Positions 1 through 55,015 of a DNA stretch of 55,015 bases are shown piece by piece. The position numbers and the translations under genes were made by a program. The DNA comes from Nitrospiria bacterium (GTDB lineage Bacteria > Nitrospirota > Nitrospiria > DASWJH01), in assembly GCA_036397255.1 (NCBI GenBank), contig DASWJH010000038.1:1-55015 (forward strand). The letters are read 5' to 3'. The notes under the pieces were generated by a model. It did no database searches. It saw nothing but the letters and a program-made list of their open reading frames with translations, and was not told the DNA's origin. Each line of letters begins with the position of its first letter. Positions within the stretch are counted from its first letter, which is position 1.

Positions 1-2
1 TA

Positions 3-119
3 GCGGGAAAAGCTAAAAACGTGGCCCTTACCGCTTGTATGAGAAAATTGTTGGTCATTCTGAATGCTATGTTGAAACATGGAACCCCGTGGAAAACTAA
101 TTTTATAATCTCCCCTTGA
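3..119 (+). CDS. IS110-family transposase, C-terminal fragment
   Basis: The window opens inside a plus-strand reading frame that ends in TGA at 117-119. The 38 residues contain the stretch VALTACMRKLLVILNAML followed by GTPW, which is the characteristic end of IS110/IS1111-type transposases (the C-terminal Tnp domain with the catalytic serine lies upstream, outside the window). The last residues, NFIISP, are not the usual family tail and are encoded by DNA that matches the core of the palindromic repeat found elsewhere in this window. The 5' part cannot be judged. I am confident of the family because this C-terminal signature is very conserved, but not of whether the element is intact. Confidence 0.8.
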   Translation, partial: AGKAKNVALTACMRKLLVILNAMLKHGTPWKTNFIISP

Positions 120-400
120 CTTTTAAGACAGTTGCTTACAAGATCCCCGATTTTGACTCTATTAAAAAGATACCCGGGTATCATTAAGGCTTTACAAGGA
201 AACCGTAAAGATTGTAAGGATTAGATCTTAAAAAGGTAAAAGTTTTTAAAAATAAGTATTATATTTCAATAAGGTAAGTATTTTAGGAACCAAAAAACCA
301 GCGGGTAGGCGTCCCCATAGGGTTTGAAGGGGTGTGAATAAATTTTTCTCCGAAAGGAGTTAGACAAGAAAAAAGAAAGAAGAAAAAACAATTCAAATGG
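120..400. other. Non-coding tail beyond the IS110 transposase
   Basis: I see no convincing gene here. The AT-rich stretch contains a perfect 14-base palindrome GATACCCGGGTATC at 169-182 and a short stem CTCC-GAAA-GGAG at 348-359 without a T-run on either strand. IS110-type elements lack classical terminal inverted repeats and carry a structured non-coding end that in some subgroups encodes the bridge RNA. Part of this stretch could be such an end, but the element border cannot be placed from one copy. Confidence 0.4.
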
Positions 401-3400
401 CTAAAGGGTGATGATGTCATCCCTGCTTTTTTGTTCAGCCTCATTTAAAGCTTGCACCCCTTGGCTAAGGATACTGTGGGGAGTCAAAAATTCATTGGGA
501 TAGGAAGAAACCACCACATTTAAAAAAATAGGCTCTTTGTTTTTACCTTCCATTAAAACACCATGTGTATCTTCCACCAATCCTTTTAACTTTTTCCCCA
601 CCCCAATGGCATTTTCTTTATCCGTTCCATCCAGCATGATTCCAAAGGTACTTCCATAGCAACGGCAAAGGAGGTCTCTTCCTTTTAAATTCTCCTGAAA
701 GATTCGAGCAACCCCTTTGATGGTTTCATCCCCAACTTCTTTTCCTCTCCTTTTATTAAAGTTTTTAAAATGCCGAATGCGTGTAAAAACCAGAGCCAAA
801 GGCTCTTTTCCTTCCTTGGATTTAAATTCGTTTCGGTGAAGAAAATCCTCGAGATATTTTTCATTAAAAAGACCAGTTAAAGGGTCAACCCAATCTTCTT
901 TCCGTCCTTTTTGGGGTTCGGTGATAGGGTTTTTATGGATTTGAGGAATAACTTCCGTTGCCTCCAATTCCGAAGCCTTAATATGCAACCCTTCTTCAGA
1001 TGCGATTCGTTTAGGCAAAATAAACGTAAAGGTACTTCCCCTCCCAAATTGACTGTCCACAAAAATCTGTCCGCCGTGCATATCCACATATTTTTTTGCA
1101 ATGGGCAATCCCAAACCGCTGCCCATATGCTCCCGAGCATCAGAGGAATCCAGTTGTTTAAAATCATCAAAAATTTTCTCCCGGTCCTCTTTTCTTATTC
1201 CTTTTCCATTATCAATCACCGATATTTCTACAGCCGGTTCTCCCTTTAACAAACAAGAAGAAGACCGGATAGAAATGATCCCGTTCTTAGGTGTAAATTT
1301 TATGGCGTTACTTAAAAGGTTTAAAAGAATTTGTTGAACCTTGGTCTGGTCGGCATTAATCATTAACTCCCCATCTTCAAATTTATAATCCTCTCCCTGT
1401 GTTTTGATTTGGAATTCTATTTTCTGTTTTTTTTTCGCCGCCAAAGGAGCCACGGTTACCCGGCATCTTTTCACTAATTTTTCAACAGAAAACTCCCCAA
1501 GTTTAACTTCCATTTTCCCTGCTTTGATTCTGGAAAGATCCAGAAGATTATTAATTTCATTTAATAAAAGCTTTCCGCTCTCCTGAATACTTTCAATACA
1601 TTCATTCTGTTTTGGGTTCAAATCACCGCCTTTCCCGGTTAAAAGGAATTCAGAATTACCAATAATCGAAGTCATCGGGGTTCTCAATTGATGGCTAATA
1701 TTGGAAAAAAATTCCGTTTTAAAACGGTCCGCCTCCTGGAGTTGCTCCACCATGGCTTTCGTCCGTATGAACAAGGTGGCGTTTTCAATGGCAATGCTCA
1801 GTTGACTCCCAATAGACAAAAGCAATTCCATATCTTGGGGAGAAAAAGAACGGGGAGTTCGACTGGCTCCGGTTAATGTTCCCAACACCCTGTCCTTTGA
1901 TTTCAGAGGAATGGCAACCACAGTGACCATTCCCAAACTTTGGAAGGGTCCTCCCGATTTTGGGGTCTTTTTCAAGTCCTCAACCACCACGGGTTGCCCT
2001 TCAAAGGCGGTTTGCCCCGCAAACATCTCTCCGATGGAAATCTCCTGATATTTCTCAATGACCTCACGGGGTAACCCCCGGGACACCTTCAAAACCAGTT
2101 TGTCCGTTGCCTCATCCCGAAGCCGAATGGCCCCCGCGTGAAAATCCATTACCTCCATTACTTTATCCAGGGTACCTTCCAGAAGGGCCTTTAACTCCAA
2201 GGTACGGTTGGTGGTTGTAGCAATAAGATTTAAGGTAGACAACTGTGTGGTTCGTTGTTCCACCTTCTGTTCCAAATTGGAATAGGATTCTTTTAGTTTT
2301 ACCGCCATATTATTAAACTCATTGGCCAGTTGTTCGATTTCATCATTGGTTCGAATATCCAACCGAACATCTAAATTTCCACTGGCAATCTTCTCTGCCC
2401 CATCATGCAAGAGCTGTATGGGTCTGGCCAACTTTTTTGAAAGGAAAATACCCATAAAGGCCACAAAAACAATTAGCGCAATTCCGGAAAAAGCCACCGA
2501 TTGAAGTAGAGAATTGATAGGGGCATAGAGCTCATCCGATCTCTCTCTGATAAAACTATGCCATGTCATTCCAGTGGAATTTTGGGTAATTTCTGAGGTT
2601 TTGACCACTGGGGCAAAACCAATAATGGAATTTTTTTCCACCCTCATCTCATGACTATCATCATCCGCTAAAACCCAATTCGGCAAGGGAGAGGTTATTC
2701 TGGAAACAAGGGTCTCATTTAATAATTTTCCCGTTGGCATGATGGGGCAAATGAGGACACGCCCTATGGAATCAACGAGCATCGCATGCCCAGATTCTCC
2801 AAACCGGATATCTAAAATTGGAGGCCCAAGCAACGCCCGAATGTTATGAAACACCACTAAAATCCCACTAACCTTTTGCTTTTTTTCATCAATAACGGGA
2901 ACCGCCACATTGATAGCCCAAACCTGAGCTTTTTCATTAAAATAAAGGTCCCCTATATAGGTCCTCCCAATCCCGTCATTATAGGCCGTCTTCCACCAGG
3001 GCTTTTCTGCATTGATGAAATCAGGTAAAGGATTAACACTTGCCACCAAAGTCCCTTGATCATTGGTTAGAAAAAAGGCAATATATTTCTCCTTTTTGGT
3101 CATCATATAATTTCTTAAATATCGGGAACTGTCATTATGAAGTATTTCCTCTCTGAGGGAGGGATCTCCCTCTTTCCACAGCCTTTCCAACTGGTTTAAA
3201 TTTTTTGTTTTTTGCATTCCCTCAATTTGCTGGGCTTCTAAATTGGAATTTTCAATGGCCTTTTTAATTTGTATGGTAGTGGCCAGATGTTTTTTACTAT
3301 CCACTTCTCTTTCTATAACCAAATCGGTTTTTTGAGAGGCCTGCAAAGCCAACCCCTTAAAGTTCTCACCCATCGATTCCCGCAACTTCAGCGTTCCATT

Positions 3401-3514
3401 CCAATAGGTAATAAACAATCCAAACAAAACCGGAATCAAACCCACTATCAGCAGGGAAAGCACAATCTTCGTTCTGAGCCACCTCTTTTTAACTTTTAAA
3501 TTTAAGGGCACCAT
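401..3514 (-). CDS. Membrane histidine kinase with HAMP, GAF and degenerate GGDEF domains
   Basis: A 1037-residue sensor kinase. It has a membrane segment near residues 15-37, an extracytoplasmic dCache-like sensor (about 45-330), a second membrane segment (about 338-358), a HAMP linker (358-412), a GAF domain (about 425-580), a dimerisation/phosphoacceptor domain with His608 in SHQLRTP, and an ATPase domain with the N-box around Asn736, DNGKG and GSGLGLP. The C-terminal 160 residues begin DPLTGLFN like a GGDEF domain, but the catalytic loop reads YGSTF (953-957), so it should not make c-di-GMP. It lies downstream of a matching OmpR-type regulator and a small GGDEF-like protein on the same strand, which suggests one signalling unit. 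The ligand is unknown. The domain order is clear; the function of the GGDEF-like tail is inference. Confidence 0.9.
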   Translation of the reverse strand: MVPLNLKVKKRWLRTKIVLSLLIVGLIPVLFGLFITYWNGTLKLRESMGENFKGLALQASQKTDLVIEREVDSKKHLATTIQIKKAIENSNLEAQQIEGMQKTKNLNQLERLWKEGDPSLREEILHNDSSRYLRNYMMTKKEKYIAFFLTNDQGTLVASVNPLPDFINAEKPWWKTAYNDGIGRTYIGDLYFNEKAQVWAINVAVPVIDEKKQKVSGILVVFHNIRALLGPPILDIRFGESGHAMLVDSIGRVLICPIMPTGKLLNETLVSRITSPLPNWVLADDDSHEMRVEKNSIIGFAPVVKTSEITQNSTGMTWHSFIRERSDELYAPINSLLQSVAFSGIALIVFVAFMGIFLSKKLARPIQLLHDGAEKIASGNLDVRLDIRTNDEIEQLANEFNNMAVKLKESYSNLEQKVEQRTTQLSTLNLIATTTNRTLELKALLEGTLDKVMEVMDFHAGAIRLRDEATDKLVLKVSRGLPREVIEKYQEISIGEMFAGQTAFEGQPVVVEDLKKTPKSGGPFQSLGMVTVVAIPLKSKDRVLGTLTGASRTPRSFSPQDMELLLSIGSQLSIAIENATLFIRTKAMVEQLQEADRFKTEFFSNISHQLRTPMTSIIGNSEFLLTGKGGDLNPKQNECIESIQESGKLLLNEINNLLDLSRIKAGKMEVKLGEFSVEKLVKRCRVTVAPLAAKKKQKIEFQIKTQGEDYKFEDGELMINADQTKVQQILLNLLSNAIKFTPKNGIISIRSSSCLLKGEPAVEISVIDNGKGIRKEDREKIFDDFKQLDSSDAREHMGSGLGLPIAKKYVDMHGGQIFVDSQFGRGSTFTFILPKRIASEEGLHIKASELEATEVIPQIHKNPITEPQKGRKEDWVDPLTGLFNEKYLEDFLHRNEFKSKEGKEPLALVFTRIRHFKNFNKRRGKEVGDETIKGVARIFQENLKGRDLLCRCYGSTFGIMLDGTDKENAIGVGKKLKGLVEDTHGVLMEGKNKEPIFLNVVVSSYPNEFLTPHSILSQGVQALNEAEQKSRDDIITL

Positions 3515-3790
3515 ATCCCTTCCTTGAAATTTTGGAATATAGAAATATAACCATAGAAGTTAAGTAAGGGAAACAACTAGTTAGGGAATTTTAACATATT
3601 ATGAATAGGGATTTCTATGCCCTATCTGAATTAGGGAGAATTCTCTTTTTTGATGATTTTATTGGCTTTTTGGGGATCCAATTTAATCAGAAATAAAAAA
3701 CAAACAAATCTATCCGGTGGGTCCCTGAATGAAGGCTTCAAAAAAAACCGACCATTAGATAAATTTACCGGTTCCAAACAAAGGTCCAAC

Positions 3791-4252
3791 CTAACGATCA
3801 GGAAAGGATACTTTATTTCCCCCATTTGCTTTAGCAAGGAAAAGCATTCGATCTGCAGTGCACAATAAATGTGCAATATCCGGAGAGTGGGTAGGGAAAC
3901 AGGCCCCTCCAATACTCACCGTCCGATCAACCGGTTTGGATTTAGGCGTATCAATATCTTTTTCAATAAATCCCCTTACCCGTTCAGCCACACAAAAAGC
4001 GTCTTCCCCTTCAACAAACGGGAGAATAACCCAAAACCGTTTGTCGTCTCTCCTGGCAATTAAGTCCGTTCCACGAATTTTCTTCCGAATCAACTGGCAA
4101 ACATGGGGTAATGTTTCATCTGTTTCCGGGTGATCCAATTCCAAATCCAAAAAGGAAACATAATATAAATATCTCATGGCGAGTTTTCCCTCTAACTCCA
4201 AAAGGTATTTAAAGAAATTCATTGGGACAGTAGGACAATGGAAATCAAGCAT
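3791..4252 (-). CDS. Small stand-alone degenerate GGDEF protein
   Basis: I place the start at 4252 because a strong Shine-Dalgarno GGAGGTGA lies just upstream (about 4257-4264). The open frame extends to 4450, but that extension shows no domain. The 153-residue product has the GGDEF fold pattern: LRKKIRGTDLIAR-like strands, then RVRGFIE and TVSIGGACF, ending in an ADRMLFLAK helix as in active enzymes. The catalytic loop reads RRDDKRFWVIL in place of RYGGDEF, so diguanylate cyclase activity is unlikely. It sits between the OmpR-type regulator and the histidine kinase. A role as a c-di-GMP or nucleotide sensor, or as a partner of the kinase's own degenerate GGDEF tail, is inference. Confidence 0.75.
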   Translation of the reverse strand: MLDFHCPTVPMNFFKYLLELEGKLAMRYLYYVSFLDLELDHPETDETLPHVCQLIRKKIRGTDLIARRDDKRFWVILPFVEGEDAFCVAERVRGFIEKDIDTPKSKPVDRTVSIGGACFPTHSPDIAHLLCTADRMLFLAKANGGNKVSFPDR

Positions 4253-4752
4253 GGGGTCACCTCCTTTCAAACAGAACGGAAAAAAAATCGATAACTGGAA
4301 TCCTTTCCTCTTTAAAAAAAAACGCCTTACCTTTGAGCCCATGGTAATATCGTTTTTCGTGTTTGAAATGGTATCATTGGTATTTTTGGCCTCTTCCTCT
4401 CCGGTAAATAACAATTGACCCTTTGAGGTAAGAAAAAATATATCAAACATTTTTAAAGATGGGGTAATCAGTTAATCAAGAAATCTTCAGGGAAGGTCAA
4501 ATTTCAATTTGGTGGAATTGGAAAATCAAAAAAAAGAAGATGACCAAGGAAGGGTCGACCCGCTTACAGGAAAGAATCCGGTTTAAAGAAAGGATCAGGA
4601 AGATTAAAAATCCTGAAAAAAGGGGGAGGATGGACACGAACCAAAAAGCCTATATGATGAGCGAAAAAAGTTTACACCACTTTCCCCTCTCGGAAGAAGG
4701 AGGGAAGTAATTTTAAAAAAAAGCCAGTACTCGCCAACCGGGAAAACTCTTT
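4253..4752 (-). other. 500-base intergenic stretch in the signalling cluster
   Basis: This lies between the response regulator stop and the start of the small GGDEF-like gene. I find the Shine-Dalgarno of the downstream gene at its left edge and a 10-base palindrome GGGTCGACCC at 4552-4561. No convincing coding region is visible. A 26-codon plus-strand frame near 4631 has its purine-rich tract touching the ATG and is not supported. Confidence 0.4.
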
Positions 4753-5502
4753 TTATTCGTCCTCTATATCTGCAAACTTATATCCCATTCCTCTCACCGT
4801 TTTGATATAAATGGGATTGGAGGAATCCTCTTCAATCTTAGCCCTTAAATTTCCAATATGAACATCAATCACGCGGTCAACCACACTTACATCTTCATAG
4901 GAATAAATTTTCTGAATGAGTTGTTCCCGAGAAAAAACCCTCCCGGGCAAATTGGCCAAGGCTTGAAGGATTTCAAATTCATAGACCGTCAATTTGATTT
5001 CCTGGTTTTTAACGGTGACTTTACATTTTTCAAAATCAACCTCCAGGTCCAAATATTTTATTTTTTTTCGAGAACCCGGATCTGTCGGAACACATCGGCG
5101 GAGAATGGCTTTTACCCGCGCAGTCAGTTCCCGGGTACTAAAAGGCTTGGTGATATAATCATCGGCTCCAATGGTTAACCCCAGGATCCTTTCAAACTCA
5201 TCCCCCTTAACCGTTACCATAATGATAGGGACTTTCGACTGTTTTCGGATATGCTGACAGACCTCGAACCCATCCACCTTCGGAAGGCCCAAATCCAGAA
5301 TGATTAAAATAGGGTCATGTTTTTCGAAAAAAGCAATTCCCTCCGGACCATCCTTTGCACAGATGGTCGGAAATCCTTCCGCTTGTAAGGTGTTGGAAAT
5401 CAGAGAAGAAACACTGGAGTCATCTTCAACAATCAAAATGGGGTTGGCTAAACTTTTCTTTTTCATATGCATAGCCTCAGGGGCTTGTTCCATGAGTGCC
5501 AT
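4753..5502 (-). CDS. OmpR/PhoB-family response regulator
   Basis: 249 residues. The receiver domain (about 20-135) has the acidic pair Asp27-Asp28, the phosphoacceptor Asp70 in LDLGLP, Thr97 and Lys119 in the ITKPF motif. The C-terminal winged-helix DNA-binding domain (about 150-245) has the usual VDRVIDVHIGNLRAKI recognition helix and the TVRGMGYKF wing. A Shine-Dalgarno AAGGAG lies just before the ATG at 5502. It is on the same strand as, and upstream of, the histidine kinase at 401-3514, so the two are probably cognate. It resembles KdpE/PhoB types in architecture, but no target genes are evident. The microprotein array lies directly upstream and could be part of its regulon (inference). 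Confidence 0.92.
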   Translation of the reverse strand: MALMEQAPEAMHMKKKSLANPILIVEDDSSVSSLISNTLQAEGFPTICAKDGPEGIAFFEKHDPILIILDLGLPKVDGFEVCQHIRKQSKVPIIMVTVKGDEFERILGLTIGADDYITKPFSTRELTARVKAILRRCVPTDPGSRKKIKYLDLEVDFEKCKVTVKNQEIKLTVYEFEILQALANLPGRVFSREQLIQKIYSYEDVSVVDRVIDVHIGNLRAKIEEDSSNPIYIKTVRGMGYKFADIEDE

Positions 5503-5644
5503 TCTAGCTCCTTTCTTTTCCTTTGTAAATAATCTTAAGGTTTATCCGTTGACGGGATTTGAAAACCTTTGAACCTCTTTCCTGATTTTTTTCCCAATTG
5601 CCCTCCGTTCTGACTTTAAGCCTCTTTGAAAAATTTTTTACCTG

Positions 5645-5737
5645 CTATAAATCAACATTGGCTATATAATAAACTGAAAGTGCCATGGCTCCAAAGGCTG
5701 CTCCCACCAGAACAAAAGCAAGCATTAAAGACTCCAT
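5645..5737 (-). CDS. Single-pass membrane microprotein, 30 residues
   Basis: A 30-codon frame starts at ATG 5737 after a strong ribosome site (AGGAGGG, about nine bases upstream) and ends in TAG. The product begins MESLMLAFVLVGAAFG and is almost entirely one hydrophobic helix ending YYIANVDL. It is the last of four short minus-strand genes, each with its own Shine-Dalgarno, between 5645 and 6354. It shows no close similarity to the other three beyond length and topology. I do not recognise the family. Short single-helix proteins of this size are often accessory subunits of respiratory complexes, but nothing here shows that. Confidence 0.7.
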   Translation of the reverse strand: MESLMLAFVLVGAAFGAMALSVYYIANVDL

Positions 5738-5890
5738 CTTCTTAACCCTCCTTTCGAAAACTTAACCATCCCCTTTTTACCCACACTCAAACCGGATAGA
5801 CCTAGACCAGTGGGTCAAAATCTCAAATTGGGAATGGTGATACAATTCATCCGTCAAATCAATTTATTTCAAAGGGATTCTACGCAAAAT

Positions 5891-5995
5891 TTAAATCTCA
5901 TCCCTGACCAAAGACCAAACACCAAACCCCACCATCATGGCTAGACCTAATATAGCAGCAATCCCATACTCAAAAAATCCATTCATCGGTTCCAT
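5891..5995 (-). CDS. Membrane microprotein, FFEYG-WSLV paralogue 1
   Basis: A 34-codon frame with ATG at 5995, preceded by GGAGGTGC, ends in TAA. The product begins MEPMNGFFEYGIAA, continues as one hydrophobic helix, and ends WSLVRDEI. It is about two-thirds identical to the copy at 6079-6183 and clearly related to the copy at 6250-6354; the three share FFEYGIAA, a central Gly and Met, and WSLV. Conservation at protein level with differing third codon positions, plus a ribosome site for each copy, argues for real translated genes. The conserved Glu9 next to aromatic residues at the start of the helix is the most distinctive residue. The family and function are unknown to me. Confidence 0.82.
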   Translation of the reverse strand: MEPMNGFFEYGIAAILGLAMMVGFGVWSLVRDEI

Positions 5996-6078
5996 TTTGC
6001 ACCTCCTCTCTCTTATGGCATCTTCTCTCTGCCTCAAGTCAGGTTTAGGTTAAACCTTGAATAAAATTTTGGGTCCCC

Positions 6079-6183
6079 TTAGTTTTCACTGGTAACCAAG
6101 GACCAAATGCTGAGCCCGATCATTAATACCGCGCCCAATACAGCCGCAATTCCGTATTCAAAAAATCCATTCATTGGCTCCAT
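6079..6183 (-). CDS. Membrane microprotein, FFEYG-WSLV paralogue 2
   Basis: A 34-codon frame with ATG at 6183 and an AGGAGG ribosome site just upstream. The N-terminus MEPMNGFFEYGIAA is identical to paralogue 1; the helix then diverges conservatively (Ile/Val, Met/Leu, Phe/Leu exchanges) and ends WSLVTSEN. The pattern of conservative exchange with the same length is what is expected of a duplicated gene under selection. It is predicted to be an inner-membrane single-pass peptide. It sits in the middle of the array with about 70-85 bases to each neighbouring paralogue. Confidence 0.82.
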   Translation of the reverse strand: MEPMNGFFEYGIAAVLGAVLMIGLSIWSLVTSEN

Positions 6184-6249
6184 GGTAAATCCTCCTTTTT
6201 GGTAACCCCCTTTTCGGATGGGGTAAACTGGTTTGAACACACCCTTTCA

Positions 6250-6354
6250 TTAAGATTCCCCTCTCACCAGGCTCCAAATGCTAAAACCAACCATGAGGGC
6301 TGTCCCTATCAACGCTGCAATTCCATATTCAAAGAACCCCCCTAAACCTGTCAT
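6250..6354 (-). CDS. Membrane microprotein, FFEYG-WSLV paralogue 3 (first of the array)
   Basis: A 34-codon frame with ATG at 6354, preceded by AAAGGAGGTGA, one of the strongest ribosome sites in the window. The product begins MTGLGGFFEYGIAA and ends WSLVRGES. It keeps the shared FFEYGIAA and WSLV blocks but has a different first five residues, so it is the most divergent of the three paralogues. It is first in transcription order, and a plausible promoter lies about 90 bases upstream (6445-6473). The strong translation signals suggest high expression, as expected for stoichiometric subunits of a membrane complex (inference). Confidence 0.82.
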   Translation of the reverse strand: MTGLGGFFEYGIAALIGTALMVGFSIWSLVRGES

Positions 6355-6444
6355 AAAATCACCTCCTTTCTAAAAAGTAACCGAATGGATTATTGTTGAT
6401 ATGGTTGTCAAGATACGCCGGGTTTATAAACTAAAATTAAGGGG

Positions 6445-6473
6445 GATATAAAAAAAAATATAGAATGTGTAAA
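6445..6473 (-). promoter_or_regulatory. Candidate sigma-70 promoter of the microprotein array
   Basis: On the minus strand TTTACA (6468-6473) and TATATC (6445-6450) are separated by 17 bases containing a T-run. This would give a leader of roughly 80 bases before the first microprotein. A separate TTGACA at 6406-6411 has no matching -10 element at the usual distance. Confidence 0.4.
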
Positions 6474-6603
6474 GATAGGGTAAAGAACGGAAAATAGAGT
6501 GTCTTGGACAATGACGGGACAACTTTTTTTAAAAAAACCAAGAAAGGATAGAATAAGGGTCTTCAGAGAAAATAAATGGTGGATAAATGGAGGCGTTTAT
6601 TTT

Positions 6604-6801
6604 TTAAAAAACTTTTTGAGAGGACTTTGCCATATCCTTCCGGAAGCGGATTTTTTTAAGCTCTGCCCGGAAAGCTTCGGTTATAAACTCGCTCAGTTTA
6701 TCGTTACTCACCAGACGGTTTAAATCCTCTAAAAGTTTTTTTGGGACGGAGACCTTACAGGACTTGGGAGAGACCACTTTAATTTCAATTAGTTCACTCA
6801 A
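6604..6801 (-). CDS. Ribbon-helix-helix (CopG/Arc-like) small DNA-binding protein
   Basis: I choose the TTG start at 6801 because GGAGGGG lies four bases before it (6806-6812); an ATG at 6846 has no such site. The 65-residue product has a short basic strand (KVSVPKKLL), a helix (EDLNRLV), a turn and a second helix (LSEFITEAFRAELKKIR). This is the ribbon-helix-helix pattern of Arc/CopG/antitoxin-type regulators. No toxin-like gene adjoins it. It lies directly upstream of the microprotein array on the same strand, so it may regulate that array or itself. The family is fairly clear; the target is inference. Confidence 0.65.
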   Translation of the reverse strand: MSELIEIKVVSPKSCKVSVPKKLLEDLNRLVSNDKLSEFITEAFRAELKKIRFRKDMAKSSQKVF

Positions 6802-7058
6802 TTTACCCCTCCAAAGATTACCTGCTTCAAAACGGGAATAAAACATAAATCCCTGCAGACCTGTTGAATTCTCTGATCAGGAGTAAATCCCATCCGATCT
6901 ACAGAAATTTAAACCAACCCAAATGCTACCTTTTTTTTGTGAAGGGTTCATTAAGTTGGGGTTAAATTTATGTAAAGTTTAACTGGAAAATCGTTAAGAG
7001 TTGGTAAAATTAAAAAAGATAATTTTTGTTATTAGCAATCGGAACAAATCCCGGGGAA

Positions 7059-8237
7059 TTAACCGGGAATAATAAGAAAGGATTCACTAGGCGTTGGGGG
7101 AGGAGGGCTAGGGGGAAGAGTGGTCGTAGTGGTTGTTGCAGAAGTAGTTGTTGTGGAACCCGATGTAGTCGTGGTGGTGGTTGAGGTGGTTGTCGCAGAA
7201 GTGGTTGTTGTGGAACCTGATATTGTCGTGGTGGTGGTTGAGGTGGTGGTCGATGTCGTCGTGGTGGTGGTTGAGGGAAGAGGATTAAGAACGTTTGAAC
7301 TCAGAAAGTTAGTGATGGAATTAGTTAAGTCTGCCTTTAAGGCATCAGGGGATAAATTCACCCCGCTTCCACTCACCAACTCTATTGGCGAACCATGAAC
7401 CTTCCCGTCAAAAGTTCCATCCGTAATATCCAGCTCAAGGGCCTCCAGCAAATCCAATACCGTAAAATTGCTAAATCCGGGATTGGCAGCGTCAATATCA
7501 AACGCCTGTTGCGACAGACCCAGGATAATTAAACCGTATTGTGTTGATGGATCCGTAAAATCAATGGGATTGGATAAAGACACATTGGGGAGTATGTTGG
7601 TTATATTAAGGTTGCTCAAATCCAAACCGGAGACCTGAATATGCTGACTGCTCATTTCCTGATTGGCGGAGGCAATGGCGGAGGAGGCAGGATTGCCATC
7701 TAAAATTTTAAAATCGGCTAAAATACACCCCAGTGTAGTATAAGGTGTAATGGCCACCGTATTTATTGCTCCCCCCGGACTCAATTGATCTAAACAGCTT
7801 CTCAGAGGATTTCGCCCTGCAAGGTCCAAAGGATCACCGGTCACTTCATCCACAAAATTTCCACTGTTCAAATTCAATTCCATCAGACCGGTGGCATTTC
7901 CAACGGATAAAGAAAAATTCCCGTTGGTATCGGTTAGTACTTCACCAATGGGGCTGGCCCCTCTCTTACCATCCGGGGCAATGGTCCAAACTTTTACTAA
8001 ACCCTTATCTACGGGACCTTTAACTACACTTCCCATAATGGAAAAAGACTCACTTGGATTCGGCGGTTGGGGGCCAGGGGGTAGTGTCGTTGTGGTGGTT
8101 GAATTTGAAGTGTCATCCCCGCCCCCGCTCCCCCCACCACAGCCCCATGGTCCAAGAAAAAGAACAATCAAAATAAGAGAAAAAAACTGAAAACCTTTGC
8201 TTTTTAAAACTTTATTTAAAAAAAGGCTTAACCTCAC
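7059..8237 (-). CDS. Secreted lipoprotein with Thr-rich linkers
   Basis: 392 residues. A signal peptide ends in a lipobox-like FLGPWGC followed by a Gly/Ser-rich tether, so this is probably an outer-membrane or surface lipoprotein. A short Thr/Pro linker (about 45-60) leads into a module starting PSESFSIMGSVVKGPVDKG that resembles carboxypeptidase-regulatory-like repeats, then a helical region (about 180-320). A long linker of Thr runs broken by SGS and SA (about 325-375) follows. The protein then stops 18 residues after the linker, just where a second copy of the module would begin (PTPSESFLI). It therefore looks like a truncated tandem duplication. The linker DNA is a near-simple repeat rich in ACN codons, prone to slippage. 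The function is unknown. Confidence 0.8.
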   Translation of the reverse strand: MRLSLFLNKVLKSKGFQFFSLILIVLFLGPWGCGGGSGGGDDTSNSTTTTTLPPGPQPPNPSESFSIMGSVVKGPVDKGLVKVWTIAPDGKRGASPIGEVLTDTNGNFSLSVGNATGLMELNLNSGNFVDEVTGDPLDLAGRNPLRSCLDQLSPGGAINTVAITPYTTLGCILADFKILDGNPASSAIASANQEMSSQHIQVSGLDLSNLNITNILPNVSLSNPIDFTDPSTQYGLIILGLSQQAFDIDAANPGFSNFTVLDLLEALELDITDGTFDGKVHGSPIELVSGSGVNLSPDALKADLTNSITNFLSSNVLNPLPSTTTTTTSTTTSTTTTTISGSTTTTSATTTSTTTTTTSGSTTTTSATTTTTTLPPSPPPPTPSESFLIIPG

Positions 8238-8556
8238 TGAATCGCCCCCTTAATAAGAAAAAAATGCACCTTCAGGAAACATTCCTGCTTTGTATATGGC
8301 AATTTCAATGCCAATAAAATTTATTTAAAATCCATCCAAAATGGAATTTAATCTATTGATTTAATTTGGTTATTTTAAAATTTCAGTTTTAACCCTCCAT
8401 CCTTTTGGGAAATTTTTTTCGCTTATTAAGAAAATTAATGGAAAGGTTGATCCGTTTTTCAGTAACCGGCTAATTCCAGAAGATGGGGTTTATGCAAAAA
8501 ACAGAATACCCTTAATTAGGGATCAGGATAGCCCGTTAAAGGCGGGTTTAAAAAAG
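8238..8556. other. AT-rich intergenic stretch
   Basis: This lies between the Thr-rich lipoprotein start and the end of the thioredoxin-like gene. A stem CCCG-TTAAAGG-CGGG is present near 8533-8547 without a strong T-run on either strand. No gene or clear promoter was recognised. Confidence 0.35.
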
Positions 8557-8895
8557 TCAAAGCAAGTGCTTTGATAATTGTTCCTTAAATTCCTCCTGAG
8601 TGATTTTCCCCTCAAAAGAATAAACCAAAGAACCATTTTTATAAAAATGCGTGGTTGGAAAAGACTCAAAGAAGTGTTCCCTTTTAATTTCCCGGCAGGC
8701 CCCCGGAACATGAAGGAGGGATTTCCCAAAACGGATTTTCTCCCCGAACTCTTTTGCGGTTTTTTCAACAATGGGCTCAAATTCTTCACATTGTTGACAG
8801 GAGGCAATTTTGAAAAGAATTAAAGCCCCCGGGGATTGGATAAAATCCTTATAATTCTCATCGGTGACACGGGGAAGAAGTTCTGTCTCTGACAT
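8557..8895 (-). CDS. Thioredoxin-like protein with CQQC motif
   Basis: The likely start is ATG 8895 (MSETELLPR), giving 112 residues; the frame continues upstream to 8961 without recognisable sequence. The fold is thioredoxin-like: a strand ALILFKI, then ASCQQCEEFEPIV with the redox pair Cys33/Cys36, the cis-Pro region ESFPTTHFYKNG and a C-terminal helix. The active-site sequence CQQC differs from the CGPC of classical thioredoxins, so the redox potential and partners may differ. There is no signal peptide, so it is cytoplasmic. It lies next to a peroxiredoxin gene on the same strand and could be its reductant (inference). Confidence 0.8.
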   Translation of the reverse strand: MSETELLPRVTDENYKDFIQSPGALILFKIASCQQCEEFEPIVEKTAKEFGEKIRFGKSLLHVPGACREIKREHFFESFPTTHFYKNGSLVYSFEGKITQEEFKEQLSKHLL

Positions 8896-9022
8896 AAATT
8901 TAACCCCACCAAAACAAACGGGTAAAAAATTATCATTACCGGACACCCTCTCCCTTTGCAACCCCTAAAAAGGAAAAAGGGCATCCGCAATGATAAGCTT
9001 TCCACTCGCAACACTTTTGATT

Positions 9023-9481
9023 CTAGTTGAGTTTCTTAAGGGCCTCTAATATCTCCTTATCATCCCGGGCAGTTGTAATTTCCTGGATCTTAACAAATTG
9101 AACTGTCCCGGCCTTATCAATCACCACCGTGGCCCGTTTTGTAATATATTTGTCCTCCATGTACATACCATACTTCTTGGCAACCGTTCCTCCCATATCA
9201 CTCAAGAGTCTATGTTTAATGCCAAGGGAATCCGCCCATGCCTTATGCGAATAAACACTATCAATACTGATCCCAAGGACCTCGGTATTTGCAGATCCAA
9301 ATTGGGGAAGGTCATCGGTTAAGCATTTGTTTTCATTGGTACAAACAGGCGACCAATCCAGGGGATAAAAGGCCAGAACCACATTCTTTTTTCCCTTTAA
9401 ATCACTTAGTTTGACTTCTTTCTGGTCCTGATCCTTCAATGTAAAATCTGGGGCGGTTTGCCCAACTTGAATTTCACTCAT
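9023..9481 (-). CDS. Peroxiredoxin (AhpC/TSA, BCP-like)
   Basis: 152 residues, the usual length for one-domain peroxiredoxins. The peroxidatic cysteine is Cys47 in YPLDWSPVCTNE, and a second cysteine, Cys53, lies six positions later as in BCP-type atypical 2-Cys enzymes. The C-terminal part has RATVVIDKAGTVQFV, the conserved Arg-containing strand of the active site. The ribosome site GAGGAGG precedes the ATG. It should reduce peroxides in the cytoplasm. Its place between the rTCA operon and a thioredoxin-like gene fits protection of the oxygen-sensitive Fe-S enzymes upstream (inference). Confidence 0.92.
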   Translation of the reverse strand: MSEIQVGQTAPDFTLKDQDQKEVKLSDLKGKKNVVLAFYPLDWSPVCTNENKCLTDDLPQFGSANTEVLGISIDSVYSHKAWADSLGIKHRLLSDMGGTVAKKYGMYMEDKYITKRATVVIDKAGTVQFVKIQEITTARDDKEILEALKKLN

Positions 9482-9568
9482 CGGTTTTCCTCCTCATTTT
9501 AAAATGTATATGGTTTTTTTGTTAACAAAGACCTTTTCCCAGATCAATGCCCTTTTGTTCAACTGAGA

Positions 9569-10447
9569 TCAGCCTTTTTTATCAAAGACCTTTTTCATGG
9601 CCTCTCCGATTACTGCAGGGTTTTTCACCATGGTTACCCCAGCACTCTCTAATGCTTCCACTTTCCCGGCCGCCGTTCCTTTTCCCCCGGTAATAATTGC
9701 ACCGGCATGTCCCATTCTCCGTCCCGGGGGGGCGGTCATCCCAGCAATAAATCCAATAATAGGTTTCTTGACACATTTTGAAATATATTCGGCAGCGGTT
9801 TCTTCCGCATCTCCACCAATTTCTCCAATCATCACAATACCCCGGGTATCGGGATCCGCCTCAAACATCTCCAGAAGATCGACGAAATTGGTCCCCTGAA
9901 CCGGGTCCCCACCAATTCCAATACAGGTGGATTGACCTAACCCCAACTGGGTGAGCTGCCATACCGCTTCGTAGGTTAAGGTTCCGCTTCTAGAAATAAC
10001 ACCCACAGTTCCCCGTTTATGAATAAAACCCGGCATAATTCCGATTTTACACTCCTCTGGGGTAATAATCCCCGGGCAGTTCGGTCCAATCAAACGGGTG
10101 GAACTCCCAAACATTTTTCGTTTCACGCGAACCATATCCATAACGGGAATTCCTTCGGTAATGCAAACCACCAGGGGAATTTGGGAAGAGATCGCCTCGA
10201 GAATCGCATCTGCCGCAAATGCGGGGGGAACAAAAATTAAAGATACATCGGGACGGACCACTTCAGCGGCTTCTTTCACGGTGTTAAATACCGGTATACC
10301 TTCAAATTCGACTCCTCCTTTTCCAGGAGTCACCCCTCCCACAATTTGGGTTCCGTAAGCAGCACAGGCATTGGTGTGAAAAGAGCCTTCCTTTCCGGTA
10401 ATTCCCTGAACAATGACTTTTGTTGCTTTATTGACCAAAATACTCAT
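9569..10447 (-). CDS. sucD: Succinyl-CoA synthetase, alpha subunit
   Basis: 292 residues, typical for SucD. The CoA-binding Rossmann part starts [15 protein letters not shown], and the phosphohistidine is His247 in RRMGHAGAI, followed by the GGKGTAAGK loop. With SucC it interconverts succinate, CoA and ATP with succinyl-CoA. In the reductive direction it activates the succinate made by the fumarate reductase encoded upstream. It is the last gene of the operon running from aclB (17822) to here, 22 bases after sucC. AclA in this operon is a distant homologue with a fused citrate synthase-like domain, but this shorter gene is plainly SucD. Confidence 0.96.
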
Positions 10448-10469
10448 AACAGGATTCCTCTTATTCCCA

Positions 10470-11633
10470 TTAGGATGAGAGCAGTTTTACAATTTTCTTA
10501 GCCCCTTCCCAAAGATCATCAGCAACCACTAGATTTAAACCCGACTGGGCCAATAGAGCTTTTCCTTCTTTTGCATTGGTTCCTTCCAACCGAACAACCA
10601 GGGGAACTTTCACTTCAACTTCCTTGGCCGCATCGATAATTCCACCGGCAATTCTTTCACAACGGACAATTCCCCCGAAAATATTAACAAAAACCCCTTT
10701 CACATTGGGATCGGAAAGTAGAATTTGAAATGCATGCTTCACCGTCTCCTTAGAAGCCCCGCCTCCAACATCCAAAAAATTTGCCGGCTCCGCCCCCGCC
10801 AGCTTAATCACATCCATGGTGGCCATGGCTAATCCCGCGCCATTGACCATACACCCGATATTCCCGTCTAGCTTTACATAATTGAGTCCAAATTCCGAGG
10901 CGCGAATTTCCAAGGGATCCTCCTCATCGAAGTCCCTGTAAGCGCGAATATCCTCATGCTGGAAAAGAGCGTTGTCATCAAAGGAAATTTTTCCATCCAA
11001 CGCAATGACCTTGTTCTCATTGGTCAAAACCAGGGGATTAATTTCCACCAAGGAAGCTCCTTTTTCTGTAAACAACCGATAGAGCTGACCCAACAGCTTC
11101 ACAAAAGGGCCGATGGCCTCTTTTGGAAGACCCAAACGAAAAGCGACGTTTCGTCCCTGAAAAGGCTGAAACCCAACCGCGGGATCGATAAACTCCTTTA
11201 AAATTTTTTCGGGCTTCTGGGCTGCAACTTCTTCAATTTCCACTCCCCCTTCGCTGCTGGAAACAATGACCGGAAACCCGGTTTCCCGATCCACCAAAAG
11301 GCTCAGGTAAAACTCTTTTTTGATGGCAACGCCTTCCTCAACCAAAACCCGTTTGACCCGTTTTCCTTCCGGTCCTGTTTGATGGGTCACCAGGGGTTTT
11401 CCAAGAAGGCCTTCCGCAATGGTTTTGACCTGGCCCCTCTCTTTGGTCAGTTTCACACCCCCTGCTTTTCCACGCCCCCCTGCGTGAATTTGGGCTTTCA
11501 CCACGTAGGGCGATGCACCCAATTCCTTCGCCCAAGCTTCTGCTTCCTGAGGGGTGGAAACCGCCCGGCCCTTTGGAACAGGAACCTCAAAGCGTGAGAA
11601 AAGTTCTTTTGCTTGAAATTCGTGAATATTCAT
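10470..11633 (-). CDS. sucC: Succinyl-CoA synthetase, beta subunit
   Basis: 387 residues, the family's usual length. The N-terminal ATP-grasp domain begins [12 protein letters not shown] and contains the [11 protein letters not shown] loop. The metal/nucleotide part has [12 protein letters not shown] and [12 protein letters not shown], and the C-terminal ligase domain has [15 protein letters not shown] and FLDVGGGAS. It pairs with the adjacent SucD. It lies 28 bases after frdA in the rTCA operon, which places succinate activation directly after fumarate reduction in the gene order. Nucleotide specificity (ATP or GTP) cannot be told from the sequence by eye. Confidence 0.96.
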
Positions 11634-11661
11634 TATGGGTTTTCCTTATGAACGGTTAAGG

Positions 11662-13269
11662 TCAACTGCTTGGTTTTTCTTTATTTCGCCGGACATAATC
11701 TGGAAAAAGCTTGGGGGAAGTCACCTTCGCTTCTATCCCGGCTTTCTTCGCCGTTTCCCGGAATTTTTTTAAATGACCTAAAGTCATTTCCCCATGTTTC
11801 ATCTGCCCCGCTTGCTCGGCGGCGGCTTTTCCCGCTCTCCGCCCGTAAACGATAATATCCAAAAGGGAATTTCCCATTAAACGGTTCCGTCCATGAACTC
11901 CACCCGATGCTTCTCCGGCCACAAAAAGATTTTGCACACCGGAATGACAATTCACATCGATCTGGACACCCCCGTTTTGATAATGCAGGGTGGGATAAAT
12001 CAGAACAGGTTCTTTTCGAATATCGATGGCATACTTTGAGAACTGTTTGATCATATTTGGAAATCGTGTTTCCAATGTATCCTTTCCATTTATCGAATCC
12101 ACCAAAGGCATATCCAACCAAACTCCTTTGCGTCCGGCAGGGGTCTCAACTCCGCGCCCCTCCTCACACTCACGAATGATGCAAGCAGCTACCGCATCGC
12201 GGGTTTCCAACTCATTGACAAAACGCTCCCCACGGACATTTAAAAGCTGAGCGCCTGCGGATCGAATGCCTTCCGTGACGAGGGTGCCTGCCATTTGGTC
12301 AGGATAGATGGCCCCGGTGGGGTGGTACTGAAAGGTGTCGGCTAAAGTAAGCCTTGCTCCAATACGATAGGTGAGGGCCAATCCATCGGCGGTCGCACCG
12401 AAGTGATTACTGGTCGGAAACCCCTGAATATGCAAACGCCCAATCCCTCCGGTTGCCATAATAACGGTTTTTGCCTGCACCACTATCCATTGGTTATTAT
12501 CCAAATTCTTCAATAGGGCCCCTGTACACCTTCCATCTGTTCCACTAAGAAGCTCTACTGCAGGGGAGAATTCTACGACCTGTATATCCTCATTAATCAC
12601 GCAATCCTTGAGAACGCGCATGAGTTCCAAACCGGTATAATCCTTACAGGTTAAAAGCCGGGGTTTCGATGTTCCACCCCCTCCCTTCAGCCTTAGAGAA
12701 CCCTCTCCCTCCTCACGATCAAATTGAACACCGAGATCCAACAACCACTGGGTAGCCGATGGCCCTTCCTCAACCAGCGTTTTTAATAACACGGGGTTAT
12801 TCTTAAGGTGACCCCCAACCATGGCATCTAGGTAATGCCGTACAGGTGAATCATCGGATCCCACGGCAACTTGCATCCCCCCTTCAGCCATAACCGTATT
12901 GGCATCCCCCAATCGCAGTTTGGTGGCCAATAGGACCTTTGCCCCATTTGCCCGGGCTGTTAAAGCAGCCGCTGCACCCGCACCACCCCCTCCAATAATT
13001 AATACATCGGTGGTGTGATCAGGAACCAGTTCGTTGAATTCTTCTGGAACAGGACTCTCCCCCTCCAGAATATCGACTAATTCATGGACAGACGGGTCTC
13101 CCTGATTGGGACCGATTCGAATGGGCCGGTAGGCCTCCTTCTTGTAATCAGGGTGGTACCGGTGTATCACTTCATTTTTATCAGCGGGAGACATCACCGG
13201 AAAAGATTGTTGGATCCGTTTTTCTCTGTTTTTATTAGTCTTTTGCTTTGATTCTTCTAAACTCATCAT
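11662..13269 (-). CDS. frdA: Fumarate reductase/succinate dehydrogenase flavoprotein subunit
   Basis: I take ATG 13269 as the start: it overlaps the TAA of the Fe-S gene by one base (TAATG), implying translational coupling, and gives 535 residues. An N-terminal extension of about 85 residues precedes the FAD-binding site (VLIIGGGGAGAAAALTA). The catalytic region has FQYHPTG and GRNRLMGNSLLD, as in FrdA/SdhA. In the loop where membrane-bound enzymes carry the FAD-linking histidine, this protein reads GDANTVMAEGG, so the flavin is probably non-covalent. No membrane anchor gene is nearby. It is likely a soluble fumarate reductase working in the reductive TCA cycle; L-aspartate oxidase is the nearest alternative, but the operon argues against it. 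Confidence 0.9.
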   Translation of the reverse strand: MMSLEESKQKTNKNREKRIQQSFPVMSPADKNEVIHRYHPDYKKEAYRPIRIGPNQGDPSVHELVDILEGESPVPEEFNELVPDHTTDVLIIGGGGAGAAAALTARANGAKVLLATKLRLGDANTVMAEGGMQVAVGSDDSPVRHYLDAMVGGHLKNNPVLLKTLVEEGPSATQWLLDLGVQFDREEGEGSLRLKGGGGTSKPRLLTCKDYTGLELMRVLKDCVINEDIQVVEFSPAVELLSGTDGRCTGALLKNLDNNQWIVVQAKTVIMATGGIGRLHIQGFPTSNHFGATADGLALTYRIGARLTLADTFQYHPTGAIYPDQMAGTLVTEGIRSAGAQLLNVRGERFVNELETRDAVAACIIRECEEGRGVETPAGRKGVWLDMPLVDSINGKDTLETRFPNMIKQFSKYAIDIRKEPVLIYPTLHYQNGGVQIDVNCHSGVQNLFVAGEASGGVHGRNRLMGNSLLDIIVYGRRAGKAAAEQAGQMKHGEMTLGHLKKFRETAKKAGIEAKVTSPKLFPDYVRRNKEKPSS

Positions 13270-13958
13270 TACCTTAAAGTCTCCCCGCGGGAAGCCCACT
13301 CCATAAAATCACTCTCATTGAAAGATTGAACCCTCTGCCATTCCGGATCAAAGAATCTTCCTTCAATCTCTTGAATTCGCTTCTGCAGTTCAAGGTCCCT
13401 TCCTCTATTTTCCTGGCCCACCACCCGTCTTGAATAAAGCCCCACCCAATGGGGTTTTATCCCAACATCACACACCATGGCACAAAGCCCGCACATGACA
13501 CAATTATAAAAACTCTCTGAAACCGGTTCTAAGTTCCCCCGGATGGCATTTAAAACGCCATCCATCACATTAATGTCTTGGGGACAGGCATTGGTACACG
13601 CCCGGCAACTGACACATCTTTTGGTCTCAGGGTAAATCCGAAGGAGCTCATTCCGAGGATTTTCCAATTCAGAAAACCCGTATTTTCCTTTTCGTTGGAT
13701 GTCGATCGGGAAAAGGCTGAAAGACATTCCCTCCTCAACCGGAATCTGGCAAGCTAACCCGGTTTTCATTTGAGAAGGATTTCCTAAACGGAGGGTTACC
13801 GTACAAGCCCCGCACACACCCCCTAAACAGCCAACCCCGTGGATGGGCTCTTGCCCACTGGCCCAATAGGCTTGGAGAATCGATATTCCCTCGGGGACTT
13901 GATAGGTCTTTCCTTGAATTTCAACAGAAACGGTTTTGTTTTTCTTTTCTTCCTCCAT
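13269..13958 (-). CDS. Fumarate reductase-type iron-sulfur subunit (copy 1)
   Basis: 229 residues. The N-terminal ferredoxin-like domain has Cys44, Cys49, Cys52 and Cys70 (C-x4-C-x2-C-x17-C) for a [2Fe-2S] centre. The C-terminal domain has two complete four-cysteine motifs, Cys115/118/121/125 and Cys153/156/159/163. Classical FrdB/SdhB uses a [3Fe-4S] centre with a changed motif, whereas both sites here have all four cysteines. It should pass electrons to the coupled flavoprotein FrdA. A paralogue of identical length lies 11 bases upstream. The electron donor is not evident; ferredoxin, NADH-linked or quinol-linked routes are all possible without an anchor subunit. Confidence 0.88.
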   Translation of the reverse strand: MEEEKKNKTVSVEIQGKTYQVPEGISILQAYWASGQEPIHGVGCLGGVCGACTVTLRLGNPSQMKTGLACQIPVEEGMSFSLFPIDIQRKGKYGFSELENPRNELLRIYPETKRCVSCRACTNACPQDINVMDGVLNAIRGNLEPVSESFYNCVMCGLCAMVCDVGIKPHWVGLYSRRVVGQENRGRDLELQKRIQEIEGRFFDPEWQRVQSFNESDFMEWASRGETLR

Positions 13959-13969
13959 GTTTTCAGATA

Positions 13970-14659
13970 TTAACGGGTCGCATGGCTATAAGACTTTATT
14001 TCTTCTTCGCTCATTTCAAGGACCTTTTTCCATTCCGTATTGTATTTCCCCTTAGAAATTTCCTGAATCCTCTGTTCCAATCCCTCAGGGCGTTTGGCAA
14101 AGAAAACGCCATGGGTCCGTCGCGCATAAAGCCCCACCTGGTTGGAGGCAATGTCCGCAATACACACCGGAACACATAAACCGCACATCACACAACTCAT
14201 AAATTCATTGGATGCGCCTTCAAAATCACCAAATACCGTTTTCCAAAGGCCCTCTCTCACATTGATCCCTTGAGGGCAGGCTTCGGTACACGCATTGCAA
14301 TTCCGGCACATGGAGGATTCCGGAAAAAATTTAAACAGGTCCTGTTTGGGATCGTTGATTTCCTCTAATTTGTAAGCGGCCCGATGAACGGGGGTATTGG
14401 GCATTATGGAAAAGGACATCCCCTCTTCGATCAACATCTGGCATCCCAAACCCGTTTTCAGCTCGTAACTTCCCGGTGTTCGGTATACGGTGGAGCAGGC
14501 ACCGCAGACGCCTCCCAAGCACCCGATTCCCCGGATGAGTTCATGGCCGGTATACCAATAAGCCTGCACCACAGAAATTCCTTCCGGAACATGGTAAGGT
14601 TTACCCATGATTTCAACCTGAACCGTTTTCGTTTCTTCTTTTTGACTTGTTTTTGCCAT
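13970..14659 (-). CDS. Fumarate reductase-type iron-sulfur subunit (copy 2)
   Basis: 229 residues, a paralogue of the next gene with the same architecture: [2Fe-2S] ligands Cys47, Cys52, Cys55, Cys73, then Cys118/121/124/128 and Cys156/159/162/166 for two [4Fe-4S] centres. The shared block GCLGGVCGAC is nearly identical. The two copies differ most in the last 60 residues. It is transcribed after aclA (129-base gap) and before copy 1. Two Fe-S subunits with one flavoprotein suggest a multi-subunit soluble complex, as described for the fumarate reductase of Hydrogenobacter, or one copy serving another enzyme. Which holds cannot be told from sequence alone. Confidence 0.87.
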   Translation of the reverse strand: MAKTSQKEETKTVQVEIMGKPYHVPEGISVVQAYWYTGHELIRGIGCLGGVCGACSTVYRTPGSYELKTGLGCQMLIEEGMSFSIMPNTPVHRAAYKLEEINDPKQDLFKFFPESSMCRNCNACTEACPQGINVREGLWKTVFGDFEGASNEFMSCVMCGLCVPVCIADIASNQVGLYARRTHGVFFAKRPEGLEQRIQEISKGKYNTEWKKVLEMSEEEIKSYSHATR

Positions 14660-14788
14660 TGATCAGCCTTCTCTTCCCAGCCTTTTTGGGAAATGGTTCG
14701 TGAGTGAAAAGGTGAAAACCACTCGCCAGACCCCTTCCTTTTTACACCCAAGAAAACCGGATTGCATTAGATGATTGAAAACCTTCAT

Positions 14789-16615
14789 CTAATGAAGCGG
14801 GGGAACCTCTCTTTTTTTAGGGCTGGCATAGTTGACCAAATAATTAAATAGTCTGATCAGACGGCTCCCTTGCTGTTTCTGATCAATCCAATGCCCGATC
14901 ATACCAATGGTCCGAGCTAAAATAAAAAAGCCATTCAAGCTTTCAATGGGAAAACCAAGATCAATCAGGATCGCCGCAATGGTTCCATCCACATTTAGGA
15001 TTAAGGTGTCTTTCTTGGCCGTTGTTATTTTTTCCAATTGAAGGGCAAAATCCAAATGAGGGGCAGGAATTCCCAAGCTCTTCACATAACTCACCAGCTC
15101 CTTAACCCGCTTATCCGGGTTTCGAACGCTTTTGACCCGATGGCCAATTCCCGGAACAGGACCCACATTGGCCTTCATATAAGTTAGGAAATCCTCAGGG
15201 GTTAATTGATTCTTTACCGCATAAGTAAACCATTTTCCTGCATCGGTCACTGCCCCACCAAAACGGGGACCAATCATAATCAAGCCCGCAGCCACCGCTT
15301 GGGCCATCTGGATTCCCGCACATGCGGCAATAACCGTGGTGAGGGCACCGCTGACACAAGGCCCATGGTCTGCGGACAGCATAATAATCCGCTTGATGAT
15401 TTCAGCCTCGTGGGTTGAAACCAATTTCTTGTTCCATAATAACCCGATCACGTGAGGAATATGGTAACCCTTATTGATCAGCTCCGAGGCAGGATAACCC
15501 TGATAAAGGGGCTCATCCCCACGATCATCGCTGATGGTGGATTTAATGAGCGGTTGGACAAATACCTCCCCGCTCTTTACGGCTTCGTCCACGGTCATAG
15601 GAAGCTTCGGCAATTTGGAAATGTCGATTTCCACTTCAGATTTGACCTCACCGGTTTCAATCAGTTCTTTATAGACCTCTTTAATGGCCGGTCCCAGTGC
15701 GCCAAAAGTCGCGGGAACAAGGGCACCCGCATCTTTCAGGGCATCGGCTTTGCTTCGTGCAGACCCTTCACCTTGAACACCCTCTTTCGCACCGGCATGG
15801 CCGAACTTCATTCCCTTGGGTAAAACCTCCTGGCAAAACCCGGAAATGACCCCGATTAATCGGATTCGGCGCTTTTTTGCTTTATACCACTGCGCGGCTT
15901 TTTCTTCTAAGTCTCCCCCCATTTCGCCGACGATAATAACGGCCTTGGTTTGGGAATCCTTCTCAAACATTTCAAGGTAGGTCACATAATCAGACCCAGG
16001 ATAGGCATCCCCGCCGATCCCAATCACGGTGGTTACCCCGTCCGCAAATTGACTGGCTATCCAAATGATCTCATTGGAGAGCCCTCCTGATTTGGTCAAA
16101 ACACCAAATGAACCGGGTCTGTACAATTTAGACAGAACCAAATTGTCAAAGGCTCCCCCGGCTACGCCTAAACGGCACTCTCCTGCGGACATAATGCCAA
16201 TGGCAGAGGGTCCGTTAAAAATCTTTCCAAGACGCCTCGCCTCCCGGCCCAACATTTTGGCGTCTTTTTCAGGAACACCCTCCGTAATCATAGAGACCAG
16301 CTTAATGCCATTTTCTTTGAGAGCCTCCATGGCCGCTTTATAGGCCCGGTCAGGACCGACATAAATCAGACTGGTGTTAATTTCCGGAAAATGGGCCATG
16401 GCCTCACCCACGGTTTTAAAAATTGGAATAGATATTAGTTCACTCCCGTAAGGAACTTCAGCAGTATTTCCTGCATCGGGAGGAAATACAAACGCTTTTA
16501 CATTTAAAGGACTCTTAATTAAATGACAAAATTCCGCCATCCTTCGTGCAGCATTGACCCCTGCAGGCCCACCCTGGATGACCACACGCGTGCCTTTCGT
16601 AGCAACGATACTCAT
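14789..16615 (-). CDS. aclA: ATP-citrate lyase, large subunit (AclA)
   Basis: 608 residues, the length typical of AclA in the two-gene form of the enzyme. The N-terminal half is SucD-like, with the phosphohistidine His273 in KFGHAGAKEG. The C-terminal half (about 350-608) is citrate synthase-like, with LSADHGPCVSGAL, a Gly-rich GLIMIGPRFGGAV region and PGIGHRV carrying the catalytic histidine. With AclB it cleaves citrate, using ATP and CoA, into oxaloacetate and acetyl-CoA, the diagnostic step of the reductive TCA cycle. It begins four bases after aclB. It is the strongest evidence that the host fixes carbon by this route. Confidence 0.97.
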   Translation of the reverse strand: MSIVATKGTRVVIQGGPAGVNAARRMAEFCHLIKSPLNVKAFVFPPDAGNTAEVPYGSELISIPIFKTVGEAMAHFPEINTSLIYVGPDRAYKAAMEALKENGIKLVSMITEGVPEKDAKMLGREARRLGKIFNGPSAIGIMSAGECRLGVAGGAFDNLVLSKLYRPGSFGVLTKSGGLSNEIIWIASQFADGVTTVIGIGGDAYPGSDYVTYLEMFEKDSQTKAVIIVGEMGGDLEEKAAQWYKAKKRRIRLIGVISGFCQEVLPKGMKFGHAGAKEGVQGEGSARSKADALKDAGALVPATFGALGPAIKEVYKELIETGEVKSEVEIDISKLPKLPMTVDEAVKSGEVFVQPLIKSTISDDRGDEPLYQGYPASELINKGYHIPHVIGLLWNKKLVSTHEAEIIKRIIMLSADHGPCVSGALTTVIAACAGIQMAQAVAAGLIMIGPRFGGAVTDAGKWFTYAVKNQLTPEDFLTYMKANVGPVPGIGHRVKSVRNPDKRVKELVSYVKSLGIPAPHLDFALQLEKITTAKKDTLILNVDGTIAAILIDLGFPIESLNGFFILARTIGMIGHWIDQKQQGSRLIRLFNYLVNYASPKKREVPPLH

Positions 16616-16619
16616 TTTC

Positions 16620-17822
16620 TCAACCCCCTCCTTTAATCGAGAAATTCACAATATCCGTTAACGGGGTGGTCCGATCAAACACATGGATCTTAAACCCTTC
16701 CTCTTCGAGGGCCTGCATGGCTTCTAGTCCCTCTTTCTCATAAGGTCCTCCCCGTCTGACCCAAATCTCAACACCGTCCAGTTTTCCCTTTGCCTTAGCA
16801 CGCCTGAACCCATTGATGATTCCAGAAAAGGTTTTCTTAACGTTGGTGAAGTTTGCAATGGCTCCCCCCACAATAATCCGCTTGATTCCAGGAAGGGAAC
16901 ACACTTTGTCGGTCAGCGCTTCCACCGCCCAATCCGCCGGATCTCCGGAATACTCCGCATAATTGGCCAGCTTTCCACCCATCGCGACCACCGCATCCGC
17001 ATAAAACACACTGGCACCTCCACCCGCAGGCAGAAGAGCGGTATCCCCACCCGGGATTTGGATAAATTTTACGGATCCTTTGATTCGGGAATCTATTTCT
17101 ATAATCGCTTTTTCATCATCGGAATATGGCCGCCCAAACTCCGATGCAAAAGAGAAATCCCAATCCTTATGGCGGAACCGGGCATCCCCATCCAGCATGG
17201 TCACGGCGTCCAACGCAACTACAGAATCATTCGAAGACCGCAATACCAGCGGGTTGATCTCAATATACGTTCCGTCTTCATTCTCGTAGGCGTTAAACAA
17301 CTTGATGGTAAATTCAACCACCTTTGGGGTTAGCTTGGCATCAAAACCGGCCTCCTTGGCAAGTTTTTTCAAATCCTCCTCTTTGGGTTTTTCACCCAAT
17401 TCGACAAAAACCCTCTTGACTCGATCCCAATGCCCTTCAATTTCAATTCCCCCCATGGAAGCTAAAAGTATTTCTGCTCCTTCACGAACGGATTTTACTG
17501 CGACATAAAATTCTTCTTTATGGGGAACCATTTCCGAAACGATGACTTGAGAAATGGCCAATCCCTCCACTGTTTTGCCCAGCATTTCTTTGGCCTCCTT
17601 CTTTGCAGTGGCCAAATTAACATCCACTTTTACCAAACCCAGTTTGAAACGGGACCCGATCGCCTCATGGGCTTTGACCACCAGCTTCCCTTTTTTTAAC
17701 CAGTCGTTGGCTTCAGCCAACTGCTCCAACTGGTCCACCGAAGTAATCACTGCATAGTTCGGGACGGACATTCCCCACTTTCTTAAAAGGCCCATTCCGG
17801 GGCCTTCTAACACCTTAGCCAT
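16620..17822 (-). CDS. aclB: ATP-citrate lyase, small subunit (AclB)
   Basis: 400 residues, SucC-like with an ATP-grasp domain. It starts MAKVLEGPGMGLLRKWG, has KAHEAIGSRFKLGLVKVD near residue 50 and EINPLVLR, and ends in a ligase domain with LLPAGGGASVFYADAV. It forms the citrate-activating part of ATP-citrate lyase with AclA. The ribosome site GGGGAGG lies before ATG 17822. It is the first gene of the seven-gene rTCA operon, so the operon promoter should lie in the non-coding stretch just upstream. Genes for 2-oxoglutarate:ferredoxin oxidoreductase, malate dehydrogenase, fumarase and aconitase are not in the window. Confidence 0.97.
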   Translation of the reverse strand: MAKVLEGPGMGLLRKWGMSVPNYAVITSVDQLEQLAEANDWLKKGKLVVKAHEAIGSRFKLGLVKVDVNLATAKKEAKEMLGKTVEGLAISQVIVSEMVPHKEEFYVAVKSVREGAEILLASMGGIEIEGHWDRVKRVFVELGEKPKEEDLKKLAKEAGFDAKLTPKVVEFTIKLFNAYENEDGTYIEINPLVLRSSNDSVVALDAVTMLDGDARFRHKDWDFSFASEFGRPYSDDEKAIIEIDSRIKGSVKFIQIPGGDTALLPAGGGASVFYADAVVAMGGKLANYAEYSGDPADWAVEALTDKVCSLPGIKRIIVGGAIANFTNVKKTFSGIINGFRRAKAKGKLDGVEIWVRRGGPYEKEGLEAMQALEEEGFKIHVFDRTTPLTDIVNFSIKGGG

Positions 17823-18247
17823 AAAAACCTCCCCTTTGTTAATTCAACCTAAAAATTTGATTCAAATAAAAGGATTTTACATCTCTCCCAGAAAATAAAA
17901 ACCTTAAATTAACAATTAAATCAATGAGTTATCATAACATCTCTTTTGGGGACAAAACAGCCGAAAAGAACAACTAAGGTAGCAAGGGGACCCGACTTTT
18001 GTCAAGAAATTTCTGGTTGGTTTTCTTAAAGAAACCGGGTAGAAAGGGCTCTTCTCTGATTCATCAGGCTACACATTAAAGGTTAATAAAAAATGTTGGA
18101 GGTTTGAGGCGTTAGGCCTGAAAAAACAAAAAAAACGTGAGGGGTGAAGGGTCAGGAGTTAGGGGGAGAGAAAACTTCTACCCCCCTTAATCCCTCCTAA
18201 CAAAGGAGGAAAATCAAAGCAACACTCGGAATCAGTAAAAAGATAGA
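17823..18247 (-). promoter_or_regulatory. Upstream region of the rTCA operon
   Basis: Non-coding and AT-rich near aclB. It includes an 11-base hyphenated palindrome GTTAT-C-ATAAC at 17928-17938, about 105 bases before the aclB start and well placed for a regulator. I find no unambiguous -35/-10 pair. The distal part (18181-18215) is a diverged palindromic repeat. Confidence 0.4.
18181..18215. repeat. Diverged short palindromic repeat
   Basis: A C-rich run followed by TTAATCC and a stem CCTCCT-AACAA-AGGAGG. The arrangement (C-run, TTAATCC, hairpin) matches the right arm of the larger repeat tracts near 26, 50 and 54.6 kb but lacks their GAGATTTTATAATCTC core. It could also act as a weak stem for the flanking genes. 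Confidence 0.45.
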
Positions 18248-18685
18248 TTACTTTTTCGGTTGCTCGACTTTAATAATGGAAATCAGTGTTTTCCAGATTT
18301 TGAGAACTTTGGTATTGGTATGATCCCGCTGCTCTACCCCCTGGGGAGGCCCCATAATGTTGATCACCACTCCATCCGAGGTGGTAATGGCATAGGTATG
18401 AGTGGACTCGGCTAAATACCCTTTCTTCCCTGTTGATGTTTCATAGTAACCCACAATTTTTTCAGCCGTGTCATCAGAAAAATATTGGTTCTGAAACCAA
18501 TGAGCCCCGCTGTTTTTATCTTTTAAATCATCTTTTCGGTTGAGTGTCCACCCCGGATAGATGGGCGCACCTAAAATCGTTTCTTGACCGGAACCACCCT
18601 CGGAAAATCCTAAATTGGGTTGAAAAACAAGTAAACACACTCCCCCTAATAAAATTCCAAGCACTGATAATACTTTTTTGGCCAT
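18248..18685 (-). CDS. Periplasmic protein of unknown function
   Basis: 145 residues with a signal peptide (MAKKVLSVLGILLGG to about residue 28, cleavage probably after GFSEG or earlier). The mature part has PIYPGWTLNRKDD, a region with YFSDDTAEKIVGYYE and a basic C-terminus. The pattern of a short exported domain with a DTAEKIVGYYE helix resembles proteins annotated only as hypothetical in environmental bacteria. I do not recognise a catalytic motif. It lies 123 bases downstream of lptD on the same strand and could be co-transcribed. Confidence 0.75.
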   Translation of the reverse strand: MAKKVLSVLGILLGGVCLLVFQPNLGFSEGGSGQETILGAPIYPGWTLNRKDDLKDKNSGAHWFQNQYFSDDTAEKIVGYYETSTGKKGYLAESTHTYAITTSDGVVINIMGPPQGVEQRDHTNTKVLKIWKTLISIIKVEQPKK

Positions 18686-18808
18686 TATTTTTCCTCTCTA
18701 TGTGGGTTGGCAAAATAAAAGGCTGTTTTTAAGAGACCTGGGCTCCATTTAAAAGTACCAGAATCTACCAAACGCGCAACTGGGGGGGGATTTAGGTTTT
18801 TTAGGGGT

Positions 18809-21010
18809 TTAGGGGGAGAAAAAAAGCCTGTGCAGAAGGCCTGTTTCAATGGCACCGGCACCTTTCAGGGAGATCAAAAAGGAAAATTGGTCTTTCTCAG
18901 GAAGGTCCTGAAAGGCAAAGGCCACAGCCCAGCATTGGCTCTCGTATTGAACCCCGTAAACCATTTCGGTTTTGGCGTGGCGGTTTAAATCATAATAAGC
19001 CCGATTGGCAAATGTAAATCCAAGGGGAAGTTTTAATGTGGTGGAAAGTGTAAAAAAATGAACTTCGGGGACTGAGATCCGCTGATTGATTGCAGAAGGA
19101 TTAAACAGATCCCCCCGCTGGGGAAGTACGGTGGTTTGGGTAAACCGATGACCGAAGGAGGCATTCCACCAACTCATGAGTGTAAAATTTAAATCGGAAT
19201 TCACAGAACTCCACCGTCCTTTTTCCAAATCCAAAAAGCTATCCACTTCCAAACCCACGGGCCAGGGGGTTGCAACCCACATTTCCCCCCGAAGGTCCGA
19301 AAAAGGGCGCTGAACGGGGGCCCCGTTTAAAACCGGGACCGGGGGAATTTTGATGTTGTAACTCTGCGTGAATTTCAAAGAAAGAAATTCTAAACGCTTT
19401 ACCTTTGGGGTTTGATCATCCGTTTGGTAAAAAGCTAAAAACCGCTGAAGAATCGAATAGGTCACCCGGTGTTGGGGATCCACTACATCGAGCTCATCAA
19501 AAAAGGGGGGAGGCGATTTCTCATCCTCTTCCACATATTCGTAAAGGACGGAGGGTTCTATTTGATGACGAATGCTATTTAAAGTAGACCCCTCCTTCAT
19601 CATAAAGGTCCGGGCCAATTTGGTATCGGCACGGAGGCTGGTCCAATAGATTTCGCGATGTGTATTTTCCCTTGAGGCTTGTTCCCTGGAATATAGGGTC
19701 TCCCGAAACCCTATGGCAGGGACCATCACCAAACCCCGCAAGGGTTCAAAATGCAGGAAAATTTTTGGGGCTAAATCCAGCCTACGGGCTTTGATCCCTT
19801 CTTCCCGCCAAAATTGATCCCCACTGGTCTCAACACTTGCAAATAGGGGGAGAGATCCTAGCCGAAAGGGAATCAATGAGTAGCCTACTTTTGGAAGGGT
19901 TTGAAGTGTCTGGTCACTGCCGGAGGTTAAATCCTGGGTATAACGGCCCAATAAAAAGGCAAAATGGTTTTCTTTTCCATAAATCAAGGAAACGTTGGAT
20001 TCAAGACTTCGTTGGGACCGCTCCTCAGTAAACTCACTTAAATCCCGGAAATAAGAATCATCGTTTACATATTTTCCATCAACCCTCCCCTTAAAATGCG
20101 GGGTAAACTCCTGTAGGTGATGGTAGCTCATATCCAGGCGATCCTCGTTGATGTCCGTGTCATGAAACAAAAAGGTATTGAGGCTCCCCTGAGAGGTCCG
20201 ACTCAGTTTATACCGGTACTCCAATCCACCCCCAACGCCACGATCGCTCCTGGTATCCAAAGTCAGTGTCGCATCCATGTGGGGGTTGAGGGCCCAAAAT
20301 AAGGCCTGGCTATATTTAAATCCCTCCGTGGAGCTGTAACCAAAATGAGGAATTAAAAGTCCCGTCTGCCGCTCTCTTTTCGCGGGGTACACAAACCAGG
20401 GCACATAGAAAACGGGAACTTTTTTGACATAAAAAGTAACATCTTTGGCCACCAGATACCCCTCTAACTGGACCCTCATATTTTGCACACGAAATCGCCA
20501 ATCAGGGGTTCCCTCCTCTTCTTCGCATTCACAGGTGGTAAACCAGCCTCTCTCCAAGGCATATCGATCCTCTGAAAGCTTTTCCAGTATTTCCCCTTGA
20601 ATGCGGTAACCGCCCGGTTGAAGAACCAATCGGCTGTTGTAAAAACGGCCCTGCCGCGTTTTAATATTTAGCTCTCCTTCCTCCCCTTCAAGGGAATTCT
20701 CCCCATCAAGGAAGAAAAAATCTCCGGAGATGTGTGCATCCCCTGTTTTGTTCTCCAAAATAATCCGGTTGGCATTGAGTTGCAGATCTCCCTGGAGAAT
20801 CTTCACCGAACCTTCTGCCTCATACCGGTCTTTTTCTTTTTGATATTCCAAACGGTCTGCTTGAATTTCAACGGGAATTTCTAATTTCGGCACTAGTTCA
20901 ATTTCGGAAATTTCTTGTGCCTGGGCAGGATAATAAAACAATAAAAGAAACAGGCCAATCAAACTGGAGAAAAATTGGGATGGAGTTGCAGGTGGGTTCC
21001 CGCTCCTCAT
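18809..21010 (-). CDS. lptD: LPS-assembly outer-membrane protein LptD (OstA)
   Basis: 733 residues, within the family range. A signal peptide ends near YYPAQAQ. The N-terminal OstA/LptA-like jelly-roll (about 45-150) has IQADRLEYQKEKDRYEAEG and GDLQLNANRIIL. The remainder is the LptD beta-barrel with the family blocks VFYVPWFVYPAKRERQTGLL and ALFWALNPHMDATLTLD. The pair of cysteines in TTCECEEEEG may take part in disulphide formation. LptD inserts lipopolysaccharide into the outer leaflet, so the host has an LPS-bearing outer membrane. It is preceded by folC with a one-base gap. Confidence 0.93.
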   Translation of the reverse strand: MRSGNPPATPSQFFSSLIGLFLLLFYYPAQAQEISEIELVPKLEIPVEIQADRLEYQKEKDRYEAEGSVKILQGDLQLNANRIILENKTGDAHISGDFFFLDGENSLEGEEGELNIKTRQGRFYNSRLVLQPGGYRIQGEILEKLSEDRYALERGWFTTCECEEEEGTPDWRFRVQNMRVQLEGYLVAKDVTFYVKKVPVFYVPWFVYPAKRERQTGLLIPHFGYSSTEGFKYSQALFWALNPHMDATLTLDTRSDRGVGGGLEYRYKLSRTSQGSLNTFLFHDTDINEDRLDMSYHHLQEFTPHFKGRVDGKYVNDDSYFRDLSEFTEERSQRSLESNVSLIYGKENHFAFLLGRYTQDLTSGSDQTLQTLPKVGYSLIPFRLGSLPLFASVETSGDQFWREEGIKARRLDLAPKIFLHFEPLRGLVMVPAIGFRETLYSREQASRENTHREIYWTSLRADTKLARTFMMKEGSTLNSIRHQIEPSVLYEYVEEDEKSPPPFFDELDVVDPQHRVTYSILQRFLAFYQTDDQTPKVKRLEFLSLKFTQSYNIKIPPVPVLNGAPVQRPFSDLRGEMWVATPWPVGLEVDSFLDLEKGRWSSVNSDLNFTLMSWWNASFGHRFTQTTVLPQRGDLFNPSAINQRISVPEVHFFTLSTTLKLPLGFTFANRAYYDLNRHAKTEMVYGVQYESQCWAVAFAFQDLPEKDQFSFLISLKGAGAIETGLLHRLFFSP

Positions 21011-21011
21011 C

Positions 21012-22337
21012 TCACCCTTTAAGCAGGGAGGGGACCTTTCCCTCCAGGTGGGCTTTTACTTCTCCAACCGTGTAAAGAGAACCTGTGACACAAATTAGAT
21101 CTTGAGGGAACGCATGGGACCGGGCCAAACCCATTGCGTCTGAAACCCTTTGAATACAATGGTAAGGAACATGGTAGGACTCAACGGCAACTTCCAGTTG
21201 AGAAACAGAAGCGGCCCTTTCATAATCAGGGCGGGTCAATATCACTTCGTCTGCTAAAGGAATGATTTCATTAAAAAACCCGGGAAAATCTTTATCCTTA
21301 AGCATTCCGATGACCAGAATCACCCGTTGTCGCCCTATGCGTATTTCCCTAAGAGCACGGGAAAGCACGAAAGCAGCGGCGGGATTATGTGCACCATCTA
21401 GAATGATGAGAGGGTCCTCTTCTACTATTTGAAGCCTTCCCTCCCATTTAACCTGCTTCAACCCCAAAAGGACTTTTTCGGTTTCTAGATGATAACCTTT
21501 TTGCGAAAGGATTTCTAAAACCGCTAGAGCAGTTGCGGCGTTCTGGACTTGATGGGCCCCTTTGAGAGAACAAGACAAATCATCCAAAGAAAATACAGGG
21601 CCACGATAGGAAAAACACCCCGGATCTTCCCCCCTTACCTGAACAGTTTCATTCACACAGGTCAAGGGCGCTTTTTCTTCCAACGCTCGGGAACGGATCA
21701 CCCCCAGGGGCCCTTCTTTGGTCTCGGAGGTCACCACGGGCACCATGGGTTTGATAATTCCCGCTTTTTCAAAGGCAATCTGCTCCAGCTGATATCCCAG
21801 GTGTTGACAGTGGTCCCGGTCTATTTGTGTAATGACCGACACTTCTGGAATCAGTAAATTGGTGGCATCAAAACGGCCTCCCATCCCCACCTCCACCACA
21901 GCCATCTCTACCCCTTCCCGCGCAAAGTGAAGAAAAGCCATTGCGGTCGTAAATTCAAAAAAAGTGGGAAGAACAGGGTTTTGTTGATTTGAAATGTGAG
22001 GAGGATGTTGGGAAAGGACATTTTGAATTTCATGGGTAAGCAGAACCAAATCCTCATCCTGAATGAGATTATGATTCACTCGAATCCGCTCGTTAAAATC
22101 AACCAGGTGGGGGGAGGTATACAATCCCACCCGAATCCCTTGCGCCTGGAGAATAGAAGACAAAATAGCCGCAGTAGACCCCTTTCCGTTGGTTCCTGCA
22201 ATATGGATAGAGGGAAAACAACGATGAGGATTGCCGAGAAATTCCATCAAGCGGGTCATATTTTCCAAACCCACTTTCATCCCCCGCCATTGAAGACTAA
22301 AAAGAAAATCGATGGTGTCTTTAATTCCCATAATCAA
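21012..22337 (-). CDS. folC: Dihydrofolate synthase / folylpolyglutamate synthase
   Basis: 441 residues, a Mur-ligase-family enzyme. It has the ATP-binding loop [10 protein letters not shown] (about residue 50), the [10 protein letters not shown] block, [13 protein letters not shown] and the C-terminal LDGAHNPAA signature specific to FolC. It adds glutamate to dihydropteroate and to folates in the cytoplasm. Its start overlaps the accD stop by four bases, so accD-folC-lptD are probably one transcript. The accD-folC order is common in bacteria. Confidence 0.95.
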
Positions 22338-23173
22338 AAAAACTCGATAAGCTTCGCCAAAACATCTTTGAGGCGTTTTCGCTCGACGATCATATCCAGC
22401 ATTCCGTGCTCCAGAAGAAACTCCGCCCTTTGGAACCCCGCCGGAAGCTGTTGTTTAATCGTCTGTTCAATCACGCGGGGCCCGGCGAAACCGATGAGCG
22501 CTTTCGGTTCGGCAATAATCACATCACCCAACATGGCCACACTGGCGGTAACGCCCCCAAAAGTGGGATCAGTTAAAACAGGAATAAAGAGGACCCGATT
22601 TTCATGTAAACGGGCAATGGCCGCACTGGTTTTGGCCATCTGCATTAGGGACAGGGTTCCTTCCTGCATACGGGCCCCCCCTGACGCGGTAACCAAAATA
22701 AAGGGACGCCGGGTCAGAACAGCCCGTTCCGCGGCTCGGACAATTTTCTCCCCCACAACGGACCCCATGCTCCCGCCCATAAATGCAAAATTAAACAATC
22801 CAAAAATAACAGAGTGCCCTTTAATTCCCCCCTCTCCCACCACAATGGCTTCTTGGGTCCCGCTTTTTTCCCGGTGAACCTTCAACCGGTCCTTATATTT
22901 TTGGGTATCCCGAAAATCCAATACATCCACGGGATAAATTTCCTGATCCCATTCCTTGAAGCTCCCCTCATCCAGCATGAGGGCGATCCGCTCCCCAACG
23001 GAAATGGGGAAATGGTAATCGCATTTTGGACAGACCTTTTCATTCTTTTCCACTTCTTTTCGATAAACGATTTCACGGCAGTTGTTGCACTTCACCCAAA
23101 GGCCCTCCGGAATTTTTCCTTTTTTCCGTTCAGGGCTGGGCTCATCAGAGGAACCTTTTCGAAACCATGCCAT
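22334..23173 (-). CDS. accD: Acetyl-CoA carboxylase, carboxyltransferase beta subunit
   Basis: 279 residues, the usual AccD length. The N-terminal four-cysteine zinc ribbon is seen as CNNC (about residue 28) and CPKC (about residue 48). The carboxyltransferase domain has [41 protein letters not shown] and [11 protein letters not shown]. With AccA it transfers carboxyl from biotin to acetyl-CoA, the first step of fatty-acid synthesis. It leads the accD-folC-lptD run. Confidence 0.96.
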
Positions 23174-23336
23174 GACTATTGCTCTCCCTTTAATAGGGGA
23201 ATGATTAAAACGAAAATCATGAGATGACGGATATGGTTTTTTAAAATGGTAACAAGAATACCATAATTTAACATTTTAATAAATTTCATTCAAGACCGGA
23301 AGGCTTTATTTTTAAAGAATTTTTCTCTTATGGAGA

Positions 23337-25091
23337 TTATTGAATCCTCAACACATAGGAACCAAAGCGGCCTGCGGAAGCAGGAACGGAGGGAGAACGG
23401 GTAATGCGGACATAATGGACCCCCGTTTGGGTCGCCATGAAAATTCGGCTGGAAGATAGGGTTGTTTGATCGTTTGGAGGACAGCTTAATCCGCAATCAA
23501 ACGTGTAGGTCTGGCCGTTCAAATTATCACTGAAAGCAATAAAAGAAGGGACGGAATCACAGCAATAGATTTCCATAAAGGTATCCGCGCCATTGGTGAG
23601 GTTTTCGGTTTGAACCGTATAAAACTGATTACCCACTGCATCAAATCCCACCACATCAACATCATTTCCAAAAGTGGATAAATAAAAGGTGTGGAATTCT
23701 GTTGATCCTGTGATTTTCCGATTAGGATTAAAATTGTCGTCATTGAGTTCAAATATATCTTCAAAAAAATCAATTTTTCGATCCCCAAAAATCGATGTCA
23801 TTCCTACTAATTCATTATGGCCGCGATCAAACCAACCCTCCCAAAAGGTTCCCAGCTTGGCCGGGGACTTGTTAGGAAGGGATTGCGTAAACACATCCCA
23901 GATAGGAGAACCCCCCAAGGTCAAGGTATCAAAAGCTTCTGGCTGAGATCCCGTGATGGAAACATCCATTGGGTCATCAAAAATATCCCATAGAACCGCT
24001 GCAACCGCAATTTCATTGGAAGAAAAAAGGGCAAGAGAAGAAAGGGATGGACCCTCAATTTCAAAAAATGTAGAACCTCCGTTATCTCCTCCTTTCGTAT
24101 CAATTTGACTGGATTTTTTTTGAACAGCGCTGGAGAGAAAATGGGCAAATCCCTCCGACCAAGCCAAACGGGTATCCTGGGTTGAATCGCGGAGGGTGTG
24201 GGGACCTCCGGGGGAATCATCCCTGGATAATTTCTCGGATAGAAAATGAGCATACTCATGGATAATGATATCATCGTCATATTCATCGGTATCAGTTGCT
24301 TCTCCAAGAAGGAAGATGGAATCAAGAGCGGAATTGAAACAGGTACCATCCGTGGTACCTGTTTCCCAATAGGCTTTTAAGAGGGGTGGAGCGGTTCCAT
24401 CAAGGTTTCGAACCCATTCAGAAGCCTCAGTGAGAACATCCAGAATATTAAAAGGACCGCCCCCACCGCTTGCCACCGTGGCATGAATATTGACAGATGA
24501 AGGGACTGAATTTTCGTCAAAGGAGGTTGAAGTCACTGCATAGAGGGCATTTTGTGTCCGATTATCTCTCACTTCCAAATTAACGTTCTGGCCGCTGTCC
24601 GTCTTGGATAGAACACGAACATAGACCCCCGTGGCTCCATCGTTTGAAAAGGAAATGGAATAAACCCCACCGCCATCACTGGCCCCGGTGGCTAATACCG
24701 CCCCATCGTTTACCCGTATAACCTGCACCTGGCCAAACCGAATCGGATTCGAGGTCCGATTACCGGTAAACCCAGCGGAATTATATTCCCGGTCTTCGTA
24801 GGTTACATTTCCGGTAACCATTGCTGAAACCCCTTGGGCATTGGCAACCTGAACCCCTTTTTGGGATTTCAAGAAATCCCGTCCACGTTCAACCCAACGC
24901 TTAAGCAAACCCACAGTGTTCCCAAAGGCCTTGGGACCTTCCTGGGCAATTAAAATGGCTTGGGAAGACGCGGAGGCCGAGCAACCTAAAACAGAATTGC
25001 CAGAGACCGTACTGGAAGAACCCCCATCGCCACACCCTTGGACGAGGATTAAAAAACATAATGAAATTCCGAAAACTTTATTGAAAATCAT
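23337..25091 (-). CDS. Lipoprotein zinc metallopeptidase-like protein
   Basis: 584 residues. The lipobox LVQGC puts the lipidated cysteine at residue 20. A beta-sandwich like carboxypeptidase-regulatory domains follows (about 90-160, GNVTYEDREYN to GGVYSISFSN). The catalytic part has HEYAH at 278-282 and Glu313 in WSEGFAHF, an HExxH-plus-Glu layout typical of gluzincins. The C-terminal 120 residues look like a bacterial pre-peptidase (PPC-type) beta domain. It is probably an envelope-anchored or surface protease. Substrate and family number are unknown to me, and the zinc assignment rests on the motif spacing only. It is a single gene on the minus strand, 160 bases upstream of accD. Confidence 0.75.
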   Translation of the reverse strand: MIFNKVFGISLCFLILVQGCGDGGSSSTVSGNSVLGCSASASSQAILIAQEGPKAFGNTVGLLKRWVERGRDFLKSQKGVQVANAQGVSAMVTGNVTYEDREYNSAGFTGNRTSNPIRFGQVQVIRVNDGAVLATGASDGGGVYSISFSNDGATGVYVRVLSKTDSGQNVNLEVRDNRTQNALYAVTSTSFDENSVPSSVNIHATVASGGGGPFNILDVLTEASEWVRNLDGTAPPLLKAYWETGTTDGTCFNSALDSIFLLGEATDTDEYDDDIIIHEYAHFLSEKLSRDDSPGGPHTLRDSTQDTRLAWSEGFAHFLSSAVQKKSSQIDTKGGDNGGSTFFEIEGPSLSSLALFSSNEIAVAAVLWDIFDDPMDVSITGSQPEAFDTLTLGGSPIWDVFTQSLPNKSPAKLGTFWEGWFDRGHNELVGMTSIFGDRKIDFFEDIFELNDDNFNPNRKITGSTEFHTFYLSTFGNDVDVVGFDAVGNQFYTVQTENLTNGADTFMEIYCCDSVPSFIAFSDNLNGQTYTFDCGLSCPPNDQTTLSSSRIFMATQTGVHYVRITRSPSVPASAGRFGSYVLRIQ

Positions 25092-25155
25092 AATTATGTT
25101 AAGAGGTCATGTTGAATAGGTGAATTTAAGTATATGGAAGGAAATTAATCTTAAA

Positions 25156-25539
25156 TTAGAGGGACCCACTATTGACCGGTGGAATTTCGTGTCGCCAAAA
25201 CCGCCCATGGTAATCCCCCGCTTCAATATAGGAAAGCAAGTCGGGTTGGTCATCACCAATCGGTTCATTAAATTCAATTCCCATGGCATAGGATTGGCTA
25301 ATGGGCTTGACCCAACGAACCCTACCCTCCAACCATTCCGTTTTTTTGAACCATCCATCGGAGGCAAAATAAATCCGCATATTAATATCCGCTTCAATCT
25401 GAAAAGGCTTTTTACTCATAAATCCCAATCCCCCTCTTCCGATGACCCATCCATAAGTCATCACACTTTTATTATCCGATGAACGGGAGATAACGAGACG
25501 AAACGGAATTTGGGTTCGGTGAAAGCGCCGGCTTTCCAT
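25156..25539 (-). CDS. PilZ-domain protein
   Basis: 127 residues. It starts MESRRFHRTQIPFRLVISRS, matching the Arg-rich RxxxR switch that precedes PilZ barrels, and has YGWVIGRGGLGFMS and a later GRVRWVKPISQSYAMGIEFNE, which carries the G-x-x-F-end of the domain. It probably binds c-di-GMP, though the usual D/NxSxxG motif is replaced by a weaker VIGRGGLGF. It stands alone, so the process it controls is unknown. In this window it contrasts with the two GGDEF proteins that look unable to make the messenger. Confidence 0.75.
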   Translation of the reverse strand: MESRRFHRTQIPFRLVISRSSDNKSVMTYGWVIGRGGLGFMSKKPFQIEADINMRIYFASDGWFKKTEWLEGRVRWVKPISQSYAMGIEFNEPIGDDQPDLLSYIEAGDYHGRFWRHEIPPVNSGSL

Positions 25540-25754
25540 CCATTTGGTTTCTGTTTCCGTAAGGGACCCTCCCCAATCTTTTGACCCATATCACACGCGG
25601 TTATTTCAAAACATAACGCAACAATGGGGATTAGTCAATGAGAAGCCCCCGCCATAACTGGACCCAAAGAGGGGGGGGAAATTCCAAGAAAATTGCAATG
25701 CAATAAAGATCCCCGCACCGCAAAACTTCGGGGTATCCAGAGCAAAAACTGAAT

Positions 25755-26075
25755 TTTCAAATCCCCCTTATTCCGCCTTTTCTTAAGGGAGAGAGAAAGG
25801 GAGTACCCCTTATTCCAAAGGGAAAAACATTCAAAATCTCCCCATCCCTTGGAATTGAGGCCTCTCCAAACTTTCCCCTCTTTGGAAAAGGCCCGCACCG
25901 AACTCCCCCTCTTTTTTAAAGAGGGGCCAGGGGAGATTTTATAATCTCAAATCCCCCTTATTCCCCCTTTTCTAAAGGGGGAGAGAATTGGAGAATCCCC
26001 TTTTTCTAAGGGGAGAGAAAGGGAGTACCCCTTATTCCAAAGGGGATACTAAGGGGTCACCCCCTTGAAAACTAG
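25755..26075. repeat. Palindromic repeat tract A
   Basis: A cluster of C-rich hairpin modules within a 617-base gene-free gap (25540-26157). It contains one intact core GAGATTTTATAATCTC at 25933-25948 flanked on the left by CCTCTTTTTTAAAGAGG and on the right by AAATCCCCCTTATTCC and CTAAAGGGGGAGAGAA. Several partial arms (for example CCCCTTATTCCAAAGGGG) are repeated beside it. It is the same family as tracts B (49.4 kb) and C (54.5 kb), in the same orientation. The rest of the gap shows no gene. Confidence 0.85.
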
Positions 26076-26157
26076 GAAGAATAACAAATATAAACGTTCC
26101 AGCTTCAAGGGTGTATTTGGCCAATGAATCGCCAAATTTGAAAACGACCTCGGAGGA

Positions 26158-26568
26158 TCAAACAAGCGTTCGATAAATTTCCTTCAACAGGTCCATGTGA
26201 GCCAACTCGTCCTGCGCCAGGTGTTTCAGAAGTTTTTTCAATTCCTCATCTTCTGTTTCTTCATATTCTCTCTGGTAACGAAGATACGCTTGGCGTTCAT
26301 CTTCATAATCCTGCGCCAACATCTCGTGAACGGATCTCCCTTCCTGATGGGCCGGTTTTTCTGAATTCACATGAACTTCCATATGCAACCCCAATACCTT
26401 TTCCAAAACCTGCACATGTTTCCGCTCAATTTCACAGAGTTTCTCCAGCTTGGCCTTGACCACTGGATGGGGGACTTTTTCAGCCTGGAATCGATACTTT
26501 TCCAGAGAGTTATATTCATCCTGCAAATCCGCCATTAACTTGGTTAATGTGCGCTCGTTGGGTTTCAT
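26158..26568 (-). CDS. Ferritin-like (rubrerythrin-type) diiron protein
   Basis: 136 residues, all helical. It shows the two ExxH-containing helices of a ferritin-like diiron site: EIERKHVQVLE in the first half and DELAHMDLLKEIY at the end, with DEYNSLEKYRF and EDERQAYLRYQ supplying the other carboxylates. The C-terminal rubredoxin domain of classical rubrerythrin is absent. It may act in peroxide reduction or iron handling. The metal ligands look intact. It stands next to repeat tract A and a small Arg-rich gene. Confidence 0.8.
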   Translation of the reverse strand: MKPNERTLTKLMADLQDEYNSLEKYRFQAEKVPHPVVKAKLEKLCEIERKHVQVLEKVLGLHMEVHVNSEKPAHQEGRSVHEMLAQDYEDERQAYLRYQREYEETEDEELKKLLKHLAQDELAHMDLLKEIYRTLV

Positions 26569-26611
26569 GTTCTCAGCCCCAAACCGTTCATCATTGCCTC
26601 AAAAAAATATT

Positions 26612-26833
26612 CTAATTTCCCGATATGTCTACCCCCCCTGGGAGGGCCCCTCGTCGCTCATCTTCCCTCCGATCCTCCTGTCTTCGCTCTTCGAGGCGCT
26701 TTTCAACCTCAATTTTTCGAGGAGAACGGTGGACTCTACGATCTTGTCCACTTCGCCGGGTTCTCAATCTTCTCAGTAAATTTTTTCTTCGGGATAAACC
26801 CCTGCGATCTCCCCTTCGCCGATCCTGGTTCAT
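26612..26833 (-). CDS. Small arginine-rich protein
   Basis: 73 residues, start supported by the ribosome site AGAGGAGAG before ATG 26833. The sequence is dominated by RRxxDRR-type units (NQDRRRGDRR, SGQDRR, RREDERR) with few hydrophobic residues, so it is probably unstructured or nucleic-acid binding. Similar Arg motifs precede PilZ domains, but no PilZ barrel follows here. It ends 43 bases before the ferritin-like gene and may be co-transcribed. Function unknown; that it is a gene rests on the ribosome site and the biased composition. Confidence 0.5.
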   Translation of the reverse strand: MNQDRRRGDRRGLSRRKNLLRRLRTRRSGQDRRVHRSPRKIEVEKRLEERRQEDRREDERRGALPGGVDISGN

Positions 26834-27193
26834 ATCTCTCCTCTTGTTTCCAAAACGATCTGGTTCTTTCCTTTTTCAAAACACCTCTTCTCAAAGAATT
26901 GCTAAAACCCAAAAAACCATTGAAAATAAAATAGAATGGGATAGTAAAGAATTCCAAAAAAGGAGTCAAGCGTAGGGAGTCCCTTTTCCCATTCTCTTTA
27001 CCTAACACCCCATTCGTGAGGTAAAGGCAAACCAGGGTTTCCACTGAAATCCATTTTATCATAGAGGTGTTCTTTTCAATCATTGTTTAATGATATGAAA
27101 CTCAGAGAAATTTCATTGACAAACTGACCTATTCACACCATATAATCCATGGGTTCGGAAGAAATCACTTCATTTTCCAAAAGGAGAGGATCA
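26834..27193. other. Divergent intergenic region
   Basis: It separates the Arg-rich gene (minus) from the MoeA-like gene (plus). A good promoter for the latter lies at 27116-27146. No gene is supported in the rest. Confidence 0.5.
27116..27146 (+). promoter_or_regulatory. Sigma-70-type promoter of the MoeA-like gene
   Basis: TTGACA (27116-27121) and TATAAT (27141-27146) are both perfect consensus hexamers, separated by 19 bases, slightly longer than optimal. Transcription would start near 27153, after an upstream in-frame ATG at 27149, which supports translation from 27194. Confidence 0.65.
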
Positions 27194-28222
27194 ATGAGTC
27201 AACAAAATCCAGGAAATCCACCCGATTCGCCAAACGCTCAGGACCCGGTTCAAAAGGCACTTGATCAATTTATTCCCAATTTTCCCATCGGGCCCATTGG
27301 GGCAGAAAAAATTCCAATCGAAAAAGCGTTGGGAAGGGTAACCGCAAGGGACATCAAAACCCTGGTCGACTCCCCTCCCTATTCCCGCTCTATCATTGAA
27401 GGGTTTGTCGTAAATACTCTGGACATTCAGTCGGCCTCCCCGGAAAACCCTCTTTTCCTTTCTCTCCTTGGAGAAATAACATTGGGAATGTCCAAAATTA
27501 CCCCCATTACCGCAGGTGGTGCTTACCAGGTCTCCACGGGAAGTTTAATCCCCTCGGGGGATGTCAGCGTCATCCGTTTATTCGAGGTTGAACGATCTGG
27601 AAAGCAGATATTAATTAAAAAAGCCCTTCAAAGCGGCGAAAATATTGAAACCAAAGGGTGCGACCTCAAAAAAGGATCCATATTGATTCCAAAAGGAAAA
27701 AAAATGACACCCGATGATATTGGAATCCTCGCCAGCCAAGGGATACTTAAGGTTCAAGTAGCCAAAGCCCCTAAAGTCGCTATCTTTTCATCCGGCAATG
27801 AAGTCATTCCTCCCACAAAGCCCCTCAAACCCGGCCTCATTTGGGACTGTAATTCCTATTCTCTCGCAGTCAGTGTTCTGAAAGAAGGTGGTATTCCAAT
27901 TTTTAAAGGGATTATGAAGGATGATTTTAACGGTTTTTTAAAACGCTTAAACAACACCCTCGCCCAGGCCCATATGGTTCTTATTTCGGGAGGAACGGCC
28001 GTTGGGGGACGGGATTTTATCAAAGACCTCATCAACGCCGCCGGAAAGCCGGGAACATTGGTAGATGGGGTTCCCATGCGTTCGGGTAAACCCCTTATTA
28101 TGGGTGTTATTGGAAAAAAACCCATTGTCTGTGTGGCAGGTCATCCGCCAGAAGCCTTACGGGGATTTTCATTATTTGGTGCCCCCGCTTTAGAACGCCT
28201 TTTAGGAAAAACCGCGCCCTAG
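27194..28222 (+). CDS. MoeA-like molybdopterin molybdotransferase, divergent
   Basis: The start at 27194 is supported by AGGAGAGG upstream and by the promoter position; 342 residues, shorter than the roughly 400 of typical MoeA. The order of blocks fits MoeA: an N-terminal domain with EKALGRV and SPPYSRSIIEGF, a middle beta domain, then the MoaB/MogA-like domain with VAIFSSGNEVIPP, LISGGTAVGGRDF and CVAGHPPEAL. Key positions differ from the norm: the SAMDGYA aspartate is Glu69 (IIEGF) and the PGNP loop reads AGHP. The C-terminal domain IV appears missing. It may be a molybdenum-insertion enzyme with altered chemistry or a relative with another role. No other cofactor genes are adjacent. Confidence 0.75.
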   Translation: MSQQNPGNPPDSPNAQDPVQKALDQFIPNFPIGPIGAEKIPIEKALGRVTARDIKTLVDSPPYSRSIIEGFVVNTLDIQSASPENPLFLSLLGEITLGMSKITPITAGGAYQVSTGSLIPSGDVSVIRLFEVERSGKQILIKKALQSGENIETKGCDLKKGSILIPKGKKMTPDDIGILASQGILKVQVAKAPKVAIFSSGNEVIPPTKPLKPGLIWDCNSYSLAVSVLKEGGIPIFKGIMKDDFNGFLKRLNNTLAQAHMVLISGGTAVGGRDFIKDLINAAGKPGTLVDGVPMRSGKPLIMGVIGKKPIVCVAGHPPEALRGFSLFGAPALERLLGKTAP

Positions 28223-28240
28223 AAAGACCGAGTGAACGGG

Positions 28241-29404
28241 TTATTTAAAGGGTGAACCCTTAACAATTTTTCCCATAATGACCCGTCGCTTTGCTCCCGT
28301 GACGCTCGGGAGATTATTAGGTATGCCTTCATGGGTGAGAAAAGCCAAAAAGGCAAACGCCATGGCTTCAACCGCACGGCTGTGGAACCCATAATCTTCA
28401 TAGGTCTGAACGGGAAGAGGGGAAAAAATCTTTCTCAGATATAACATGAAAGTTCGGTTCATGACACCGCCCCCTCCCACGATAACCTCTTGAAGACCTC
28501 GGCCCTTTTGGGGCAACCATTGTAAACAGGAAGCGATTCCATATACGGAAAAAACCGTTAAGGTGGCTAATATATCCGAGTGGGATAGATGAAGGGTCTT
28601 TGCTTTTTGAATGAGCTTTTCAAGATATGGGAGACCAAAGGTTTCACGGCCACAACTCTTTGGAGGACGTTGCCGGAGAAAAGGGTGGCGGGTTAGCCAT
28701 CCCAATAATTTTGAATTGACCTGACCTTTACGAGCCAGAGTCCCATTTTTGTCCATCCTTTTTTTTCCATGAGAGCAAAAACCGATATATCCATCCAACA
28801 ACATATTGCCGGGCCCCACATCAAACGCAAGAACATCCTCCTCTTTGGTCCCAGATGGAAGAAAGGTCACATTACTGATACCCCCCACATTGACCACCAG
28901 CCGTGTCTTTTTGGAATGGCCTAATAAAGTCTGATGAAAAAGCGGGGCCAAAGGGGCTCCTTCACCCCCCGCTGCCATATCCCGAGGCCTAAAATCCGCC
29001 ACAGTGGTAATACCGGTCCTCTCCGCAATTACCGAAGGTTCTCCAATTTGAAGGGTGGAGGCAATGGTCCTTTTCCCTTCTGGGATCCCTTTGGAAAGGT
29101 GGTGAACGGTTTGCCCGTGGGACCCGATCAGACGAACCTTATTCGGCTCATAACCATTTTTTCTAAGAAGACGAAGGACAGCATCAGAAAATAACTCTCC
29201 CAGATAAAAATTAAGATGGCAAATCTCATCGACGGTTCCGCTCAAAGCCGCATGGAGTATCCTTTTTTGAACCCCCACGGGATAAGAAAAAGTTTCAAAT
29301 CCCAATAAACGGATTTTGGGGTGATGCCCTTTCCCACGAACGTCTACCAAAGCGGAATCGATTCCATCCGCGGAAGTTCCCGACATTAATCCAACAATCT
29401 TCAT
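28241..29404 (-). CDS. anmK: Anhydro-N-acetylmuramic acid kinase
   Basis: 387 residues, normal family length. It starts MKIVGLMSGTSADGIDSALV, the diagnostic AnmK phosphate loop, and has GSHGQTVHH, TTVADFRPRDMAAGGEGAPL, LVVNVGGISNVT and FDVGPGNMLLD. It phosphorylates and opens 1,6-anhydro-MurNAc during peptidoglycan recycling in the cytoplasm. It is convergent with the MoeA-like gene and divergent from the metal-transport operon. No other recycling gene is nearby. Confidence 0.95.
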   Translation of the reverse strand: MKIVGLMSGTSADGIDSALVDVRGKGHHPKIRLLGFETFSYPVGVQKRILHAALSGTVDEICHLNFYLGELFSDAVLRLLRKNGYEPNKVRLIGSHGQTVHHLSKGIPEGKRTIASTLQIGEPSVIAERTGITTVADFRPRDMAAGGEGAPLAPLFHQTLLGHSKKTRLVVNVGGISNVTFLPSGTKEEDVLAFDVGPGNMLLDGYIGFCSHGKKRMDKNGTLARKGQVNSKLLGWLTRHPFLRQRPPKSCGRETFGLPYLEKLIQKAKTLHLSHSDILATLTVFSVYGIASCLQWLPQKGRGLQEVIVGGGGVMNRTFMLYLRKIFSPLPVQTYEDYGFHSRAVEAMAFAFLAFLTHEGIPNNLPSVTGAKRRVIMGKIVKGSPFK

Positions 29405-29564
29405 AGAAAACCAATTAGAAAGTTTTTAGGTTTCAATATCCAGGAAACTGGTTTTTCCCACTCCATAAAAATTAAACTTAAAAAACCGTTTCAAACCTCC
29501 CCAATGTCCTCTAGCAAACGGAAGCCTACCTCATCAAACAAACCTGGGTCAAGAAATTTGTCGG

Positions 29565-29593
29565 TTTGACAACATTTTGAAATAAATGTTATT
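29565..29593 (+). promoter_or_regulatory. Candidate promoter/operator of the metal ABC operon
   Basis: TTGACA at 29565-29570 is followed 18 bases later by TATTTT. Between them lies a perfect inverted repeat AACATTT-N6-AAATGTT (29571-29590) that fills the spacer, the classic place for a repressor. Given the operon, a Zur/Fur/MntR-type metal repressor is the likely binder (inference). Confidence 0.5.
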
Positions 29594-29649
29594 TTCCAGC
29601 TTCCATGGCATTTAAAAAATTAAAAAGATGGGGAAAAATCCCTGAAAAA

Positions 29650-30573
29650 ATGAACCGGAGAAAACCACGCTTGTGGGCCTTCAAGCTTGGATTTTTACTG
29701 CTCATCACCCTCATGGGTCACTCAACCAGTTGGGGGAATGAACGGGTCCGTGTGGTAACCACCATCCCCATCCTCAAAAACATCGTCCAGGAAATCGGGG
29801 GCGAAAACGTTTCGGTCAAAAGTCTTTTAAGAGGGGTAGAAAGCCCCCATACCTATGGTCCAAAACCGAGCGATCTCACCGCCCTTCAGAAAACTCAACT
29901 TTTTATTCAAATCGGGGCAGGACTCGAAGGATGGGTAGAGGGATTCATCAAAAACGCACAACACGAAAATTTGCTGACCGTCACCACTTCACAAGGAGTT
30001 GCCTTGCTGGAGGATAGTGAACCCCAGCGAGAAAAATCTGACCACACCCACTTTAGAAACCCCCATATTTGGCTGGACCCCCGGAATGTCAAGTTGATGG
30101 CAGAACATATTAGCAAAGCGCTGATCCAAGTTGCCCCGGGGAAAAAAAACACATTCATTCAAAACCAACACCTCTTTTTTAAAAAATTAGATGTACTAGA
30201 AATGGAGATTCATCACTTGTTCGAGGGTATTCCTAATCGAAAAATCATCAGCTACCACCCTGCTTGGCCCTACTTTGCACACCGGTTTGGAATTACGATA
30301 TCCGGAGAAATCCAAGGGCAAATTGGAACGGAACCCTCTGCAAAACAGTTGGCCAGTTTGGTCAAAACCATCAAAGAACAGAACATCCGAGTTATCGTCT
30401 CGGAACCTCAACTCAACCCTAAAATTCCCCGAACCCTCGCACAGGAAACGGGGGCTCAATTGGTCACCCTAACCGTTCTGCCCGGAGCCATTCCTGGAAC
30501 AGATGATTACTTTTCAATGATGCGGTATAATGCCGCTACCCTTGCAGAAGCTTTGCGGGAAAAATCATTTTGA
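29650..30573 (+). CDS. Zinc/manganese ABC transporter, substrate-binding protein
   Basis: I take ATG 29650 (MNRRKPRLWAF) over ATG 29605, since the promoter candidate ends near 29593; the product has 307 residues. The signal peptide ends near STSWG. It is a cluster A-I metal-binding protein: ligands His67 (SPHTYGPKPSD), His139 (NPHIWLDPRN), His203 (ISYHPAWPYF) and an Asp near 285 (TDDYF). The His-rich loop between the first two is short (only HTH), unlike long-loop ZnuA proteins. It delivers Zn(II) or Mn(II) to the membrane permease. Followed after 30 bases by the ATPase gene. Confidence 0.9.
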   Translation: MNRRKPRLWAFKLGFLLLITLMGHSTSWGNERVRVVTTIPILKNIVQEIGGENVSVKSLLRGVESPHTYGPKPSDLTALQKTQLFIQIGAGLEGWVEGFIKNAQHENLLTVTTSQGVALLEDSEPQREKSDHTHFRNPHIWLDPRNVKLMAEHISKALIQVAPGKKNTFIQNQHLFFKKLDVLEMEIHHLFEGIPNRKIISYHPAWPYFAHRFGITISGEIQGQIGTEPSAKQLASLVKTIKEQNIRVIVSEPQLNPKIPRTLAQETGAQLVTLTVLPGAIPGTDDYFSMMRYNAATLAEALREKSF

Positions 30574-30603
30574 GACAGGGTCTCCTCACCCGGGAAAAAC
30601 TCC

Positions 30604-31401
30604 TTGGCCTTCAAAAATAAAAACATAATCCACTTTTCCCAGGTCACGGTTGGCTATCAACAATCTTTGGCCTTGGAAGACATTAATCTTGAAATTCCAA
30701 CCGGAGAATTTTTAGGGATTATTGGTCCCAACGGATCAGGAAAAACCACTTTATTAAAAACCATCCTGGGGCTCATCACCCCGATACAGGGAACCGTTCA
30801 CATTTTCGACTGCTCATGCGAAAAACTTCGTTGCCACCACAGGGCGAGGATCGGGTACCTTCCCCAAAAAGGATTTGTCAATCCGGACTTTCCCATCACC
30901 GTTCGAGAAACGGTCCTGATGGGGCGGTATAGTTCAGTGGGCCTTCTGAAGCATATCCAAAAGAAGGACCATGAAATCGTTCAGGAAGCATTAGAGGCAG
31001 TGGGTTTAGTGGATCAATTGAATACCCCTTTGGGCTACCTCTCGGGAGGACAACAACAACGGGTGTTTATTGCTCGAACCCTGGCCCAAAAACCTGAAGT
31101 CCTCCTCCTGGATGAGCCTACCACGGGGATTGATGCCCACACCCAGCACAGTTTGATGAGTCTGATCAATAAACTGCATAAGAATTTTGGCCTCACTATC
31201 CTCATGGTGACCCATGATATTAACCTCATCAGCCCCCATGTGGATCGGATGGCCATTTTGAATCACCGTCTTTTTGCCATCGGGAAACCCCGTGAAATCC
31301 TGAACCAGGAAACCCTCTCCAAAGTCTATGGAAAGGAAGTGATTATTATGGAACGCCCTGCTGGCTCGTTTGTGATTGTGGGGGATCATCACCATGCCTG
31401 A
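30604..31401 (+). CDS. Zinc/manganese ABC transporter, ATP-binding protein
   Basis: 265 residues from a TTG start with no strong ribosome site, so the exact start is uncertain. Walker A is GPNGSGKTT, the ABC signature LSGGQQQR, Walker B VLLLDEPTTGID and the switch histidine is in VTHDINLI. The family match is to ZnuC/MntB-type ATPases that pair with cluster A-I binding proteins. The C-terminus ends GDHHHA, a small histidine cluster that might sense or bind metal. The stop overlaps the permease start by eight bases. Confidence 0.93.
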   Translation: MAFKNKNIIHFSQVTVGYQQSLALEDINLEIPTGEFLGIIGPNGSGKTTLLKTILGLITPIQGTVHIFDCSCEKLRCHHRARIGYLPQKGFVNPDFPITVRETVLMGRYSSVGLLKHIQKKDHEIVQEALEAVGLVDQLNTPLGYLSGGQQQRVFIARTLAQKPEVLLLDEPTTGIDAHTQHSLMSLINKLHKNFGLTILMVTHDINLISPHVDRMAILNHRLFAIGKPREILNQETLSKVYGKEVIIMERPAGSFVIVGDHHHA

Positions 31402-32212
31402 ATGGATCTCTTACGGGTTTATTCAACGGGCATTGCTTTCATCGGTTTTGGTTGGATGTCTCTGCTCCATCATCGGGGTTTTTGTCATTCTTAAGGGTTT
31501 TTCTTTTATAGGAGCAGGAACTGCCCATTCTGCTTTTGCAGGGGTCACCTTGGCTTATCTGTTGGGGATCAATCCCATGGGGCTGGCCATCCTTTTTGGG
31601 GTGGGAGCAGTCTGGGTGATCGGGTTTTTAGAACAAAAAGGCAAAATGAAACTGGATGTTTCTACCGGAATCTTCTATACCTCTACCATGGCCTTGGCCA
31701 TTCTCTTTATTGGTATGATGAAAGGCTACAATGCAGAGGTGTATGGGTATCTTTTCGGTTCTATCCTTTCAGTCAGTCAAACCGATATTTGGATCATGAG
31801 CTTCGTGACCTTCTTGATTCTTTTCATTATTTTTCTTTTCTATAAAGAATTTCATTTTATTGCCTTCGATCAAGAAATGGCAGATGCTTCCGGAATTCCA
31901 GCCCGAACCCTTTCTTACCTCTTGCTGACATTGATTGCTCTAACCATCGTCATTTCTTTGAAATCGGTCGGGGCGGTTTTGGTTTTTGCCCTGGTCATTA
32001 TTCCCGCCGCAACCGCCTACCAGCTCACCCACACCATGAAAACCATGATGATCTGTTCGGTCCTGGCCGGAACGAGTTCCTCAGTGGGAGGGGTTTTCCT
32101 TTCCTATTGGTTTGACCTTCCATCTGGAGCAACCATTGTACTGTTGGCAACGGGTTTTTTCTTTTTATCCATTTTGTTTTCTCCAAAACGAAAGATGTAT
32201 CAAAAAACCTGA
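31394..32212 (+). CDS. Zinc/manganese ABC transporter, permease
   Basis: The start is set at ATG 31394 (MPEWISYGFIQRALLSS), giving 272 residues; an upstream TTG at 31376 lacks support. About eight membrane helices and the family blocks IGAGTAHSAFAGV and ALVIIPAATAYQLT place it in the ABC-3 (ZnuB/MntC) family. It overlaps the ATPase gene, so the three proteins are made together. It ends seven bases from the convergent protease gene. Confidence 0.94.
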   Translation: MPEWISYGFIQRALLSSVLVGCLCSIIGVFVILKGFSFIGAGTAHSAFAGVTLAYLLGINPMGLAILFGVGAVWVIGFLEQKGKMKLDVSTGIFYTSTMALAILFIGMMKGYNAEVYGYLFGSILSVSQTDIWIMSFVTFLILFIIFLFYKEFHFIAFDQEMADASGIPARTLSYLLLTLIALTIVISLKSVGAVLVFALVIIPAATAYQLTHTMKTMMICSVLAGTSSSVGGVFLSYWFDLPSGATIVLLATGFFFLSILFSPKRKMYQKT

Positions 32213-32218
32213 TGTTTT

Positions 32219-35200
32219 TTATTCCGTTTTTATCGGATCAGGCGGTTTTGGGGGAAACCTTCGCGGGTCCCTTTGAATCCTATCCATCACTTCTTGAATG
32301 GCACGCTCCAATTGAAGGTCCTTCCCTTGAATCACCGACTGGGGGTCGTTTTCCACCACCCTGTCGGGTTCAACGCCATAATTCTCAATGATCCAACGCC
32401 CATCATCGGAGGCAAACCCAAACTCCGGAACAAAAACCGAACCTCCATCAATCAGCGGACCGTGATTCTGAATTCCCACCACCCCTCCCCATGACCGTTT
32501 TCCAATTAAGGGCCCCAGCCCGGCTTTCTGAAACATGGCCGAAAAAATATCAGCATCGGAGGCCGACGTCTCATCCAAAATCCCAACCATGTGACCATGA
32601 AATGCCATGGAGGGATAGGGGTGGGGAATATCACTGTTTCTGGAATACTGCAAGGCCAACAGCTCCCGCTTTAACCGCTCAATTACCATCTGAGAAACAT
32701 ACCCCCCCCCATTTCCTCTGATATCGATAATGAGCCCCTCCTTGCGAATCTGTCCATAAAACCATTTTGTAAACTCACGAAGGCCATTGGCTCCCATATC
32801 CGGAAGGTGGAGGTAGCCCACCCGCCCTTTGGTTTTCTCAGAAACCATTTGTCGATTTCGATCCACCCAACTAAAATAGAGGAGTTGATCCTCACGGGTA
32901 AGGGGCTGAAACACCACCTCTCGCGCCCCTTCCAAAGTGGGTTTTTTATTAACCGTCATTTGGATGGGCTGATCCGCTTTGTGACGAAGCCATTGATACG
33001 GATTCACCTCGGTTGTCAAATCTTTTCCATTGATGGCCATCACATATTCCCCCTCCTCCACATGAACCCCAATTTCTCGGAGAGGTGAACGGTAACGGGC
33101 CTCTTCATTCTGCCCTTGATAAATCTTTCCGATTCGAAAGCGTTTCACGCTCGGATCAATTTCAAACCGAGCTCCGGGAAGGGCTACCTGAGGACGCGGG
33201 GGGATTTCAAAATCACCCCCGCTAACGTAGGCATGGGAAACATTCAGTTCTGATACCATTTCCCCTAGGACATAATTTAAATCGGCCCGGTGGGCAACAT
33301 CTTTAAGGAGCGGACGATACCTTTCCCGAATTTCTTCCCATGGATACCCGTGCATATTCTCCACATAAAAGAAATCCCGAAATCGCCGCCAGACCTCTTC
33401 AAAAATCTGGACCCATTCCTCGGAGGGTATGCGATCCACCATAAGGCCATTGGTGGGAATTTTTTTCTTGGTCTCCTTTCCCTTGGGAGTGGCCTCGTAA
33501 ACCCAGAATTGGGCTCCTTGCTTGGCAATTATTTTCTTTCCGTCATGGGAGACCTGGTAGCCGGAAACGTGTTCTGCAAGGAGCGTGGCTTTCCGGTCCT
33601 GTATAGAAAACAGATAAAGGGAAGGGATCACATCACTGTTTCGGCCGAAATAGGAGGGACCGGTTTTTCGATACAGCAAGTAACCTTCGGTGGCGGATAA
33701 TTCCTCATAATTATCTGCTTGAACCGGAACCTGGGTAATCCTTTCCGATAGGCCCTCAAAATCAATGGGTCCCTTTATCATTTGATTCTTTCCTTTATTT
33801 TTTTCTTTTTCATTTTCCGTATCCTTCTGCATATCCTCCCCGGGAGAAACTTCATCACTCTCCGGTGGAAAAGGATGAGGAACATCCTTCCGTAACGCCA
33901 GGGCATAGATGCTGACTTCCCGATTTAAAATAAAGTTGGGCTCAATGGCACCTCCCTGAGGGTTAAAAGCCCGAACACCCAAAAAAAACAGATAGTTTCC
34001 CTGAGGGTCCCAGACCGGATTGAACTCGCTAAAAAAGGACCCCGTTACCCGTTGCAATTTTTTATTTTTTATATCCCATATATAAATAGACCGATAGTAG
34101 GTGTCATCGCTTAAACTAAAAGCCAGGTAGTTCCCATCCCCCGACCAGGTATAATCCACCACTTGTCCCACCTGGTCATCGGCAATTTCAGAAAGCTTTT
34201 TGGTTTTTATGTCCAAAATAAAAATTTTTCCGTTTTTATCACTCAGGGCAATGCGCTTTTCATCGGGAGACCATTTGGGCAAATATCGCATGGCATTCCC
34301 TCCTTGAGTGAGTGGTTCCAAATCCCCAGAGCCGTCTTGAGGGATCAGGAAGAGCTCTTCTTCTCCACTGCGATCGGAAAGAAAAACAACATGGTTTCCC
34401 TTGGGAGACCATGCGGGCCATTTGTCATGGGCATAAGAGGATTGGGTAAGATTCCGGGTAGGTCCCTTTTCCACCGGAACGGAAAAAATATCCCCCCGTG
34501 CCGCAAAAAGAGCCCGTTCCCCTTTCGGGCTGAAAGCAAAGGATTCGATGAACTTTTCCGCGGAAATCCTGGAAGGCCGCATGGCCACCCCATCATTGGG
34601 AACCGAAATAGATAGGGGCCGGGTTTGTTCGCTTTTCAGGTTGAAAATATGAAGGGTTCCATTTAATTCAAAAATGATTTGTTCTTGCCCGTCCGAACTG
34701 GGCCACCGAAGATCATATTCCTTATAATGGGTCAGTTGTCGGGTTTTTTGTGTGGAAGGGTGATAAGAGAAAAGATTCAACTTTCCATCCCGGTCGGAAA
34801 CATAATATATAGTATCTCCGATCCACATCGGATCCCGGTCTGAACGAGGGGTTGATGTAATTTTTTCGGTTTGGAAGGTTTTCAAGTCAAAGATGAAAAG
34901 GTTTTGTGCCCAACCCCCTTCATAACGCTTCCAGGTCCTAAAATCCCTCATCAAAGGGCTGTATATCATTTTTTTTCCATCCGGGGAGAAATCACCCGCT
35001 CCGGAACTGGGCATGGGCAGGGGCTGAGGGAAGCCTCCCTGAAAAGGAACAGTAAACAATTTCCCCATATTATAATGCCATGCATAGCGCAGGGAACGGA
35101 AAAGGATTTGACTCCCATCCGAGGTCCATCCGTAAACCTGGTGATCAAAACCAAAGCGGGAGGGGATCGAGGGCTGGGCAGGATAAAAGGTGAGCTGTTT

Positions 35201-35509
35201 GGGAATGCCTCCCTCCGAAGGAATAACATAGACCTGTTCATCCCCATCATACTGTCCGGTAAAAGCAATCCATTGACCGTCCGGGGAAAATTTTGGAAAA
35301 AGTTCCTGTCCCGGATGTGAGGTAAGCCGTGACGCTTGCCCTCCTTTTGAACCCACCTGCCAAAGGTCCCCCGCATAACAAAACACAACCTTTTCCTGAT
35401 GAATATCCGGAAAACGAAGAAGACGGGTTTCACCCCATACAGAAGGAGCGCATAAAAACACCGCACCAAAAAAGAAATAAGAAAAAAACTTAGAAAAAGG
35501 GAATCCCAT
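32219..35509 (-). CDS. Tricorn-like S41 protease with N-terminal beta-propellers
   Basis: The start at 35509 (MGFPFSKFF) has the ribosome site GGGGAGG just upstream and yields a signal peptide ending near SVWG; the frame is open to 35557. The 1096-residue product has many PD40/WD40-like propeller units (SPDGQWIAFTG, SPKGNHVVFLSDR), then a tricorn core: the C1 region with LNVSHAYVSGGD (catalytic His), a PDZ domain (about 760-860), and the S41 fold with DIRGNGGG, the nucleophile Ser in DETSASDADIF and Glu in IENYGVEPD. Archaeal tricorn is cytoplasmic; the signal peptide here suggests the periplasm. It should degrade peptides. Confidence 0.9.
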   Translation of the reverse strand: MGFPFSKFFSYFFFGAVFLCAPSVWGETRLLRFPDIHQEKVVFCYAGDLWQVGSKGGQASRLTSHPGQELFPKFSPDGQWIAFTGQYDGDEQVYVIPSEGGIPKQLTFYPAQPSIPSRFGFDHQVYGWTSDGSQILFRSLRYAWHYNMGKLFTVPFQGGFPQPLPMPSSGAGDFSPDGKKMIYSPLMRDFRTWKRYEGGWAQNLFIFDLKTFQTEKITSTPRSDRDPMWIGDTIYYVSDRDGKLNLFSYHPSTQKTRQLTHYKEYDLRWPSSDGQEQIIFELNGTLHIFNLKSEQTRPLSISVPNDGVAMRPSRISAEKFIESFAFSPKGERALFAARGDIFSVPVEKGPTRNLTQSSYAHDKWPAWSPKGNHVVFLSDRSGEEELFLIPQDGSGDLEPLTQGGNAMRYLPKWSPDEKRIALSDKNGKIFILDIKTKKLSEIADDQVGQVVDYTWSGDGNYLAFSLSDDTYYRSIYIWDIKNKKLQRVTGSFFSEFNPVWDPQGNYLFFLGVRAFNPQGGAIEPNFILNREVSIYALALRKDVPHPFPPESDEVSPGEDMQKDTENEKEKNKGKNQMIKGPIDFEGLSERITQVPVQADNYEELSATEGYLLYRKTGPSYFGRNSDVIPSLYLFSIQDRKATLLAEHVSGYQVSHDGKKIIAKQGAQFWVYEATPKGKETKKKIPTNGLMVDRIPSEEWVQIFEEVWRRFRDFFYVENMHGYPWEEIRERYRPLLKDVAHRADLNYVLGEMVSELNVSHAYVSGGDFEIPPRPQVALPGARFEIDPSVKRFRIGKIYQGQNEEARYRSPLREIGVHVEEGEYVMAINGKDLTTEVNPYQWLRHKADQPIQMTVNKKPTLEGAREVVFQPLTREDQLLYFSWVDRNRQMVSEKTKGRVGYLHLPDMGANGLREFTKWFYGQIRKEGLIIDIRGNGGGYVSQMVIERLKRELLALQYSRNSDIPHPYPSMAFHGHMVGILDETSASDADIFSAMFQKAGLGPLIGKRSWGGVVGIQNHGPLIDGGSVFVPEFGFASDDGRWIIENYGVEPDRVVENDPQSVIQGKDLQLERAIQEVMDRIQRDPRRFPPKPPDPIKTE

Positions 35510-35662
35510 TTTTCCTCCCCACCGTTCCAAAAAGAATCCTTTAAAAACCATGAGCAATGTATATTCTAAATATCAGGGAATCTTCCATTCTTGATCGATT
35601 CGAAAAAAATCGTCATTCCCTTTAAAACGGGACCCAGGAAATATCAATTGATTTAAAAAGAC

Positions 35663-35692
35663 TGGATTCCTGCTTTCGCCGGAATGACAAAA
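35663..35692. repeat. Short palindromic intergenic repeat
   Basis: An imperfect hairpin ATTCCTGC-TTTC-GCCGGAAT followed by GAC, of the type dispersed between genes in many bacterial genomes. It is unrelated to the GAGATTTTATAATCTC family. It lies in the 281-base gap between the methyltransferase and the protease gene. Confidence 0.6.
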
Positions 35693-35790
35693 AACCATAT
35701 TTTATGACTTTTTAAGAGTGACTCAATTATGATCGTCAAAAAATCCGTTTTCCCCCAAATGTTTCTTCAAATCTCACACTCATTTTAATT

Positions 35791-36678
35791 TCAGCCCTTC
35801 ACGGAAACAAGGATCCAGGCTACATTTTTGGGCAAAAAAAGATTCAAAGGGGTTGAAACGCTACTTAAAAACCCTTTCGGTTTAAAGAGATTGTATACCA
35901 AAGGAGAAACCCCCTTGACCCGAAGATAGCGGTAAAAACTGGGAATAATATTGGGGATCGTATCAAATCCTTGGGCCATTATGGTCAGGTCCAGGCTCTC
36001 CAACAAAAATCTAAGGGCCCGGTGATTATAATGCCACAAATGCCTCGGAGGATCCCAAAATCCCCAATATCGTCCTAATATACGCCGTTCTAGACAAGCC
36101 GTATTGGGAACCACAATATAAAAATGAGAAGCCCCATATTGAATGAGTTTCTCAAGAAACATTTTAGGGTTCCGGACATGCTCCAAAACATGGCGCAAAA
36201 TTACCGTAGACGAGGGGAACCTTTCGAGGCCCCGGATCTCACATCGGTCAAAATCAATGGGGTAATAGGGAATGGATCCACTGGCTTGAACTGCCGATGG
36301 GGGCTCCTCTCCTGCATCTGCGGTCATCACCGAATGTCCTTTTCGATGAATAAAACAGGCAAAATCCCCCGGACCACACCCCACGTCAACAAAAGTGGCG
36401 GGAGAAACCCGTGAAATGATTCTCCTCAATTCCAACCCGAGTAATAGACCTTTTAAAAAGGCATGGGTCTTACTGGGAGCGGTCACCATCATCCTTCCCA
36501 TATCGGAATCATAAAAAGCCCCCAGGTGATCAGGAACCGGAAGCGTACGCATCATGGTACAATGGGGACATTCCACAATAGAAAAAGGTCGCTGGGTAAT
36601 CATATCCTCAATGTTCCAAACAGTTTTCATCCCTTCTGAGGAATGACAAACCGGGCAGGAATCTTCAACCTTCACCAT
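35791..36678 (-). CDS. SAM-dependent methyltransferase with N-terminal zinc ribbon
   Basis: 295 residues. The N-terminal CPVC and CPHC pairs (about residues 8-11 and 38-41) form a zinc-binding hook. A class I methyltransferase domain follows, with the SAM loop DVGCGPGDFA (about 98-107) and LRHVLEHV and VPNT blocks as in the Methyltransf_12/UbiG-like group. Proteins of this layout often modify sugars or lipids in surface polysaccharide clusters, which fits the glycan genes nearby. The substrate cannot be deduced. Confidence 0.85.
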   Translation of the reverse strand: MVKVEDSCPVCHSSEGMKTVWNIEDMITQRPFSIVECPHCTMMRTLPVPDHLGAFYDSDMGRMMVTAPSKTHAFLKGLLLGLELRRIISRVSPATFVDVGCGPGDFACFIHRKGHSVMTADAGEEPPSAVQASGSIPYYPIDFDRCEIRGLERFPSSTVILRHVLEHVRNPKMFLEKLIQYGASHFYIVVPNTACLERRILGRYWGFWDPPRHLWHYNHRALRFLLESLDLTIMAQGFDTIPNIIPSFYRYLRVKGVSPLVYNLFKPKGFLSSVSTPLNLFLPKNVAWILVSVKG

Positions 36679-36711
36679 TGAAACCCCGATCCGGTCATAT
36701 TTTTTCCAAGT

Positions 36712-37107
36712 TTAAATATTTTCGGCAATCCTCTCCTCCGTTCCACCCTGTATTTTTGTTCCGGCGCTCTGAAACCGGATTAACATTTCGGGAGCAATTC
36801 GAATGAAATATTCCAAAAAACAAATGAGAAAAAAAGTGGTTTCCAACATTTCCAAAAATTCCCCAAACACCTTTCCAAAATGGCGGACGGTTTGGGAATC
36901 CCAAGAAAAGGACTCGGCAACAAAATCAAACCCTCTTTCCATTCCCTCCACAAAATCGATTCCTATGGCAATGGCGAAAAAAACCAGAAGGAGCTCAAAA
37001 CTCATCAGGCTGATAAAAATAACCCTGATGAATTTTTCGGAGTGGACGGTCATCGAAAAGGAAGGGGAAGGAGATTTTAATTTGGAAGAAATATCTTTGG
37101 AAGCCAT
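36712..37107 (-). CDS. Small membrane protein of unknown function
   Basis: I take ATG 37107 as the start (131 residues); the frame extends six bases further through GTG and TTG. Two hydrophobic segments (around 28-48 and 90-110) flank a charged central part with DFVEGMERGFDFVAE. No ribosome site is clear, and I do not recognise the family. It follows the third prepilin gene by about 24 bases on the same strand, so it may be the last gene of the secretion/pilin operon. Confidence 0.55.
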   Translation of the reverse strand: MASKDISSKLKSPSPSFSMTVHSEKFIRVIFISLMSFELLLVFFAIAIGIDFVEGMERGFDFVAESFSWDSQTVRHFGKVFGEFLEMLETTFFLICFLEYFIRIAPEMLIRFQSAGTKIQGGTEERIAENI

Positions 37108-37131
37108 CACCAATTTTTTTAATCACGGACC

Positions 37132-37659
37132 TTATTTCTCAATGACCTTAAGATTCACAATGGCGGCACAGGGGGATTCCTCATTCTTTGCACTTTTTAT
37201 GTAGAGGAATAACCAGTCCCGATAGGTCTCCGCCTCTTCAAAGCATTGATACGCATCCGGAAATTCTCCGGTTTTGAGGGGAAGATCATCACTGGTACTC
37301 CGCACACCCACAATCACATTGTTCACCCCTAAAAGCTCAAAATCTTTTTTGGTCATAGGGTCTTTATACAGACGACGCAGGTAGTTTTTTTTTCCAAAAC
37401 CATCCCCCATCAAATCTTCCATCGAAGAGGGGTATTTTAGGGCACCGGGTTTATTAAAATATAAAGCAATGGCCCTTCGAATTTGATCCCCCCGGAAAAG
37501 CAGTTCCGCTTCCTTGTCCCGTTTCACAATGGTCTTCCATTGCTTTACCCCAATGGACGTTGAAATACCGATGATGACAATGGTGGCAAGAAGCACAAAA
37601 AGAGTAAATCCTTTTTGATTGAAAAGGATATTAAGGGTTCTTCGGGATTTTTTTTCCAC
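37132..37659 (-). CDS. Prepilin-like protein lacking Glu5
   Basis: 175 residues. The prepilin cleavage site and helix read QKGFTLFVLLATIVIIGI; cleavage after Gly17 would put Phe at +1. Position +5, normally glutamate, is Val, a feature of minor pseudopilins such as GspK. The C-terminal part has LYKDPMTKKDFELLG, the RIPKDPMTG-like block also found in the next two genes. It is the last pilin-type gene of the cluster, and would be processed by a peptidase not encoded here. Confidence 0.85.
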   Translation of the reverse strand: MEKKSRRTLNILFNQKGFTLFVLLATIVIIGISTSIGVKQWKTIVKRDKEAELLFRGDQIRRAIALYFNKPGALKYPSSMEDLMGDGFGKKNYLRRLYKDPMTKKDFELLGVNNVIVGVRSTSDDLPLKTGEFPDAYQCFEEAETYRDWLFLYIKSAKNEESPCAAIVNLKVIEK

Positions 37660-37740
37660 CTCACACCTAACTCCTTACGGGTTTACTTTTCTTGCCTCTA
37701 ACCTAGTGCCTCACCTTTACCCCTTTCGCCCCCCTTTTTT

Positions 37741-38157
37741 TTACCATTCATTATAGGGGGTCCCATCCGTTCCCACAAGATTACTTCCACTGTGAACATC
37801 ATAAACCCCCTGTTCATCTCCTTCTGCCTCCTCTAAAAATATTTCAATCCAGGTTTCTTTAGATTGGGTCATGGGATCCACCGGAATGGCTCTTAAGTAA
37901 CCCATTTCCACCAAATCCTCCAGGGCAGAAGGATAACTTCCGTGATCGGAGTAGTATTGATCCAGAAGATCCCGAAAAACAAAAAGATCTTCTTTTAGGG
38001 TTGCTTCTTTCGCTTTCAGTGTGGCCAATTGATAAGAGGGGATCGCAAGAGTCACCAAAATGCCAAGAATACTCAAAACCACTAATATTTCAAGCAATGT
38101 AAACCCGGCGTTCCTTTTTAATACCGGCAGACGCATTTCAAACCTATTTAATTTCAT
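37741..38157 (-). CDS. GspG-like type II secretion pseudopilin
   Basis: 138 residues. The prepilin motif AGFTLLEILVVLSILGIL has the processing glycine and Glu5. The C-terminal domain has LEDLVEMGYLRAIPVDPMTQ and ends in VGTDGTPYNEW, matching the GspG-like fold including the aromatic C-terminus. It should be part of a pseudopilus in the inner membrane and periplasm. It is 13 bases after a second GspG-like gene. Confidence 0.9.
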   Translation of the reverse strand: MKLNRFEMRLPVLKRNAGFTLLEILVVLSILGILVTLAIPSYQLATLKAKEATLKEDLFVFRDLLDQYYSDHGSYPSALEDLVEMGYLRAIPVDPMTQSKETWIEIFLEEAEGDEQGVYDVHSGSNLVGTDGTPYNEW

Positions 38158-38170
38158 TTTCCAGATACCC

Positions 38171-38683
38171 TCACCACTCCCGATAATGAACCCCGTCTAG
38201 CCCAACTCCTTCGCTGAGGGTGAAAACATCAAACACGTCATCCCCACACCACTCGGTTTCATCGGGAGGATCTTTATAACATCGAAGGCCCCATTCCCTT
38301 TCTCCGGTCATCGGGTCTTTTGGAATTCTGCGAAGGTACTTTCGTAACGTTCCTTTAACATCCCCACTGGGAGCCCCCTCCACCAAAATGTCTAAAGAAA
38401 CAGGGTAGCCGCTTTCACTATTGACCACATCACTTTCAAGACGTGAAATCTTTTTTGCCTCATAATCCCATCTAAACCGATCAATGGCAACCCGCATTTC
38501 CCTTAAACTTCTTCGAAGCTCCAGCTCTTTTCCCCTTTTGATGGTAATTTTTGATATCGGGAGTGCAATAGAGGCCAGTATAAAAATGACGGTCAGGGTA
38601 ATGATAATTTCAACAAGGGTAATCCCGCTCTGGGAATGGGAAAATGAAACCTGCCGGTAAAAACTGAAAAGTCCTTGTTTCAT
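38171..38683 (-). CDS. GspG-like pseudopilin, second copy
   Basis: 170 residues. The signal is SQSGITLVEIIITLTVIFIL, with the processing site after Gly19 and Glu5 present. The globular part has RRSLREMRVAIDRFRWDYE, LRRIPKDPMTGEREWGL and an aromatic end HYREW. The start overlaps the secretin stop by four bases. Two GspG-like proteins in a row and one Glu5-less copy suggest a non-standard pseudopilus. Confidence 0.88.
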   Translation of the reverse strand: MKQGLFSFYRQVSFSHSQSGITLVEIIITLTVIFILASIALPISKITIKRGKELELRRSLREMRVAIDRFRWDYEAKKISRLESDVVNSESGYPVSLDILVEGAPSGDVKGTLRKYLRRIPKDPMTGEREWGLRCYKDPPDETEWCGDDVFDVFTLSEGVGLDGVHYREW

Positions 38684-41199
38684 TGGACACGGATCTGTGC
38701 CTGCATGGATTGAATCGGGAGATAACCTTTTGCGGGGGTTAACATTTGGGGGTTTTCAAGAAAAATAGGAGAGGTGCCCACACCTTTTCCGGAAAAGGTC
38801 AATTGAATCAGATCTCCCGATCCCGAAATGCCCCGGGTATCCCCCAGGCGCTTTAAATGAATTTTAACTTTTCCCTGTCCATTGCTTGATGTGGTAAAAG
38901 AGGTTTGAACCCCACCTTGCCGGAGGAAAGAACCCTCCTGGGCACTTTTGAGGTGCAGGATTTCAGGATCATAAGAAAGGGTCAGCATCGCCTCGGACAT
39001 ACTGGGGATTTGATTGACCATGACCGCCATACCTAATTCCTGTTGAATGGTCAAGTTTCCCTCTTGAGGGCGAAACATGACTACGGTTTCTTTCTGGCTC
39101 TGAACGCCCGGAAAGGGTCCTAATTTGGAGCGGGGGAGAAAACCGGTTGGGGAAGGAGGAACGGGAGGCCGAGGGTTGTTTCGTGGCGCATTAAAGGATG
39201 AGGGTGGGACTCCGGGAACCGAAGGGGGAATAATCGATGGAGGAATTTGCCCGCGAGGAGGAGTCCCAGGAGATCTCCCGGTTCCCGGCGATGGGCTTTC
39301 CACAGGAATTTCTGGGAGCGGGGGAAGGCCATCGCTTTCCTTTAACCCCCCAAAGGGAGCAAAATCTGAAAATAGGGGTTTGGTAGAATAAGCCTCCCCC
39401 GTACCCGACCAAAACGACTGGATCGCCTCAGCAGGGGTCTCCAATCCCCGGACCACATGAGGGGTGATGGTCAAAAGCAAATCGATATTTTGTTTTTCGG
39501 TGTCCAATCCTGAAAAAAGGTAACCCAACACGGGAATATCACCTAACCCGGGGATTTTGTTGACCGACTTCTTCTCGTCCTCTTGAATGAGCCCCCCAAT
39601 CACCACCGTTTCCCCATCCCTAATATTTAATACGGTTTCCACGGAACGGTTTCCGAATTGAAATTGCGATTGGTTCTCCCCGAGTTCAACCCTGGGACCT
39701 AGCGTCGTAATATCCAAACTGAGTTTTACAGTCACATCATTATTTAAATGAATATTGGGTTTATCCACTGATAATTTGATCCCCGTATCTTTAAATTCAA
39801 TATTGGTGGTCACGTTGACGTTTTGGCTCACGGCCTGGGTACCGGTTCCTGAAGCAAACTGGGTTGAACTCAAAAGAATCGGGACCTTGTTTCCAATGTT
39901 AATTTTTGCGGATTCATTGTTGAGGATTCGGATTTTAGGATTGGCTAGTGTCTTTGCATCGGAGTTCGTTTTTAGAAAATCAATGATCACACTGGGAAGT
40001 GTGAAAAGATATGCCGCGGTTCCCAGATTGGTTAACTGTTCCACACTAATGGTTGTGGCTCCTGACGATGAGACTGTTCCCCCAGGAGGGGTCAGGGAAA
40101 ATTGGGCTTGATTGGAAGAAAAATTCCACCCCAATTTGCTCATTTTTTGTTCGTTGACTTCCAAAATTTCCACATCAAATGTCACCTCGGCAACTTTTCG
40201 ATCATTGGCATGAATAATCTTTTCGGCAAGCTCAATTTTCTCAGGAGTATCCCGCAAGACAATCGCATTGAGGTCATTGTTTACAAAGACCCGGCGGGTT
40301 TCCAACATGGTCCGAAGCAGGTTGACCATATCCTTTGCCGGAACGTTTGAGAGGTAAAAGGTCCGAATCAACAAATCTTGATACTGATCCACCTTTTGCT
40401 TAATTTTTGGAACGATGAGAATGGTTTCTTCATTGATTTTTTTCATGAAAAGGTTGTTGGTGGCCAGGATCAAATTCAATGCTTCATTAAAAGAAACGTC
40501 CCTTACAAAGATGGTCACATTATCATCACGGACATCCTTATCAAAAAGGATATTGATCCCTGAGGTTTTGGCCAGCAGTTCGAAGACCTCTTTCAACCGG
40601 GCATTTTGAAATTTAAGGGTAATGGGCTGTGTCGATTTTAAAGCTAATTCTCCCTCTGCTTTTTGTTTCTCCATAAGAGCATTAATTCTGATCAAACCCT
40701 CTTGTGCCAAAACATGGGAGGGATCCAACTCCAGCGCCTTCTCAAATTCAGAGATGGCATCATCAAATCTTGAAATGTTGGCAAACCGTTCTCCTAATTT
40801 GTAGAAGCTTTGGGCCTCTCTCAATTTCATGGCCCCCGCCAGGGAATTTTGATGTTCTTTTTTAGAGGGATCCAAGCTTAAGGCACGTTTAAATTCCTGA
40901 ATCGCCAATTCGATTTCCTTCTCTTGAAGCAGTTGTTTTCCCTGAACGAAGTGCAGAGCAGCAACCCGTTTTTTGGCTTCAATTAATTTTTCTCTAACTT
41001 CTAGATTGGTGGGATCCTTATCGAGGGCCATTTGGTAATGGATCAGGGACCCTTCCCAGTTTCCCTCCTCGGCAAACTGATCCCCCAGCCGAATCTCTTT
41101 CATGGAAACACAGCCCATCACCGAAAACACCACCAACCATACAAAAATTTGGGTTGCCCCTTTTACGAAACAGATTTTCAAAATTTTCTCCTTAATCAA
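38680..41199 (-). CDS. Secretin (GspD/PilQ-like) lipoprotein with TPR and cohesin-like domains
   Basis: 839 residues. The lipobox VMGC puts the lipid on Cys30. TPR repeats follow (about 35-180), then an STN/N0-like domain (190-265), an N1-type domain (about 275-335) and the secretin core (about 335-585) with VVIGGLIQEDEKKSVNKIPG and LLLTITPHVV. A Pro-rich linker (about 615-690) leads to a C-terminal beta domain (about 695-839) with MLTLSYDPEILHLKSAQEG, typical of cohesin-like folds. It forms the outer-membrane channel for a type II or type IV pilus-like system. The TPR-secretin-cohesin layout is known from Deltaproteobacteria and Nitrospirae annotations but is not the classical GspD. Confidence 0.9.
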   Translation of the reverse strand: MIKEKILKICFVKGATQIFVWLVVFSVMGCVSMKEIRLGDQFAEEGNWEGSLIHYQMALDKDPTNLEVREKLIEAKKRVAALHFVQGKQLLQEKEIELAIQEFKRALSLDPSKKEHQNSLAGAMKLREAQSFYKLGERFANISRFDDAISEFEKALELDPSHVLAQEGLIRINALMEKQKAEGELALKSTQPITLKFQNARLKEVFELLAKTSGINILFDKDVRDDNVTIFVRDVSFNEALNLILATNNLFMKKINEETILIVPKIKQKVDQYQDLLIRTFYLSNVPAKDMVNLLRTMLETRRVFVNNDLNAIVLRDTPEKIELAEKIIHANDRKVAEVTFDVEILEVNEQKMSKLGWNFSSNQAQFSLTPPGGTVSSSGATTISVEQLTNLGTAAYLFTLPSVIIDFLKTNSDAKTLANPKIRILNNESAKINIGNKVPILLSSTQFASGTGTQAVSQNVNVTTNIEFKDTGIKLSVDKPNIHLNNDVTVKLSLDITTLGPRVELGENQSQFQFGNRSVETVLNIRDGETVVIGGLIQEDEKKSVNKIPGLGDIPVLGYLFSGLDTEKQNIDLLLTITPHVVRGLETPAEAIQSFWSGTGEAYSTKPLFSDFAPFGGLKESDGLPPLPEIPVESPSPGTGRSPGTPPRGQIPPSIIPPSVPGVPPSSFNAPRNNPRPPVPPSPTGFLPRSKLGPFPGVQSQKETVVMFRPQEGNLTIQQELGMAVMVNQIPSMSEAMLTLSYDPEILHLKSAQEGSFLRQGGVQTSFTTSSNGQGKVKIHLKRLGDTRGISGSGDLIQLTFSGKGVGTSPIFLENPQMLTPAKGYLPIQSMQAQIRVQ

Positions 41200-41398
41200 G
41201 GTCCGATTTTTAAAGAAACTTTTTTTATTTTTCCGAACATTACGAAAATGACTTATGAAGTCTTCTTTAGAAGACCCTCCACCCTAACCCATATTTTTCT
41301 GACCGGAACGGTAAATGTTTCAGCCGGGTCTTGAAATTTCAAAATGTATTTCTTAATAGCCTCCAGCACTTTATAAAACCGAACCATCCGGTTCGGGG

Positions 41399-41944
41399 TC
41401 ATTCAACCACAATGGTCACCTCTACGTTCGTCCCAGGATCCATTAAAACCACCCTCCCTTGACTCAACTCCTTCAAAAGATATTGGTTTTGAATCAAATC
41501 CCCTTGATGTGCAATAAACAGCTCTCCTTCTCTGCTTAAAAAAACTTCTTCCCGGTTTCCCTTATTTAAAAAACCCAAAACCCTAAACTGACTTAAATTC
41601 TGCCGTGCATGTTCAGCGGCTATCTCTTCGGGAGTGGGTATATAGAGGGTCGTCGTGGGAGGGGGAGCCAGGGTGGTAGTGGTGGTGGTGGCTTTAAAGA
41701 ACCTCACGGTTTTAAAAATATCCTTGGGCTTCTTCCATTCCACCTGTTGCCTTTTTTCTAGAAGATCCAGCTGAAGCGCAAAGGTTTCCTCTCTATTGGG
41801 TTGCTTCGTTTCCCCTCCCTTTGCGAAGGTTAACGGCACCCTTTTTTGGGGTTCAGAGCGTGTCCACTGATAAACGATGATGAGCACCCAAAGGCCTAGG
41901 AACACCACCAGGATTAATCTCATATATTCCTGGCGACGTTTCAC
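41399..41944 (-). CDS. GspC/PilP-like inner-membrane component
   Basis: 181 residues. One membrane helix near the N-terminus (LILVVFLGLWVLIIVY), a charged periplasmic linker containing six threonines in a row, and a C-terminal beta part (FRVLGFLNKGNREEVFLS to VVLMDPGTNVEVTIVVE) that matches the small HR-type domain of GspC/PilP proteins. It lies 199 bases upstream of the secretin, which such proteins contact. The Thr linker is like those of the lipoprotein at 7059-8237. Confidence 0.7.
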   Translation of the reverse strand: MKRRQEYMRLILVVFLGLWVLIIVYQWTRSEPQKRVPLTFAKGGETKQPNREETFALQLDLLEKRQQVEWKKPKDIFKTVRFFKATTTTTTLAPPPTTTLYIPTPEEIAAEHARQNLSQFRVLGFLNKGNREEVFLSREGELFIAHQGDLIQNQYLLKELSQGRVVLMDPGTNVEVTIVVE

Positions 41945-42070
41945 GAAAACTCCTTTTCATTAAAAAATGGAAAACGCTTTACGGTACGTTTTGGCGGGAA
42001 AAATTGCAAAGTGAGCTCCCTCACATAAGTGATTGCCATTGTAGCACTTTAGAGTGCCGCTGGCAAACCA

Positions 42071-44230
42071 TTAACCCCCGGATAATCGCCTCACTCTCTC
42101 TTGAATCTCCTGGTATAAAGGCCCTTCTTGGGGGCCTTGGGATAAAAGGATTTTATATTCTTGTTGGGCCTCCTTCAAGCTCCCCGCCTTCTCTAATAAA
42201 AGGGCCAGGGAATAACGCGCTTGGACATGGGTGGAATGATACTGGACTGCCAGCCGATAGGCCTGCATGGCTTCTGAGACCTGTTCCAACCTCTCCAGCG
42301 TTTTTCCAGCCCGAAAATGAATCTCCCCGTTTTGAGGCTGATAATCCATGGCTTTTCGAAACGCCAACAGCGCCTCTTTCCATTGATGAGAAGAAAATAA
42401 CCGCCCTCCTTTTCTGAAATAAATACCCCCCAAATTCACCTGAGCATTTTGGACGGTGGGAGAGGAAATTCCTGATGAAAGGGACAAAAACCGCTCATAT
42501 GCCGTCAAGGCCCTCCCCTCATTTCCAAGCCTTAACTCCAATTGCCCTAATTCAAAATAGGCCTGTTGATAATAAGGGTTTAGGTCAATGGCTTTTTGGA
42601 AAAAATACTTGGCACGATTGAAGCGTTCACCCTCACTTTTGAAAGGCCCTTCATTTGAGTCCCACTGATAGGTGTAAAGAAATCCCAGTGCATAATAAAC
42701 ATAGGGAGAGGCCACCCCCGTATTGAGGGATTGCAGGAACTTTTTTTCCGCATCCTGATTTTTTCCCTGACGCATCTGGGTAATTCCAAAACTGGTTAAG
42801 GTGGCGGCCATTTCCTCCGGCTTTTTTGAAAGGGCCAAGGCCAATTGAAATTCCCTTTCGGCTTGAGAATAGGTTCCGTTTTCATGGAAAACCAGGCCCA
42901 GGTTTTGGTGCGGCAGCCAAGATTGAGGGTTTTTTTCCGCCGTTTCCTTCCAAAAGGTCTGGTTGTTCTCCCAAATCGGAAGACGCTGCCAAGTCAGAAA
43001 CATCAATCCGATCAACATGAAGGCAAATGGGGCCATGAAAAAGAGAAAAAGTGCCGAAACTCCTTTTTCCGTTGACCTCCTTCCCTGCAAAAAACGAAAT
43101 CCAAACAAAAAGAGACCCCCGATGAGGAATGACACCCCCATAGAAGGAATGTAAAGGTAACGCTCCGCTAAAGGTGTTGGAACACCGGTCAATGCGATCA
43201 GAGCTGAAGGAAAAAGAGTGGCCAAAACCCAAAAACTTCCCAAAAAAAGAAACTCCTTTTTTTTGACTAAACCGATTAGGACCATACCCAAGAAAAACCC
43301 CATTAACCCCAAGGACAAAATGTCAAAAGAAATGGAATCAGGGAGAACATCAATAAATGCGTTAAAATCAAAGGGCCCAATCATCTTCCAGATATAAAAA
43401 CCATAAGCCAAAAAAATCCTTATTCCCCCATCCCATAGTGATGTAAATACCCAAAGATGATCTCCCACAAAACTTTGCATGGCCCAATTGCGTACTAAAA
43501 AATACCCAATCACTACCAAAACCGGTAAAATAGAAATTCGAATCATTTTATTCCAGAGCCTCCCCCCTTTCTCTTTTCTCCAGAACAATGGAACAAAGGG
43601 AAAAATCAATAACAACGAAATTGACGTCTCTTTACTTAAAAGAGCGAAAAGGAAAAAGACAGAAGACCCCATATCAAAAAACCATTTTTTCTTTCCTTCC
43701 CCGTGATTTAAAACAAACAGCAATGAAACCAGCATAAAAAATCCCGATATCACATCGCTTCGCCCGGACATCCAGGCAACCGATTCGATATGCATGGGGT
43801 GAACACCAAAAAACAGGCTGGACATCCAGGCACCCCAAGGGATTCCCCGAAATTCTCCAAACAGGTTTCGGGAAAGAAAAAAAACCAGTAGTGTACAGGC
43901 TAAATGAAATAATAGAACGGTCAGGTGATAACCCCATGGGTTAAAACCCCATAAGGTCCGATCAAAAAGATAAGACACGTAGATTAAGGGACGGTAATAA
44001 CGGTCATAAAATTGTCCGACCTTTTCACCCGGGAAAAAGGCATCCCAATAGGTTTGAAAAGCCGGAAGCTGACTTTGTAAATAGATGGTATCATCCCAAA
44101 CGAATTGGAATTGCAGTACCGATCCGTAAAGCAGGAGAGTGATCCCTACCGGAAAAAGGGCAAACCCATAGGTTTTCCATCCCCCCCCGATTCCTAACGG
44201 GGAAAACCCTTCTTTTCGCGTTAATCTCAC
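42071..44230 (-). CDS. TMTC-like membrane mannosyltransferase with TPR repeats (copy 2)
   Basis: 719 residues. About ten membrane helices in the first 420 residues, with FVWDDTIYL in the first periplasmic loop (the acidic motif of GT-C enzymes), HPMHIESVAWMSGRSDV and the AERYLYIPSMG block typical of TMTC/DUF1736 O-mannosyltransferases. The last 290 residues are TPR repeats (AEREFQLALALSKK, AYFELGQLELRLGN, ALLAFRKAMDY). It should transfer a lipid-linked sugar to protein. It starts four bases inside the paralogous gene upstream and lies next to the secretin/pilin genes, so those could be its acceptors (inference). Confidence 0.85.
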   Translation of the reverse strand: MRLTRKEGFSPLGIGGGWKTYGFALFPVGITLLLYGSVLQFQFVWDDTIYLQSQLPAFQTYWDAFFPGEKVGQFYDRYYRPLIYVSYLFDRTLWGFNPWGYHLTVLLFHLACTLLVFFLSRNLFGEFRGIPWGAWMSSLFFGVHPMHIESVAWMSGRSDVISGFFMLVSLLFVLNHGEGKKKWFFDMGSSVFFLFALLSKETSISLLLIFPFVPLFWRKEKGGRLWNKMIRISILPVLVVIGYFLVRNWAMQSFVGDHLWVFTSLWDGGIRIFLAYGFYIWKMIGPFDFNAFIDVLPDSISFDILSLGLMGFFLGMVLIGLVKKKEFLFLGSFWVLATLFPSALIALTGVPTPLAERYLYIPSMGVSFLIGGLFLFGFRFLQGRRSTEKGVSALFLFFMAPFAFMLIGLMFLTWQRLPIWENNQTFWKETAEKNPQSWLPHQNLGLVFHENGTYSQAEREFQLALALSKKPEEMAATLTSFGITQMRQGKNQDAEKKFLQSLNTGVASPYVYYALGFLYTYQWDSNEGPFKSEGERFNRAKYFFQKAIDLNPYYQQAYFELGQLELRLGNEGRALTAYERFLSLSSGISSPTVQNAQVNLGGIYFRKGGRLFSSHQWKEALLAFRKAMDYQPQNGEIHFRAGKTLERLEQVSEAMQAYRLAVQYHSTHVQARYSLALLLEKAGSLKEAQQEYKILLSQGPQEGPLYQEIQERVRRLSGG

Positions 44231-46326
44231 CTTCCCAGCTGCTCCAATCGTGAGACTTCCGTTTTCACCCTATCTAAAAGCAGGGAATCCCCCTTCCAAT
44301 GTTGAAGAAAGAACTGGTAGGATTCGATAGCGAGTTGATATTGTTTCTTTTGGGTATAAATTTGACCCAGCTGGTAGTAGGCTTCGGCAAAAGTTCCCTT
44401 TCTTTGAACCGCCGCACGGAGGTGGCCGAGGGCTTCTTCCACACTCCCCTTGGAGAGGAGGAGGTTTGCCAACTGGTAATGGGCTTCAGCAAAGCCGGGA
44501 TCCTTCTCAATGGCAACCCGGTAAAGAACCATCGCACGATCGGTTTCTCCCTTCTGTACAAAGCCATTGGCTTTGAGAACATCCATCAGAGCCATTTGTC
44601 TTTTGGCCGTTTGAACTTTCTCGGCCCCTGGTGGCCCCAATTCAACCACCTTGTTCAGGTGTTCCCGGGCAAGGACCTCATCCCCCAGAACCCTTCGCAA
44701 AGAGCCGGCCGCCAAAAATGCATCGATATAAAATGGGTTATATTCCAAGGCTTTTTCGAAATGATAAACTGCTTTTTTCAATTGATTCGTATCTGCGGTC
44801 ATGGAATGGGTGCCCGGGTCCACCTGATAGAGAAAACCCAAATTATATTGAAGATAGGCCGAGGCTTCATCGTAGGTTAAAGCCCCTTTTAAATGAATTT
44901 TCGCTTTTTCGTAGGCTTTTTGCTTTAGCGCATCGATGCCTAGACTGGTGAGTGTTTGCTGTCGCTCATGATTATCATTGGTGAGCCCAAGGGCTTTCAG
45001 GAACTCATTTTCCGCCTCTTGAAACCTCCCCTCTTCGGAATAAGCCAAAGCCAAATTCTGATGACTTCCCCACCGTTCTGGAATTTCTCGAACCGTGGCC
45101 TCCCAAAACCGTAAATCACTCTCCCATACCGGTGTCCTGGCCAAGGATTGAAACCCCATCCACGCCACGGGAATTAAAAGGATCGGGAGGATTTTCCATG
45201 AAAAGGACATTTTCCCTGCACCTACCCCAATCCAGTAAGCCAGTAACAGAATACCCCCCGCGGAGGGGATATATATATACCGTTCGGCCACGGGAGTTGC
45301 CGGAAAACTGGCCGAAATCAATAAGGCGGGAGCGAGGCCCATCCACCACCAACCCATCAGAAGAAGAGAGGGATCCACCCGTCTTTTTTGAATGGCTAAA
45401 ACCAAGAGCCCTATTGAAATGGCCACGCTGATAAAAGCAAACATTCCCAGGAAAAGGGTATGGGGAAGATTGGGAAAGGCGGATAAATGAAATGGCCATA
45501 ATAATAACTTTAAATAAAAACCTGAAGCAAACCATCCCTCCATCCATAGGGCGGACAACGTGGGCCACTGAAAGTCCACCGAGGGGGTTACCTCACCTAA
45601 AGCCACCGATCGCATAATGGCCCAAATGCCCAACGAAACCAAAAAAGGCAACCCCATCATGAGAAGGTCCTTCCAATGGATGGCCCCCCTGTCTTTCCCC
45701 CAAAAAACCAATGGGAAAAGAAACACTAAAAGCAGCGTGGCCTCTTTACTTAAGATGGAAAGAAGATAGAAAAAGGAAGCACTCCAAAGGAAAAGCCAAG
45801 CGTTTCGTTCCGCAAACTTTAAAAACAATAAAAAAGAAACAAGAAAAAAACAAAGGGCCATCATATCGCCCCGGCCCGAAACCCAGGCCACCGACTCCAC
45901 ATGAGCCGGATGAACGGCAAAGAAAAGAGAAGCCCAAAAACCGACCCACCTTCCCACAGAGGCATCACCGATTAAAGTCTTCCCTAAAAAGAAGATAAGA
46001 ATCGTATTTCCCAAATGAAAAAATAGATTGGTTAAATGAAAACCGAAGGGATCCACCTTCCAAAAAAAAGTATCCCAAAGATAGCTCGCATAAACCATGG
46101 GCCGGTATGACCGTTGGCTCAACCCATGAACCCCTTTTTCCGGGAAAAAAGCATCTTCCAAACTTTGAAACGCCGAAATCTGCTGTTCAATGACCACGCG
46201 GTCATCCCAGACAAAACCAAACCGAAGGCTTTGGGCATAGACCAAACCAGCGATCAAAAAAGGGATCATCCAAATAAAGGAATGGGCCTGATGGATTGAA
46301 AAAAAATGGAGGTTAAAATGTTTCAT
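44227..46326 (-). CDS. TMTC-like membrane mannosyltransferase with TPR repeats (copy 1)
   Basis: 699 residues, same plan as the next gene: FVWDDRVVIEQQ, HPAHVESVAWVSGRGDMM, VAERYIYIPSAGG in a polytopic first half, then TPR units (ALAYSEEGRFQEAENEFLKA-type helices) to the end. The two copies are clearly related yet differ along the whole length, so the duplication is not recent. They overlap by four bases and are probably translated together, perhaps with different acceptor or sugar specificities. Confidence 0.85.
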   Translation of the reverse strand: MKHFNLHFFSIHQAHSFIWMIPFLIAGLVYAQSLRFGFVWDDRVVIEQQISAFQSLEDAFFPEKGVHGLSQRSYRPMVYASYLWDTFFWKVDPFGFHLTNLFFHLGNTILIFFLGKTLIGDASVGRWVGFWASLFFAVHPAHVESVAWVSGRGDMMALCFFLVSFLLFLKFAERNAWLFLWSASFFYLLSILSKEATLLLVFLFPLVFWGKDRGAIHWKDLLMMGLPFLVSLGIWAIMRSVALGEVTPSVDFQWPTLSALWMEGWFASGFYLKLLLWPFHLSAFPNLPHTLFLGMFAFISVAISIGLLVLAIQKRRVDPSLLLMGWWWMGLAPALLISASFPATPVAERYIYIPSAGGILLLAYWIGVGAGKMSFSWKILPILLIPVAWMGFQSLARTPVWESDLRFWEATVREIPERWGSHQNLALAYSEEGRFQEAENEFLKALGLTNDNHERQQTLTSLGIDALKQKAYEKAKIHLKGALTYDEASAYLQYNLGFLYQVDPGTHSMTADTNQLKKAVYHFEKALEYNPFYIDAFLAAGSLRRVLGDEVLAREHLNKVVELGPPGAEKVQTAKRQMALMDVLKANGFVQKGETDRAMVLYRVAIEKDPGFAEAHYQLANLLLSKGSVEEALGHLRAAVQRKGTFAEAYYQLGQIYTQKKQYQLAIESYQFFLQHWKGDSLLLDRVKTEVSRLEQLGR

Positions 46327-46493
46327 GGGTCTATGATTTCAAACACCTTTTCCGAATAAGGGGAATTTTGAAAAACGTTATTCCAGAGAAAGGATGGATC
46401 TCCCATCCGAGCCGGAAACCATGGGAAACCCAGTGAAAATAAAAGGGCCGACAAAGGGAGGGGGAAAAAAACCGTTAGGCGTTTTCTCACCCA

Positions 46494-47615
46494 TTAGGAT
46501 CTTATCTCCTTTAATAATTTCCATGCGGCCTCCTCCACTTCCTCAACAGAAATCGTCTCCAAACAGGCCACTTCAATGGGACAGGGGGGAGTTACCCCAA
46601 AAACAGTACAGGGACTGCAGGAAAAGTGTTTATTAATACTTCGATGGCGCTTCCCTTTGGGAGCCCATTTGACCTCGCTTCCCGCACCGAAAAGGCTTAA
46701 CGAGGGAGTACCCACCCCATAGGCCAAATGTAAAACCCCTGTGTCACAAGAAATCAAAAGGTCTCCTTCACCAATGACTTTCCACAAATCATTCAGGCTG
46801 GTTTGTCCTGTCAAATCCACCAAGGGCCCTACCAGATGATCGGTAATGTGTTTGGATTCGGAACGATCCATGGGTCCCCCGATGAGCACCACTTCCACCC
46901 CCCGATCCAAAAAACGTTTCACCAATTCCCGGTATTTCTCCCAACCCCATTTTCGTTCGGGAATGGTGGCCCCGGGGGCCATTAAAACCCGCATTGGTTT
47001 TTTGGGAGAAACAGATTCCTGTGTTTTAAATTCCTCCTCTTTCCCCGGTTTGGGGAAAAAAGGGCGATCCGGATGGAAAGAAAATGTTGCCCCGGTAATG
47101 GCTTCCATGAGGTGGAGAAAACTGTTGATTTCATAATCCTCTTGGCAATAGTCCACCCTGCGATGAAACAGAATTCTGCGTTCGTTGGTTCCAAACCCAA
47201 CACGATATTTTGCTTGAATCAATCGAGCCACCAGAGCGGAGAGATAATGGGATTGTTCGGTATCGATGATTAAATCGTATGATCTCCTCAGGACCCTAAA
47301 TAAGTCAACCCCACGATCATAAAAATATAACCGATCCGCCAGAGACCCCTCACAACGAAAAATGTCTCCATTTCTCACCTCCGCCAAAATCTCCAATACA
47401 GCTCCCTCATAATGGGTGCGGACCGCATCGATCATGGGTGCCAGCAAAACAGCATCCCCCAACCCCCCTGGGCGGATGAGTAATATTCGCTGGATCTGCT
47501 CCTTGGGAAATATCCCATGGGTCTCCTCTACTTTCAAATACCAGCCTAACCCCTTGATCACTGCTTTTCCAACCCAACGGTCCAAGAACTTTAGGACGGT
47601 AATTTTTCTAAACAT
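46494..47615 (-). CDS. Glycosyltransferase family 9 (heptosyltransferase-like)
   Basis: 373 residues, the usual GT9 length. The N-terminal motif RILLIRPGGLGDAVLLAPMI and the C-terminal donor-site block GDLLISCDTGVLHLAYGVGTP are diagnostic. A conserved FGAGSEVKWAP precedes a Cys-rich SCSPCTVFG segment common in this group. Such enzymes add heptose or related sugars to the LPS core on the cytoplasmic side. In this cluster it could also serve another glycan. Confidence 0.9.
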   Translation of the reverse strand: MFRKITVLKFLDRWVGKAVIKGLGWYLKVEETHGIFPKEQIQRILLIRPGGLGDAVLLAPMIDAVRTHYEGAVLEILAEVRNGDIFRCEGSLADRLYFYDRGVDLFRVLRRSYDLIIDTEQSHYLSALVARLIQAKYRVGFGTNERRILFHRRVDYCQEDYEINSFLHLMEAITGATFSFHPDRPFFPKPGKEEEFKTQESVSPKKPMRVLMAPGATIPERKWGWEKYRELVKRFLDRGVEVVLIGGPMDRSESKHITDHLVGPLVDLTGQTSLNDLWKVIGEGDLLISCDTGVLHLAYGVGTPSLSLFGAGSEVKWAPKGKRHRSINKHFSCSPCTVFGVTPPCPIEVACLETISVEEVEEAAWKLLKEIRS

Positions 47616-47675
47616 AATTTTTTAAAGAGGGGGTTCCTGAATGAATGAGGAAAACTATAGGAAGAGTTGAAATCC

Positions 47676-48161
47676 CTAGAAAATCCATTGAAAAAATAGC
47701 CGGATATTGGCCAGCGTAATATCCCAACCCTCAAAATACCGTTTCAGATGAAGAAAAAGATATAGAGCAGACATATATCCCATTCCATGAAACAATAAAA
47801 TGATTTTTCCTTTCCACGCCCGAATCCCTAAAAACCAGGAAAGGATACCCGCCACCAGAGCAAACCCCACTGCAACCCAGGGAATAAAACCCCAACCCAA
47901 GGTTTTTAAAAACCCCAAATAAAGGAAATAGGAAGCCAAGAGTAGGGCATCCAACGGATGTGTCTCCCCCCCCATCTTCTCCAAGGCACCCCCTAAAACC
48001 AACCCCACCAGAACCCCTATGGGAAGGGAAAGATAAAAGAAATGCATCACCGCCGAAAGGTTTTCCTCGAAAGGGTCCGCCTGGAGAACGCCCAGGAAAA
48101 AACCAAAAGCCAACCCTAAAGAGAGAGACCTTGGAATTCCTTTTTTCCAATCCATCATCAT
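47676..48161 (-). CDS. Polytopic membrane protein of unknown function
   Basis: 161 residues with about five hydrophobic segments (FFLGVLQAD, LPIGVLVGLVLGG, LLLASYFLYLGF, VGFALVAGILSWF, MGYMSALYLFLHL). I do not recognise the family. It lies between the C-terminal half of a GT-C glycosyltransferase and the GT9 gene, all on the same strand. It may be a lipid-carrier or transport accessory protein (inference). Confidence 0.65.
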   Translation of the reverse strand: MMMDWKKGIPRSLSLGLAFGFFLGVLQADPFEENLSAVMHFFYLSLPIGVLVGLVLGGALEKMGGETHPLDALLLASYFLYLGFLKTLGWGFIPWVAVGFALVAGILSWFLGIRAWKGKIILLFHGMGYMSALYLFLHLKRYFEGWDITLANIRLFFQWIF

Positions 48162-48203
48162 TATGGGTTCCGCCTTATCCTTTGCTCAAATCCAAAAAAA
48201 AAA

Positions 48204-49397
48204 TTATCCCTCTTTGACATTTCGAAAAACTTCAAATTCTTCTTCACCCAAGAGAAATTTTTTCACCGACTTTCCTTGATATCCCCGGAGAGGCCGACCC
48301 AACGAATAAATGACCTTTTCCCCAAGACGCTGGGCCACCAGGTCATCCCCCCCCGCCGGGGCCAAAACCACCCGGATGGGAAACTCGTTGGCTAATTCCA
48401 AATGACGAAATGCATACCCCATGAGTGTACTGGTCAAGATTACGGCATTGGGGTCCATTTCAGCGGCGATCTCTCGGGCAAGGGGAATTAACTGAAACGA
48501 TATTCCCCCGTAGAAATCCGAGAGCGTATTTCGCTGAACCGGATTTTCCAGAACAGAACGCTTTAAAAAAAACAGATAGTTTACATCGTGTAGGATCAAA
48601 AGATACCTGGGATCGAAAATTACATCCTCTGGGGCAATTCTCCGGTTCAGGTAATAAATGGTCCTGTCCAAAGGGTCATGGAAAAAAACAAACGCATCGG
48701 GGTCCTGGGAGGGATGGGTTTGAAAATTCCAAATCCGGTTTTGAACTTTGGAACCGTAAAAATGGGTCGTAAAAAAGAGTCCATGAGGAGCGGCCACATA
48801 CACATTTAAACCCCGCCCCTCCTGAGTGAGGAGATCCAAAGACTCAAGGACTTCTCCCATAAACAAATAACGAAAGGGAGATCCGGTGTTTCCCTCCACC
48901 CGATCAGAGAGCGGCCTTTGAAGGTTTAGCATGGGAAGCCGGTAGTTTCCCAATTGAACAAAGGTTAATAATACCCCTCCGAGGCACAACAGTTTTAGGA
49001 ATGGCCGTGTCCCGGCTAATTCACTGGTAATTTTTGGCCAAACCACTCCTAAAGCCACCAATCCCAGACCGGTCACATAAAGAATGAGCCTTCCCGAACG
49101 GGAGAGTAAATCAATAGAAACCGCATAGTAAAATAGGGCAGCCAAGGCTATGACGAACTGCCCCCAAAAGAAAAAAGGAAAAAAATCCTTCTTTGCATGC
49201 TGACTTTCTTTTTCCCAGCATTGGGGGAAAGAAGGAAAAACAGGATGACGGATCGCCCGAATGGCGTTAACGAAAAGGTAAAGAAGACTGGGAAAGCACA
49301 AACCCCAAAAAATTAACCCAAATCCCCCGTGAAGGCTTCCCAGCCCTAAATCCCCGAAAAAAAATTGTGTCAGATATTCAAAACCCCGATCTACCAT
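48204..49397 (-). CDS. GT-C membrane glycosyltransferase, C-terminal half (copy 1)
   Basis: 397 residues. It begins abruptly in what reads as the middle of a polytopic protein (FFFGDLGLGSLHGGFGLIFWG), has four or five helices to about residue 150, then a soluble domain ending FEVFRNVKEG. The paralogue at 53268-54434 aligns over its full length (RSGRLILYVTGLGL versus RSGRLVLFVTGLGL, VQNRIWNF versus LQNRIWNF). Neither has an N-terminal GT-C catalytic part. That part is encoded separately at 50025-51062, on the far side of repeat tract B. It is either a broken gene or a working two-piece enzyme. The start codon has only a weak AAGGA before it. Confidence 0.7.
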   Translation of the reverse strand: MVDRGFEYLTQFFFGDLGLGSLHGGFGLIFWGLCFPSLLYLFVNAIRAIRHPVFPSFPQCWEKESQHAKKDFFPFFFWGQFVIALAALFYYAVSIDLLSRSGRLILYVTGLGLVALGVVWPKITSELAGTRPFLKLLCLGGVLLTFVQLGNYRLPMLNLQRPLSDRVEGNTGSPFRYLFMGEVLESLDLLTQEGRGLNVYVAAPHGLFFTTHFYGSKVQNRIWNFQTHPSQDPDAFVFFHDPLDRTIYYLNRRIAPEDVIFDPRYLLILHDVNYLFFLKRSVLENPVQRNTLSDFYGGISFQLIPLAREIAAEMDPNAVILTSTLMGYAFRHLELANEFPIRVVLAPAGGDDLVAQRLGEKVIYSLGRPLRGYQGKSVKKFLLGEEEFEVFRNVKEG

Positions 49398-49431
49398 TCC
49401 TTTGTTTCATCCTTCTTTAACATTAATTATG

Positions 49432-50010
49432 AGCCTTATTCCTCTTTGAAAAGGAACCCCTACCCAAATTCCACCTCTTTGGAAAAGACCCACCCCAACT
49501 TCCCCCTCTTTGGAAAAGAGGGCCTAGGGGAGATTTTATAACCTCAAATCCCCCTTCATCCCCCTTTTCTAAAGGGGGAGAGAAAGGGAGAGTCCCCTTT
49601 TTCTTAAGGAGGAAACCTTCAAAACTTTCCCCCTCTTTAGAAAAGAACCCTCCCCCAACTTCCCCTCTTTGGAAAAGACCTCTTCCCAAACTGCCCCTCT
49701 TTGGAAAACAGGGGCCAGGGGAGATTTTATAACCTCAAATCCCCCTTCATCCCCCTTTTCTTAAGGGGGAGAGAAAGGGAGAGTCCCCTTTTTCTAAAGG
49801 GAGATTTCTATAAGGGTTCCCTTTTTTGGAAAAGAGGACTCCCCAAACTCACTCCTCTTTGGAAAGAACTCCATTCAACCTTCTCCTCTTTGGAAAAAGA
49901 ACCCCACCCAAATCCCCCTCTTCGGGAAAAGACCCCTCCCCAAATCCCCCTCTTTGGAAAAGAGGGGCCAGGGGAGATTTTATAATCTCAAATACCCCCT
50001 TTTCTAAACA
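49432..50010. repeat. Palindromic repeat tract B, between two halves of a glycosyltransferase
   Basis: About 580 bases of tandemly clustered repeat modules with three cores in the same orientation: 49530-49545 and 49721-49736 (both variant GAGATTTTATAACCTC) and 49974-49989 (GAGATTTTATAATCTC). Each core is preceded by CCCTCTTTGGAAAAGAGGG-type hairpins and followed by AAATCCCCC. Partial hairpin arms fill the spaces. There is no gene inside; apparent frames reading PLWKRGARGDF are a known by-product of this DNA. Confidence 0.9.
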
Positions 50011-50024
50011 GAAAAAAGCGGTAC

Positions 50025-51062
50025 TTAGGAAACGGAAGGTCCTAAAAAACTTCCTAACACCATTAGATTTCTTAAGTACCAATAACTCCCCCCAATAATA
50101 AAAAGCAAAATATAAATGAGGGCGGGTCGGGTTCCCTCAAACCCCAGGCCTTTCCAAAGGGGATACAAAACCAACGGTTGAATTCCTAACACCAAAAAAA
50201 CCATGGAGTATTTCATCCCAACCAATAAGCCCGCCACCAATCCCACCATATAAAAAGAAGCGAAACGGCCGGTTTGCCAAAACCCCACCGCCAAAGCCAA
50301 TGCGGACAAAAAATAGACCGAAATAATCAGGTCCACATAGGCGCTCCCTGCTTGTCCAACCACCACCGGGGAAAATGAAAAAAGAAGGGAAACAAAAAGG
50401 GCCACGCGGGGGGGACTCCCCAAACGGGTAGCCAGCGAGTAGATGGCCAGACAGCCTAAAAAAATGAGGAATAATTGAACCATGTCCACCACACGGACAT
50501 CCCCAACAAAAATTAAAAACCATAAGAAAAGTAATTCCGCGTTTTGAGGATAAGCAAATTGAGGCCGCAGATCTAAAGGAAGAATGGAGATCCGGTGATC
50601 CTGGTAATATTGATAAACGGGAGGGAGATGGTATACATCATCCATTCCCCTCGGTGGAAACAGGTAGGCGGCAACACCAAGCCATAGGATTAATAGAAGG
50701 GTAAGGCCCATAAGAATTCCATTTTCCCATCCCTTCGTCCTTTCCCACCAGGTGGGGATATCTTTGCCTACTTGTTTGAACGGTACAGCAAAGTTTCTGA
50801 GGGGTATCAACCCTCTGAAAAATAAGCCTCCCAACAGGATTCCAGAAAAAAAGAAATGAATCAGTAATACTCCCCCCAGCGTCAGGAAACCCAAATGGCC
50901 CAAAAGAATTTCCACTAAAATGATTTGGGCAGTCGCCCCAACAGCAGAAGCAATCAATCGATCCACGTTTCCCTCTTCTTTAAATCCCCAAAAAGAAAAA
51001 AGAAGGAACCAGACACCAAAGATTCCAAAAGATATGATAACCAACCCAACCCAACCTAACAT
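50025..51062 (-). CDS. GT-C membrane glycosyltransferase, N-terminal half (GT39-like)
   Basis: 345 residues, about nine helices. The first large periplasmic loop carries PPRGMDDVYHLPPVYQYYQ with the Asp-Asp pair expected of GT-C enzymes, and PQNAELLFLW fits the family. It ends at ...GGSYWYLRNLMVLGSF, where family members normally continue for a few hundred residues, and the stop lies 15 bases from repeat tract B. The missing C-terminal part matches the gene at 48204-49397. Its stop overlaps nothing; its start follows the GT4 stop directly, so it is in the glycan operon. Confidence 0.75.
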   Translation of the reverse strand: MLGWVGLVIISFGIFGVWFLLFSFWGFKEEGNVDRLIASAVGATAQIILVEILLGHLGFLTLGGVLLIHFFFSGILLGGLFFRGLIPLRNFAVPFKQVGKDIPTWWERTKGWENGILMGLTLLLILWLGVAAYLFPPRGMDDVYHLPPVYQYYQDHRISILPLDLRPQFAYPQNAELLFLWFLIFVGDVRVVDMVQLFLIFLGCLAIYSLATRLGSPPRVALFVSLLFSFSPVVVGQAGSAYVDLIISVYFLSALALAVGFWQTGRFASFYMVGLVAGLLVGMKYSMVFLVLGIQPLVLYPLWKGLGFEGTRPALIYILLFIIGGSYWYLRNLMVLGSFLGPSVS

Positions 51063-52295
51063 TTAATCCTCCTGCCCCATGCTGGAGTGGGGTCCCTTTA
51101 CCTGCTGGAAAATTTGATCAAATCGGGAGGCGATATGATTCCACTCACATTTTTCTTTCACCTTTTCCATACCTCCTTGAACCAGCCGATCCCGTAAAGC
51201 CCCTTCGCATAAAATCCTCCGAATGGCCGCCGCCACCCCTGGGGGATCTCCCTCTTCCACCATCAATCCGGTCTTTTGGTCTTCTATTAAAGATGAAATC
51301 CCACCGGTCCGGGTTCCGATGACAGGGAGTCCCGAAGCCATTGCCTCGGCTAACACCAAACCAAAGGCCTCTTCTTCTCCCCGTTTCGTCCTTATAGATG
51401 GGAGAATAAACACATCACTGGCACGGTAATAGTCCGCCAATTGAGTTTGGGGGATTCCCCCTTTAAATTCAACCACGTTTTGTAGACCTAATCTTTCCAC
51501 CAGTTGAATCAAACGTTTCCGTTCCGGCCCTTCACCGATTAATATCAACCGAACACTTTGAAATTCTTCACGAATAAAAGAAACGGCCTCAATTAAATAG
51601 TGAAAGCCTTTCTGTTCTGATAACCGGCCAACCCCTAGTAGAAGTACTTCATCACCCAAACCCACCTTTAATCTTGCTTCTCTTTGATTTCCGGGATGAA
51701 AAACCTCGAAATCAACCCCCATTGGAATTAAGTATACACGGTCTTTAAATTTCGTTGGAATTTTCTCTTTCAGCGTTTGGCTGTTGACCGTAATAGCGGC
51801 ACTTCGGGACAACACGAAACGAATCAACCACCCAAAGGGCCCCCGTCTAAATACCATCAGGTCACTTCCATGAATCGTGGTTACCACGGGAACTTTGAAC
51901 CAAAAGGACCAAAGGACGGCAAAAAGCCCTTGAGGCAAAAGCCAGTGGGCGTGGACCACATCCACCTTCTCCTGACAGATGGTATGTCCAATGGCCCATG
52001 CTTGACACCCCAGAAAAAAAGGGAGATTGACCCAGGCCATTAAATTAGATCGTAGTTTTGGAAGAATTCCCCCTTCATAACACAATTTCTCCCATCGGTC
52101 AGGGTAAAAATAGCGGAACCGGAAAATTTTTAACCCCTCCACCTCCTCTACCCTTTTTGCACCCGGGGCATGGGGGACCAGGACAAACATCTCATTTCCC
52201 TCTTTGACCAGGGAGGCTGACAACCGAAACACATAAGAGGGCTCGGTATCTCCCGACCATCGAGGAAATGTGGTGGCAAGGACCAAAATTTTCAT
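51063..52295 (-). CDS. Glycosyltransferase family 4
   Basis: 410 residues. The N-terminal Rossmann part has TTFPRWSGDTEPSYVFRLS and HAHWLLPQG; the C-terminal half has LLGVGRLSEQKGFHYLI, IGEGPERKRL and the EAFGLVLAEAMASGLPVIGT donor-site block. This is a retaining GT-B enzyme that uses nucleotide-sugars. Its start overlaps the GT2 stop by four bases, and its end is directly followed by the GT-C N-terminal half. Substrate unknown. Confidence 0.93.
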   Translation of the reverse strand: MKILVLATTFPRWSGDTEPSYVFRLSASLVKEGNEMFVLVPHAPGAKRVEEVEGLKIFRFRYFYPDRWEKLCYEGGILPKLRSNLMAWVNLPFFLGCQAWAIGHTICQEKVDVVHAHWLLPQGLFAVLWSFWFKVPVVTTIHGSDLMVFRRGPFGWLIRFVLSRSAAITVNSQTLKEKIPTKFKDRVYLIPMGVDFEVFHPGNQREARLKVGLGDEVLLLGVGRLSEQKGFHYLIEAVSFIREEFQSVRLILIGEGPERKRLIQLVERLGLQNVVEFKGGIPQTQLADYYRASDVFILPSIRTKRGEEEAFGLVLAEAMASGLPVIGTRTGGISSLIEDQKTGLMVEEGDPPGVAAAIRRILCEGALRDRLVQGGMEKVKEKCEWNHIASRFDQIFQQVKGPHSSMGQED

Positions 52296-53200
52296 TTTAA
52301 ATTTCTACTTTGGGATTCTTCTTCCTCCTGCAGCTGGCGCCAAAAACCAAAAGCCCAGACCACCAAGGCTGAAAAAAGAAAAGGGCTGAGCAATACAGAC
52401 AACGCCAAAAGCCGAAGATTCCATCGAAGTTTAACTAATATCGAACCCCATCGCACAAAGGGAATGAAAAGGGATAACAGCGGAAAGACCACAAAAATCC
52501 GTCCGGGCATGGAAAAACGGCTACGAGTAATCGCAAAAGCCTGGCCATACCGGTATTGATGCTGAAAAACCCGCCAGAAATCTGTACGGTGAAGGTGAGA
52601 GACCTGTAGTGCGGGGTCGAAAAGGTATGTTTCCCCGGCGCTGGAGAGGCGCCAGTTAAAAACCGAATCCTCCCCCGGAAAAAAATCCGTGGGAAAGGGA
52701 CCGTATTTTTCGAAAACCTCCCGGCGCAGACAAAGATTGCAGGTGGGAATATGACCCGTGGGGTGCTTTGGGTGTTTGGGGGAAAACTCCTTAAAACTAA
52801 GGATATATTCAACCCACCCTGCAAGACTTTCCCGCGTCCCGTTTAAAACGGAACCCCCAATTCCTGCATAATGATCATCCGTCATTCCTTGAACCATCCC
52901 TTTCAGTAAATCTTTATCCGGGACACAATCAGAATCGATAAAGGCAATGAGTGGGGCTTGAGACTGTTTTACCCCCAAATTTCTCGCTTCACCCGGAAGG
53001 GTTTTTTGAGGAAGATGTATTAAATGAACCGATGGAAAATCCTTTTGGATCAATTCATCCGTTCCGTCATCTGAGCTATCCACCACAATGACTTCATAGG
53101 AATCCCGTGGTAGACTTTGCGCCATGATCGCGTTCAAGCAGTCACGGATGGTTCCTTTAGAACGATAACAAGGAACCACCACGGAAATCTCAATCATCAT
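52292..53200 (-). CDS. Glycosyltransferase family 2
   Basis: 302 residues. GT-A fold: EISVVVPCYRSKGTIRDCL, then IAFIDSDCVPDKDLL with the metal-binding DSD, and PGEDSVFNWRLSSAGE. Two hydrophobic segments at the C-terminus (about 230-290) may anchor it in the membrane. It is the second gene of the C2-GT2-GT4 run. Confidence 0.93.
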   Translation of the reverse strand: MMIEISVVVPCYRSKGTIRDCLNAIMAQSLPRDSYEVIVVDSSDDGTDELIQKDFPSVHLIHLPQKTLPGEARNLGVKQSQAPLIAFIDSDCVPDKDLLKGMVQGMTDDHYAGIGGSVLNGTRESLAGWVEYILSFKEFSPKHPKHPTGHIPTCNLCLRREVFEKYGPFPTDFFPGEDSVFNWRLSSAGETYLFDPALQVSHLHRTDFWRVFQHQYRYGQAFAITRSRFSMPGRIFVVFPLLSLFIPFVRWGSILVKLRWNLRLLALSVLLSPFLFSALVVWAFGFWRQLQEEEESQSRNLK

Positions 53201-53267
53201 TTAAAATCGTTCCCCGGAATCTGCCCATTTTGGAAAACTGCCTCCAAGGTCAACCCCGATTAAGGTT

Positions 53268-54434
53268 TTATGGCCTCTCATTTTTAAAAACCTGAAATTC
53301 TCCCTCGGGAAGGGAGAACAGTATCCACACTTCACTGTTAAATCCTTCCAACGGCCGTTTTAAAGAAAAAATGATCTTCTCGGGAAGGGTTTTCCCAAAT
53401 TCATTTTCCATTCCGTTGGGAACGAAAATAATGGTCTGAGAAATATCCCCCTTCAATTCCAAATGTTTTAGCGAATACCCCAATGGTGAAGAAGTTAATA
53501 TGACCCCGTCGGAATGGATTTGGGAGGTGAGCCTCCGGGCAAAAAGATTGAGTTCCGGGTAGATTCCCTCATAGTACCTCTCCAAATCCGTCTTCCGTCC
53601 TGGATGATCCAGGAGAGATTTTTTTAGGAAGAAAAGCGCGTTTGAGTCTTGGAAAATCAGCATATAACGCGAATCCAGTGTGACCTCCCTTGGGGAAATG
53701 CGACGACCCAAATAAAAAAGGTCCTGATCCTCCTCCGTTTGGTGAAAAACAAAAGCATCCGGCTCCGCGGAGGGTGCTTTTTCAAAATTCCATATCCGGT
53801 TTTGAAGGTTGACGCCATAAAAAGGGGCTGTCCAAAATAGCTTTCGAGGCCCGGAAACATACACCGATAAACCCCGTTCCCCTTGGGTTAAAATTTCAAG
53901 GGGTTTTAAAACATTACCCAGGTAGAAATAGTGATAGGGTGAAGGACTCTTTCCCGCCATCCGGTCTTGGATCGCTTCCCGAAGGTCAAATTGAGGATCT
54001 CTGAAATTTCCCATGAGAATCAACCCTAAAACTGAACTAGAGATGCAAAGCGTTTTTAAAAAGACCTCCGCCCCCTGAATTTCAAAAGACAATTTGGGCC
54101 AAACCACAGCCAAAGCCAACAAACCCAACCCCGTGACAAAAAGAACCAGTCTTCCGGACCGCAACAAAAGTTCCTGGGAATGGGCATATAAAAAAAGGGC
54201 AAGTAACCCCAAGCCCAATTGTCCCCAGAACAAAGAAGGAAACCAATTGCTTCCGGTCCCGGGAACCCAACCCCCCATGGAAAATGTTTTTCCGTTTGAC
54301 CAAAGGACACTGATTCCGGACCCCATAAGGTAAAGAAATGCGGGAAAACTTAAACCCCAAAAAATTAAACCATACCCTCCAAACAGATTTCCAAGGCCTG
54401 GCTCGCCAAAAAAGAAATAATTGATATTATCCAC
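53268..54434 (-). CDS. GT-C membrane glycosyltransferase, C-terminal half (copy 2)
   Basis: 388 residues, paralogue of 48204-49397 along the whole length (FFFGEPGLGNLFGGYGLIFWG, LLALFLYAHSQELLLRSGRL, FYLGRRISPREVTLDSRYM). It also begins in mid-protein and is immediately preceded upstream by repeat tract C. No N-terminal catalytic half is visible before the window ends; a DUF559 gene is found there instead. The protein is well conserved relative to copy 1, which argues that the C-terminal piece alone may be selected for. Confidence 0.7.
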   Translation of the reverse strand: MDNINYFFFGEPGLGNLFGGYGLIFWGLSFPAFLYLMGSGISVLWSNGKTFSMGGWVPGTGSNWFPSLFWGQLGLGLLALFLYAHSQELLLRSGRLVLFVTGLGLLALAVVWPKLSFEIQGAEVFLKTLCISSSVLGLILMGNFRDPQFDLREAIQDRMAGKSPSPYHYFYLGNVLKPLEILTQGERGLSVYVSGPRKLFWTAPFYGVNLQNRIWNFEKAPSAEPDAFVFHQTEEDQDLFYLGRRISPREVTLDSRYMLIFQDSNALFFLKKSLLDHPGRKTDLERYYEGIYPELNLFARRLTSQIHSDGVILTSSPLGYSLKHLELKGDISQTIIFVPNGMENEFGKTLPEKIIFSLKRPLEGFNSEVWILFSLPEGEFQVFKNERP

Positions 54435-54479
54435 CCTAGGAATTCCTCAACTTTGTTAATACAAGGCTGTTATACAATT

Positions 54480-54887
54480 TTTCCCTCTTTGAAAAAGGCC
54501 CCCATTCAAATTCCCCCTCTTTGGAAAAGAGGGGCCGGGGGAGATTTTATAATCTCAAATCCCCCTCTTCGGGAAAATACCCCTCCCCAAATTCCCCCTC
54601 TTTGGAAAAGAGGGGCTAGGGGAGATTTTATAATCTCAAATCCCCCTTATTCCCCCTTTTCTTAAGGGGGAGAGAAATGGAGGGTCGCCTTTTCCAAAGT
54701 GGAAACTATCAAAACTTTCCCCTCACTTTGAAAAAAACTCCTCCCCAAATTTTCACCTCTTTAAAAAAGACCCCCCCCCAAAAAACTTTCCCTATTTTGA
54801 AAAGAACCCCACTCAAATCCCCCTCTTCGGGAAAATACCCCTCCCCAAATTCCCCTCTTTGGAAAACAGGGGCCAGGGGAGATTTGA
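54480..54887. repeat. Palindromic repeat tract C, ending at a DUF559 stop codon
   Basis: Two intact cores GAGATTTTATAATCTC (54541-54556 and 54622-54637) in the same orientation as tracts A and B, each preceded by CCCTCTTTGGAAAAGAGGGG-type hairpins and followed by AAATCCCCC. A third, diverged module (CCCCTCTTTGGAAAACAGG to GGGGAGATTTGA, 54853-54887) runs directly into the TAA of the DUF559 gene. There is no other gene inside. Confidence 0.9.
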
Positions 54888-55015
54888 TTAATTTAAATTC
54901 ATCCATATCTTTTCCAAGATAGCCTCAATATCCTTCAATACTTCTCTATCGGAAAACCTCAGAACCTTAATTCCTGCATCAGCCAAATAATCATCCCTTA
55001 CCCGGTCTTTTTCTC
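54888..55015 (-). CDS. DUF559 (Vsr-like endonuclease fold) protein, C-terminal fragment
   Basis: The reading frame enters from the right edge and ends in TAA at 54888-54890. The 41 visible residues read EKDRVRDDYLADAGIKVLRF, then SDREVL, DIEAILEKI and a short tail. The pattern RDxxL-x3-GIxVLRF-x3-EVL is the C-terminal signature of DUF559 proteins, which have the fold of very-short-patch-repair endonucleases. The catalytic part lies outside the window. The stop codon directly abuts a repeat module of tract C, so the gene and the repeat appear to form one unit. Confidence 0.75.
   Translation of the reverse strand, partial: EKDRVRDDYLADAGIKVLRFSDREVLKDIEAILEKIWMNLN

Follow-up and report, generated by a model that had tools for sequence, protein, structure and literature searches.

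The array of four microprotein genes described here is probably both the output and a part of a two-component operon, and its peptides would serve as signal-induced inner-membrane effectors. In this study, the window, a stretch of 55,015 nucleotides from a Nitrospiria bacterium (contig DASWJH010000038.1), was analysed together with a comparison set of 270 genomes of the class, in which the window genome (G000) is the only member of its family. The peptide genes are under coding selection, keep their order relative to the regulator and kinase genes, and share an operator that is restricted to genomes with this kinase. Comparison of the loci gives good support to the placement of the peptide genes under an inducible regulatory system, and the array looks like the main output of the signalling system because relatives elsewhere carry the same switch-like DNA element. 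A regulated, stress-type set of membrane peptides had been offered as one possibility in the preliminary description, and it is supported by the shared operator, the two-component linkage and the selection.

Table 1. Array genes, neighbouring regulatory genes and upstream DNA elements in the window
Feature	Positions	Strand	Basis
Sensor histidine kinase (dCache, HAMP, GAF, HisKA, HATPase, GGDEF)	401-3514	minus	Pfam
Short GGDEF-domain protein	3791-4318, reading frame reaching 4450	minus	Pfam GGDEF
OmpR/PhoB-type response regulator (Response_reg + Trans_reg_C)	4753-5502	minus	Pfam
Type B microprotein P1, 30 aa, MESLMLAFVLVGAAFGAMALSVYYIANVDL	5645-5737	minus	ORF, SD, selection test
Type A microprotein P2, 34 aa, MEPMNGFFEYGIAAILGLAMMVGFGVWSLVRDEI	5891-5995	minus	ORF, SD, selection test
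Type A microprotein P3, 34 aa, MEPMNGFFEYGIAAVLGAVLMIGLSIWSLVTSEN	6079-6183	minus	ORF, SD, selection test
Type A microprotein P4, 34 aa, MTGLGGFFEYGIAALIGTALMVGFSIWSLVRGES	6250-6354	minus	ORF, SD aaaggaggtgat, profile family, selection test
-10-like box TATAAA	6423-6428	minus	8 nt past last repeat; read by position equivalence with other loci
Array operator CTTTACCCTAT CTTTACACATT CTATATTTTT TTTTATATCCC CCTTAA	6437-6485	minus	Held-out matrix score 21.3 bits, 0/500 shuffles
Putative RHH-like DNA-binding protein, 65 aa, TTG start	6604-6801	minus	Residue pattern by eye
Operator-like repeats upstream of RHH-like gene (suggestive only)	6961-7009	minus	10.1 bits, 1/500 shuffles

Peptide genes, coding selection and topology

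The four genes encode peptides of 30-34 residues, all lie on the minus strand and are each preceded by an AGGAGG-type Shine-Dalgarno (SD) sequence at normal spacing, in agreement with the strong ribosome sites described earlier; the spacers between the tandem frames measure 66-153 nt. Alignment confirmed that three copies (P2-P4), termed type A, have FFEYGIAA, here extended to GFFEYGIAA, and WSLV in common. The three are alike at 18 of 34 positions, including G6-F-F-E-Y-G-I-A-A14, G17, M21, G23 and W27-S-L-V30. P1, already recognised as a distinct peptide, was named type B. As judged from the sequences, P2-P4 are paralogues under purifying selection and type B is a separate peptide.

Among the three type A copies, pS was 0.78-0.87 and pN 0.18-0.29, and 32-43 of 102 nucleotides differ, yet merely 11-13 residues do. 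Neutral simulation with equal numbers of substitutions predicted 19-23 residue differences, and the observed count was reached in none of 2000 simulations. An exact dN/dS is not given for type A because the classical dS is saturated, and the ratio is still far below one. For type B, pS was 0.82 and pN 0.33. Selection on the protein, as proposed earlier, therefore stands, since dN/dS among the copies is far below one and other genomes contain independent homologues in which start, SD and stop are kept. The frames are very short and might be read as untranslated chance ORFs in a regulatory leader; the synonymous bias, the kept start, SD and stop, and the homologues in several genomes make this barely credible, and the selection test in particular argues strongly against it.

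No significant match to type A was found in Pfam, NCBIfam, PHROGs, PADLOC or PDB chains (the last searched with the type A profile), none to type B in Pfam or NCBIfam, the two databases searched for it, and none in Rfam, which upholds the earlier remark that the motif belongs to no named family. These results support the view that the microproteins are real membrane peptides of an unnamed family. In all 15 peptides compared, K and R are absent ahead of the helix, and the longer peptides carry 2-7 such residues after it; some members have soluble C-terminal tails. By the positive-inside rule, whereby positively charged residues favour the cytoplasmic side, this distribution makes an N-out/C-in orientation in the membrane likely.

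Read along the minus strand, the gene order is RHH-like gene, P4, P3, P2, P1, response regulator, GGDEF protein and histidine kinase, with P4 as the first gene of the array. The GGDEF protein has a homologue of 42% identity that adjoins the kinase in genome G271. The downstream two-component regulator had been listed as mere context, yet it belongs to the conserved unit. The upstream RHH protein fared less well: a gene is present and its residue pattern fits by eye, but no profile match exceeded the cut-off (best NCBIfam YlcI/YnfO, E 0.013; no Pfam RHH), and the gene is not conserved at other loci. Elsewhere in the window, positions 7059-8237 hold a 392-residue lipoprotein-like frame with a Thr/Ser-rich tail of near-identical repeats and no Pfam match. 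Positions 9569-17822 hold genes assigned by eye as succinyl-CoA synthetase-like, a fumarate reductase/succinate dehydrogenase-like flavoprotein, ferredoxin-type iron-sulfur proteins and a two-gene ATP-citrate-lyase-like set, and this region looks like a reductive TCA cluster.

Relatives and gene order in other genomes

Two GTDB contig scans with tblastn confirmation returned no homologue of the 34-residue query, which was probably too short for the threshold; whole genomes were searched successfully with profiles. With a profile built from the array copies P2-P4, two more type A genes were detected in the window genome (contigs C25 and C67), two in G271, a single one in G119 and a weaker match in G306, and an eight-sequence profile added a type A gene in G299. 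In the 270 genomes, orthologues of the sensor part of the kinase at 54-55% identity occurred in G119, G271 and G299 alone, the next best match being 41%. Counting G000, 4 of 270 genomes have a close kinase orthologue; all four carry type A genes, and the close type A genes were found in these same four. Their nearest relatives G131, G298 and G300, which belong to the same families, have neither this kinase nor a type A match. The response regulator of the window has orthologues of 63-69% identity in G119, G271 and G299; across the set the regulators are 63-75% identical, and the DNA-recognition region EDVSVVDRVIDVH is the same in all four genomes.

The order of the window recurs in G119, which belongs to another family. 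On its contig C20, a type-A-like gene (MQPLGSLAYGLAMLLGFLGMMAWSTHLSATLAP) lies 13 nt upstream of the one clear relative of type B (E 0.0025 alone, 59% identity over 27 residues), the regulator gene follows about 145 nt downstream and the kinase gene is next, giving A-B-RR-HK. This type-A-like peptide is just 27% identical to P2, and it was accepted as type A on account of its position, ribosome site and operator, not of similarity alone. Another type A gene of G119, on contig C5, lies away from the kinase and has a weak operator. The type A gene of G299 stands between kinase and regulator (HK-A-RR), and one in G271 lies a few kb from an RR-HK-GGDEF module. On the short contig C67 of the window genome (5.8 kb), a B-like frame of 24 residues (MEPFIFGNLLMATASLYYFLLLSR), whose kinship to type B is putative, comes after a type A gene, and both precede a regulator gene of the NarL/LuxR type, not of the OmpR type.

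Three groups of candidates were set aside. A DNA match on contig C73 of G000, where no peptide gene is present, and profile matches inside a 446-aa transporter-like frame of many genomes were discarded as chance; a match on contig C12 of G231 (MILLVLGIAAGF..., profile E 7.8e-5) has neither the motif nor the context and was left out of the counts.

In two further families, represented by G306 and G449, the gene for a PAS-sigma54 activator is followed by a type-A-like gene whose product has a longer soluble tail; the two activators are 69% identical. The initial profile of three sequences had detected the G306 gene (E 3e-5 for one genome); that of G449 is weak by sequence alone (5e-4) but has the same context. 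Both carry TGGCATNNNNNTTGCT 55-65 nt before the ATG, with TGGCAT-N5-TTGCT, a standard -24/-12 element, at -65 and -55. The two loci (L054 710-2461 and L138 4844-6641) represent a conserved pair of an activator gene and a microprotein gene with a sigma54 promoter across two families. The arrangement resembles Psp-type sigma54 membrane-stress genes in that an activator gene adjoins a gene that encodes a small membrane protein and carries a -24/-12 element, but no PspA, B, C or F homologue was identified, the activator has a PAS domain, and the peptides are unrelated by profile.

Similar segments were also observed in longer proteins. Frames of about 780 residues in G119 (contig C4, L140 4137-6473) and G297 (contig C63, L130) contain a type-A-like membrane segment (GFLEFGAAALLG and GFIEYGLAAMTG, respectively) that joins an N-terminal, apparently exported domain to an iron-containing alcohol dehydrogenase. 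A 174-residue exported protein in G139 (contig C70, L139 5529-6053), with no Pfam match, ends in GGFFEYGLGAILSFLFVGYLMARN and a short tail, which is another GFFEYG segment at a membrane crossing. These segments may be homologous or convergent.

A shared operator upstream of type A genes

Alignment of the DNA upstream of type A genes gave the consensus CTTTACC.Ttt CTTaAcAcAAT CTTtAtAAAA.TTtAC.Tc.. CTTTAT, that is, an operator of five direct repeats (CTTWAC) with a spacing of 11-11-10-11. The repeats end 7-8 nt before a -10-like box, and the element lies 120-136 nt before the type A ATG. In the window, the operator lies 131 nt upstream of P4, and its first two repeats are well kept and repeats 3-5 degenerate.

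The fetched loci were scanned with a matrix from which each site was held out in turn, and whole genomes were scanned with a pattern that allows three mismatches, the reversed pattern serving as a control. Held-out scores of seven sites were 21-53 bits, which shuffled sequences never attained, against a background mean of about -10 (-20 in the G+C-rich genome). No comparable further site was present in the fetched loci, which amount to about 486 kb with both strands included. The pattern scan returned eight matches, corresponding to seven distinct sites that all lie in G000, G119, G271 and G299, and the reversed control returned none; extension to the 270 class genomes added no site. Five of the seven directly precede a type A gene at 120-136 nt before its start. 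The sixth precedes the regulator gene in G271, which suggests autoregulation, and the seventh a gene for a secreted NHL-repeat protein in G299. At the last locus (G299 contig C67, L110 1677-2390), the NHL-repeat frame has an internal SD-led start (~2125), possibly of a separate membrane protein. Unlinked type A copies also carry the shared operator; the versions before the window array, the C25 copy and the G119 contig C5 copy are weaker and fall outside the strict pattern. The matrix scan found no operator in front of the type B gene or the regulator gene of the window, which fits one transcript from P4 onward.

As in the Pho regulon, the operator consists of tandem direct repeats, each about 11 bp long, that stand upstream of a -10 box. 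SphR occupies three or more 8-bp CTTAACCT repeats; linkers of 3 bp separate repeats of the PhoB type, and the PhoB sites of E. coli stop 10 bp short of the -10 (PMC1906773). The present system shares with the PhoB/SphR Pho boxes a regulator of the OmpR/PhoB family and CTTAAC-like direct repeats of about 11 bp that end shortly before the -10 (PMC1906773). It differs in having five repeats in an 11-11-10-11 register, in its kinase, which is a dCache-HAMP protein and not PhoR-like, and in its targets, since every site found lies before a microprotein gene, the regulator gene or the gene of one secreted protein. No such site was found before pst/pho genes in pattern scans of the four genomes, in which pst genes were not located and which a two-repeat Pho box would escape. 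From the co-occurrence, the type of regulator and the site before the G271 regulator gene, we infer that the linked OmpR/PhoB-type regulator binds the operator.

Proposed mechanism and competing explanations

In the proposed mechanism, the sensor kinase with its periplasmic dCache domain and the OmpR/PhoB-type regulator would answer an envelope or small-molecule signal. The phosphorylated regulator would bind the five tandem repeats just upstream of the -10 box and would activate, rather than repress, a sigma70-type promoter, thereby yielding plentiful single-helix peptides of 30-60 residues, types A and B, together with the regulator itself. Type A genes at unlinked loci that carry this operator would be switched on simultaneously. 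In the inner membrane, the peptides would lie N-out, with their GFFEYG motif on the periplasmic side, and would act as membrane effectors by altering membrane properties or by assembling with a membrane partner. Against this reading, the regulator gene that follows the type A and B-like genes on C67 of the window genome is of the NarL type, the operator of the window itself is well kept in two of its five repeats only, the C5 copy of G119 lies apart from the kinase with a weak operator, and the full system occurs in four genomes only.

Small membrane connectors such as SafA and MzrA are known in two-component signalling, and MgrB is oriented N-in. The main rival, which we consider rather unlikely, is that peptides induced by the regulator bind the transmembrane/HAMP part of the adjacent kinase and damp or tune it. 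It was retained as such since MgrB shows such feedback to be possible: this inner-membrane peptide of 47 residues belongs to the PhoP regulon and represses PhoQ (PMC2789325; PMC8404706). Like MgrB, the peptides are small and single-pass, and they are probably members of a two-component regulon: type A genes have an OmpR/PhoB-type operator upstream and lie in the operon of the regulator that would bind it. Moreover, the peptide genes adjoin the kinase gene, and close type A genes track its orthologue across genomes. However, they form a multicopy tandem array beside the kinase, have the GFFEYG motif and are expected to be N-out, and searches of Pfam and NCBIfam gave no homology to MgrB. The several copies, tandem and unlinked, suggest dosage and not a single-target regulator, and the type-A-like genes of G306 and G449 go with a PAS-sigma54 activator and have no neighbouring kinase gene. 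The effector reading was favoured over kinase feedback for three reasons: the number of copies, their dispersal and this kinase-free sigma54 context.

The preliminary description had also proposed small subunits of a membrane oxidoreductase. Accessory subunits of an oxidoreductase or transporter, such as CydX, CcoQ and KdpF, would fit the size and the single helix of 30-40 residues, and by-eye labels place a type A gene of G119 a few kb from bd-like oxidase genes and one of G271 3' of a multihaem cytochrome gene. The G271 copy, however, has its own operator between the cytochrome gene and the peptide gene, and no respiratory or transporter gene recurs across the neighbourhoods in six genomes. 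At none of the loci seen is a large subunit encoded with the peptides; Pfam and NCBIfam link them to no accessory subunit of this kind, and PDB gave no significant match. The proposal was not borne out and is improbable. Slightly less probable still are hydrophobic type I toxin-like peptides silenced by antisense RNAs, such as Ldr or Ibs, a reading that the tandem paralogous 34-residue peptides and their short spacers might recall; strong SD sites, a shared activator-type operator, the fixed place in a two-component operon and the soluble C-terminal tails of some members speak against it. A consensus promoter scan of both strands gave scores no better than shuffles, and the Rfam search was empty.

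Membrane microproteins are hard to recognise and mostly come without a functional clue. The shared operator and the conserved operon tie an unnamed family to one signalling system, which opens the family, the regulator and the conditions of induction to direct tests. Further genes of this kind can also be sought through the operator, with no need to rely on the very short peptide sequence. We tentatively suggest that membrane microproteins make up nearly all of the recognisable regulon of this two-component system, that its tandem and dispersed GFFEYG peptides may jointly be the response itself in the inner membrane, and that the family may in other lineages have come under a sigma54 activator and may supply a membrane segment to larger fusion proteins.
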